DNA of 42,921 bases, from positions 1-42,921 of the forward strand of contig JAJECO010000082.1 in NCBI GenBank assembly GCA_022822005.1, in the 5' to 3' direction. A program made the position numbers and the translations under genes. This DNA is from Candidatus Poribacteria bacterium. GTDB taxonomy: Bacteria; Poribacteria; WGA-4E; PCPOR2b. Shown one piece after another: positions 1-42,921 of this stretch (positions within the stretch are counted from its first letter, which is position 1; each line of letters starts with the position of its first letter). Below the pieces are notes generated by a model, which was not told the DNA's origin, did not search any database, and saw only the letters and a program-made list of their open reading frames with translations.

Positions 1-137
1 CCCCTTATCAGGGGGACTTTTGAGACTTCGCTAAGAGGAGCTACTAGTGAACGTCTACTTACTTCTCTAATTCAGCATAAAGAGATAGAGGAATTACAGC
101 AGGTTATGCACTTGCACTTTACCTACATCGCACACTA
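1..137. repeat. Repeat remnant and leader at left edge
   Basis: The first 16 bases (CCCCTTATCAGGGGG) are the end of the C/G-tract palindromic repeat found again near 13.8, 19.1 and 27.9 kb. The rest holds no gene I can support. The frame of the following pseudouridine synthase is open back to a stop at 78-80 but has no ATG and no clear ribosome binding site. Confidence 0.45.
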
Positions 138-791
138 TTGAAAGTCCTTTATACTGATAATCATCTCCTTGTCGTACGTAAACCGGCGGGTATGTTGGTA
201 CAAGGCGATCATACCGGCGACACGTCGCTTTTTGATTATGGCAGGGAGTACATAAGAGATAAGTTCAATAAGCCCGGCAATGTGTATTTGGGACTTGTCC
301 ATCGTCTTGATAGGCCGACATCGGGTGTCATTGTGTTTGCGTTGACCTCCAAAGCGGCGAATCGGTTGTCCGAGCAGTTCCGGGTGGGCAGTGTCCGAAA
401 AGTTTATTGGGCACTTGTACAAGGCAAAACCCCGCCTGACGGGACGTTGGTAGATCGGATTCATCGCCACGGTCGCACGAGCCATATAGCCAAAAGTGAC
501 AGCGGTCAGCACGCTGAACTATCCTTTCGCCGACTGCGGTATCACAAAGGTGTGTCTTGGGTTGAGGTTGAACTGGGGACAGGCAGGCACCATCAGATCC
601 GTGTACAATTTTCACATCGTGGTCACCCGGTGATTGGCGATTTTCGGTACGGCTCTAAAATCAAATTTGGACAGAAAGCGCTGGCTTTGCACGCTCGGTC
701 GCTTACCATCAATCATCCCACACGAAAAGAAGATATGACCTTCGTGGCAGGGTTAGAGCCCTTTTGGCCTAAACAGTTTAGGACCTTGTAA
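138..791 (+). CDS. RluA-family pseudouridine synthase without S4 domain
   Basis: This enzyme isomerises uridine to pseudouridine in rRNA or tRNA in the cytoplasm. The family signature HRLDRPTSG is at residues 55-63, with the catalytic Asp at 58. An N-terminal NHLLVVRKPAGM strand and a C-terminal GRHHQIRVQFSHRGHPVIGD motif, also typical of RluA/RluC/RluD, are present. At 217 residues it is a short form with no S4 RNA-binding domain, like TruC/RluA-type proteins. The start is a TTG because no ATG lies in frame back to the stop at 78; no good Shine-Dalgarno is visible, so the exact start is uncertain. It stands alone before the VWA gene. The exact target base cannot be assigned. Confidence 0.88.
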   Translation: MKVLYTDNHLLVVRKPAGMLVQGDHTGDTSLFDYGREYIRDKFNKPGNVYLGLVHRLDRPTSGVIVFALTSKAANRLSEQFRVGSVRKVYWALVQGKTPPDGTLVDRIHRHGRTSHIAKSDSGQHAELSFRRLRYHKGVSWVEVELGTGRHHQIRVQFSHRGHPVIGDFRYGSKIKFGQKALALHARSLTINHPTRKEDMTFVAGLEPFWPKQFRTL

Positions 792-984
792 GGTTATGTC
801 CAAGTGTTAAAACCGCTATAAACAGGGATTCAGCATCTTTGGAGATAACTTTCCTAATGTCACCGCTGCTGACGCTTAGTATGGTGTTGGGTTTCACTCC
901 CGTTCAACCCAACCTACACCGCTTGCCCCGCCAGAGAACGGACGGTCGGAGGGAACGCCGCTTCTACGAAAACAGTGACGGCTG

Positions 985-3876
985 TTGAATAACGAGCAAC
1001 TTAGGTTGTTATATTCAGATATGTTCAAAACCGGTAATCCTCTCTTTTTTTTACTCCTCGGCATTATCCCAATCCTATTGATTATTGACCACTATACACG
1101 CGTTGAAGCAGCACGATGGCGGAGGGTTGGGACACTCCTCTTGCGTCTCGGTGCGGTGTTATGCCTCATCTTAGCATTAGTCGGTCTGCAGCAAAAGGAT
1201 CAAGAAGATATTCTCTCCGTCGTGTTCCTCCTTGATGTGTCCGACAGCGTCCCACCGGAACAGCAGAGCGCAGGAATCGAACAGATTAACTCATCCCTTG
1301 ACGCACTCAAGCCCACCGACCGATTTAGTGTAATTCTGTTCGCGGGAGAGGCTGCGGTGCGTGTGCCGAACAAGATGAAAGCAGCACAGCTCCAATTAAC
1401 AGAAGATATCCTAACAGGCGTAGAAGTAGACCGGACAGCGACCAATCTCGTAGGAGCGATTCAACTGGCGCTGAGCCTACCCATTGGTGAACACGGGGGG
1501 CAGAAGCGACTGGTGTTGCTGAGCGATGGCCTCCAAAACGTTGGCGAGATAGCGGATTTACTTGACCTTGTTCGGGCGAGCGAAATCGAGGTTTTCACGC
1601 TTCCACTGTCCTCCGAACGGGAATATGAAGTCTGGGTGAGAGAGCTGCGAACCCCGTCGCAGGTGCGAGCAAACGAAACTTTTTCGGTTCGCGCAATTAT
1701 CGAAACAACAACAGATACAGCAGTTCAAGCGAGGCTTTATCGCAACGACACCCCTGTGGATGAGCCTCGAATGATAGCTTTGACACAGGGGAAGCAGCCA
1801 ATCGACTTTCCACAGAGAATTTCCGAAGAAGACATCTACAGGTATCGAATCGAGCTTTCCGTGGATAACGCGACAGGTGACAATCCCGAAAACAACACAG
1901 GGGACGGCGTCACCCGTGTTTACGGGACGCCACATATCTTGTACATTGAGGGAGATACCGGCGAGACAAGATCGTTGAAGAATGTGCTTGAAATGAACAG
2001 TTTGGCGGTTGAAGTCCTCTCTTCCTCCGAATTTCCGACAGACCTCCTCACACTCCAGAATAGCGACGCCATAATCTTGAGCAATGTATCCGCTGATGAC
2101 CTCTCCGAACCTCAGATAGCGCACATCGAAAGCTACGTCCGAGATCTGGGGAAAGGACTGGTCGTAATTGGCGGGGACCGCGCGTTCGGCAGAGGCGGCT
2201 ATCATGACACACCGCTGGAACGGGCATTGCCCCTTGAGATGACACCGCGGCAGAAAAAAGAGTCTCTTGCATTGATACTTGTCGTTGATGCGTCTGGAAG
2301 TATGGCCAACTATATTGGTCCCGATCAGAAAATTCAGTTGGCACTCGAAGGGGTGCGCGCTTCCATCCAAGCGCTCGACGATGAAGACCGCGCCGGAGTG
2401 ATAGCGTTCGCTGCCGAAATCAAGATGGACCTCGCACCGACAACGCAACACGAAGAGATACTCCATGAGGTCGGAACGTTGCGTCCGGGTAGCGGCACGA
2501 AGATGTATCCCGCATTGGAAAGGGCTTATGAGCGACTCCAAACAGTTGGCGCAAAACAGAAACATATCTTGCTCCTATCAGACGGTAAATCAGAGGGGGC
2601 TTTTATTCCACTGGTGAAACGGATTGCAGCGGACAAGATGACCCTTTCGACCATTGCTATCGGTGATGCGGATCGAGCGCTGATGAAAGCGATTGCCGAG
2701 GCTGGAGGGGGCGGATACCGAGATGTTGGGAACGTCAGCGAACTGCCCAAAATTATGGCTGATGAGGTACGTCAGACCCAGAAATATATCGTCCAGGAGG
2801 CATTTCAGCCAATAATCAATGATGGGAATTCCCCGATGTTAGCGGGGATTAACCGCTTGCCGAAACTCTACGGCTACATTGCCACCTCGGAAAAAGAGTT
2901 AGCGCAAACCTACATTCACTCGCACGAAGACCATCCGATCCTCGCAGGCTGGAATTATGGGCTCGGCAGGTCTGTCGCCTTTACCTCTGATGTGAAGCCG
3001 GGATGGGGAGCGGACTGGATTGAGTGGGAGAATTTCGGCAGATTTTGGGGACAGGTCGTCAACTGGACTTTACCCTCAATGGACGGCGCTATGGATTTGG
3101 ATCTTACAGTAGTCCCCCAGAACGGCAGAGGAACGGTGTTTATAGATACAGCATCTACCCCTGCAACGTATGGTCTCACGTTTGACGTGAGTCTCGCCCG
3201 CCCCAACGGTAAGGGAGCGGTAGTCGAACTGCACCGCGTCACACCGACACAATATTCTGGAGAATTCCCCCTACGCGAGCGTGGATCGTATCTTGTTACT
3301 GCACAGAAAAAACGAGATGGACAGGTCGAAAGCACCGATTACGAGAGCTTTGTGCTCTCCTACCCAGCGGAGTTTGCCGAATTCCAGACGAATCGTCAGC
3401 TGCTCGATGAACTTGCGAGCCAAACCGACGGAATTTTTGAACCATCACCTCAACAGATTGTTCAACACCGTGGAACGCCAATTGAACATCTCAAACCGCT
3501 CTCGCTTCCCCTATTGATAGCGAGCCTGATTCTATTTGTCTTGGAGATGATCCTGCGTCGTTTCAGCATTGCGAGCGGTTATCTTACAGAACTTAAAACG
3601 CAGTTGAGATTGCTCTACCGCCGAGACGATCATGCGGCTTCACCAACCCTTTCGCGCTTGCGACAAACGAAGACAGCGCTGGCAAGGGAGTCCTCGACAA
3701 CACCCGGTGATTTCGCTCCGTCCTCAACATCTCAATCTGGATATCAGCGCGAGCGCGAGTCAGATTCGGGGTTGGGGAGCGCTACATCGGCAGATCCGCA
3801 AACTGCATCAACGGATGGCATAGGAAGATTGTTGCAGGCGAAGGGTCGGGCGCGTAACAATGAACCCTCAAGATAA
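985..3876 (+). CDS. Membrane protein with two von Willebrand A domains and a GATase-like domain
   Basis: A 963-residue membrane protein. Two N-terminal hydrophobic segments (about 19-36 and 50-68) are followed by a VWA domain with MIDAS motif DVSDS (84-88). Next comes a glutamine-amidotransferase-like segment (about 315-415, containing GKGLVVIGGDRAFGRGGY), then a second VWA domain with MIDAS DASGS (435-439). A last transmembrane helix lies near 841-860, before a Ser/Gln-rich polar tail of about 100 residues. This architecture is known from Planctomycetes and related phyla, near BatA-type proteins; both MIDAS sites look able to bind metal. The start is TTG, chosen from the open frame. Role unknown: probably protein-protein contact or assembly at the membrane. 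No MoxR ATPase or DUF58 gene, the usual companions, is adjacent. Confidence 0.85.
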   Translation: MNNEQLRLLYSDMFKTGNPLFFLLLGIIPILLIIDHYTRVEAARWRRVGTLLLRLGAVLCLILALVGLQQKDQEDILSVVFLLDVSDSVPPEQQSAGIEQINSSLDALKPTDRFSVILFAGEAAVRVPNKMKAAQLQLTEDILTGVEVDRTATNLVGAIQLALSLPIGEHGGQKRLVLLSDGLQNVGEIADLLDLVRASEIEVFTLPLSSEREYEVWVRELRTPSQVRANETFSVRAIIETTTDTAVQARLYRNDTPVDEPRMIALTQGKQPIDFPQRISEEDIYRYRIELSVDNATGDNPENNTGDGVTRVYGTPHILYIEGDTGETRSLKNVLEMNSLAVEVLSSSEFPTDLLTLQNSDAIILSNVSADDLSEPQIAHIESYVRDLGKGLVVIGGDRAFGRGGYHDTPLERALPLEMTPRQKKESLALILVVDASGSMANYIGPDQKIQLALEGVRASIQALDDEDRAGVIAFAAEIKMDLAPTTQHEEILHEVGTLRPGSGTKMYPALERAYERLQTVGAKQKHILLLSDGKSEGAFIPLVKRIAADKMTLSTIAIGDADRALMKAIAEAGGGGYRDVGNVSELPKIMADEVRQTQKYIVQEAFQPIINDGNSPMLAGINRLPKLYGYIATSEKELAQTYIHSHEDHPILAGWNYGLGRSVAFTSDVKPGWGADWIEWENFGRFWGQVVNWTLPSMDGAMDLDLTVVPQNGRGTVFIDTASTPATYGLTFDVSLARPNGKGAVVELHRVTPTQYSGEFPLRERGSYLVTAQKKRDGQVESTDYESFVLSYPAEFAEFQTNRQLLDELASQTDGIFEPSPQQIVQHRGTPIEHLKPLSLPLLIASLILFVLEMILRRFSIASGYLTELKTQLRLLYRRDDHAASPTLSRLRQTKTALARESSTTPGDFAPSSTSQSGYQRERESDSGLGSATSADPQTASTDGIGRLLQAKGRARNNEPSR

Positions 3877-3900
3877 ATCCATCCTAAAATTCAGGATTTT
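3875..3900 (+). terminator. Weak hairpin after the VWA gene
   Basis: AAATCC (3875-3880) pairs with GGATTT (3894-3899), and ATCCT pairs with AGGAT inside it, followed by T residues. It sits at the stop codon of the VWA gene. The stem is short and AT-rich, so this is only a possible intrinsic terminator. Confidence 0.25.
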
Positions 3901-3962
3901 GTCCTTGCGCGTTGCTGTGGGAACAGCAAGTTCAAGACAATAATCTTTCAAAGGAGAACCGT

Positions 3963-4754
3963 ATGAAAGCGTCGTTTTGCACGAACGCCTTTGGCAACAC
4001 GCAGCAGGCTATTGAGGCAGCTATACCGAAATTGGCACAAATGGGATATGACGGGTTGGAGTTTTGGGAGCAGTACCTACCAAGTGCAGACCTGAAGTGG
4101 CTCAAAGAGATAATGGATGCACACCGACTCGAAATCGTTCAGATCTGCCCCTATTTTGACTTCACCACCAGTTCAGAGACGTGGGAGCAGAGCATACGGG
4201 ATGCGGAGCGATACATCGAATATTCGATTCAGTTGGGATGTCCTTTTATCCGGACGTACACCGGCAATGTCGGCAGTGCTGACGCAACGACGGAGCAGTG
4301 GGCTGCTTGCGTAGAAGGGTTGCAGCGGATTTGTGAGATGGGTATGCCACACGGCATTGTGTTTCCGCTCGAAACCCATCAGGTTATCCATTCAGGACCC
4401 AATCTGACAGATACGAGTCCAACCACGCTCAAGTTGCTCGCTGATGTGGGAATGGACAACTTGAAGGTGAATATCCAGACACCGTTGTTAGGCGAGTCGG
4501 TTTTCGAGACAGCGGCGCAGTTGGGTCCCCATGTCGTTCACGTCCACGCCCATAATTGGATTGGCAATTGGCCCAATCTCACGTTTTTGGATGCTGGGGA
4601 CGAGGATTTTACGGAGTTCACACGCATATTGAAGGATAAGGGTTTTGACGGTTATATCTCTGTCGAACATGGCAGCCACCACCCGCCCTATCAGACAGCA
4701 GCCCACGAGATCCAATATCTGAAACAATTGATTGCTGGCGAGCTTTGGAGATGA
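3963..4754 (+). CDS. Sugar phosphate isomerase/epimerase (AP-endonuclease-2-like TIM barrel)
   Basis: A 263-residue protein of the xylose-isomerase-like TIM-barrel family (AP_endonuc_2 fold). These enzymes isomerise or epimerise sugars or inositols, often with a divalent metal held by Glu, Asp, His and Glu. Candidate metal ligands are in FPLETHQ, VHVHAHNW and ISVEHGSHH. The ATG at 3963 follows AAAGGAG with correct spacing, so I prefer it to the open frame that begins at 3912. It is followed 136 bases later by a GNAT gene. Paralogues of the same broad family lie at 12035 and 18131, but they differ strongly and probably act on different substrates. Confidence 0.85.
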   Translation: MKASFCTNAFGNTQQAIEAAIPKLAQMGYDGLEFWEQYLPSADLKWLKEIMDAHRLEIVQICPYFDFTTSSETWEQSIRDAERYIEYSIQLGCPFIRTYTGNVGSADATTEQWAACVEGLQRICEMGMPHGIVFPLETHQVIHSGPNLTDTSPTTLKLLADVGMDNLKVNIQTPLLGESVFETAAQLGPHVVHVHAHNWIGNWPNLTFLDAGDEDFTEFTRILKDKGFDGYISVEHGSHHPPYQTAAHEIQYLKQLIAGELWR

Positions 4755-4889
4755 GCCCTAACATCGAGCACCCGATCGGCTGCTGCACAGCGTGGAAGTT
4801 CCCGCGATCGCACGGAAGATGGCAGAGAGCAGGCGGCCGAAATCACCACTACAAGGAGTCTTAGCAGTAAGTGGTGGGAAGGAGAAACC

Positions 4890-5354
4890 ATGATAAGAAA
4901 ATATCGACCATCAGATCTTGAAACGCTCCGACAAATCACCGCAATTTGCTTTGAAGGGGTTTCGATCGACAAGAACATCGAAGACAAGTTTGGTGTCATC
5001 AATGAACTGGATTGGAAGCAGCGCAAGATGTCACACATTAACAACGATGTAGAAGCGAATGCGGACGGCGTGTTTGTCGCAGAGATTGCGGGAGAGGTGG
5101 TGGGTTATATCACCGTCTACGCCAATCACGAGACGAAAATTGGCGGTATTCCAAATCTGTCTGTGCTCCCAGACTTTCAACAGAAAGGATTGGGGACAGA
5201 ACTGATTGAGACAGCGTTGGCGTATCTGAAGGAGGAAGGAATGCTTTATGCGCGGATTGAGACGCTGGAACAGAATCAGATTGGAACAAACTTCTATCCC
5301 AAGATGGGTTTTATCGAAATCGCCAGACAGGTCCATTATATCCGGCCACTATAA
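4890..5354 (+). CDS. GNAT-family N-acetyltransferase
   Basis: A 154-residue single-domain acetyltransferase that would move an acetyl group from acetyl-CoA to an amine. The acetyl-CoA loop QQKGLG lies in the segment NLSVLPDFQQKGLGTELIET. It is preceded by the expected beta-strand VFVAEIAGEVVGYITVY and followed by FYPKMGFIEIARQVHYI, the usual C-terminal motif B region. ATG at 4890 has a good ribosome binding site (GGGAAGGAG). The target may be a small molecule or a protein N-terminus; nothing in the context decides. Confidence 0.88.
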   Translation: MIRKYRPSDLETLRQITAICFEGVSIDKNIEDKFGVINELDWKQRKMSHINNDVEANADGVFVAEIAGEVVGYITVYANHETKIGGIPNLSVLPDFQQKGLGTELIETALAYLKEEGMLYARIETLEQNQIGTNFYPKMGFIEIARQVHYIRPL

Positions 5355-5448
5355 CGGAGGCGGGTTACATGCCAGCGTTCTATCACTCCCAAAAAGACAG
5401 ATTGGCTCTTAGCAGGGATGAAAATGTAACCGCAGTCATTTTAGTTCT

Positions 5449-6939
5449 TTAGAGATCAACCGTTACAGATGATGCGAGGACTGCTTCAACTCCGCCCGTT
5501 TTGATAAGTTGGATTGCTTCCTGGAGTTGGTTGTCATTAACAAGATCGACCAATGGATCAATGCCGACATTTCTGTTGAAGAACATATTTGCCTCGTTCT
5601 TAACAATCTCAATATCGAGCATGATTTTGTTTTCCACGAGTGTCGCCATCAATTCCGGGAGTTCCGGCTCCAACTGAGCGAAATCTTTGGGAGTTTCCCC
5701 CATTTCCATCTCCGTCCGTTCGATCCAGTCCTCAACAAACGTCTCTACATATTTCCGAGCGTATAACCGCATCGCTGCTGTGACTTCATCGAGCTTACTC
5801 ATCTCAACCTCGATATTTGGATCGATTCCCTTTTCGTTAATTGAGACACCGCTCGGTGTGTAGTAGGTCGAGATCGTAAAAGAGACTGCAGCTTCTTTTT
5901 CCAAGGCGTTCAAAGGAAATCGTTGCTGGACAACACCCTTGCCGAACGTTTTCTTACCGAGGATAGCACCCCGCCTGGAATCCTTGATAGCACCGGCAAC
6001 AATTTCAGAGCCACTTGCACTATACTCATTCACAAGTATCACTAGCTCCACCTCCGCTGGGCAAAGCATTTCAGCCGTTGCGAGATACTCTTGGTTATAC
6101 CTATTAAGCCTCCCTTGCGTTGACACAATAACCCCTCTGGAGATAAAGGCGTTGGTCACATCGTAGGCGGCTTTAAGCAGTCCTCCCGGATTGTGTCGGA
6201 GATCCAAAATTAGCGACTTCATCGCTCCATCGTCGGCATCAAGTAAGGTCTTTAGTGCCTGCTGAAACTCGTCAACGGTTCTGCCGGTGAAGCTCTCAAT
6301 TTTTATGTAGCCGATGCCATCCTCAAGCATCGTTTCCCGAACGCTCTCAATTTTAATTTCCTCACGGACCAATGTCACATCAAATGGTTCGGAATGTCCT
6401 CGGCGCTGTACCGTCACCGTAACCTCTGTACCAACTATCCCTCTCAAAGTATCAACAACTTCCGAAAGCGTTTGCCCTCCGGCACTAATATGGATCGGCT
6501 CTCCATCGACTTTGGTTATATAATCACCTGCTTGCAATCCCGCTCGCATTGCCGGGGTACTGGGTAGAGGTCGAGCAATTTTTATAAAGCCTTTGTCTTC
6601 ATAGATCCGAATGCCGAGGCCGCCAAATCTTGCATGATACAGATTCTCTTCTTCGCGTTTCTGATCGACCGGCGGTAGGTAGAAGGTGTAGGGATCGTTC
6701 AAGGCAGCCAGCGATCCTTTGATCGCTCCTTCAAACATTTCCCGCTGATCAACATCGTCGTAGTAATGGACATCCGCTTTTCTAATCACCTCTATTAGCG
6801 CCTTCTGCAGGTTGATTATGTTTTTACCATCGCGATCACTTAGCGCAGTCTTCTCTCCTAACGGCACGAGAAAGAGCGCAATAATGACAGCAGCGGCCAA
6901 AACTGCTATAGGCAAGGTGTGTTTTCTATATCGAACCAT
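5449..6939 (-). CDS. S41-family C-terminal processing peptidase with PDZ domain
   Basis: A 496-residue Ctp/Tsp-type serine protease that cleaves proteins near their C termini in the periplasm. An N-terminal signal/anchor helix (IAVLAAAVIIALFLVPL) precedes a PDZ domain (about 100-195, GLGIRIYEDKGFIKI...AGLQAGDYITKVDGE). The catalytic core carries the Ser-Lys dyad: Ser309 in ASGSE and Lys334 in KKTFGKG, spaced as in E. coli Tsp. LRHNPGGLL is also diagnostic. I start at the ATG at 6939, which has GAGGG six bases upstream, rather than the in-frame start at 6978. A strong -10 box lies about 75 bases upstream. Length is usual for CtpA. Confidence 0.93.
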   Translation of the reverse strand: MVRYRKHTLPIAVLAAAVIIALFLVPLGEKTALSDRDGKNIINLQKALIEVIRKADVHYYDDVDQREMFEGAIKGSLAALNDPYTFYLPPVDQKREEENLYHARFGGLGIRIYEDKGFIKIARPLPSTPAMRAGLQAGDYITKVDGEPIHISAGGQTLSEVVDTLRGIVGTEVTVTVQRRGHSEPFDVTLVREEIKIESVRETMLEDGIGYIKIESFTGRTVDEFQQALKTLLDADDGAMKSLILDLRHNPGGLLKAAYDVTNAFISRGVIVSTQGRLNRYNQEYLATAEMLCPAEVELVILVNEYSASGSEIVAGAIKDSRRGAILGKKTFGKGVVQQRFPLNALEKEAAVSFTISTYYTPSGVSINEKGIDPNIEVEMSKLDEVTAAMRLYARKYVETFVEDWIERTEMEMGETPKDFAQLEPELPELMATLVENKIMLDIEIVKNEANMFFNRNVGIDPLVDLVNDNQLQEAIQLIKTGGVEAVLASSVTVDL

Positions 6940-7014
6940 GAATCCCTCGTATGTTTGTTGTTTTATTAAACACAGCATTTAGTTAGGGGTTTATATCATC
7001 GTCTCGTTTGCATA

Positions 7015-7043
7015 ATTATAACATGATTCGCGAGATGCTGCAA
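7015..7043 (-). promoter_or_regulatory. Sigma-70-type promoter for the S41 peptidase gene
   Basis: On the minus strand a perfect TATAAT (7020-7015) lies 17 bases after TTGCAG (7043-7038), a 3-of-6 match to the -35 consensus. Transcription would begin near 7008, giving a leader of about 70 bases. Confidence 0.55.
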
Positions 7044-7081
7044 GAGGTTAAAAGCGACTATTTTTTAACTTCAACTTAAGT

Positions 7082-7711
7082 TTAGAGATGGAGGCGAATG
7101 AGTGGTTTCACTGTCACATGGGTGTAGGTTTGCTCAGAGACCGTTTCGCAAAAGAACGGCTCGAAAAAGGTATCAAGGCAGGTTAGGAATTCGGGAAGAT
7201 TCACCCCCATATATATCGGGTCATCAAGATTGGTCAGCACGTGCAGTAACTTGGTGCGTCCATTGGTTGAGAGGCTTTGTAGACCACGAAGCTGTCGCAT
7301 GTGATATTTAATCAGCGCTGCCGAAATTTGAATCAATCCCTGCAGAAACAGTCGGCAATCGTCCTCCGTTTTATTCCAAAGCCCTTCCCATGCCTCATGG
7401 GCTTCCCACCAGTACGCAAAATTAAAAAGATCGACGCCGTATAGATAATCTTCAGTTTGACGCCAAGCGGCAGGCAGAGAAACAGGACAATCGTCCTCTT
7501 CCAACCCGTGGCTATGCCCTTGTGGATCCCTGATTGGGTGCGGTGTGACACCCGGCACATGCCGATAGGGAGGGAAAGGACGCTGCGAACAGTATCGGAT
7601 TCCATCGGGATCGAATGGCTGCGGTTGTTCAATGGGCGGCGCTTCCTCAGCAACCGAGACTGTCACTTTCTGGTTTGAACGTCTAAAGAGTTTAGGGATT
7701 GCTAATTTCAT
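7082..7711 (-). CDS. DUF309 domain-containing protein
   Basis: A 209-residue protein. The core at about 95-150 has the DUF309 pattern: WWEAHEAWEGLWNK, then CRLFLQGLIQISAALIKYHM and RQLRGLQSL. The family is all-helical and of unknown function. The N-terminal 70 residues are proline-rich (PPIEQPQPFDPDG, RPFPPYRHVPGVTPHPI) and include HSHGLEEDDCPV; they are not part of the usual domain. The start codon lies five bases from the end of a MITE-like repeat and has no visible ribosome binding site, so expression signals may come from or have been altered by the repeat. Confidence 0.8.
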   Translation of the reverse strand: MKLAIPKLFRRSNQKVTVSVAEEAPPIEQPQPFDPDGIRYCSQRPFPPYRHVPGVTPHPIRDPQGHSHGLEEDDCPVSLPAAWRQTEDYLYGVDLFNFAYWWEAHEAWEGLWNKTEDDCRLFLQGLIQISAALIKYHMRQLRGLQSLSTNGRTKLLHVLTNLDDPIYMGVNLPEFLTCLDTFFEPFFCETVSEQTYTHVTVKPLIRLHL

Positions 7712-7715
7712 GGTT

Positions 7716-7882
7716 TATGGTGAACTTTAGAATTACTTGGACACGCTGTACCGACGATGGGAAAATACGGGCTATCATCCCGGTAGGTGCGGTTTCTAAC
7801 CGCACCGCATAGGCGCAGTTACAAACAGCGCCTACCAAACATGGGGAGCGAAAGTGTCTACATATTTTGATAATTCACTATA
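7716..7882. repeat. MITE-like repeat, TATAGTGAA family, copy 1
   Basis: About 167 bases. The left end TATGGTGAACTTTAGAATTA and the right end (reverse complement TATAGTGAATTATCAAAA) form imperfect terminal inverted repeats. The interior holds GGTGCGGTTTCTAACCGCAC, which folds as a hairpin, and GCGCCTACCAAACATGG. Copy 2 is at 12841-13011 with the same order of blocks. No protein is encoded. Confidence 0.65.
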
Positions 7883-8117
7883 AATTGTTTCCCAGCGGTA
7901 GGGTCCGTTTGTATCTTTATTGTATCATATTCGGGATAATTTTGCAGATGATAATAGCTGAAATGTGATTTTTAGACTAACTGTTTTTTGATAGCATCCC
8001 CCGCCCCATTTGTGATAACATCCTCGCCGTACGCTTGATAGGATAGCTTGCTGCGGATTGCATAATCTATAAAGATTGAGCGGAAACGAAATCATATAAG
8101 CACCAGAGGAGACAGCA
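7883..8117. other. Intergenic region upstream of the cupin gene
   Basis: No gene is supported. A possible weak promoter for the cupin gene is TTGATA at 8035-8040 followed by CATAAT at 8061-8066 (spacing 20, longer than ideal). The ribosome binding site AGAGGAG is just before the cupin start. Confidence 0.3.
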
Positions 8118-8483
8118 ATGAAAACAGACATCTATGTGATCAAACTCAGCGATGGGGAGCGCATCGGAGACGCGGTAAAGCCTCTCCTCGATCCAGTGGA
8201 TATGGGAAGCATTGGTCACTTTGCGGTATCGAAAGATCAACCAACAGAACTGCACTATCATGACTACGACGAGTATTGGTACTTCACCGAAGGCACAACA
8301 ACCGTCACCCTACGCACCCCCGATGGTACGAGTCAATCGTATCAGATTGGACCGGGTGATTTGGTGGTAACTCCCAAAGGGGTTGAGCATGGCCATATTC
8401 CCGACGACACTGTAAAAGGGATTCAGTGGGTCAGTGTCATTGCGCCGGAAGCGCGCCACGGTCATTTACACCGAGAACTATAA
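8118..8483 (+). CDS. Small single-domain cupin protein
   Basis: A 121-residue cupin. Metal-ligand motifs are LHYHDYDEYWYF (first cupin motif, two His and Glu) and TPKGVEHGHIP (second motif His). Such proteins bind a metal and can be isomerases, dioxygenases or sugar-binding proteins. It is the first gene of a plus-strand run: 17 bases separate it from the aldo/keto reductase, so the two are probably co-transcribed and may act on the same sugar or keto-acid. ATG at 8118 has AGAGGAG upstream. Confidence 0.85.
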   Translation: MKTDIYVIKLSDGERIGDAVKPLLDPVDMGSIGHFAVSKDQPTELHYHDYDEYWYFTEGTTTVTLRTPDGTSQSYQIGPGDLVVTPKGVEHGHIPDDTVKGIQWVSVIAPEARHGHLHREL

Positions 8484-8500
8484 AACAGTAAGGAGCAATC

Positions 8501-9394
8501 ATGACAAACCAAGGCGCATTACTGCCCCGGCGTCGGTTAGGACGCACAGGTTTAGAGGTAACCGGACTCAGCATGGGTGGTGCGGGTGTAGGACGCGACA
8601 ATGTATCAGATGACGAAGCGATTGAAGCGGTGCATCGGGCAATAGAACTGGGGATGAACTACCTCGACACGGCACCGTTGTACGGGGCTTGTGAAAGCGA
8701 AAGGCGGATCGGGCTCGCATTGGCTGGCGGTTGGCGTGAAAAAATCTACTTGGCAACAAAAATCGGGACACACCCGGAATGGCGAGGCGATTTTTCCGCA
8801 TCGACAACGCGCAGAAGCGTTGAAAACAGTCTCCGTTTATTGGACACAGATTATCTGGAGGTGTGCCTCGTCCACGATCCGGACAGCATGGACCCTGTGA
8901 TCGCAAAAGGCGGGGCGTTTGAGGAACTCCAACGGATGCGCGAAGAGGGATTACTGCGCTATATTGGGCTTGGCGTCCGTGAGCACGAGTTTCATCGTAT
9001 CGCCATTGAAACCGGCGTTGTGGATGTGATTCTGACCTTCCTCGATTATACGCTGCTTAGCCAGACCGCTGCGGAAAGCCTGTTACCGTTTGCGGCGGAG
9101 CACGATATCGGGGTAATCAACGGCAGTCCAATTGCGATGGGATTGCTTTCGGGCGTTGAACCGGACGTAACAGCCCGACCGCCGGAGGGTGAACGGGCAC
9201 ACAGGCTCTGGCAGTGGGCAACAGAAAATAATCAGAATCTGCTCAACTTGGCAATCCAATTTTGCCTACGGCAACCGCTTATCCACATGAGCCTGACGGG
9301 GTCTAAAGACGCAGCAGAGGTTGAACAGAATTTTGCTGCGGCAACCACGCCGGTGCCGGAGAAGATCTGGGAACAGTTAGCGGCTGTGATGTGA
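8501..9394 (+). CDS. Aldo/keto reductase
   Basis: A 297-residue NAD(P)-dependent oxidoreductase with the AKR catalytic tetrad visible: Asp and Tyr in YLDTAPLYGACESERRIG, Lys in YLATKIG, His in CLVHDPDS. The N-terminal RRRLGRTGLEVTGLSMGGAGVG is typical. The arrangement recalls D-threo-aldose (L-fucose) 1-dehydrogenases, but I cannot fix the substrate. The AAGGAG ribosome binding site is directly in front, and the gene follows the cupin by 17 bases. Confidence 0.9.
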   Translation: MTNQGALLPRRRLGRTGLEVTGLSMGGAGVGRDNVSDDEAIEAVHRAIELGMNYLDTAPLYGACESERRIGLALAGGWREKIYLATKIGTHPEWRGDFSASTTRRSVENSLRLLDTDYLEVCLVHDPDSMDPVIAKGGAFEELQRMREEGLLRYIGLGVREHEFHRIAIETGVVDVILTFLDYTLLSQTAAESLLPFAAEHDIGVINGSPIAMGLLSGVEPDVTARPPEGERAHRLWQWATENNQNLLNLAIQFCLRQPLIHMSLTGSKDAAEVEQNFAAATTPVPEKIWEQLAAVM

Positions 9395-9434
9395 GGATCT
9401 AAGTTCTGAACTGAGTTGTCTATGGGAGGTGTTA

Positions 9435-10817
9435 ATGTCTACTTATGATGTTGGTATAATTGGAGGAGGTCCGGGCGGCTATGTTGCAGCGATCAAGGCC
9501 GCCCAGTTAGGGGGTAAAGTCTGCCTCATCGAAAAAGGGGAATGGGGAGGCACCTGCTTGAATCGGGGGTGTATCCCGACCAAGACGTTGTTTTCGGTGG
9601 CACATTTCGCCACGCAGGTTCGGGAGGCGGAGGGGTTCGGCATAAAGATTAGCGGGGCAGAGATTGATTATGCACAGGTGCTGGGACACAAGGAGGCGAC
9701 CGTCCAAAAACTCACCGGTGGAATCGCGCAGCTGCTCAAGAGGAACGGGGTTGATACAATTAACGGAACGGGCGTCCTCACCGCGAAGGATAGGATAGAA
9801 GCGACAAAAGCGGACGGTACACAGGAACAGATTGAAGCGAAACAGATTATCATCGCCACCGGTTCTGAACCCGCGAATATTCCTGTCTTTGAAATTGACG
9901 AACAGCAGGTACTGACGACGACAGGGATCCTTGAGTTGACGGAACTACCCAAGAGTATAATTATCGTCGGTGGCGGTGTCGCCGGCTGCGAGTTTGCATC
10001 AATTTTCAACGGATTGGGCTGCGATATCACTATCATTGAACTATTACCCACAATCCTTGCTACTGAGGATACGCATATCATTCGACAACTCCGCCTCTTG
10101 ATGAGAAGGAAAGGGATCGAAATCAAGACAGAAGCCAACGTAACAAACGTAGACAAATCGGAATCCGGTGTGACTGCAACACTGGAATCTGGCGAGCGCT
10201 TCAGCGCGGAAAAGATGCTGATTTCTATTGGCAGGAGTTTTAACTCCGAAGGCATCGGATTGGAAACGGTCGGCGTCCGGACGGATAAGGGCAAAATTGT
10301 CGTAAACGAACGGATGGAGACCAATGTGGCGGGTATTTACGCCGTAGGGGATGTCGCAAGTCGATATCTGTTGGCACACGTTGCATCGGCGGAAGGAATT
10401 GTCGCTGCGCAAAACTGCATGGGTCGAGAAGCGGAGATGGATTACAGCACAATACCGTGGTGTGTTTTCACGATCCCCGAAATCGCCAGATGCGGCATGA
10501 CGGAGGCGCAAGCCGAGGAAGAGGGCTATTCGGTTAAGGTTGGGCGATTCCCTTATGCAGCGAGCGGTAAGGCTTTGGGTATGCGCGAAACAGATGGATT
10601 CGTCAAGGTTATCTCTGATCAGGAGTTCGGTGATATCCTCGGTGTCCACATTCTTGGGGCACACGCTTCAGACCTGATCCATGAAGCTGTGGTTGCGATC
10701 CGTATGGAGGCATCGGTTGCTGACTTGGCACACACAATCCATGCACATCCAACTCTGGCTGAAGCCGTCATGGAATCCGCCGAAGCTGCCTATGACCGTG
10801 CCATTCATATTTTGTAG
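9435..10817 (+). CDS. lpdA: Dihydrolipoyl dehydrogenase
   Basis: A 460-residue flavoprotein that reoxidises dihydrolipoamide with NAD+, the E3 part of 2-oxoacid dehydrogenases and of glycine cleavage. The FAD motif GIIGGGPGGYVAA is at the N terminus. The redox disulphide GGTCLNRGCIPTK has Cys41 and Cys46. The NAD motif IVGGGVAGCEFA and a second FAD motif (AVGDVA) follow. The catalytic His438-Glu443 pair is in HAHPTLAE. ATG 9435 is preceded by GGGAGGT; the upstream in-frame GTG at 9429 lies inside that site and is unlikely. No E1 or E2 gene is in the window, so this is a stand-alone copy beside an aldo/keto reductase. Confidence 0.93.
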   Translation: MSTYDVGIIGGGPGGYVAAIKAAQLGGKVCLIEKGEWGGTCLNRGCIPTKTLFSVAHFATQVREAEGFGIKISGAEIDYAQVLGHKEATVQKLTGGIAQLLKRNGVDTINGTGVLTAKDRIEATKADGTQEQIEAKQIIIATGSEPANIPVFEIDEQQVLTTTGILELTELPKSIIIVGGGVAGCEFASIFNGLGCDITIIELLPTILATEDTHIIRQLRLLMRRKGIEIKTEANVTNVDKSESGVTATLESGERFSAEKMLISIGRSFNSEGIGLETVGVRTDKGKIVVNERMETNVAGIYAVGDVASRYLLAHVASAEGIVAAQNCMGREAEMDYSTIPWCVFTIPEIARCGMTEAQAEEEGYSVKVGRFPYAASGKALGMRETDGFVKVISDQEFGDILGVHILGAHASDLIHEAVVAIRMEASVADLAHTIHAHPTLAEAVMESAEAAYDRAIHIL

Positions 10818-10880
10818 ATAGTCGAGTAGCGTGTGCCATTGCTATATTCAACAGCGAAACGTGAAGGATGGCGTCTACTC

Positions 10881-11888
10881 ATGTCAAAATCTCAAATATT
10901 CCACGTCGCTCCAGACCGACTGGGCACTCGACTCGACCGTTTTGTTGAGGCACAACTCAGCGAGCAAGCGGAGACAGAAACAGATGCGTCGTCTTGCGTT
11001 TCGCTGTCCCGAACATATATCCAAAAGTTGATTCGGGAAGGTGCCATAGCGGTGAACGGCAAACCGTCGAAGCCCGGCTACAAACTCCGAGCCGGTGACG
11101 AGGTATCCCTCATACTGCCGGATCCGCGCCCCCTCCAAACGATCGAACCCGAACCGATTCCCCTTGATATCCTGCACGAAGATTCTGTGCTGATTGTCCT
11201 AAACAAACCAGCTGGTATGACCGTCCACCCCGCCGGTGATGTCCAATCTGGCACGCTTGTCAACGCGCTACTCAATCACTGCGAATCGCTCCCCGGTATT
11301 GGCGGCGTTCAGCGACCCGGTATCGTGCATCGCCTCGACAAGGAAACCTCCGGCGCGATTGTTGCTGCTAAAACAGATTTCGCACATCGGCACCTTTCAG
11401 CTCAGTTTGAAGCACATACCACCACACGTCATTACCACGCTGTCACTTGCGGTGTGCCTCCTAACGAAACGGGAACTATCGACGCCCGCATCGTCCGCAG
11501 TTCACGGGATAGGCGGAAGATGACCGTAACAGGAGCAGGTGGTCGTCATGCGGTTACCCACTATCACATCCTGGAACGCTATGACCGATTCTCCTTTCTT
11601 AAACTGACATTGGAAACGGGACGTATCCACCAGATCCGGGTGCATCTGAGCCATATCGGCCACCCTGTTGCCGGCGATCATGTCTATGGCGGTGGATATG
11701 ATCGTGCCGTCCACGATGCGCCTTCTCCTGCTGTCAAAGAAGCCCTCGCGGCGCTGAATCGCCAAGCCCTGCACGCTCACACGCTTGGATTCGTCCATCC
11801 GGAGACGGAGGAACAGCTGACATTTTCCGCGCCAATGCCAGATGATATGTGGTGGTTTGTCGAGGAATTAAGAAGTGTGGAAGGATAG
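10881..11888 (+). CDS. RluD-like pseudouridine synthase with S4 domain
   Basis: A 335-residue 23S rRNA pseudouridine synthase of the RluC/RluD type. An S4 RNA-binding domain (about 12-75, ending AGDEVSLILPDP) precedes the catalytic domain with HRLDKETSG (150-158, catalytic Asp153) and GRIHQIRVHLSHIGHPVAGD. The ATG at 10881 has AAGGA 12 bases upstream, slightly far. An in-frame GTG at 10833 would add 16 residues without similarity. It follows lpdA closely and may be the last gene of that run, although it is functionally unrelated. RluD is the likeliest identity because of length and domain order. Confidence 0.9.
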   Translation: MSKSQIFHVAPDRLGTRLDRFVEAQLSEQAETETDASSCVSLSRTYIQKLIREGAIAVNGKPSKPGYKLRAGDEVSLILPDPRPLQTIEPEPIPLDILHEDSVLIVLNKPAGMTVHPAGDVQSGTLVNALLNHCESLPGIGGVQRPGIVHRLDKETSGAIVAAKTDFAHRHLSAQFEAHTTTRHYHAVTCGVPPNETGTIDARIVRSSRDRRKMTVTGAGGRHAVTHYHILERYDRFSFLKLTLETGRIHQIRVHLSHIGHPVAGDHVYGGGYDRAVHDAPSPAVKEALAALNRQALHAHTLGFVHPETEEQLTFSAPMPDDMWWFVEELRSVEG

Positions 11889-11892
11889 TGTC

Positions 11893-11957
11893 TAGGGGCA
11901 TTTAGGGCTTCTGTAGGAGGGATTTCCAAATCCCGACACCTCACCAAATAGTCCTAA
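11893..11957. repeat. TAGGGNCATTTAG repeat, partial copy
   Basis: TAGGGGCATTTAGGGCTTCTG followed by a GGGATTT-CC-AAATCCC hairpin and CGACACCTC. It matches the first half of the repeats at 15850 and 42520; the right half is missing or replaced. Confidence 0.55.
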
Positions 11958-12034
11958 GCTTCACGTTCTGGCGTTGACCTGATACCCTGTATGTGTTACA
12001 CTCTGTTGACACACTCAAATTCGGAGGAATTATT

Positions 12035-12805
12035 ATGAAATGGTCGCTGAATACATACCAGACCTGTCAAGATTGGGAACTGAGCAAAATACTCCAAATC
12101 GCTGAAGACACAGGGTATCACGCCGTTGAACTGTTGATGGATTATCAGCAGAAACACGGTTTCGAGTGGGACACGCCCGAAGACCGATGGGGACCACTTA
12201 AAGATGCGGTGGATGCCAGCGGGGTGGTGATCTCATCGTTAACAAGTTGTCAGAACTTCCACTCACCAGATGCTGCGGATCGTGCGGAAAGCGTACGCCG
12301 TGTTAAGCGCGTTATCGAGATGACGGACTTCATGGGTTGCGACCACGTGCGCGTCCTTGGTGATCGGTTCGACGACGATACCCACGATGCCGTTGTCGGG
12401 TACGTGACCGAGGCGCTGACCGAACTTGGAGAATATGCCGAGCCGAAGGGCATTACGGTGTCTATCGAGATGCACGGTTCTTTCATAGATCCTGTACCAG
12501 CGATGCAGGTCATCGAAGGTGTCAATCGACCAAATGTCGGTTTTGTATTCAACTGCCAGTTCTTCGGTTGTGAGGCGGGAAGCATTGAACCGCTCTTTTC
12601 GCAGGTTGCGTCGCACATTACGGCTGTGCATACCCACTCCACCGAAGATCCAGAAACCTTTGAGCTTTATCGTCAGATGTTCGAGTGGCTTCAACGGATC
12701 GGATTTGACGGCTACATCTCCAATGAATGCGCGTATACGGGACCAGATCCGGAAAAGGTGCTTGCGATGTATATCGGACTGTTTAAGGCGTTTACAGGGG
12801 AATAA
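12035..12805 (+). CDS. Sugar phosphate isomerase/epimerase
   Basis: A 256-residue TIM-barrel protein of the AP_endonuc_2/xylose-isomerase-like family. Candidate metal ligands lie in VSIEMHGSF, NVGFVFNCQFF, VHTHST and ISNECAY. ATG 12035 follows GGAGG with seven to eight bases of spacing; the frame is open from 11993 but the earlier part has no support. It is only distantly related to the other isomerases in this window. It is followed by a MITE-like repeat and then a double-cupin gene on the same strand; the latter might receive transcription through the repeat. Confidence 0.85.
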   Translation: MKWSLNTYQTCQDWELSKILQIAEDTGYHAVELLMDYQQKHGFEWDTPEDRWGPLKDAVDASGVVISSLTSCQNFHSPDAADRAESVRRVKRVIEMTDFMGCDHVRVLGDRFDDDTHDAVVGYVTEALTELGEYAEPKGITVSIEMHGSFIDPVPAMQVIEGVNRPNVGFVFNCQFFGCEAGSIEPLFSQVASHITAVHTHSTEDPETFELYRQMFEWLQRIGFDGYISNECAYTGPDPEKVLAMYIGLFKAFTGE

Positions 12806-12840
12806 TCGTACGCTCAGACTTACCATACAAAAGCGTAAAC

Positions 12841-13011
12841 TATAGTGGGCCTTAGAATTAATGAGATACTCCAAACCGAATCGCATTGTCCCCATGCCCG
12901 ATAGGTGCGGTTTCTAACCGCACCGCGTCCCGATGAATCGGGATAAATCGGGAACAGCGCCTACCAAACATGGAGAGCGACAACGTATACTTATTTTTAG
13001 AATTCACTATA
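12841..13011. repeat. MITE-like repeat, TATAGTGAA family, copy 2
   Basis: About 171 bases, with TATAGTGGGCCTTAGAATTA at the left and the inverse of TTAGAATTCACTATA at the right. The interior shares GGTGCGGTTTCTAACCGCAC and GCGCCTACCAAACATGG with copy 1 at 7716, plus an inserted CCCGATGAATCGGG palindrome. It ends seven bases before the ribosome binding site of the double-cupin gene, and an in-frame start inside it (12970) would wrongly lengthen that gene. Confidence 0.7.
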
Positions 13012-13029
13012 CTTACTAAGGAGGAAAAC

Positions 13030-13749
13030 ATGGCTTACATAAAAAACTGGCGTGATGTTCAACCGAATATCTCCCATCTAAGTGCAGTACATTGGGGCGG
13101 TCTACGTTCTGTAAAGGAAGGTGGCGATGATGATCGGCACCGTCTGGACCGGTTGGGAGGCTTTGCCCGACACGCGCTCCAGGGACGCAAGACCTCCGAT
13201 TTTCACAAACATGAGGCTTTGGAACAGGTCTACTACATCCTCAGTGGAAAGGGAGAGGTGCTGTTCGAGGATCAGCGTTATCCGGTAGAAGATGGTGATG
13301 CGGTTTACTTACCGGCTGATATCCATCACCAGATGTTCAATACCATGAATGAAGGTTGGTTAGAGCATCACGTCATCAGTATGGGTGTGCCAAGTCGTGG
13401 TGGTAAGTTTACCATCCGCAATTGGACCCAAACGCCGCCGGAAGGGGACGGTGCGGGTGCGGTACGATGGTATCAACTGAAACCCGAAGACAATAGTGAG
13501 AGCGGTTGTTTGAAAGGGATGCAGTTCATCGCTCGCGAGTCTGTGCAGCCCGGCAACGAATCAATTGAACGATGCCACGCAGATATTGAGCAGGTCTACT
13601 ACGTGGTAGAAAATCGTGGTGTCCTCCAGAGTGATGGCGAAGAGCAGGAAATAACCGAAGGCGATATGATCCACATCCCCGCCGGCACAACTTACAAGAT
13701 TCTAAATCCGCATCAGGAGTGGGTAACCTCTTTGATCATGGCGGGTTGA
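13030..13749 (+). CDS. Double-cupin (bicupin) protein
   Basis: A 239-residue protein with two cupin domains. The first has DFHKHEALEQVYYILSGKGE and YLPADIHHQ, a full metal site. The second has RCHADIEQVYYVVE and HIPAGTTYK, where the later His is replaced by Tyr or lost; the second domain may be structural or bind metal differently. Start ATG 13030 is preceded by AAGGAGG. Function is not assignable; it may act with the sugar isomerase upstream. Confidence 0.82.
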   Translation: MAYIKNWRDVQPNISHLSAVHWGGLRSVKEGGDDDRHRLDRLGGFARHALQGRKTSDFHKHEALEQVYYILSGKGEVLFEDQRYPVEDGDAVYLPADIHHQMFNTMNEGWLEHHVISMGVPSRGGKFTIRNWTQTPPEGDGAGAVRWYQLKPEDNSESGCLKGMQFIARESVQPGNESIERCHADIEQVYYVVENRGVLQSDGEEQEITEGDMIHIPAGTTYKILNPHQEWVTSLIMAG

Positions 13750-13754
13750 ATGTA

Positions 13755-13930
13755 TAGGACTTACGCAGCGGTTTCATAAGTCCCCCTGACAAGGACTTCC
13801 CCCCTGATAAGTCCCGATCCATCTTCCCCCCCTGATAAGGGGGGCTAGGGGGGTTGGGGGATTTAGGGAGTTAAAAATCAAAAATCTACCCCCTGTAGTG
13901 AAATCCCGATTCATCGGGGGTGAGTGCAAC
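13755..13930. repeat. Composite repeat: TAGGACTTACGCA end plus C/G-tract palindromes
   Basis: TAGGACTTACGCA at 13755-13767 matches the end of the MITE-like elements at 16114 and 24283, but no opposite end follows. From 13787 there are several C-tract/G-tract palindromes around TGATAAG or TGACAAG, including CCCCCCTGATAAGGGGGG, then GGCTAGGGGGGTTGGGGGAT (13841-13863), as in the copy at 19061. The next part carries TCCCGAT-type palindromes. Confidence 0.6.
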
Positions 13931-13970
13931 GAAATTCCGATAGATCGGAGTTGAACGGTTGCGCTCTGTA

Positions 13971-14843
13971 TTACTCGCGCTCCCACCGACTCGGGTTCAT
14001 GCCGGGGGCTTCGTGGGGCATATTTGGAGGTTTGTTACCGCCCTCGTATATCCAGATGCGAGCGTTGCGGTCGCCCATCAATTCACGCACGACTGGTGAG
14101 AGTTTCGCAACTTCGTCCGGATCCCAAGGCTCTACCTCTCCGGCGGGTCCTGCCCAAACGGGTCGGTAGGAGAGCTGCAGCGCCTCGCGTGGATAGGTCC
14201 CAACGTTTGGGTAGTTTCCGTGAAAGACATAGTTACTAAATAGGACCGCAGCCCCCGCCTCGCATGTTACCATCATCTCTTCGGGGTGTTCTGCGTAGCG
14301 GAGGTATGGGTTTGCTTGATCGTGGTAACTCAAATGGGACCGTGGTACCACGCGGAAGGGCGAAACTTCGGGGATTAGGTCGTCCAAGTAGTAGAGGACA
14401 CGGATAATTTTCGGACAGGTGTATTCCGCGCTGAAGATCCGGGAGCCCCACGGCTGACCGTCGCAGTGCAGGCTGATACCGGGATGCCCCGGCTCGGAAC
14501 GGGAGTAGTCGTAGGACATCAAAACGATTTGGTCACCGCACAACTCCTTGAGGAACTCGATCATCGGTGGATAGCTGATCAGTTCACTGACAGGACCTCC
14601 GGCGAATTGGATGCTTGACCGCCCCCGCTGGTGAACGCTGTAATCTACATGGGTCGTTTCAAATTGCGAGGTCTGTGCTTTGAGTCGTGCAATGTGGTCA
14701 GCGTCAAGCAGATCGGGAACAACTACATAGCCTTCTACCTCAAGGTGCTGAATGCGCTGACCGAGCGTGAGTGCGCTCCAGTCACGGTCATCTATGCGCG
14801 GCGTCCCACCCTCTCTCTGAGATGAAGCAGATACATCCGACAT
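13971..14843 (-). CDS. Phytanoyl-CoA dioxygenase (PhyH) family protein
   Basis: A 290-residue Fe(II)/2-oxoglutarate-dependent oxygenase. The iron ligands fit HCD in ISLHCDGQPWGS and a distal His in NYVFHGNYPN; YRPVWAG could supply the Arg that binds 2-oxoglutarate. The family hydroxylates varied substrates, from phytanoyl-CoA to halogenation and natural products, so the substrate is open. ATG 14843 has AAAGGAG eight bases upstream; the frame is open to 14939 without a better start. It follows the DUF6807 gene by 22 bases on the same strand, so they form a two-gene operon. A divergent second family member is at 40197. Confidence 0.88.
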   Translation of the reverse strand: MSDVSASSQREGGTPRIDDRDWSALTLGQRIQHLEVEGYVVVPDLLDADHIARLKAQTSQFETTHVDYSVHQRGRSSIQFAGGPVSELISYPPMIEFLKELCGDQIVLMSYDYSRSEPGHPGISLHCDGQPWGSRIFSAEYTCPKIIRVLYYLDDLIPEVSPFRVVPRSHLSYHDQANPYLRYAEHPEEMMVTCEAGAAVLFSNYVFHGNYPNVGTYPREALQLSYRPVWAGPAGEVEPWDPDEVAKLSPVVRELMGDRNARIWIYEGGNKPPNMPHEAPGMNPSRWERE

Positions 14844-14865
14844 GGTTCGATCTCCTTTTCTGAAA

Positions 14866-15816
14866 TTATTCGGTCTCTCGCTTGAAAGCCTCGTACAGAT
14901 CTGGCACACCCGCCTCGTAGGGATCTCCATCGTGGGCAACCACCCGAACCGCTAAGTCCACCTCTTCCCCACGGGATACATAAGTGGCTCCTTTGCGAAA
15001 TGGATTAACTCGAACGCTTCCGTAGTCCCCCGCATACCAAGCCACATTACCCATTGAAGGAAACTGAAAGATCGCAACCCCGGCGGTGCGTCCCTGGTCG
15101 TCCGTCCCGTAGTAGTCGATCCAATCCGCGTGCTGCCAGCCCACGTCGTCGTCCCGTCTGCCCTCAGAATCCACAATGTTACCGTCCTGTTTCACACCAT
15201 TCCGGTCCGCGACTCTTAGGTGGTCAGCCATCCGAATTGTGAAATATCCGTGTCGTGACGGACCGAGGCGGATATCCCATTCCGTGGGTCTGAGCTGCGA
15301 CCGAACATCAATGATATTGGCAACCTCACCCGGAAAAACGCTGACTGTGCGCATCTCCTCGGCAACAACGCGGCGATACTTAGGAGCATACCCCTGCTCA
15401 GGTCCCTGCCACTGCATCCTCACGATAAGCTCCAGATGCCCCTCGTTCAACTCAGTGCATTCGTTGTGTGTCATCGCCACGATGCGCCCCTCTCCCCTCC
15501 CACGCATGTCAGGCTCGTTGGTGTAAAAGCACATACCGGGGTCCTCAAATCGTCCGGCGGCAGATGTTTGGTATGTGAAGAAGTAGTCATTCCCTACAGT
15601 GATTGACTGATGAAAGGGGTGGTCGCTGGTGGGCCTTTCATTGGTAACAGCGACCCCCGCTGGCGTCATCACCGGATAAACGTAGCAGCGGCGAGAAGAT
15701 TGGTTGAAGCCGGTAATGCGCCTGCCGTTCCAACTCACCTTCAAGAGCCGAACAGGGTCATCCATCCAGTTGTTCGGAACGGATATATCTGAACTTTCGA
15801 CCGAAAAATACTTCAT
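14866..15816 (-). CDS. DUF6807/PmoA-like protein
   Basis: A 316-residue protein resembling the family annotated as methane oxygenase PmoA/DUF6807, common in carbohydrate loci of Planctomycetes and Poribacteria-like bacteria; the PmoA name is historical and does not imply methane oxidation. Characteristic segments are YVYPVMTPAGVAVTNERP, DHPFHQSITVGNDYFF and YFTIRMADHLRV. No signal peptide is visible. It heads a short operon with the PhyH gene. A paralogue at 35228 keeps DHPHHNS and the same layout. Function is unknown; a role in carbohydrate or glycoside processing is inferred from gene context in general. Confidence 0.72.
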   Translation of the reverse strand: MKYFSVESSDISVPNNWMDDPVRLLKVSWNGRRITGFNQSSRRCYVYPVMTPAGVAVTNERPTSDHPFHQSITVGNDYFFTYQTSAAGRFEDPGMCFYTNEPDMRGRGEGRIVAMTHNECTELNEGHLELIVRMQWQGPEQGYAPKYRRVVAEEMRTVSVFPGEVANIIDVRSQLRPTEWDIRLGPSRHGYFTIRMADHLRVADRNGVKQDGNIVDSEGRRDDDVGWQHADWIDYYGTDDQGRTAGVAIFQFPSMGNVAWYAGDYGSVRVNPFRKGATYVSRGEEVDLAVRVVAHDGDPYEAGVPDLYEAFKRETE

Positions 15817-15849
15817 AACACGACGCTCCCATTAAGGGCTGTTCTCCAC

Positions 15850-15971
15850 TAGGGACATTTAGTTCTTCTGTAGGAGGGATTTCCAAATCCCGACACTTCG
15901 CTCATAGAGCGACTGCCCGACTCTGACTTTTCAAACAAAATGGGTCATAAGTCTAAAACTGAATAGCCCTA
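15850..15971. repeat. TAGGGNCATTTAG repeat, full copy
   Basis: About 122 bases. The left end TAGGGACATTTAGTTCTTCT is an imperfect inverse of the right end (reverse complement TAGGGCTATTCAGTTTTAG). The interior has the GGGATTT-CC-AAATCCC hairpin, GACACTTCGCTC and CTTTTCAAACAAAATG. The same blocks occur at 42520-42661. Confidence 0.65.
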
Positions 15972-16113
15972 TGTCCCCCACTTTTGAACTTGACGTTGCT
16001 TATGGGCAATGATATAGTAAATTGTGTTTATTGTATCAGCTTTTGGAGATCTATTCAACAGCGTTATGTGTGAAAAAATGGCGGGGCAAATTTCCCGCTT
16101 CGTTCCTTTTTAT

Positions 16114-16325
16114 TAGGATTTACGCAGTTGAGTGCTGAGCCCTTTGTAGTTCGGCGATTTATCGCCGCTAGACACCGTTCCCAACCCTGGTCTCCCCGAT
16201 GGAATCGGGACAGGCAGAACGGACGCCCGATGAATCCCCGATAAATCGAGATTAAGAAACGGGCAACTACAATAAGTTCGTAGTGAACAACGATCATTGT
16301 TCACTACTGAAGGACGTAAGTCCTA
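16114..16325. repeat. MITE-like element with TAGGANTTACG ends and TTAT flanks
   Basis: About 212 bases. Left end TAGGATTTACGCAGTTGA and right end (reverse complement TAGGACTTACGTCCTTCA) match at 13 of 18 positions. TTAT is present directly on both sides (16110-16113 and 16326-16329), a possible 4-base target duplication. The interior holds palindromes GGCGATTTATCGCC and GTAGTGAACAA...TTGTTCACTAC. No transposase is encoded; the short minus-strand open frames here are not genes. Confidence 0.65.
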
Positions 16326-16334
16326 TTATTATAA

Positions 16335-16430
16335 CCTAAGTTGCTAGTTGTCAGACTTGCTCGGCTTGGATAGACATATCCAAGCCATCCTTATACGTAT
16401 GCAGTGGATTTGTCAATCCACTGCGAGCGG
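16335..16430. repeat. Double-hairpin repeat, copy 1
   Basis: CCTAAGTTGCTA leads into two perfect hairpins: CTTGGATA-GACA-TATCCAAG (16365-16384) and GCAGTGGATT-TGTC-AATCCACTGC (16401-16424), then GAGCGG. Copy 2 at 36175-36312 has the same two stems with extra DNA between them. Confidence 0.7.
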
Positions 16431-16527
16431 TGATGGTCTCTATTCAGTGTCCACTCTTCCGTTCCAAGACATTTTTCATAAATAGCAACTTGCGTTATTA
16501 TAGATGTACTGTGAGGAGAGAGAATAA

Positions 16528-17286
16528 ATGAGTTCAATTACAAAGGTTGCTATCGTAACCGGCGCCGGTTCTGGCATCGGGAGGCAAACGTCGATCGCTC
16601 TGTCGCAGGAGGGTTATTCCGTCGCCTTGGCTGGCCGTCGTATAGAGACTTTGGAGGAAACTGCCAAGGAGATAGGAGCAGATAGCTCACGAATCTTAGT
16701 TGTACCGACAGATGTGGGGGATCACACCTCAATTCAAAATCTGTTCGCTCAAACGAAAGAAACCTTTGGTAGGCTTGACCTACTGTTTAATAATGCGGGT
16801 ACCGGCGCGCCACCTGTGCCGTTGGAGGAATTGACCTACGAGCAGTGGAAAACAGTTGCAGATACCAACCTGACCGGCGCATTTCTCTGTACACAAGAAG
16901 CGTTCAAGATTATGAAGGATCAAGACCCCAGAGGCGGGCGCATCATCAACAACGGTTCTATATCAGCGCACACGCCGCGGGTCAACTCCGCGCCCTATAC
17001 CGCCACCAAGCACGGCTTGACGGGACTCACTAAATCAACGTCACTCGATGGACGTAAATACGATATCGCATGTGGTCAAATCGACATCGGTAACGCAGCG
17101 ACCGAAAGAACAGACAGAATGGAGGTAGGTGTTCCACAAGCAGATGGAACTGTTGCGGTTGAACCAAGAATGGCTGTAGATGATGTGGCGCGTGCTGTGG
17201 TGCACATGGCGAGTCTTCCGTTAGATGCAAATGTGCTTTTCATGACTATCATGGCGACGAAGATGCCCTACGTTGGACGCGGATAA
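16528..17286 (+). CDS. Short-chain dehydrogenase/reductase (twin of the gene at 41617)
   Basis: A 252-residue NAD(P)-dependent oxidoreductase of the classical SDR fold. The cofactor motif TGAGSGIG, the structural NNAG, and the catalytic Tyr157-Lys161 in SAPYTATK with Ser in NNGSISAH are all present. Its sequence is close to the SDR at 41617-42366: [59 protein letters not shown] and [10 protein letters not shown] are shared. Good ribosome binding site (GTGAGGAGAG). It leads a three-gene run SDR-SDR-isomerase. The substrate is unknown. Confidence 0.93.
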
Positions 17287-17318
17287 CCTGAAGCGGGTAT
17301 TCAAACATGGGAGAGCTT

Positions 17319-18134
17319 ATGAACCCGAAACGATTGGAAGGACAGATTGCTTGGATCAGCGGCGGTGCCTCGGGCATGGGTGAAGCCACCGCCCAACTCT
17401 TCGCAGAGGAGGGGGCAAGGGTCGCCGTTGTGGATATACAAGCTGAACGTGGCAAGAAACTTATCGAGGAAATCACCGCTCAGGGCGGTGAAGCCATCTT
17501 CCACGAATGTGACGTTGCGCGTGAGGATGCGGTACGCCAATCGATTGAGAAAACCGTCGCACACTTTGGGGGTTTGCAGATTATCGTTAATTGTGCGGGG
17601 GTTGTCCACGTTGTGGAACTGCACGAGTATTCGGAGGAGGAGTGGGACCAGCTGATGGGCGTTAATGTCAAATCAATCTTCTTCTCCATCAAACATGGTC
17701 ACCCCCACCTGCGCAAGAATCAACGTAGCTACATGGTGAATATCGGTTCGGTGGGCAGCTTCATTGGACAAGCCCAAACGCCGGCCTACATCACATCTAA
17801 ACACGCGGTGCTCGGATTGAGCCGATCAATCGCACTTGACTACGCCGCCGAGGGACTGCGTTGCAACTGTGTCTGCCCCGGAATTACTGACACACCGATG
17901 TTGCGTTACCACCTGAGCACCACACCCGACCCAGAAGCCACGCTTGCGAACCGCCTTAGCCGTGTACCCACCGGTGTCGCTATCACACCGATGGACATCG
18001 CTAGAGCGGTGCGCTACCTATCTTGTGAGGATTCTGCCGGCGTCACTGGCACATCGTTGGTAGTGGATGGGGCTTATATCACGCCCGCTGAATGGGAAAC
18101 TGTGGGTCAAACGAAATTTATGGAGCCATCATGA
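17319..18134 (+). CDS. Short-chain dehydrogenase/reductase
   Basis: A 271-residue classical SDR. The glycine motif SGGASGMG, NCAG and the catalytic pair Tyr157/Lys161 in TPAYITSK are visible, with Ser in VNIGSVGS. The C terminus is GVTGTSLVVDGAYIT, typical of this fold. The start at 17319 has GGGAG at the right distance; the ATG at 17307 lies just before that site. It is 32 bases after the first SDR and overlaps the following isomerase by four bases (ATGA), which implies translational coupling. Likely a sugar or polyol dehydrogenase, given its partner. Confidence 0.93.
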   Translation: MNPKRLEGQIAWISGGASGMGEATAQLFAEEGARVAVVDIQAERGKKLIEEITAQGGEAIFHECDVAREDAVRQSIEKTVAHFGGLQIIVNCAGVVHVVELHEYSEEEWDQLMGVNVKSIFFSIKHGHPHLRKNQRSYMVNIGSVGSFIGQAQTPAYITSKHAVLGLSRSIALDYAAEGLRCNCVCPGITDTPMLRYHLSTTPDPEATLANRLSRVPTGVAITPMDIARAVRYLSCEDSAGVTGTSLVVDGAYITPAEWETVGQTKFMEPS

Positions 18135-18970
18135 CACCCAAACTTGCTTGTGCTGACTTTACTTTTCCACTGCTACCCCATGAGAAGGTTCTTCAACTTA
18201 TCTCTATGCTGGAGTTCACAGGTGTGGATATCGGTCTATTTGAGGATCGGTCTCATCTTTGGCCCTCCCGCGAGTTCGAGAACGTCACCCAATCTGCACG
18301 ACTACTGAAAAAGAAATTGGACGATTGGGGGCTTGAGGCTGCGGATATTTTTCTTCAGGTGGGCTTGGATTTTAAGCCCTATGCGGTTAATCATCCGGAA
18401 GCATCACATCGGGAGAAGGCTCGCGATTGGTTCATTAAAACGCTTGATTACACCGCCGAGTGCAAGGGCAAGCATGTGACTGGATTGCCCGGCGCACACT
18501 TCGAGACAGAGTCATACGAGGACTCGCTTGCTCGCGCGGTTGACGAACTGAATTGGCGGGTGGATCAAGCCAAGAGTTACGGCATCGTCTACGGTGTCGA
18601 GGCGCATATCGGATCCATCGTTCCGCAACCGGAACCGGCGGAGAAATTGCTGCAGCAGGTCCCCGGTCTGACCTTGACCTTGGATTACGCGCATTTCACG
18701 CGGATCGGCTTGCCGGACGCGACTGTGGAGCCGCTGGTCAAATATGCAAGTCACTTCCACGTCAGGGGTGCCCGCCATGAACGGCTGCAAGAGACCTTTG
18801 CTAACAACACAATTGATTTCAAACGGATTTTGGAGGTCGCGCAGGCCACTGGGTACGGCGGCTGGTTCGGAATTGAATATGTCTGGACGGAATGGGAGAA
18901 TTGCAACGCGTGTGACAACCTGTCTGAGACAATTCTGTTTCGCGACTTTGTCCGGTCACTGGCTAACTAG
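18131..18970 (+). CDS. Sugar phosphate isomerase/epimerase coupled to an SDR
   Basis: A 279-residue TIM-barrel protein of the AP_endonuc_2-like family. Candidate metal ligands lie in YGVEAHIGS, TLDYAHF, FHVRGARHERLQ and FGIEYVWTEWENC; an Arg-rich HVRGARHERLQ loop may bind a phosphate or carboxylate. Its ATG overlaps the stop of the preceding SDR (ATGA at 18131), with TGGAG upstream. The pairing suggests an oxidation-isomerisation step on one carbohydrate. Confidence 0.85.
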   Translation: MTPKLACADFTFPLLPHEKVLQLISMLEFTGVDIGLFEDRSHLWPSREFENVTQSARLLKKKLDDWGLEAADIFLQVGLDFKPYAVNHPEASHREKARDWFIKTLDYTAECKGKHVTGLPGAHFETESYEDSLARAVDELNWRVDQAKSYGIVYGVEAHIGSIVPQPEPAEKLLQQVPGLTLTLDYAHFTRIGLPDATVEPLVKYASHFHVRGARHERLQETFANNTIDFKRILEVAQATGYGGWFGIEYVWTEWENCNACDNLSETILFRDFVRSLAN

Positions 18971-19021
18971 GGCGAGGCGACATTTGGTGAACGATATAAA
19001 TATGTAGACGTTCACCAATAG

Positions 19022-19110
19022 GACCCCTTATCGAAGCCTCATGAAGTCCCCCTGACAAGTTTCCCCCTGACAAGGGGGGCTAGGGGGGTTGGGGGATTTA
19101 GGGGGTTGGT
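19022..19110. repeat. C/G-tract palindromic repeat, copy near 19 kb
   Basis: CCCCCTGACAAG motifs and then CCCCCTGACAAGGGGGG followed by GCTAGGGGGGTTGGGGGAT and TTAGGGGGTTGG, the same order as at 13827-13870. It lies in the 302-base gap between the isomerase gene and the rhamnose mutarotase gene. Confidence 0.65.
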
Positions 19111-19173
19111 TGTGCATCGAAGGTGTATAAGTAGTTATAAAATTCGCCATTTATATGAGATGTATTCGTAATC

Positions 19174-19249
19174 GTAGGGGCGAGGTTCCCTCGCCTAACG
19201 GGTTGGGAAACCCAACCCCTACGAAGGAACGCAGATCTGCATTCCCTAC
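19174..19249. repeat. Nested palindromic repeat upstream of the mutarotase gene
   Basis: An outer stem GTAGGGG (19174-19180) with CCCCTAC (19216-19222) surrounds two hairpins: GGCGAGG-TTC-CCTCGCC (19179-19195) and GGGTTGGG-AAA-CCCAACCC (19200-19218). The outer stem overlaps the inner ones by a base or more, so alternative folds compete. It is followed by AGGAACGCAGATCTGCATTCC, an imperfect palindrome related to the perfect one at 26671. Confidence 0.65.
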
Positions 19250-19272
19250 AATTTACAAAAAGGAGAAATAAA

Positions 19273-19593
19273 ATGTTTTCAATCGGTTTATCTATGCAAC
19301 TAAAACCCGGGAGCTACGACGGATACAAAGAGGCACACGACAACCTGTGGCCCGAAATTGCAAAGAGTATGAGCGATAACGACGTAAGTATGTCGATTTA
19401 TCGCTTAGGAGATCGTCTATTCTTGCACGCAGTTGCGCCGTCCGAGGCGGATTGGCTTAAGAGCCGCGAAGACCCTGCACTGGAGCGGTGGTCAGAGTAT
19501 ATGGGAAACTACCTCGCAACGGATGACGCGGGTAACATCATTTTTGACGCACTGCCGGAAGCGTTCGCATTTGGTATGTTCGTATCGGAATAG
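19273..19593 (+). CDS. rhaM: L-rhamnose mutarotase-like protein
   Basis: A 106-residue dimeric alpha/beta-barrel protein that interconverts the anomers of L-rhamnose. The family pattern is clear: LKPGSYDGYKEAHDNLWPEI (ligand residues), NDVSMSIYRLGDRLFLHAV, then LERWSEYMGNYL. It has a strong AAAAAGGAG ribosome binding site. The other rhamnose genes (rhaA, B, D) are absent here, so the physiological sugar could be another deoxy sugar. Its stop codon is four bases from the stop of the convergent SelA-like gene. Confidence 0.85.
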   Translation: MFSIGLSMQLKPGSYDGYKEAHDNLWPEIAKSMSDNDVSMSIYRLGDRLFLHAVAPSEADWLKSREDPALERWSEYMGNYLATDDAGNIIFDALPEAFAFGMFVSE

Positions 19594-19597
19594 GGGA

Positions 19598-20713
19598 TTA
19601 GCCGATCTGAGCTAACACCGCTTCACATCGATCTGCTACAGTCTGCTCCTGCCCCGGTTGTAGGTTATGGGGATTGATCGTAATGCTGTCCTCGGTGAAG
19701 TGTTGACCAACGACAATAGGCGGATCGCCTGCTTCCAGCCCATCTGCTATCATGGCTCGTGTGAAGTTAGCATCATCTGTGGGACGGATGTAGAGTAGTG
19801 GGATCGTGTATGTTTCCGACTTGGTGAATCGTCCAAGAGTTATATTCGGAATCCCCTGTAATGCCCCTTCGATGTAGTCCAGTTGAGCCGTCCAGCGGGC
19901 GGTATCGGCTTCGTGGTCTCGTGCCAAATAGAGCTCCAATGCCTTCATAAACCCGATCATTTCCTCCCGGCTCACCTTCATCGGGCGTCCCACAGTGGCA
20001 AACGGCACACCGTTGGCAGCGCAGCCTGCAATGAGATCTTTGCGACCGATGACCAGCCCGGTGGATTGCGGTCCCATGATACTCTTGCCGCCACTGAAGA
20101 TGATCAAATCGGCGCCCGCCTCCCAGAAACGGGTCAAGGTCGAGACCGGTGGACATTCCGACGCAGCGTCTACAATTACTGGCACGGACGCTGCCCTTGC
20201 CATCGCTACAACCTCCGCTAATGGCACAGAGGCGGGGTGGTCCTTGACGGTTGCCATGAAGAAGATGGCTGCGGTGTTTTCATTGATGGCACGGCGCATA
20301 TCTTCGGTTGGCGGTGTCCCTTGATCGTCGATCTCGATCAACGTCCCTCCGGCTACACGAATGGCTTGGTCATACGCAATTCGATGTATCTTTTGAATGA
20401 TGATTTCGTGCTTCATCCCGGTTGTATCGGGTAGTTGTGTAACCTTGGCGGAATCGGTCCCCGCCATACAGGCAGCGGTGGTCAATACCAGCCCGCAGGC
20501 GGCACTCGATGTTACATAGGCTGCCTCCACCTTAAGCATGGAAGCAATCCTTTCGCCAACCTTCTTCTGCACTTCATCTAAATGACAGAACTGTTGGGAT
20601 GCGCCGCGCATACTGTCCAATACTTCGGGTGCCATCAGGGAACCACCGTACCGGGTGACGGTTCCTGCTGCATTGATTAGGGTGCGGACACCTAATTCGT
20701 CATAAATGCTCAT
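19598..20713 (-). CDS. SelA-like PLP-dependent lyase/transferase
   Basis: A 371-residue PLP enzyme of the SelA-related group, which also holds D-glucosaminate-6-phosphate ammonia-lyase (DgaE). The opening YDELGVRTLINAAGTVTRYG and AYVTSSAACGLVLTTAA are typical, and the probable PLP Lys210 is in FSGGKSIMGPQ. Length is shorter than true SelA (about 460), and no tRNA(Sec) or SelB is nearby, so a sugar-acid lyase role is more likely than selenocysteine synthesis. ATG 20713 has GAGGA upstream. Convergent with the rhamnose mutarotase gene. Confidence 0.82.
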   Translation of the reverse strand: MSIYDELGVRTLINAAGTVTRYGGSLMAPEVLDSMRGASQQFCHLDEVQKKVGERIASMLKVEAAYVTSSAACGLVLTTAACMAGTDSAKVTQLPDTTGMKHEIIIQKIHRIAYDQAIRVAGGTLIEIDDQGTPPTEDMRRAINENTAAIFFMATVKDHPASVPLAEVVAMARAASVPVIVDAASECPPVSTLTRFWEAGADLIIFSGGKSIMGPQSTGLVIGRKDLIAGCAANGVPFATVGRPMKVSREEMIGFMKALELYLARDHEADTARWTAQLDYIEGALQGIPNITLGRFTKSETYTIPLLYIRPTDDANFTRAMIADGLEAGDPPIVVGQHFTEDSITINPHNLQPGQEQTVADRCEAVLAQIG

Positions 20714-20838
20714 TGTTGAGTCCTCTTCGTTCGTTAGCCGAGATTCTCGGCAGGAGATTTATAACCAATGGTGCTAGTTTGCAGCTGTTGATAACGTGAT
20801 GGGTGAAACGTGAAAACTATTGGCTCTTGGGTGCCTTT

Positions 20839-20910
20839 AGCCCCGGAGGGGCGGCATGTTTATAGTACACGGATAAACAAATACCCCAAAGCCCCGGAGG
20901 GGCGACATGT
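20839..20910. repeat. Two copies of the GCCCCGGAGGGGC repeat
   Basis: AGCCCCGGAGGGGCGGCATG at 20839-20858 and AGCCCCGGAGGGGCGACATG at 20890-20909 stand 51 bases apart in direct order. The core CCCCGGAGGGG is an inverted repeat. Similar intergenic motifs are widespread in several bacterial phyla. The rest of the 20714-21019 gap holds no gene. Confidence 0.7.
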
Positions 20911-21019
20911 GCAGCCGAAGGGTAGAACCTAACAAGAATCAATGAGCTACCCCACTAATGAATCAATGAACGCTTCAACAATGTGGAAAAGACCTTCTCA
21001 TTAAACTAGCACCAAAGAT

Positions 21020-21214
21020 TTATAGCTCGGTTATGTAATCCGCCAGTAGTCCGTCGGTTAAGATCTGACCACCGAGCCATGCTTCAAGCTCCCTCGATAG
21101 CCTCTGGTATCGCTTGAGAGTGCTATCTGCAATGCTTGACTGAATCAATTCTTTCGTCTCGGTGCTGATAGTCAGTTCTGTTTCAGTTTGCTGTGTTGTA
21201 ACCAATTCGTTCAT
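21020..21214 (-). CDS. Truncated tyrosine recombinase, N-terminal core-binding part
   Basis: A 64-residue product. DSTLKRYQRLSRELEAWLGG followed by LTDGLLADYITEL matches the SAM-like N-terminal DNA-binding domain of XerC/XerD-type integrases. The catalytic domain (Arg-His-Arg-Tyr) is absent: the frame stops after Leu64 and nothing resembling it follows in the next 300 bases. It has a perfect AGGAGG before ATG 21214, which overlaps the stop (TAG) of the gene upstream, so it is probably translated. Either a decayed integrase or a small DNA-binding protein made from one. Confidence 0.6.
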   Translation of the reverse strand: MNELVTTQQTETELTISTETKELIQSSIADSTLKRYQRLSRELEAWLGGQILTDGLLADYITEL

Positions 21215-21225
21215 TTGAAAGCCTC

Positions 21226-21753
21226 CTATTGAGGCGATCCCCACTTGACGTTACCCGCCTTGTCCCATACGGCTATTCCATCGACTTTTTTACTGCTGAT
21301 TAAGGCAGCCCTAAGGTTTTCGTAAAGATCGTAGAGGAGTATATCATTACCATTATCATTGCTTCTTAACACGATTGCGTTTTTCCCGTGCTTATTCTGG
21401 ATGAATATACCGCTCCCTTTATCGACATGGTGGTATAAGCGAACCGAAGGTTGCTTTTGAGGATCTTTGCCATAGATTACCACAGCATATCCTTCTGTTT
21501 CATGGGCTACCAAGCCGATAGCTCCCCCTGTCTTCCCCCACACAGTTAGACTATTATTGTTGTTAGTAGTGTTTAGCATAATTGCGTCTCGTCCGAACTT
21601 ATCAAGCACTGTCAAACTTCTGCAAGTTATGCTATCGAACACCCCATTATTCTGTGCCTCAATATCCGGTGTAATAACCTGCCCGACGATGATACCGAGT
21701 GCCAGAATGACTGCTCCTAAAAACATATATCCCAGCTTCTGCTTGTAATTCAT
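21226..21753 (-). CDS. Membrane-anchored beta-repeat protein
   Basis: A 175-residue protein with an N-terminal hydrophobic helix (YMFLGAVILALGIIVGQVI) and then about five repeats of roughly 24-28 residues. Each repeat is a polar strand ending in a pattern such as DKFGRDAIML, WGKTGGAIGLV, YGKDPQKQPSVRLY, NKHGKNAIVLRS, YDLYENLRAALIS and WDKAGNVKWGSP. It looks like an exported or periplasmic beta-rich protein; I do not recognise a named family. AGGAGGG precedes ATG 21753. The next gene starts 12 bases downstream. Confidence 0.72.
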   Translation of the reverse strand: MNYKQKLGYMFLGAVILALGIIVGQVITPDIEAQNNGVFDSITCRSLTVLDKFGRDAIMLNTTNNNNSLTVWGKTGGAIGLVAHETEGYAVVIYGKDPQKQPSVRLYHHVDKGSGIFIQNKHGKNAIVLRSNDNGNDILLYDLYENLRAALISSKKVDGIAVWDKAGNVKWGSPQ

Positions 21754-21833
21754 AATCAATCCCTCCTATTAAAGAGCTTCTTACCTTACATTTCCAACCT
21801 CCACCAAGATGTTTTCGTTGGTTAGAAGGTATG

Positions 21834-22493
21834 CTACGGAAGATGCTTATCTATAAATCCCCGCACACCAATAACCATTGATAAAACCTCTGAGTGGGTA
21901 ATTTCGCTAAATCGCCCGTGGTCCGCCTTGTTTCGCGTATCTCCCCACGCAGGGATCTGTTTATTCTCTGACACCGAAATCACCGCTATCTGCTTCGATG
22001 GTTGGTAGAGTGCCGCTTGAAGTGTTGATATAGATGTTCGCTGTGGATCGTATGCGATACCCCTAGCGTCACATAGTCGTCTCAGTGCATCCTCTAGAGC
22101 AGCACCCGCCAAAAATGCCGCAATCCCAAGCTGCAATTGCTTGTGCGTCGCATCAGTGTTTCTCTCAGATGCTTCAACTTGTTCCTGGGCAATGTCGAGA
22201 ATATCTCCTTCTATCTCGTGAGCGATTGCCAACCGGGAGCTGATGAGGCCACCTTCATCGTACAGTTCTACCACGTTACGCCCCGCTGCGTAGGCTTCAA
22301 CTACAACATCAGAGTTCAACGCATGATCTAGAATCTTCATGAGCGGGTGGTCTTTTCCTACTGTTTCATGAAGAACCGTCTGCGACATACCTATCACTTG
22401 AATAGTTCTGCTTGAACTCGGGGTTGGATTGTCTATCAACTTTCGTATTTTCTCGATCAGATTTTTTATTCGAGTGTTTTCGTCTAATACCAC
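21834..22493 (-). CDS. HEPN-domain protein
   Basis: A 219-residue, mainly helical protein. The C-terminal part has AFLAGAALEDALRRLC (usual first HEPN helix) and the R-N-x-x-x-H motif RNKADH (Arg187, Asn188, His192), the catalytic signature of HEPN ribonucleases in toxin-antitoxin, abortive-infection and CRISPR systems. The N-terminal half (VYEAYAAGRNVVEL region) is of unknown type. I place the start at a GTG at 22493, with TTGGAGG nine bases upstream, because the frame's first start (22532) has no such site. Eighty bases separate it from the beta-repeat gene, so the two could form one transcript. Confidence 0.68.
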   Translation of the reverse strand: MVLDENTRIKNLIEKIRKLIDNPTPSSSRTIQVIGMSQTVLHETVGKDHPLMKILDHALNSDVVVEAYAAGRNVVELYDEGGLISSRLAIAHEIEGDILDIAQEQVEASERNTDATHKQLQLGIAAFLAGAALEDALRRLCDARGIAYDPQRTSISTLQAALYQPSKQIAVISVSENKQIPAWGDTRNKADHGRFSEITHSEVLSMVIGVRGFIDKHLP

Positions 22494-22693
22494 GTTTTTA
22501 GCCCTCCAAGAAGTCGCCCTCTGCGGTAACACCGAGACACTAGGAAGTAATCAAAATCGGCGTTAATGTTCGGTAAGTTGTATTACCAAAACTTATTATA
22601 ATAATCCAAGTTCATTAGTTCATCGAACTGCTGAGCCCTACACATTGCGCTCCGCCCCGATCAGATCGGGATTCAGAGCAGCTGGAGCGAAAG

Positions 22694-22936
22694 CTAGAAA
22701 AGGAATATACGGGCAATTAGGAAGTAGAATAGGATACCGAATACGTCAATGGCGGTGGTAAAAAATGTACCTGTGGCAATAGCGGGATCAATCCAAAATC
22801 GCTTAAAGAGCATCGGAATGATTGTGCCAATCGTAGCGGCGATAATCATATTGATACAAATTGCCAATGAAACCACAACCGGAAACCAGACATATTTCGG
22901 TTGATCGGAGTTGGGTTTCGCTGTCGCTCTACCCAA
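22694..22936 (-). pseudogene. Remnant of an MgtE-type magnesium transporter (C terminus)
   Basis: About 65 residues from VWFPVVVSLAICINMIIA to FYFLIARIFLF match the last two membrane helices of MgtE, including IDPAIATGTFFTTAIDVFG (compare the usual DPA-ASGPF-TT-TDV-G). The N-terminal cytoplasmic and CBS domains and first helices are missing. The open frame begins inside a repeat (GTTGGGT...ACCCAAC at 22910-22937), so the gene appears cut by it. No start with a binding site is visible. Probably not functional. Confidence 0.72.
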
Positions 22937-23025
22937 CCTACGGAGTTCCTTTAAAAAAAGGCAAAATGCTAATAGAAACCGAGTTTTTTCTTCAAAACTC
23001 GGTTTCTGTTGCGCGATTTCTTAAC
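22910..23025. repeat. GTTGGGT palindrome and 13-bp-stem hairpin
   Basis: GTTGGGT (22910-22916) pairs with ACCCAAC (22931-22937). Then GAAACCGAGTTTT (22975-22987), loop TTCTTC, and AAAACTCGGTTTC (22994-23006) form a perfect 13-base-pair stem, followed by TGTTGCGCGATTTCTTAAC. It lies downstream of aroC on the minus strand and could end its transcript. A split copy of the hairpin arms is at 27907-27992. Confidence 0.7.
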
Positions 23026-23042
23026 AGGCGCCGAAAGGCCCA

Positions 23043-24125
23043 TCAATCCAAAGTTTTAGCACGTTGTCGAAGAAAATGATCGACCAATACCAATGCGGTC
23101 ATCGCCTCGACGATGGCAGGGGCACGGGGCAAAACACATGGATCATGTCGCCCATGTGCGGACAGTGTGACAGGGTTCCCATCGAGATCCACGGTTTCCT
23201 GTTCCTTGCGGATGGTAGCTGTCGGTTTGAAAGCGATCTGAAAAACGACGTTTTCGCCGTTTGAGATACCGCCTTGTGTCCCGCCGGAATTGTTCGTCCG
23301 TGTGCGAACACGTCCGCCGTCATTGTAGAATGGGTCGTTATGCTGTGAGCCGGTGCCGACCACACCGCCGAAGCCGGAGCCGATCTGGAAGCCCATCGTC
23401 GCCGGAAGGGACATCATCGCCTTTGCCAAATCCGCCTTGAGCTTGTCGAACACCGGTTCGCCGAGTCCAACGGGTACATTACGCGATACCGATTCGATAA
23501 TCCCGCCGAGAGAGTCGCCATCTCGTCGCGCCTGATCAATACACTCTGCCATCTTCTCACTGGCTATCGGGTCTGGACATCGGACGAGGCTGGACTCAAT
23601 CTCGTCAAGCGTTACAGTCTCCGCATCGATCTCCGCTTGGATTGTATGGATCTGCTTGACGTAGGCGAGGGTTTCGGTCTCACACTGCTCGCGTAAAATC
23701 TGCTTTGCGATCGCGCCCGCTGCGACCCGTCCGATCGTCTCACGGGCACTTGCTCTGCCACCGCCTTGCCAGTTACGGAGACCGAATTTCTGCTGGTAGG
23801 TGAAATCGGCGTGCGACGGTCGATACACATCTTTGAGATGTTCGTAGGCGGAGGGTTTCGCGTCTTTGTTCCACACTAACATTGAGATTGGCGATCCGAG
23901 TGTCTGTCCCTCGAAAACACCGGACAAAATCTCCACCCGATCTTCTTCCTGACGTGAGGTTGTGAGATGGCTCTGTCCCGGTCGTCGCCGATCCAGTTCC
24001 GCCTGAATAGTATTGATATCGATTGCAAGTTTCGGTGGGCATCCGTCAATCACGACACCGATCGCCCCGCCGTGCGATTCGCCCCATGTTGTAATCCGAA
24101 AGAGATGACCAAAGGTATTTCCCAT
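23043..24125 (-). CDS. aroC: Chorismate synthase
   Basis: The last enzyme of the shikimate pathway: it makes chorismate from 5-enolpyruvylshikimate-3-phosphate using reduced FMN in the cytoplasm. Signatures are [23 protein letters not shown] at the N terminus, [19 protein letters not shown], and [17 protein letters not shown]; the C-terminal [16 protein letters not shown] is complete. At 360 residues it has normal length. The start at 24125 gives the canonical MGNTFG-type N terminus; GGAG and AGGA lie close upstream. Stands alone between repeat-rich gaps, with no other aro gene in the window. Confidence 0.96.
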
Positions 24126-24282
24126 TATCCTGCGCTCCAATTTAGTTTCGCATCGTTTCCTCGTGGGAACATTCAAGCATCCGCTAAGATCTCCCTGATG
24201 GAATTGGGACTAAAAACAGCTTGACAAACCCGCGATGCATCCATTACTCTAACCCCAATCTGAGGCTTGAAAGCATTGATGC

Positions 24283-24346
24283 TAGGACTTAGGCAGCCAA
24301 CTGTAGGCGGGGCATCTTGCCCCGCGCTGAAATGCGTAAAGTCCTA
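24283..24346. repeat. Short TAGGACTTA...TAAGTCCTA element
   Basis: Sixty-four bases. TAGGACTTAGGCA at the left and the inverse TAGGACTTTACGCA at the right enclose a hairpin GCGGGGC-ATCTT-GCCCCGC. It resembles the ends of the 212-base element at 16114. No clear flanking duplication is visible. Confidence 0.6.
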
Positions 24347-24414
24347 AGTGCGAATATTTGCCAAATATAGCACATCCGCCCCCGAATATCAACCTAAAGT
24401 TCTCGAAAGCAGAC

Positions 24415-25119
24415 ATGATAATAAAATTCTTCAAACGATTAGACATTCGCCTGATTGGCATTTTTATCGTCATCGCCCTCCTGTGGAATACGCAGGTTGT
24501 TTATCCGCTCAAGATCTTCGTCGTTTTTATGCACGAGGTGAGTCATGGCTTAGCGGCAATCGCCACAGGGGGTAGTATCAAAGAGATTCAGATTGTCGCG
24601 CAAGAAGGCGGGCACGCAATCACGGCAGGCGGTTCACGTTTCTGGATACTCACCGCGGGGTATCTTGGGAGCCTGATGTGGGGCGGGTTGATTCTGATCC
24701 TCGCGGCGCGGACGCAGCTCAGCAAATTGATCAGTGCTGTTATCGGTATGGGGATGATTCTTATCTCGCTCTTCTATCTGCGAAACACTTTCGGGTTTCT
24801 ATTCGGGATCGGGTTCGGCGGGGCATTGATCGTTGTAGGCAGGCTGCTACCGGAGTCGATCAACGAGTGGTTGCTGCGCGTGATCGGTTTCACCAGTTGT
24901 CTTTACGCCATTCTTGACATCAAGAGCGATGTTATAGACCGCGCCCATCTTCGATCTGATGCCCGTATGCTCCACGAAGAAATAACGCCATACATCCCGA
25001 CGGTTGTCTGGGGGGTTCTGTGGATGGTGATTGCGATAGCCGTAACACTTTGGGTCCTTTACATCGCTGGCAAAGGTAGAGGGAAGCAGGAAGTATTGGA
25101 CAATGGAGATGAGCAGTGA
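24415..25119 (+). CDS. M50-like membrane metalloprotease
   Basis: A 234-residue integral membrane protein with about five to six helices. The zinc motif HEVSH (His40, Glu41, His44) lies in MHEVSHGLAAIATGG, in a membrane helix as in site-2 proteases. TAGGSRFWILTAGYLGSLMWG and DVIDRA fit the M50B-like group (second metal-ligand region around DIKSDV). No PDZ domain. A weak binding site precedes ATG 24415. The GTG start of the TrmH gene overlaps its stop (GTGA), indicating coupling. Probably a processing protease or relative of unknown substrate. Confidence 0.78.
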   Translation: MIIKFFKRLDIRLIGIFIVIALLWNTQVVYPLKIFVVFMHEVSHGLAAIATGGSIKEIQIVAQEGGHAITAGGSRFWILTAGYLGSLMWGGLILILAARTQLSKLISAVIGMGMILISLFYLRNTFGFLFGIGFGGALIVVGRLLPESINEWLLRVIGFTSCLYAILDIKSDVIDRAHLRSDARMLHEEITPYIPTVVWGVLWMVIAIAVTLWVLYIAGKGRGKQEVLDNGDEQ

Positions 25120-25628
25120 AGCAGTTACGTGGCAAACCGCTCAAGGATTTTCTTAAACAGGCCTCCCGTCCGGATAGGGAGATCATCTTTATCTTGCAGG
25201 ATGTCGAAGATCCGGTGAACGTCGGATCTGCGTTTCGGATTGCGGATGCAGCCGGTGTGCGTCAGCTCATTTTGACAGGGATCAGTGCGCGTCCACCACA
25301 CCCGTTGATTCGGAAGGTTGGACGCGGAAAGGACCGACGGATAAAATGGAAATATACGGAGCAGGCAGCGGATGCAGTTTCAGCTCTCAAGTCGCAGGGG
25401 TACGTTAGTTGTGCACTGGAAATAACGGCAGCCGCTGTGCCTTATAATGAAGCAGAATATCCGGATAAACTGTGTCTGATCGTCGGACATGAAGATCACG
25501 GCGTAACGAAGCGCACCCTCGCAGCTTGTGATATGACGGTCTATATCCCGATGTATGGCAAGGGAGCATCGTTGAATGTGCATGTGTCGTTGGGAGTTGT
25601 GGCATATCATATTTTGCACGGTGGTTAA
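25116..25628 (+). CDS. TrmH/SpoU-family RNA 2'-O-methyltransferase
   Basis: A 170-residue SPOUT-fold enzyme that methylates a ribose 2'-OH of tRNA or rRNA with S-adenosylmethionine. Motif 1 is VNVGSAFRIADAAGV; motif 2 LCLIVGHEDHGVTKRTLAACD; motif 3 IPMYGKGASLNVHVSLGVV. It lacks an N-terminal RNA-binding extension. The GTG start overlaps the stop of the M50 gene by four bases. The last bases lead directly into the next gene, 11 bases away. Which RNA and position are modified cannot be told. Confidence 0.88.
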   Translation: MKQLRGKPLKDFLKQASRPDREIIFILQDVEDPVNVGSAFRIADAAGVRQLILTGISARPPHPLIRKVGRGKDRRIKWKYTEQAADAVSALKSQGYVSCALEITAAAVPYNEAEYPDKLCLIVGHEDHGVTKRTLAACDMTVYIPMYGKGASLNVHVSLGVVAYHILHGG

Positions 25629-25639
25629 GGAGAGAACTG

Positions 25640-26659
25640 ATGAATCTGAAGGTTGGCGTTGTGGGGTTAGGCCGTGGACGCGTATACCTCGACCGCTTCT
25701 CGGAACAGACTCAGACGGAGGTAGTCGCGGTGTGTGATGCGGATACATCTCGGTTGGAAGCAGCGGAATATCCCACCGATGCGTCAAGCTACACCAGTTA
25801 TGAGGAATTTCTGAGACACGATCTGGATATCGTGGTCATTTGCACGGAGATGCCGCAGCATGCGGATCACACTATCGCTGCACTGGAAGGCGGGAAACAT
25901 GTCCTCTGTGAAGTGCCGGCGGCATATACACTCTCAGAGTGCGAAGCGGTTGTCCAAACTGTCGAAAAGACTGGATTGAAATATATGCTCGCTGAGAACT
26001 GTTGCTATAGCGACATGCATCTCGCATGGAAGGAACAGATCGATGCCGGTGAACTTGGAAAGATTATCTACGCTGAAGCCGAATACATCCACGATTGTCG
26101 AGGGATGATGCGGCGCGGGGATGGGACGTTGACATGGCGCGCCAAGATGCCGCCAATTCAATATTGCACGCATAGCCTCGGACCACTACTTTTTTTGATG
26201 GAAGATCGATGCGTATCGGTGACAGGTTTGAATCCCGGCTCTAACATCGCGCCCGATCTCGGTGTAATTGACCTTGAGGTTGGACTGTTTCAGATGGAGA
26301 GCGGTGCGGTTGTCAAGATTTTGTGCGGTTTCTCGATTGAGCGTCACCCAGCATTCCACTGGTATGTGATCTACGGCACAAACGGTGCGTTAGAAAGCAA
26401 ACGTCAGTATAAGGACAGGGAAAGCGGATACTTCCGAGGGATAGCACCGGATCGAGACATGACTCCCTTTACAAGTGATGACAGCGGGCACGGAGTCGCT
26501 GAAAACAGAATTGTTGAGGGGTTCATCGAATCCATTCTGAACGATACGAAACCGCCAATCGATGTGTACGACGCAATGGACTATACGGCGCCGGGAATTT
26601 GTGCCCATCTATCCGCTGAAAAAGGTGGAACGGTTGTGCCGGTGCCGAATTATCGGTGA
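25640..26659 (+). CDS. Gfo/Idh/MocA-family oxidoreductase with altered EKP motif
   Basis: A 339-residue NAD(P)-dependent dehydrogenase-like protein. The Rossmann motif VGVVGLGRGRVYLDRF is followed by EMPQHADHTIAALEGGKHV. The family's usual EKP, whose Lys is catalytic, is here EVP (LCEVPAAYTL), so the Lys is missing. The substrate-domain His may lie in CTHSLGP. Loss of this Lys suggests altered or absent dehydrogenase chemistry. It has an AAGGAGAG site and lies 11 bases after the TrmH gene. Confidence 0.85.
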   Translation: MNLKVGVVGLGRGRVYLDRFSEQTQTEVVAVCDADTSRLEAAEYPTDASSYTSYEEFLRHDLDIVVICTEMPQHADHTIAALEGGKHVLCEVPAAYTLSECEAVVQTVEKTGLKYMLAENCCYSDMHLAWKEQIDAGELGKIIYAEAEYIHDCRGMMRRGDGTLTWRAKMPPIQYCTHSLGPLLFLMEDRCVSVTGLNPGSNIAPDLGVIDLEVGLFQMESGAVVKILCGFSIERHPAFHWYVIYGTNGALESKRQYKDRESGYFRGIAPDRDMTPFTSDDSGHGVAENRIVEGFIESILNDTKPPIDVYDAMDYTAPGICAHLSAEKGGTVVPVPNYR

Positions 26660-26670
26660 ACCAGTTGTGT

Positions 26671-26694
26671 AGGGAACGCAGATCTGCGTTCCCT
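26671..26694. terminator. Perfect 24-base palindrome between convergent genes
   Basis: AGGGAACGCAGA at 26671-26682 is followed directly by its exact inverse. It lies in the 47-base gap between the stop codons of the Gfo/Idh gene (26659) and the methyltransferase gene (26707). It has no T tract, so a terminator role is only a possibility. A degenerate copy is at 19224. Confidence 0.5.
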
Positions 26695-26706
26695 GCTAAG
26701 ATTACT

Positions 26707-27738
26707 TCATATCTTTTCAAACGCTACGATATCTCGATGGATTTTATCAGAGATCCGAGCCCGCAGATCCGCATCAGCGAAACGTTGTCGGAACCCGTGT
26801 TTCTGGATCAGATTGAGCACCCTTTCGCGGGGCAGTGTCTTTAAATTATACGCAACTACAACCGTTCCGTTGGGTTTGAGTAGGCGTTTCCAACTTGGCA
26901 GCGCCTCATCCAGCAGCCCATCTAACGGAATCGGCGCGAGTTTTTCGTTTCGACTACCTGCGCTGACGCCATACGGAAAATCCGTGATTAAGCTATCGAA
27001 TTGCTGGTTAGGCAGATATTGATGCGCCTCTCGTGTATCGCCATTGATGATCTGATACCGGTTTTGGGGAGGGTCGTGTGTTACGAACAGATGGCACGCT
27101 CCTTCCTGGGACTCTTCAAAAGGTATCCCAAGCCGCTGCAACAGTTTTCGGAGATTCTCGGCGCTTCGTTTCGAGGCTGTAGGAGAAATCTCCAGTGTCG
27201 CACCATCAACCCCTCTTAACACGCACTCGAAAAGTGTCTGTCCGTAACCGCCCATCGGATCCAGCACACAGTCGATAGGTTCGGCGTTGGAACCGAGATT
27301 CAGCATCGCACGAATCAGGTAGGGAGATTGCCTCGCCGGGGATTGGTAATCAAACGCCTGTGGAGAAATTGTCGCGACCCAACCTTTGTCGAGCGTGAGG
27401 GTCGGTTGGCGCCCCCCAGATTCAACGAACGCACAGAAACCGTCGTAATCCTTCCGTAGGGATTCCGCCACGCGGTGGTCAGTGGAACCCTCCGCCCTAT
27501 CCTCCCAAATGAGCATGTCGATCTGTATCAGAAATGTCATCCACCGGCATCGCTCGATCGCTTCAGGCGTCAACCCACCCGTATGCCAAACGATACTCCC
27601 CGGCGGATAGATCTCCGGCGTTGCCACCTCGACGACATGCGGCAGCAGATTCACAATTTCTGCCTCAGATAACCGTCCAACGATCCCCTCGTGACCGCTG
27701 ACCTGCTTGTATTGAAAGTAGTAGACTGATAGGCTCAT
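26707..27738 (-). CDS. TRM11/UPF0020-like methyltransferase
   Basis: A 343-residue Rossmann-fold methyltransferase. The C-terminal half has VLDPMGGYGQTLFECVLRGVDG (S-adenosylmethionine site), INGDTREA, and the amino-methyltransferase motif DFPYG in LITDFPYGVSAG, where DPPYG is usual in tRNA G10 (TRM11) and related enzymes. The N-terminal half is divergent, with no clear THUMP domain. ATG 27738 lacks a strong binding site. Probable target is RNA, but DNA or small-molecule methylation is not excluded. Confidence 0.78.
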   Translation of the reverse strand: MSLSVYYFQYKQVSGHEGIVGRLSEAEIVNLLPHVVEVATPEIYPPGSIVWHTGGLTPEAIERCRWMTFLIQIDMLIWEDRAEGSTDHRVAESLRKDYDGFCAFVESGGRQPTLTLDKGWVATISPQAFDYQSPARQSPYLIRAMLNLGSNAEPIDCVLDPMGGYGQTLFECVLRGVDGATLEISPTASKRSAENLRKLLQRLGIPFEESQEGACHLFVTHDPPQNRYQIINGDTREAHQYLPNQQFDSLITDFPYGVSAGSRNEKLAPIPLDGLLDEALPSWKRLLKPNGTVVVAYNLKTLPRERVLNLIQKHGFRQRFADADLRARISDKIHRDIVAFEKI

Positions 27739-28032
27739 GTTAAAATCCAGTGTAAGACACTAAGAGGTTGAAACGTGATGCGTGAAACGTGAAAGCAGTT
27801 TGTTCATTTGTTCATTGGTGCAGCCGGGCTAAGAAGCCCGTCCCCGATAAATCGGGATGCAAGCACCTACGAGGCTCATCGAAAAAGAAAGTGCAAAACG
27901 TAAAGAGAAACGGAGTTTTTTAACCCCCCTGCGAAGGGGGGAAAGACAATCCCGATTCATCGGGACTTGTCAGGGGGGTCAAGCTCGGTTTCTGTTACAC
28001 AATTTCTTAACGTGAGCTCTAAGAAAAAAGGA
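27739..28032. repeat. Repeat-filled gap: split hairpin interrupted by C/G-tract palindrome
   Basis: A GAAACGTGATGCGTGAAACG direct repeat lies near 27771. At 27907-27920 the left arm GAAACGGAGTTTTT is separated from the right arm AAGCTCGGTTTC (27981-27992) by a C/G-tract palindrome (27922-27979) with an internal CCCGATTCATCGGG. The right arm continues as TGTTACACAATTTCTTAAC, like the intact hairpin at 22975-23025. No gene is seen. Confidence 0.6.
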
Positions 28033-28062
28033 TTGACAGGACGCGAAAGGGCGTATTAGAGT
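28033..28062 (+). promoter_or_regulatory. Candidate promoter for the haem-protein gene
   Basis: A consensus TTGACA (28033-28038) is followed after 18 bases by TAGAGT (28057-28062), a 4-of-6 match to the -10 box. The start codon of the next gene is at 28099 with TAGGAGA in between. Confidence 0.4.
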
Positions 28063-28098
28063 ATAAACCCCAACAGAGACCTTTAGGAGAAATGATAG

Positions 28099-28461
28099 AT
28101 GCGCCGACTCATCGTTTGGATTTCAGTGATACTGGCGATCGGTTTAATAGTAATTATAACTGTTGCACTGGTCAGGATGCCACAAGCAACGCCGAAAATT
28201 TTTCCAGCAGACCGGGGGCCTAACTTCATCGATGTATCAGTCTATTCGTCAGAGATGCAGGAAAACTACAAGTTGTTTGAGCAAAAATGTAGCCGCTGCC
28301 ATACCCTTGCCCGTCCAATTAATTCAGAATTTGTTGGGGAGGAGTGGCGAAAGTATGTCTACAAAATGATGCGGAAACCGGGGTCAGGACTGACACCGAA
28401 CACAGCCGAACCGATTATTCAGTTTCTGATTTACGATTCTAAAGTTCGGACAAAAGAGTAA
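28099..28461 (+). CDS. Small monohaem c-type cytochrome-like protein
   Basis: A 120-residue protein with an N-terminal membrane anchor or signal (VWISVILAIGLIVIITVALV) and a haem-binding CSRCH (Cys64, Cys67, His68). The following WRKYVYKMMRKPGSGL could supply the Met sixth ligand. The C terminus NTAEPIIQFLIYDS resembles single-haem sensors or electron carriers. The haem would be attached outside the cytoplasmic membrane. TAGGAG precedes ATG 28099. An FGE-like gene follows after 32 bases, so they may be co-transcribed. Confidence 0.82.
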   Translation: MRRLIVWISVILAIGLIVIITVALVRMPQATPKIFPADRGPNFIDVSVYSSEMQENYKLFEQKCSRCHTLARPINSEFVGEEWRKYVYKMMRKPGSGLTPNTAEPIIQFLIYDSKVRTKE

Positions 28462-28493
28462 TCAACAAATCGTCGCAATTATCTGAAGGAAAT

Positions 28494-29297
28494 ATGATGC
28501 AGAAACGTATAATCACGAAACCGGACGAGATGGAATGGGTCACTATCCCTGCGGGTGAGTTTATCATGGGATCAGATGCAGCACAGGGAGGTCATATCAA
28601 GGAGATTGACTCTGAATTTCCTGATGAGTGGCTTGCACGTGAGCAGCCGCAACGAACGGTCTATCTCTCCGAATACACCATTGCGAAATATACGGTGACT
28701 AACCGGCAATTTAAGGCGTTTGTCAATGAGACCGGCTATCGGACGGAGCGGGAGTTGGATGGGCTCGGCAAATCCATCTGGTATAAGCTGCGGGAAGCTC
28801 CAATAGAGGAACGATTAGACCACCCCGTCGTGTGTGTCACGCGTAAGGATGCCCTCGCTTACTGTGAATGGTTCAGTCGGGAAACGGGTATCGAAATCGG
28901 TCTGCCGACTGAGGCGCAGTGGGAGAAGGCAGCGCGAGGCTGTGACGGCTGGATCTGGCCCTGGGGAAATGAATTTGACGAAGACAAATGCAATATTGCT
29001 GGGAAGGGGACGACGCCCGTTGGAAGCTATCCGCAGGGTGGGTCGCCTTACGGCGTTATGGATTGCGCTGCCAATGTCTGGGAGTGGTGCCATGATTGGT
29101 TTGGGACAGACTATTACCACCACGGCCCCCTTCGCAACTCCCAAGGCCCTGAGAACGGTGAGTATTACGTGGTACGCGGCGGATCATGGTATCGGGGGCA
29201 ACGGAGCGCGTGCAGCGTCCGAACCGCTGCCCGTTTCCGGCACTACATCGCGTGTTATACATTCGGCTTTCGCGTGGTTCGGAAATCCGCTCGGTGA
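28494..29297 (+). CDS. Formylglycine-generating-enzyme-like (SUMF1 family) protein
   Basis: A 267-residue protein of the FGE/SUMF1 fold. Features in order: WVTIPAGEFIMGSDA, ERTVYLSEYTIAKYTVTNRQF region, PVVCVTRKDALAYCEWFS, GLPTEAQWEKAARG, then NVWEWCHDWF and VRGGSWY, ending TFGFRVV. True FGE carries two active-site Cys in the segment after GGS; here the first is replaced (GGSWYRGQRSAC), while the second is present. It may therefore not oxidise sulfatase Cys; related proteins include ergothioneine enzymes and binding domains. No sulfatase gene is in the window. Confidence 0.88.
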   Translation: MMQKRIITKPDEMEWVTIPAGEFIMGSDAAQGGHIKEIDSEFPDEWLAREQPQRTVYLSEYTIAKYTVTNRQFKAFVNETGYRTERELDGLGKSIWYKLREAPIEERLDHPVVCVTRKDALAYCEWFSRETGIEIGLPTEAQWEKAARGCDGWIWPWGNEFDEDKCNIAGKGTTPVGSYPQGGSPYGVMDCAANVWEWCHDWFGTDYYHHGPLRNSQGPENGEYYVVRGGSWYRGQRSACSVRTAARFRHYIACYTFGFRVVRKSAR

Positions 29298-29409
29298 AGC
29301 GGACGATTTTTCTGCAATGCGGAAGATGGTCATCCTAAAATGAACGCCCCCTTTTGCGCTTTCTTTCGACCCGAACCAAGATTGATTATCAAAACCAAGT
29401 ATTGAAAAT

Positions 29410-29697
29410 ATGCATATTATCAGCAAAAAGGCATTGCGCGAGTTTTGGGAGAAATATCCTGACAGCCAAACTTCCCTTGTACGTTGGTTCAAACTGATTG
29501 GCAGACAGGAGTTAAAGAACTTCGCAGAATTGCGTATGTTATATCCAAGTGCCGATCAGGTTGGTAATCTGATTGTTTTTAATATCGGTGGAAACAAATA
29601 TCGGTTGATTACCTCAATCCATTTCAATCGTCAAAAAGTTTACGTTCGTCATGTATTAACTCACGCAGAATATGACAAAGGAGACTGGAAGAAATGA
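29410..29697 (+). CDS. higB: HigB-type toxin
   Basis: A 95-residue RelE-fold mRNA interferase of the HigB type. Segments MHIISKKALREFWEKYPDS, WFKLIG, GNLIVFNIGGNKYRLITSIHF and VYVRHVLTHAEYDKG are characteristic. It precedes its antitoxin, the order usual for HigBA, and overlaps it by four bases. The gene pair is visibly richer in A and T than its neighbours, consistent with horizontal gain. There is no good binding site before the start. Confidence 0.9.
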   Translation: MHIISKKALREFWEKYPDSQTSLVRWFKLIGRQELKNFAELRMLYPSADQVGNLIVFNIGGNKYRLITSIHFNRQKVYVRHVLTHAEYDKGDWKK

Positions 29698-30092
29698 GCG
29701 TAATTACAGATGACATTCAAGGACACTGGCGTGTTGTGCGTTCACTTTTTTCAATTCGCAATGAAAAGGAATATGATCTAGCTATTGAGAGGCTGAATGC
29801 ACTAATTGACGAAGTTGGTAATAATGAAGAGCATCCTTTGTATGAACTTCTTGACACATTAGGAGCGGTTATACATACTTATGAAGAAAAGCACTATCCA
29901 ATGCCAGAGTGTAGTGGTGTTGAGATGCTTCAGTTTTTGATGGAAGCTCATCAACTTGAACCGTCCGATCTGCCAGAGCTAGGTGCGCCAGATGCCGTTT
30001 TAGAGCTTCTCAGTGGTAAGCGCGAACTGACGGTCAAGCATCTACAAGCCTTAGCAGCAAGATTTCATGTATCACCGACGGTGTTCGTCTGA
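29694..30092 (+). CDS. higA: HigA-type antitoxin with Xre-like HTH
   Basis: A 132-residue antitoxin. The N-terminal part (ERLNALIDEVGNNEEHPLYE) is the toxin-contacting region; the C-terminal LQFLMEAHQLEPSDLPELGA through LSGKRELTVKHLQALAARF is a helix-turn-helix of Xre type. It begins in the ATGA overlap with the toxin stop at 29694. It would bind its own promoter and neutralise HigB. The A+T content resembles the toxin gene. Confidence 0.9.
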   Translation: MSVITDDIQGHWRVVRSLFSIRNEKEYDLAIERLNALIDEVGNNEEHPLYELLDTLGAVIHTYEEKHYPMPECSGVEMLQFLMEAHQLEPSDLPELGAPDAVLELLSGKRELTVKHLQALAARFHVSPTVFV

Positions 30093-30129
30093 TCCGTTAG
30101 TCCACCGTTGATAATTTTAGGAGGTAACC

Positions 30130-31185
30130 ATGAACGGACAGAACGACAAAATCAGAATTGAATCTGAACCGTTTCGCGCGTTTACAAGCGCGCTCTATGA
30201 AAGTGCCGGTGTTCCTAAAGCGGATGCCGATGCCGTTTCCGGGATGCAGGTTGACACAGATGAGCGGGGCGTGTTTTCACACGGGACTCGCGCGCTTTCC
30301 GGCTATGTACGCGGTATCCTCAACGGCGAAATCAATCCAACGCCGACACCGCAAGTTCTGACGGACGCACCGAGTACCGCGCTCATTGATGCGGATAACA
30401 GCCTTGGGCATGTCGCTGGTATATATGCGATGAATATGGCAATCGAAAAGGCTGACACCACGGGATTCGCCTCCGTTGCGGTCCGCAACAGCAACCATTA
30501 CGGTGCAGCAGCGTGCTTTGCAATGATGGCATTACCGAAGGGGATGATTGGCTTCAGCACCACCAAAACAGGTGGGGCAAGCGTCGTGCCGCACGGCGGG
30601 ATGTCGGGGTTGCTCGGCAACCATCCGGTTGGCTACGCAATACCGACCAAAACGGAGTTGCCAATCGTCTTGGACATGGCAGTTGGGCAGATCGCGTGGG
30701 GCCATGTCGGAACGTATGCGATGGAAGGGAAACCGTTACCACCCGGCTATGTATTGGACGCGGAGGGCAAGCCGACACAGGATCCACGTCAAGCGAGCGG
30801 GATGCTGCCCTTTGGGGGGTATAAGGGGCACGGTTTAGCGATCGTGATGAGTATCCTCAGCGGTGTGATGACGGGAGGACCCGCCGCTTGCAATCGGACG
30901 GACGAGACACCGCCTGACTTGGCAAGAAGAGGACACTTCTTCTTTGCGATTAAGGTCAGCAACTTCTGTCCGCTGGACGAATTTACGGAAGAGGTCGATG
31001 CGGAGATTCGTACTGTCCGCAACGCTCCACGCGCTGAAGGGGTTGAACGGATCTATCTCCCCGGCGAACTCGAATGGCTGCATCAGCAGGATTCGTTGCG
31101 GAACGGCATCCCGTTGCATCCAACGCACCTGAAATCGCTGGCAACGCTCGCGGACGAATTAGGGGTTGAGGTCTTTTGGCGGTAA
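30130..31185 (+). CDS. Ldh-family (malate/L-lactate/ureidoglycolate) dehydrogenase
   Basis: A 351-residue NAD(P)-dependent oxidoreductase of the type-2 malate/lactate dehydrogenase family. Characteristic are VRNSNHYGAA (catalytic His), GLLGNHPVGYAIPT, LDMAVGQIAWG, and MLPFGGYKGHGLAIVMSIL (cofactor loop). Substrates of the family include malate, lactate, ureidoglycolate, sulfolactate and delta-pyrroline acids; which applies is undecided. AGGAGG precedes ATG 30130. Its stop is three bases from that of the convergent DUF4159 gene. Confidence 0.9.
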   Translation: MNGQNDKIRIESEPFRAFTSALYESAGVPKADADAVSGMQVDTDERGVFSHGTRALSGYVRGILNGEINPTPTPQVLTDAPSTALIDADNSLGHVAGIYAMNMAIEKADTTGFASVAVRNSNHYGAAACFAMMALPKGMIGFSTTKTGGASVVPHGGMSGLLGNHPVGYAIPTKTELPIVLDMAVGQIAWGHVGTYAMEGKPLPPGYVLDAEGKPTQDPRQASGMLPFGGYKGHGLAIVMSILSGVMTGGPAACNRTDETPPDLARRGHFFFAIKVSNFCPLDEFTEEVDAEIRTVRNAPRAEGVERIYLPGELEWLHQQDSLRNGIPLHPTHLKSLATLADELGVEVFWR

Positions 31186-31188
31186 TCC

Positions 31189-32514
31189 TTACGGCTCATA
31201 TCCCGAACGGTCCGTATTCCCGCCATACTTCATGGCATAAACAAGCAGATTCGCCATGAAGCGGTGGACATCCGTTGATCGACGTAGCCGCAACATGGTC
31301 CGGCTTTCAATCTCCACCGTCTCCATCGCACACATATAATCCTTGCGATTATAGACGACAGCCAGTCGCTTGTTTATAGTGATCCCTTTTTGGTATTTGA
31401 ACTGCGTGGGTTTCGGCTGGTTTTCAGATCCCCAGAAAACATCGCCGCCCGATGGGGGTAGCGGCAGCTGATAGTAGATGTTGTAGAGTTCATGGTGATG
31501 CGGCAGGTACTCTAAAGGATATTCGGGAAAAATTGTTTGTAACTCATCGGCGACGATCGCGGCAAACAACCCATTAAATCCACAGTCGTCAAAAAAGAGC
31601 ATCCCACCCTGTTCAATAATGTACTTCCGTAACGCCGCTCGCTCTTGCGCAGAGAAGGAGTTGGTCAAGGGTCCCCCTTTGGCAAGATTCCGTCCAACGG
31701 TGATGTCCTTGTCGTGACCCGTCATGATAACCAGTGGAGCATCAAGGATACGCGGATCGGTCAATCGGAGCGAACCGCCCGCATACCTCATATCAGTGCG
31801 GAGGTTAGTATTTTCATCGAGCCACTTCGCGAAGCTGGGTATGGCAGTTGGATCTTGCCACCAGTCGGAAAGGGAGTGTTTAAGCCGAATCAGGCGAATA
31901 TGCCCGCGAATTTCTGTACCTTTACCCTCAAGGACAGCCCCCAGGCGGTCGTCAGGAATCAGGATTGGATTTTTCACATCAAGGGACAGGTCTTGTATCT
32001 CCTCGTTTTGAACAGGAACAAGACCCCCTCCTATAGCTGTCCCTTCGTTTTTCTCACGCTGCAGGGAGGTCCCTCGTGGTACTCCTCTTTGTGTGGGCGC
32101 AAGACCTTCCTCTACAGTTAGGGTGTCTTGACGCATTGTTGTGGAATGAGTTGGAACAGGATCCGCTTCTACAGATAAGTCTTCGTCGAGGCTGACGATT
32201 GGACTCTCACTTAGCGGGAAAGGTTCTTTCTTTTGTGGTAGGTCAACTGCGAGAGAGGGACCTACCGGCGTCACAGTTTGTAAGGACAGCTCTTGTGCCC
32301 CTTCGTTTTGTATCTCACGAAGAGATTGTACAGGCTGGAGACGGGTTCTCCTTGGCAGCTGACGAGTCGATGGAGCCAGCTTTACCCACTCAACACTGAT
32401 AGCGTCATCTTCCACCATTCCCTGCCGAATCGTTAGCACCACAAGGACAGCAAAGATGAGATGGAGGAAAAGAGAGATTACCAACGGCGCAGTCAATAGC
32501 TTTCGTCTTCTCAA
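31189..32514 (-). CDS. DUF4159 protein with N-terminal membrane anchor
   Basis: A 441-residue protein. An N-terminal helix (LVISLFLHLIFAVLVVLTI) anchors it, followed by a long low-complexity, Glu/Pro-rich linker (about 40-200) and a C-terminal DUF4159 domain: MRYAGGSLRLTDPRILDAPL, GGMLFFDDCGFN, FPEYPLEYLPHHHELYNIYY. Anchor plus linker recalls TonB-like proteins. DUF4159 proteins often neighbour the VWA/BatA genes of Planctomycetes-type bacteria; here a VWA gene lies 28 kb away. A TTG start at 32514 with AGAGAGG before it is used. Function unknown. Confidence 0.8.
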   Translation of the reverse strand: MRRRKLLTAPLVISLFLHLIFAVLVVLTIRQGMVEDDAISVEWVKLAPSTRQLPRRTRLQPVQSLREIQNEGAQELSLQTVTPVGPSLAVDLPQKKEPFPLSESPIVSLDEDLSVEADPVPTHSTTMRQDTLTVEEGLAPTQRGVPRGTSLQREKNEGTAIGGGLVPVQNEEIQDLSLDVKNPILIPDDRLGAVLEGKGTEIRGHIRLIRLKHSLSDWWQDPTAIPSFAKWLDENTNLRTDMRYAGGSLRLTDPRILDAPLVIMTGHDKDITVGRNLAKGGPLTNSFSAQERAALRKYIIEQGGMLFFDDCGFNGLFAAIVADELQTIFPEYPLEYLPHHHELYNIYYQLPLPPSGGDVFWGSENQPKPTQFKYQKGITINKRLAVVYNRKDYMCAMETVEIESRTMLRLRRSTDVHRFMANLLVYAMKYGGNTDRSGYEP

Positions 32515-32612
32515 CGTTTTGCCTCTCTAAACAGGATGGGGTAGGAAAACGCCTCAGGGCACAAGTTATGAGGATCTCAATATAGACCTCTCACTCAGTT
32601 CCAAATGTCAAG

Positions 32613-33992
32613 ATGCACTCTATTCCAAGCACACCTTTACGTCAAAATCTGCCACACCCACAGTTAATCCGTCAACTCCATGCGTTTGCGGAAAAGCGAG
32701 GAGTCCAACTCTACCTCGTTGGTGGTTCCGTCCGAGATCTGCTGCTTAATCGACCTGTCACAGATTTGGACTTCGCACTCGCTGATGATGCGATCGCCTT
32801 TGCCAAAGCCTTTGCGGATAAAATCGGCGAGGCATTTATCAAACTGGAAGAACAGCCACCGACAGCCCGTATTGTCATCAGAGAAACGCGGCTCACCTTA
32901 GATTTCGCCGGATTTCGGGCTGAGACTTTCGAGGCAGATCTGCGTCTGCGCGATCTGACAATCAACGCGATGGCACTGGATCTTTCATCACTCTTGACGA
33001 AACCGGAGGTGATTTTGATTAATCCGTGTGACGGTTTCTCGGACCTTGAAGCACAAACGTTACGCTTCCCAAGCGAAAGGGTAGTGACAGATGATCCGCT
33101 ACGGATGCTGAGAGTATACCGTTTTTCCGCGCAGCTGGGATTTGAAATTCCTGAACTCACAATCGATCTCATTCGTCGGCATAGAAATCGAGTGTCACAG
33201 GTTTCGGACGAACGTATTCGCGATGAATTGATTAAAATATTAAATATTGAGAATGCAGGCACCTATCTACGCCGCATGGACGAAACGCAACTGCTCTCAC
33301 AAATTCTTCCAGAAATTGAGAAGATGCGTAGGCGGTTTCAGAAAGCACTTGACCGTCCCCTACGTGCCCTTTCAATGTTTGAGATAAAACCGATACCGGA
33401 TACGCTACAATCATACCGGCCACAAATTGAGGCATACCTGCATGAAGGACTGACATACGGCCTGTCCCGACAACAGATCCTCAAGTTAGCGTTGCTACTG
33501 CGTAACAGCGGCACCGAAACTGCCCTCCAAGCAACGAATCGCTTGCGGTTCGGCAGGAAAGCCGCACAGTTGATGCGCTGCCTTGTGGAACATCGCATGT
33601 ACCTGATGGACTCGATGGATGGCGACGGTCAGATCCCCCGTCGGTCGATGACTAACTTCCTAAGAAGGACAGGCGGTGACTGGTTAGGGGTTCTTTTAAT
33701 AACCTACGCAAATATTCGGTCAGCCGGAAAGAATATACGCCGGACCAATGCACCACCGATGGTGGAAACAGCGCTAAAGCAGATCGCCGATTTGTACTAT
33801 GACGAAATCGCTCCGATAATGGAGTGCGGTAGATTAATCACAGGTGACGATATCTTACAAACGTTTGGGCGGATTTCCGGCGTTGAAATTGGACGTGTTT
33901 TACAGCATATTGAAGATCTCCAGTTTGATGGAGAAATCGGCACACCAGAGGAGGCACTGGAAGCGGCGCGTATATTTTTACACAACCGTTAG
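32613..33992 (+). CDS. CCA-adding enzyme / poly(A) polymerase family protein
   Basis: A 459-residue class II nucleotidyltransferase. The head has LVGGSVRDLLLNRPVTDLDFAL with GG37-38, Arg41, Asp42 and the metal-binding Asp51 and Asp53. ADLRLRDLTINAMALDL and DPLRMLRVYRFSAQLGF are typical of CCA/poly(A) polymerases, and the tail is an extended helical RNA-binding region. It either adds CCA to tRNA 3' ends or adenylates RNA; the two cannot be told apart by eye. ATG 32613 has a weak binding site. Confidence 0.9.
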   Translation: MHSIPSTPLRQNLPHPQLIRQLHAFAEKRGVQLYLVGGSVRDLLLNRPVTDLDFALADDAIAFAKAFADKIGEAFIKLEEQPPTARIVIRETRLTLDFAGFRAETFEADLRLRDLTINAMALDLSSLLTKPEVILINPCDGFSDLEAQTLRFPSERVVTDDPLRMLRVYRFSAQLGFEIPELTIDLIRRHRNRVSQVSDERIRDELIKILNIENAGTYLRRMDETQLLSQILPEIEKMRRRFQKALDRPLRALSMFEIKPIPDTLQSYRPQIEAYLHEGLTYGLSRQQILKLALLLRNSGTETALQATNRLRFGRKAAQLMRCLVEHRMYLMDSMDGDGQIPRRSMTNFLRRTGGDWLGVLLITYANIRSAGKNIRRTNAPPMVETALKQIADLYYDEIAPIMECGRLITGDDILQTFGRISGVEIGRVLQHIEDLQFDGEIGTPEEALEAARIFLHNR

Positions 33993-34103
33993 ACATGAAC
34001 GTGCACCGCTGTTATACGCGGTGAAACCTTAATCCCGATCTATCAGGATTTTACCATACCGCGTCCCAAAAGGACAAATTTTAACGGCATGGAGAACTTA
34101 ATT

Positions 34104-35189
34104 ATGCAACGGATTGAACTGCACCCAGAGGACTACCTTCCGGCAGCCCCGCCACAGGAGATTGTGCAACGGTATGGCATCGCCATCGTTGGCTGTGGAA
34201 ACATCGCGCGGAACACCCATCTCCCCGCCTACAGCAAGTTTGGATACCGCATCGTTGCGGCTTGCGACGTGATTGAGGAGAAAGCGCAAACGGCCGCCGA
34301 AGAATACGGTATCCCGTTTTGGACGGCCAATATTGAAGCGGTGATGGACCGGCGTGATGTCGATATTGTTGATCTCGCGGTACGCCCGGAGCATCGATTG
34401 GCAGCGGTGGAACAGTTAGCAGCCGCTGGCAAACATATTCTCTCTCAAAAACCGCTGGCACCGACGTTGGCGGAAGCGGAACGCATTGTGGAGATTTGCC
34501 AGGAGGCTGGCATAACCCTGATGATCAACCAGCAAGCGCGATGGGCTTCCTACCATACTGCGATGAAGGTACTGATTGATCGCGGTCTACTCGGTCACCT
34601 ATACAGTGTACTACACGTCCACCGCCAGTATCAGGATAGCGCTGATTCTGCCTGGCGGACGACCCCTGACTTCACCATCATAGACAACGGCATTCATTAT
34701 GTCGATCTATCCCGCTATTTCACCGGTCGAACACCCCAACGGGTGAAAACGACAACCACCCGCGTTCCCGGTCAGAATGCGATAGATCCGATGATCTATA
34801 CAATCCTTTGCGAATATGAGCCAGCTGACCTGATGTCAACGTTGCATTTCAACAACATTGCACCGGCACTCCACCATAGCCCATATCTGTGGCATATTGA
34901 TGGGACCGATGCTTCCGCTTCGATTGCGCGATATGGGTCGCTCCGAGATGGGCGGACGGAGCTGACGATCTCGTTCAAAGAAGATCTCGATCAGCGACAG
35001 GTGTTTCACATCCAAGGCGGCTGGTTTCCGGATGCGTGGGGCGGTACGATGGGAGAAATGCAACGTGCGCTCGCAGCGGGTGTTGAACCTCAAGCCTCCG
35101 GACAGGATAACTTGAACTCCATCCGGATCACCGATGCCGCAGTTGAGTCATCTAAGACCGGGCAGACGGTAGAAATTCCGCCTGTGTAG
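34104..35189 (+). CDS. Gfo/Idh/MocA-family oxidoreductase
   Basis: A 361-residue NAD(P)-dependent dehydrogenase. Rossmann motif GIAIVGCGNIARNTH, then the QKP motif with catalytic Lys (ILSQKPLAPTL, where EKP is most common), and the substrate-domain DNGIHYVDL with Asp and His. It begins at ATG 34104, which has GGAG nine bases upstream, rather than 34089. A DUF6807 gene follows after 38 bases on the same strand. Members oxidise myo-inositol, glucose and other sugars; which is open. Together with the DUF6807 and the PhyH-SDR block facing it, this is likely a sugar or polyol catabolic locus. Confidence 0.9.
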   Translation: MQRIELHPEDYLPAAPPQEIVQRYGIAIVGCGNIARNTHLPAYSKFGYRIVAACDVIEEKAQTAAEEYGIPFWTANIEAVMDRRDVDIVDLAVRPEHRLAAVEQLAAAGKHILSQKPLAPTLAEAERIVEICQEAGITLMINQQARWASYHTAMKVLIDRGLLGHLYSVLHVHRQYQDSADSAWRTTPDFTIIDNGIHYVDLSRYFTGRTPQRVKTTTTRVPGQNAIDPMIYTILCEYEPADLMSTLHFNNIAPALHHSPYLWHIDGTDASASIARYGSLRDGRTELTISFKEDLDQRQVFHIQGGWFPDAWGGTMGEMQRALAAGVEPQASGQDNLNSIRITDAAVESSKTGQTVEIPPV

Positions 35190-35227
35190 ATGGAGACAGA
35201 CAGCCAACAGAAGAGAGAGGAAAAAAG

Positions 35228-36169
35228 ATGAAGCATTTTGACGTCGAAATACATCAACGTCCAGAACCCAAGTCGATTGCACCTCGGTTTACCAGTGTCA
35301 AGATACGGTGGAAGGGACGAGCAATAGCCGATTTGACGCAAGGCATTCACCGGTGTTATCTGTTCCCGGTTTACTCTCCCGCGGGTGTCTCCCTGACTTC
35401 TGAAAGCCCGGTAGATCATCCGCACCACAACTCTATCACCGTCAGTGCCGATGTCTTTTTTGTCCAGCTGCCGCCGCTGTCACCAGCAATTTCCACATTA
35501 ATAGAGGAAGCGACGTATAACTTCTATGTCAACAATATCTTCCAAGGACGGGCGCCGGGCAGGATCTGGGTCGTGAGGGTTGATAGCGAGGAGATTACCG
35601 AAAACCATCTCCGGGTTGTGCAGACTATTCAGTGGCAGGGACCTGAAGAGTGGGGGGCACCCGCAGATATTGGTCGTCGCGTATTGGCTGAAGAGACGCG
35701 AACCATCGACATCTACCCGGGAGAGGTTGCCAACGTAATTGACCTCCGTTCCCAACTGAGGCCAACCGATTGGGACGTCACCATCGGTACTACACGCCAC
35801 GCCTACTTTACAATTCGGATGGCGGATGCGCTGCGCCCCGCCAATGGCGGGAAATTGATGGATTCGGAAGGCAGAGTTGGTCAGGAAGCGGTCTGCAACC
35901 AGATTGCAGACTGGGTTGATATGTCGGGTCCCGCGGTAGGCGACCAAAAAGCAGGCATAACCGTGATTCCACACGCCTCCGCTGCCGGTATCGAATGGTT
36001 CTGCTTCGACTACGGAACGATGCTGGTAAATCCATTTATGAGAGAGAAGGGGATTTTGAATCGGGGTGAGGAACTCGATTTGGGGATACGAATCTTGGCA
36101 CACGATGGCGATGCGACAGAAGCAGGTGTGGTAAATTTTTATGAGGCGTTCAAACAGGAGAGGCAATAG
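35228..36169 (+). CDS. DUF6807/PmoA-like protein (paralogue)
   Basis: A 313-residue protein of the same family as that at 14866. Shared segments include YLFPVYSPAGVSLTSESP, DHPHHNSITVSADVFF, VANVIDLRSQLRPTDWDV and FYEAFKQE at the C terminus. A strong GAGAGGAAAAAAG site precedes ATG 35228. Downstream of the Gfo/Idh gene by 38 bases. No signal peptide. The function of this family is not established; carbohydrate context is inference. Confidence 0.72.
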   Translation: MKHFDVEIHQRPEPKSIAPRFTSVKIRWKGRAIADLTQGIHRCYLFPVYSPAGVSLTSESPVDHPHHNSITVSADVFFVQLPPLSPAISTLIEEATYNFYVNNIFQGRAPGRIWVVRVDSEEITENHLRVVQTIQWQGPEEWGAPADIGRRVLAEETRTIDIYPGEVANVIDLRSQLRPTDWDVTIGTTRHAYFTIRMADALRPANGGKLMDSEGRVGQEAVCNQIADWVDMSGPAVGDQKAGITVIPHASAAGIEWFCFDYGTMLVNPFMREKGILNRGEELDLGIRILAHDGDATEAGVVNFYEAFKQERQ

Positions 36170-36174
36170 CCTAA

Positions 36175-36312
36175 CCTAAGTTGCTATCTATCAAACCCGC
36201 TCGGCTTGGATAGACATATCCAAGTCCTAGACTCTCCCCGATAAGATCGGGACAGGCGGAACGGAGCCGTTTTCGTGCGTGTGCAGTGGATTTGCCAATC
36301 CACTGCGAGCGG
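36175..36312. repeat. Double-hairpin repeat, copy 2
   Basis: CCTAAGTTGCTA, then CTTGGATA-GACA-TATCCAAG, an insert with TCCCCGATAAGATCGGGACA, and GCAGTGGATT-TGCC-AATCCACTGC (36283-36306) followed by GAGCGG and TTTTT. It lies between the convergent DUF6807 and TIM-barrel-like genes and could end both transcripts. Confidence 0.7.
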
Positions 36313-36318
36313 TTTTTG

Positions 36319-38082
36319 CTATCCTGGGGCAATTACGGTCATATCCCAATCGCCAAGGGCAAGCAGCGGTTTCGTCCAGGCCCCTAGCGCGGGTTCACCC
36401 GCATGCACCCACTCCGCGATTTCTTCACGATGTCCGAGACGGCGGAGCGCGTTCCACATCGGTTGATAGTTCGCTCGACCACCGGGACCGGCGCAATCCC
36501 AGAAGAAGAGCCGATCTGCGCCTGCACCGTAGAGCATATGGGCATTGCGTCGGAAATCTTCGGGGCTCTGATGCCGGGGCATGACATTCGGCGCCAGCAA
36601 GCAGGCAGTATTCCGAGTTGCCTGGGCGAACGGTTCAAGCTGTAATGGGTTAGACCAAGTATCCTCTTCGGTCGGCATTGCCAGTGGTGCCGGACTGTAC
36701 GGAATCAGGACATCAATTAGCCCTTCCCTCGCCCAAGTGGCAACATTAAGACCAAAATATCGGTTCTCCTCCTCCAAGCCCAACACACACGCGGAAACCT
36801 CAATCCGTCGCGACCGTCCTTGTTCACGGGAAATAGCGTCCATCTCCTCCCGCACACGACGCATGAAAGCGGTCATAACGCCTCCACGGAACTCAAGCCA
36901 CATCGGATCTGTCTCTGCAAGTTCTCGCGGGTCACTGCCATGGGCAGCTGCAAAAGCCTCAAGCAGTGGTGTTTCGTATGCGATATATGGGGGACGTCTG
37001 TTGAAGAGCAGACAAATTCCATCGATCGGGTATTCAGCCATTTCGCATAGCAGCGCAAGACAATAGTCCTGTATCTCACGAAAGGCGTAGGAGAGTCGTG
37101 GCAACTGCTTTCCATCTCGATCAATACAGCGCAGCTCCGGATGATTTTGGTAGTACCCTCCTCGGAAATTGTGATCGAGCGGCGGTGGATAGGTCCATCC
37201 AGCCAGCCGATAGGCTGCGTGGAATTCAAGACCGATAGCGTGTGTGTGTTCGAGTGCTATCACGAAGGGATCAAGTCCAGCCTTAAGGTAGCTGCGCCAA
37301 CTTTCGGCTACCAGTCGGTCACCGACCCGTGCAAACTCTGTAATATTGGGAATATCGGGGGTGCGTCCAATTTTGGTGGGGTAGTGCAGGACGTCGCCGC
37401 TCCCACTCTCCCAATACATGCGTGAAAAGTCGGTGTCTCGATACGCTTCAATCTCGCGGCGTAATTCTTCTGGGGAGGTGGGACGATAGAGGAAGTGCGG
37501 TCCGTGTGAGTCGTTATGCGCGAAAAGGCGTCGGTGTGCCCCGCCCCGTTGTTCAGCGTGCAGCGACTCAACTTCAGCCGGCGTGAGTGGCATGAGTTTG
37601 ATGTAGGCGATACGTACGCCCCCACATTGCACTGAACCGAAGCCATCGCCCGGATCAATACGGCGCGCGAGCTGGCAAAAGTCCACCGCTTGCCCGTTCA
37701 AATCAGCAACCTTCCAGAAGATCTCTTGGAGTTGCTTGCGTCGCAGGTGGTGCCCCCCGGTGTCCCATGTAAGCACGGAATAGGTGTCGTCACCGCTTAA
37801 CTTGACGAGCGCTTGAGGGAGGCCCTCCTCGCTGGTTGGATGTATCCCAACCGAGATCGCATACCATCCGGCTACGCTCAGTGGGTAACGGACCTCCGGT
37901 GCACGGGTCTCTGGACCCGCCTTTAACATGACCCCGGAGAAACCTTCTGCCTCATACGGAATGGTGTGCCAGCGGCGGAATCCACCGTCGGGAGAGAGCC
38001 GGTCTGCGGGTTGGCAGCGTTCGAGGTCAGTCACATAGATTGGCGCGGTGTTGAAGCCGCGATCGGTGATAAAGTCAGCCAT
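36319..38082 (-). CDS. Large uncharacterised protein, possible family-10-like glycoside hydrolase fold
   Basis: A 587-residue protein. The N-terminal 190 residues look like a beta-rich domain (YPLSVAGWYAISVGIHP, FGSVQCGGVRIAYIKLMPL), followed by a probable TIM barrel: GLDPFVIALEHTHAIGLEFHAAYRLAGW, YPIDGICLLFNRRPP, EVSACVLGLEEENRYFGLNV, LIDVLIPYSP, GADRLFFWDC. This layout resembles GHL10-like putative glycoside hydrolases in Planctomycetes-type bacteria. Catalytic residues are not clear. ATG 38082 has GGAGG seven bases upstream; LLM gene ends 22 bases before. No signal peptide. Confidence 0.65.
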   Translation of the reverse strand: MADFITDRGFNTAPIYVTDLERCQPADRLSPDGGFRRWHTIPYEAEGFSGVMLKAGPETRAPEVRYPLSVAGWYAISVGIHPTSEEGLPQALVKLSGDDTYSVLTWDTGGHHLRRKQLQEIFWKVADLNGQAVDFCQLARRIDPGDGFGSVQCGGVRIAYIKLMPLTPAEVESLHAEQRGGAHRRLFAHNDSHGPHFLYRPTSPEELRREIEAYRDTDFSRMYWESGSGDVLHYPTKIGRTPDIPNITEFARVGDRLVAESWRSYLKAGLDPFVIALEHTHAIGLEFHAAYRLAGWTYPPPLDHNFRGGYYQNHPELRCIDRDGKQLPRLSYAFREIQDYCLALLCEMAEYPIDGICLLFNRRPPYIAYETPLLEAFAAAHGSDPRELAETDPMWLEFRGGVMTAFMRRVREEMDAISREQGRSRRIEVSACVLGLEEENRYFGLNVATWAREGLIDVLIPYSPAPLAMPTEEDTWSNPLQLEPFAQATRNTACLLAPNVMPRHQSPEDFRRNAHMLYGAGADRLFFWDCAGPGGRANYQPMWNALRRLGHREEIAEWVHAGEPALGAWTKPLLALGDWDMTVIAPG

Positions 38083-38104
38083 GTGCAATCCTCCGAAGGG
38101 CTCT

Positions 38105-39172
38105 TCACGGCAGTTGGGGGATAACTTCCTTCGCCATCAGCTCCATCGACCTGCGCATCTTCGCCTTGTCGTCCCAGTCGTGACCGATCATCAACACTGT
38201 GCCGAAACCACCGGTGAGATCGTAGAGGTCTTGAAGCTTTCGCGTGACAGTGTCAACACTACCGACAATAGCGATGTTATCAATGATATATTCCGCGTCA
38301 ATCGCTTCGTCCGGCATCTCCGGATCCCCTTTTAGCAGATCCTGCATCCGGGCAAGCGTGAGCATACCGCGCAGATAGATCAGCGAGGCGGCAAATGCAC
38401 CGTTCAACGCATGTTCCCGGGCTTCTGCATCTGTCTCCCCAACGAATATGCTGCGGGAGATGCGCCATTCTGAACGGTCAGGTTCGCGCCCAGCTTCGCG
38501 TGCCCCTTCGGAGTAGAGTTCCCACTGTCGCTTCACCTTGTGAGGCGGCGCCATGTTGATACTGATTGGAATGAACCCCCGCCGTCCGCCCGTTGTGGCG
38601 GCCATAGACTCTTCCCTGACGATGCTCATTGCGATTGGTGGGTGGGGTTTCTGATACGGTTGCAGTACCTGACCCAATCCGAGTTCGGGAATCTTTTCCT
38701 CCAGCTTGAGGTTCCAGTAATCTCCCTTGAACTCGAAGGGGCCCTCCTCTTGCCAGAGTTTGAGAACGATGTCCATCGCTTCGAGGGTCATTAGTCCCTG
38801 CGTCCGAGGGTCGGGCAGGTCGAACAGCGCCCAATCGGTCGGAACGCCGCCCTGTCCAAAACCGACATTGAGCCTGCCCTTGGATAGGTGGTCGAGATAG
38901 GCGAGCCTGACAGCGACATTGGCGGGGTGGTGCTGGGTGATGATAGTCACGCCGGTGCCCAAGCGAATATTTTTCGTCTGCGGCAACATGTGGGCGATGA
39001 AGACATCGTTGGAAGGAATCGGCTCCCATCCTGCGGTATGGTGCTGCCCAATCCACGCTTCACTGAATCCCAGCTCGTCCGCCCAAATGACACATTCTAC
39101 GTCCTCTTCAAACGTCTGCGTCCGATCCTTTTCCGGCGGATGCAGCGGCATCATAAATGTTCCGACTTTCAT
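38105..39172 (-). CDS. LLM-class flavin-dependent oxidoreductase
   Basis: A 355-residue bacterial-luciferase-like monooxygenase using FMN or F420. The opening MKVGTFMMPLHPPEKDR, GFSEAWIGQHHTAGWEP, RLGTGVTIITQHHPANVAVR and GRLNVGFGQGG are typical of the barrel; the long C-terminal part includes EREHALNGAFAAS-type helices. GAGGTGA lies before ATG 39172. It follows the hydroxyisobutyrate-dehydrogenase-like gene by 143 bases on the same strand. Substrate unknown; oxidation of a catabolic intermediate is plausible. Confidence 0.88.
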   Translation of the reverse strand: MKVGTFMMPLHPPEKDRTQTFEEDVECVIWADELGFSEAWIGQHHTAGWEPIPSNDVFIAHMLPQTKNIRLGTGVTIITQHHPANVAVRLAYLDHLSKGRLNVGFGQGGVPTDWALFDLPDPRTQGLMTLEAMDIVLKLWQEEGPFEFKGDYWNLKLEEKIPELGLGQVLQPYQKPHPPIAMSIVREESMAATTGGRRGFIPISINMAPPHKVKRQWELYSEGAREAGREPDRSEWRISRSIFVGETDAEAREHALNGAFAASLIYLRGMLTLARMQDLLKGDPEMPDEAIDAEYIIDNIAIVGSVDTVTRKLQDLYDLTGGFGTVLMIGHDWDDKAKMRRSMELMAKEVIPQLP

Positions 39173-39315
39173 AGGTCACCTCGTATCGTTCAAGTCTTTT
39201 AGGGGATATGCAGTTGATATAAAGTATCGTCCTGTACAGGCGAGCTCACCTCGCTCCTACATAGCATGTTAGCGTTCATTAATGAACCAATGCACTAATG
39301 AACCAACACAGACGG
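39173..39315. other. Short intergenic gap inside the minus-strand run
   Basis: Contains TTCATTAATGAACC followed by CACTAATGAACC, a small palindrome cluster, and no gene. The gap might carry a second promoter for the LLM gene. Confidence 0.3.
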
Positions 39316-40200
39316 TTAGGCGCGAATCTTCACATCTGCTCGTTCTTCCTGTAGCTGTGCTACCGAAACCGATGCAAGCTCTCCCCAGCCTCGATTGCGC
39401 GCTTCGGTGAAACGCTGTTCGATCATATTGGCGAGTTCCATCGGTAGGCGCAATTGCCGCCCCATCTCCGTCGCTAAACCGACATCCTTCGCGCCAAGGT
39501 CCAATTTAAAGCCCGGATCAAAGTTGCCTTGAAACAGGCTGCCCGGAAATTCCTGCATACACTCGGTATTACCGGAACTGTGGGAGATCGCTTCATACAT
39601 CACTTCCGTCTGTGCACCGGCTTTCAGTCCCAAGGTCAACGCCTCTGATACTAAGACATAGTTGCCAAGATTGATGAGGTTATTGACAATTTTGCAGACC
39701 GCTCCCATGCCCTGCTCGCCGCAGTAGATGACTTTCTCCCCGATCAGTTCAAGCACAGCTTTGTGACGCGTATAGACCGACTGGTCACCGCCGACCATTA
39801 TGCACAACGTCGCATGCTCAGCACCGCTGACACCACCGCTGACCGGGGCATCCAGTACATGGACACCTTTGGGCTTTGCAGCAGCGGCGATCCGGTTGAT
39901 CGTATCTGGATCGGTGGTGCTCAAGTCAAAGTACGCTAAGCCACGTGCAGCACCGCTGAGAATACCAGAATCTTCGAGGGCGACCATCTCTACATCTTGA
40001 GGACGTGGCAGCGCGGTAAAGACAACTTGGCTCGCCGCTGCCACGGCACTTGGACTGTCTACCCATGACGCTCCTTCCGATAGCAATTCTTCGGCTGTCC
40101 CTTTCTGTGAATCGAACACTGTTAGGTTATGCCCACCTCGGGCAAGGTTTCGCGCCATGAAGCGTCCCATACGCCCAATACCGATGAACCCAATATTCAT
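39316..40200 (-). CDS. NAD-dependent hydroxyacid dehydrogenase (3-hydroxyisobutyrate dehydrogenase family)
   Basis: A 294-residue beta-hydroxyacid dehydrogenase. The Rossmann motif NIGFIGIGRMGRFMARNL, the substrate motif DAPVSGGVSGAEHATL, and the catalytic Lys in GAVCKIVNNLI (about residue 170) are present. Family members oxidise 3-hydroxyisobutyrate or reduce tartronate semialdehyde (GarR-like). The ATG at 40200 overlaps the stop of the PhyH gene by four bases (ATGA on the minus strand), with GGAGG seven bases upstream. The frame open to 40290 is unsupported. The coupling suggests it acts on the PhyH product or on a downstream acid. Confidence 0.9.
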   Translation of the reverse strand: MNIGFIGIGRMGRFMARNLARGGHNLTVFDSQKGTAEELLSEGASWVDSPSAVAAASQVVFTALPRPQDVEMVALEDSGILSGAARGLAYFDLSTTDPDTINRIAAAAKPKGVHVLDAPVSGGVSGAEHATLCIMVGGDQSVYTRHKAVLELIGEKVIYCGEQGMGAVCKIVNNLINLGNYVLVSEALTLGLKAGAQTEVMYEAISHSSGNTECMQEFPGSLFQGNFDPGFKLDLGAKDVGLATEMGRQLRLPMELANMIEQRFTEARNRGWGELASVSVAQLQEERADVKIRA

Positions 40201-41102
40201 ACGTGCGCCTCCGAATATTGTCGGAGTCCACTCGGCAATCCCTCTTGGTCGCACGCTTCCGCCTTGACGGGGGCTTCGCAGGGCCAGCATTGACCGCCAG
40301 TGTGCTGATAATCTTCACCGGCTAACCAAGAGAACATCTCAGCCGCAGCGATCCCACACTTAAACTGCTCAAAATGGGGTTCGCCGCCAAATGTGGGCCA
40401 AGAAAAATTGAAATTGGGATCAATTATCCAATCGCGACGCGGCTCAGTTGTCCGCCAGTAGTTGTATTTGAACAGGTTGCGGAAGCCGTTGGTTGTACTG
40501 CGACCTTTGCGGTGCCAGATAGAATAGACTGTGATAAAGATAGAACCCGCCGGGGCGGTGGTTGGGACAGAGAGTTTCACACTGCGTAAGTGTGCCATAT
40601 AGTTGGCTTTGGTACGCAGGAAGTGAGAGCCGGGGATGACCTCGGTGGGACCCGCCTCCTTCGGTGTGTCCTGTGGATAGTAGAACACTTGTAGATAGTC
40701 TAAGCGTGGGGTGTAAATTGATCCCCCGTCACGGTGCCAGCCCTGCGGCGGTGCCGGGCATGGGGCACGGTGGTTACACAGGTTCTGGGGCAGCTTGAAA
40801 TCTCTGCCGAGCAGTGATCTGACGGCACCTGCGGCTTGCGGGTTTTTGAACACGCCATCGACAAACCAGTCTTCGGTCAGCAGTTCAAGCGGCTGATGCT
40901 CCGGGTGCTCGTCCACAAAGTCCATCATACGTTGATTGACCTCATCTTCGACCACACCCTCAAGCACGAGATATCCGTTGCGACAGAATTCAAACACCTG
41001 CTGATCGTTCAACGTTGGCTCGCAATCGTAGGTGCCTCCTATTGTGTACTCGCTATGTGGGATTCCGATCGATTCGGTCAGGGACAATGTTGTCGGGTTC
41101 AT
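40197..41102 (-). CDS. Phytanoyl-CoA dioxygenase (PhyH) family protein
   Basis: A 301-residue Fe(II)/2-oxoglutarate oxygenase. HxD is in GWHRDGGSIYTP and the distal His in SIWHRKGRST; a nearby Arg would bind 2-oxoglutarate. VIPGSH and FYYPQDTPKEAGPTEV are typical. It is only distantly similar to the PhyH protein at 13971 and probably has a different substrate. AAGGAG is seven bases before ATG 41102, and the stop overlaps the next gene by four bases. The small unknown gene 41135 ends 32 bases upstream. Confidence 0.9.
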   Translation of the reverse strand: MNPTTLSLTESIGIPHSEYTIGGTYDCEPTLNDQQVFEFCRNGYLVLEGVVEDEVNQRMMDFVDEHPEHQPLELLTEDWFVDGVFKNPQAAGAVRSLLGRDFKLPQNLCNHRAPCPAPPQGWHRDGGSIYTPRLDYLQVFYYPQDTPKEAGPTEVIPGSHFLRTKANYMAHLRSVKLSVPTTAPAGSIFITVYSIWHRKGRSTTNGFRNLFKYNYWRTTEPRRDWIIDPNFNFSWPTFGGEPHFEQFKCGIAAAEMFSWLAGEDYQHTGGQCWPCEAPVKAEACDQEGLPSGLRQYSEAHV

Positions 41103-41134
41103 TAAGAAACTCCTTCTCAATTACAACCACAGTT

Positions 41135-41509
41135 TCAGGTCAATTTTTCGAGGATAAATTCGCAGCCGAGACCAAAGGTCTTGTCTTCTTGAAGTAATAG
41201 TGCCATCTCTGGGAATTTGACCACCCGCCAGCCATCGTCCATCGCTTCAAGTACGGAGTTGTAGGGCCATTCGTCCACATCGTCCGGTCCTTCGAGAATC
41301 TGGCCGTTCTCCACCAGCGCCATGCCAAGGACTTGTGAGTCAACGGCGGTGTTGCCGGTGTTTAGGTACAACAATCGCTGCTGCTTGGGCGAGTCGTCGT
41401 CTGAAGTCCCGTCACCCAGACGGTCTAATGCCCCTTGGAGGTCCGCTTCTACAAGCGTGCCGGCGCGTAGCTTGTCGAGCCACTCCTGGATCTGTTGTTT
41501 GTCAGCCAC
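41135..41509 (-). CDS. Small protein of unknown function
   Basis: A 124-residue acidic protein I do not recognise. An N-terminal helical part (ADKQQIQEWLDKLRAGTLVE) is followed by an acidic Asp-rich loop and a mixed alpha/beta part (RLLYLNTGNTAVDSQVLGMA, WRVVKFPEMALLLQEDKTFG, CEFILEKL). No signal or membrane segment. The GTG start at 41509 has GGAGGGGG upstream. It sits between an SDR and a PhyH gene in a minus-strand run, 32 bases before PhyH, so an accessory or chaperone-like role is possible. Confidence 0.72.
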   Translation of the reverse strand: MADKQQIQEWLDKLRAGTLVEADLQGALDRLGDGTSDDDSPKQQRLLYLNTGNTAVDSQVLGMALVENGQILEGPDDVDEWPYNSVLEAMDDGWRVVKFPEMALLLQEDKTFGLGCEFILEKLT

Positions 41510-41616
41510 TGTGAACCCCCTCCATCATTAGGCGCAGCCACACAGTAGGTCGAGATTCATATCTCGACATCGGGGTGTCGATTTTGGAAAATCGACCTAC
41601 TCGAAATAACTTCAAA

Positions 41617-42366
41617 TTACGCACGTCCAACATAGGGCATCTTCGTCGCCATAACGGTTATGAACAGCACGTTTGCATCCAGCGGTAGGCTTGCCATGAA
41701 CACAACGGAGCGTGCAATATCATCCGTGTCCATCCGCGGCTCGACCATCAGCGTTCCATTCGGTTGGAGGCTGCCGGTATCGCTTCTCTGCTCGGCGTCA
41801 ATCGACGCATTACCGATATCAATTTGTCCACATGCGATATCGTATTTGCGTCCATCAAGGGAGGTTGATTTTGTTAGTCCGGTCAGTGCATGTTTGGTGG
41901 AGGCATAAGGTGCGGAGTTGACACGCGGCACGTGTGCCGATACAGAACCGTTATTGATGATGCGCCCGCCTCTGGGGTCTTGGTCCTTCATAATCTTGAA
42001 GGCTTCCTGCGTGCACAGGAATGAGCCGGTCAGGTTGGTGTCCACGACTGTTTTCCACTGCTCATAGGTTAGGTCTTCTAAGTTGACGCCCGGGGCGCCG
42101 ACTCCCGCGTTATTAAACAGGAGATCGAGCCTGCCAAAGGTCTCTTTTGTCTTGGCAAACAAGGCTTTAATGGAGTCGTGATCTGTCACATCTGTGGGCA
42201 CAATTAGTGTTCGTGAACCCGCTTCTCCTGCTTGATTGACTGTATCTTCTAACGCTTCGGGCCGCCGTCCAGCCAACGTAACGGAATACCCTTCGTTTAG
42301 TAGTGCGAGTACCGTCCGTTGACCGATGTTAGAGCCTGCTCCTGTGACAATAGCAACTTTACTCAT
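41617..42366 (-). CDS. Short-chain dehydrogenase/reductase (twin of the gene at 16528)
   Basis: A 249-residue classical [11 protein letters not shown] cofactor motif, NNAG, and the SAPYASTK catalytic Tyr-Lys pair are present. Large parts are identical to the SDR at 16528 ([56 protein letters not shown]), marking a recent duplication or shared transfer. AGGAG precedes ATG 42366. It starts the six-gene minus-strand run; 107 bases follow before the 124-residue gene. The substrate is unknown. Confidence 0.93.
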
Positions 42367-42519
42367 TTCTCGTATCTCCTAATTCTATTTTATGGATTGG
42401 ATGCCGTTCCAAGATGATGAAACGTGAAAGTTCTTGCCTATTATATTTCACGCATCACGTATTGGGTTTCTATCATAGCACTGGGGGAAGAGTGGGTCAA
42501 GTGAAAATTGGAGAAGGGA
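42367..42519. other. Upstream region of the minus-strand run
   Basis: Probable promoter region of the SDR gene. It holds GAAACGTGAAAGTTCTTG and the opposed TTTCACGCATCACG, as in the repeat near 27771. I see no convincing -35/-10 pair. Confidence 0.3.
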
Positions 42520-42661
42520 TAGGGTCATTTAGTTTTTCTGTAGGTCGAAGACTCCCGGAACGGAGAGGGATTTCCCAATCCCGACACTTCGCTCTAGGAG
42601 CAACTTCCCGACTCCGACTTTTCAAACAAAATGCGTAATAAGCCTAAAACTGAATAGCCCT
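42520..42661. repeat. TAGGGNCATTTAG repeat, full copy
   Basis: About 142 bases; left end TAGGGTCATTTAGTTTTTCT and right end (reverse complement TAGGGCTATTCAGTTTTAGG) are inverted repeats. The interior has GGGATTTCCCAATCCC, GACACTTCGCTC and CTTTTCAAACAAAATG as in the copy at 15850, plus an extra block GTCGAAGACTCCCGGAACGG. Confidence 0.65.
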
Positions 42662-42801
42662 AGGGGAAAGGGTTAAAAAGATAGGGATACTGTCTGAATT
42701 AGGATAAAACCGGGGGAGGAGGGGTTAGGATTAGTACCATTCGGAACAGTGCATCTCAACATCTCTCTTGTGTGGATAGGGACAGACACGGTTTTGATGA
42801 T

Positions 42802-42921
42802 TCACTTTGGTTGTCTTACGTATATCTCAACGATTTTACCATTCTTAAGATTAACTTGCATAACCCTCTTGTCTGGCAATGTGTATCTACACCAACTATG
42901 AGAAATACCGTTCAACACTAC
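42802..42921 (-). CDS. Possible partial gene running off the right edge
   Basis: On the minus strand a frame is open from the window edge for 39 codons to a TGA at 42804-42802. The translated tail (WCRYTLPDKRVMQVNLKNGK then IVEIYVRQPK) has a protein-like pattern of alternating hydrophobic and polar residues. It would be the C terminus of a gene that begins outside the window. A chance open frame of this length is possible, so this is tentative and no function is given. Confidence 0.35.
   Translation of the reverse strand, partial: VVLNGISHSWCRYTLPDKRVMQVNLKNGKIVEIYVRQPK

Follow-up and report, generated by a model that had tools for sequence, protein, structure and literature searches.

In the genome of a Candidatus Poribacteria bacterium, the two arms of one hairpin are separated by a second, C/G-tract palindrome. 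The question raised by this locus is whether one repeat was inserted into the loop of another and, if so, whether the inserted family is attracted to hairpin loops. The host is a bacterium of the sponge-symbiont type, and the window, which is the whole stretch of 42,921 nt analyzed here, is contig C97 of the 6.0-Mb genome G000, whose assembly consists of 97 contigs. The locus is intergenic, between a DNA-methylase-like gene (26707-27738, minus strand) and a small cytochrome-like gene (28099-28461, plus strand), both recognized as open reading frames; their names, like that of a chorismate-synthase-like protein at 23043-24176, were read from translations. The whole nested repeat array spans 27732-28018 on the plus strand and includes, in this order, a second left end of an element designated as A (27732-27767), a GTGAAACG repeat, two small hairpins, and a copy of A with the split hairpin.

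The split hairpin, designated as h (GAAACCGAGTTTTTTCTTGAAAACTCGGTTTC), has its left arm (GAAACGGAGTTTTTT) at 27907-27921 and its right arm (AAGCTCGGTTTC) at 27981-27992, and the inserted palindrome, designated as B2 (AACCCCCCTGCGAAGGGGGG..CTTGTCAGGGGGGT; 58 nt), occupies 27922-27979, all on the plus strand. The same strand carries an uninterrupted h with a six-base loop at 22975-23006, where the right terminal repeat of A follows at 23005-23031. The first-pass annotation had located the split arms at 27907 and 27992 and the intact hairpin with its six-base loop at 22975-23006, and these positions are correct. It had also taken the arms to be the same at both sites; they do match, but the split copy differs from the intact one by point changes. 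The intact arms are GAAACCGAG and CTCGGTTTC with AAAACTC, while the split copy shows GAAACGGAG and AAGCTC, and the two halves in the window align with the intact copy over 37 nt at 78% and 31 nt at 87%. The loop bases CT are missing from the window copy, and thus its junction is not clean. Four levels are nested in the window, as B2 splits the h of A and itself encloses a CCCGAT..ATCGGG hairpin (TCCCGATTCATCGGGA; 27950-27965, plus strand), which is replaced by another C/G core in the B2 copies on contigs C1 and C35. The folding energy of the 146-nt element (A including B2) was compared with those of shuffled sequences, resulting in z-scores of -5.9 as DNA (0 of 200 shuffles as good) and -5.1 as RNA, and a single strand is predicted to form nested stems.

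Element A (27873-28018, plus strand) is a MITE of roughly 91 nt with h at its center, and its terminal inverted repeats are GGCTCAT..GTGCAAA and TTGCAC..TTTCTTAACATGAGC. Its ends were modeled from sequence alone (end models R1 and R2), with 14 training rows for the left end and 20 for the right. The left end (27873-27907) matched its model with the E-value 7.6e-8 and the right end (27991-28017) with 1.1e-5 over the whole 6.0-Mb genome, both window ends being themselves among the training rows. Across the genome, the 20-copy and 14-copy models had 93 and 77 matches, respectively. For pairing, 84 of the 93 and 74 of the 77 rows (158 in total) were used, and the remainder, weak matches with E-values of about 0.17 to 0.7, were omitted. 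Merging resulted in 157 arms, among which 46 pairs face inward within 600 bp, as is expected for the terminal inverted repeats of A. Forty-four pairs were extracted, and the two left out are those spanning other pairs; copies of A are detectable in this way where both ends survive. They span 50-362 bp (50-70 bp in 4 copies, 81-92 bp in 13, and 111-362 bp in 27), a size as for a MITE, the count being one of length and not of coding content. The hairpin h is uninterrupted in 17 of the 44 copies, that is, in the 13 copies of 81-92 bp and in four longer ones judged by eye. A word of at least 6 nt is common to both flanks in 12 of the 44 pairs, against a mean of 0.52 and a maximum of 4 in 500 re-pairings of the flanks. 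These matching words are the mark of a target site duplication of 6-8 bp, which is often seen at other copies of A. No inward-facing pair of arms separated by 0.6-3 kb, as would be expected for an autonomous partner of A, was recognized when the arm list from the 97-contig assembly was inspected by eye.

The interior of A is exchanged among copies, and in several of them other palindromes replace h or sit inside h. GTAG..CTAC-type palindromes are found inside the A copies on C3, C4, C22, C51:120538, and C56, a GGGCGGGGCAAGATGCCCCGCC-type palindrome inside those on C33:429, C43, C64, C69, and C96:125979, and a GTGAAACGTGATGCGTGAAACGTGAAA-type repeat inside those on C51:197748, C58:259047, and C68:45591. 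B2 occupies the h loop in the window and in the copies at C1:135014 and C35:106013. Apart from A, repeats that otherwise match differ by a very short inserted palindromic unit of 20-21 nt (CCCGATAAATCGGGACAGGC type) at 36236-36257 of the window and at three further places in G000 (C54:92478, C93:115798, and C51:113112).

Both flanking genes are common to five genomes of the same genus (G001-G005), and in all five, the array at 27732-28018 is missing or other content is found instead. The orthologous locus of G002 contains a complete, uninterrupted A with h, and its outer junctions are identical to those in the window. In G004, the left end of A encloses another palindrome; in G003, an A-like left end is followed by other repeats; and in G001 and G005, the locus comprises about 30 nt without A. 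The insertion of one repeat into the loop of another, as originally proposed, is upheld by the uninterrupted ortholog in G002, by the 17 A copies with a whole h, and by a copy in G003 in which loop bases still flank the insert, which is preceded by TTTTTTCT and followed by TCAAACTC. A chance resemblance between the arms is ruled out by the matches to the A end models, the alignments of the 37-nt and 31-nt halves, the z-scores of the fold, and the G002 ortholog. The arrangement in the window is a real insertion, and it belongs to a widespread Russian-doll nesting of such repeats.

The strong predicted fold and the intergenic position would also suit a functional RNA, in which the composite serves as a terminator or an mRNA-stabilizing structure under selection. 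The differences at this locus in all five related genomes examined and the free swapping of interiors argue against such a role, and an Rfam search of the whole window resulted in no match at gathering score, indicating no known RNA family. This is the least probable of the explanations considered.

The h hairpin split by B2, written as h[B2], is found at three loci in G000 (the window, C1, and C35). Among 27 matches in six relatives, both junctions are covered at two loci, G005:C132 and G003:C69, the former of which was matched on each strand. The junctions resemble one another at the five loci, which represent two kinds of host context and include both orientations, and therefore the five B2 copies in the h loop probably descend from one old event, as judged from their shared junctions, and then spread. 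The flank complementarity is 12-13 at four of the five loci and 7 in the eroded window copy, while among 2000 random sites (mean 4.6), a value of 9 was reached by 0.4%. At the composite site on C1, G001, G003, and G005 have nothing between the two flanks, which are about 100 bp apart in G002. The composite on C35 is reversed relative to the ends of A, and the copies in the two relatives lie in other or broken hosts, that in G003 being outside A; thus, an exchange between copies or a second event is possible.

That the C/G family is mobile, as the first-pass annotation had also proposed, is confirmed by its presence and absence between species inside a gene and by near-identical inserts in different flanks. 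A 57-nt B2 (L011, C1:25710-25765) is inserted in frame in a hydantoinase-like gene, named from its translation. It is present in G000 and G003 and absent in G002, G004, and G007, while the short C/G form in G001 exceeds the empty site by 24 nt. The insertion site in the gene showed no target duplication. G002 contains B2 without h, with up to 97% identity to the C1 insert, and two B2 copies lie within reading frames that run without a stop for 509 and 838 codons. B2 occurs alone in unrelated flanks, in non-palindromic DNA and open reading frames, and is mainly intergenic among the copies examined. Most copies start with AACCCC and end with GGGG(G)GT, or close variants of these. It is improbable that the nested palindromes grew locally as hairpins caused replication to slip or switch templates, without mobile units. 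The very high density of palindromes, some C/G arrays that resemble tandem growth (C58:155536), and the reduced C/G tract in the hydantoinase-like gene of G001 would be compatible with such growth, but one and the same unit of 58-62 nt stands at unrelated sites, with an identity of up to 97%, and the inserts match repeats elsewhere and not the local sequence.

The remaining question is whether B2 chooses loops. In such a model, the mover of B2 would pick extruded hairpin loops of h and of the canonical C/G element of 32 nt, designated as B1 (AACCCCCTAAATCCCCCTTGTCAGGGGGACTT); a single-strand-specific HUH/Y1 transposase and one that targets inverted repeats are examples of such a mover. The presence of B2 in the h loop at five loci favors this model, as does the transposition of IS1272 into inverted repeats without duplication, described in an excerpt of PMC5678879. 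B1 was collected from 1.243 Mb of contigs chosen irrespective of content, and 51 copies were found, 30 intact and 21 split. None of the 51 copies shows a flank complementarity of 9 or more (0.35 expected by the null), and there is a slight excess at lower thresholds (4 against 1.35 at 8 or more, and 8 against 3.85 at 7 or more). The absence of clearly complementary flanks around the canonical copies is the very outcome that the first-pass annotation had named as contradicting its preference for hairpin loops. Four B2 copies outside h are in flat or coding DNA, and their flank complementarity of 4-5 is that of random sites.

A de novo scan for insertions points in the same direction. It revealed 115 loci, of which 100 remained after removing 15 in arrays of tandem coding repeats or of CRISPR-like type by hand-set coordinates, and these were grouped into 59 junction classes; the scan requires clean junctions and missed the event in the window, so that these numbers are undercounts. 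With a stem score of at least 6, 4 of the 59 classes fall in loops against 5.3 expected, and the figures are 12 against 10.9 at a stem score of 5 and 3 against 2.9 at 7. Counting loci instead of classes results in a mild excess in which B1 weighs heavily, both in the full set (14 of 115 against 11.2) and with a laxer cut-off and longer hosts (24 of 85 against 15.4). The inserts themselves are hairpins in 29 of the 59 classes, compared with 4 of 59 random controls. A general hairpin census with stem cut-offs retained only 47 hairpins, as stems are short, often 6-8 bp, and this is too few for a nesting test. One CRISPR-like array (L126, C93:1-1200) lies at a contig start, with a spacing of about 75 nt (GTTTGGAAGAAGTTTCCCG..GAAGGGAATTGAAAC).

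The loop preference is thus weakened but not closed, since the break lies near the middle in each of the 21 split B1 copies, where the 5' part stops at positions 15-17, the edge of the loop, and since B2-like units also lie inside B1 at several loci of relatives. When inspected by eye, however, the 21 splits amount to roughly three kinds of insert that share a single site, and the end-based search could detect breakpoints only at about positions 12-21 of 32. Separately, B1 in the sample contigs C58, C93, C51, and C54 shows a C5-G5-G5 order as in intrastrand triplex motifs, and it often stands between the recurring flanks TTTTTGATTTTT..ATGAACGCGCTGCGTAAGTCC.

Three genes for Y1 (RAYT-like) transposases are present in the genome (L069 at C54:113495, L070 at C63:3936, and L071 at C58:206220), which would provide a candidate single-strand-specific enzyme for loop-directed insertion, but they are flanked by other repeats. 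A different palindrome family borders each; one palindrome bordering L069 also occurs within the transposase gene region, and the GGCGGGGCATCTTGCCCCGCC palindrome, which adjoins one of the three genes, is also seen among the interiors of A. With respect to the features of REPs, the flanks of the three Y1 loci hold palindromes other than B2, and no GTAG or CGTC tag was recognized by eye on the printed B2 copies. The only model tried for an IS1182/IS1272-type mover of B2 was PF13751, which we take to represent IS1182-type transposases, and it had no match in G000. Neither this search nor the flanks of the Y1 genes revealed an autonomous partner or mobilizing enzyme of B2. Overall, loop-directed insertion is considered unlikely.

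Nested palindromes are already in print. Excerpts of PMC3733652 describe REPs inserted within longer palindromes (GTAG-15 of A. variabilis, GTAG-23 of T. roseum, and CGTC-1 of H. neapolitanus), in which, as here, a short palindromic repeat stands between the arms of another. Compared with those excerpts, the inner repeat here is a C/G-tract palindrome that lacks the GTAG/CGTC tag and lies within a MITE, the nesting is four levels deep, and there is an uninterrupted ortholog. The bacterial MITEs RUP, NEMIS, ERIC, and Nezha, as presented in the same excerpts, resemble A in their terminal inverted repeats, small size, and target duplications, while A differs in the exchange of its interior among unrelated hairpins and in that no autonomous partner was found. 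Rickettsia palindromic elements, from the same source, likewise lie in frame in genes, as B2 does in the hydantoinase-like gene, but differ in sequence and organism, and B2 is mainly intergenic where examined. Palindromic repeats adjoin the three Y1 genes, and some of these palindromes occur inside A as well. This arrangement is reminiscent of the REP/RAYT systems in the portion of PMC2817692 considered, but none of the Y1 genes is bordered by A or B2. REPs serve as insertion targets of IS elements, according to an excerpt of PMC1525189. These insertions and those of IS1272 (PMC5678879, in part) share with B2 the landing of mobile DNA in palindromes, without duplication in the case of IS1272, but B2 is non-coding and its loop targeting is unsupported. 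C/G-rich intrastrand triplex motifs are abundant in cyanobacteria according to an excerpt of PMC4666352, a paper concerning genome instability, and B1 (C5..G5..G5) shows the arrangement of this motif by eye from its sequence. No report on these Poribacteria elements was found in the open-licence literature among the matches listed, and three exact B1 strings had no occurrence in the open-licence papers searched. Noteworthy here are the depth of nesting, the swapping of modules, and the insertion states resolved at the level of species.

The best explanation, to which we assign a probability of about 0.78, is that small, mobile, non-coding palindromes were inserted into one another, with h[B2] made once and then spread. 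Element A is a MITE that would have been moved in trans; its ends and duplications are observed, and they suggest a transposase leaving duplications of 6-8 bp. B2, a C/G unit of 58-62 nt with inverted ends, would have moved without a visible target duplication and, judging from the shared junctions, may have entered the middle of the h loop once, in an ancestor of the genus. Carried along by its hosts, or exchanged from copy to copy, the composite would then have reached at least five loci and later eroded there. The central insertion may have persisted because it spares the ends that A needs for moving, and not through loop seeking. A host function would be unnecessary for this explanation.

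A broader and rather doubtful proposal is a self-nesting hairpin ecology in Poribacteria, in which loops would be preferred, harmless landing places, and composites of at least four levels would move as units and exchange cores, driven in trans by one or more single-strand-specific enzymes. The present data document, species by species, how tiny, protein-free DNA elements enter one another and genes, and such records are hard to obtain since most REP-like repeats defy tracing through their shortness and sheer number. Landing in loops, if shown, would explain the origin of complex hairpins between bacterial genes. For now, the locus offers a useful caution that one event followed by copying can mimic targeting.
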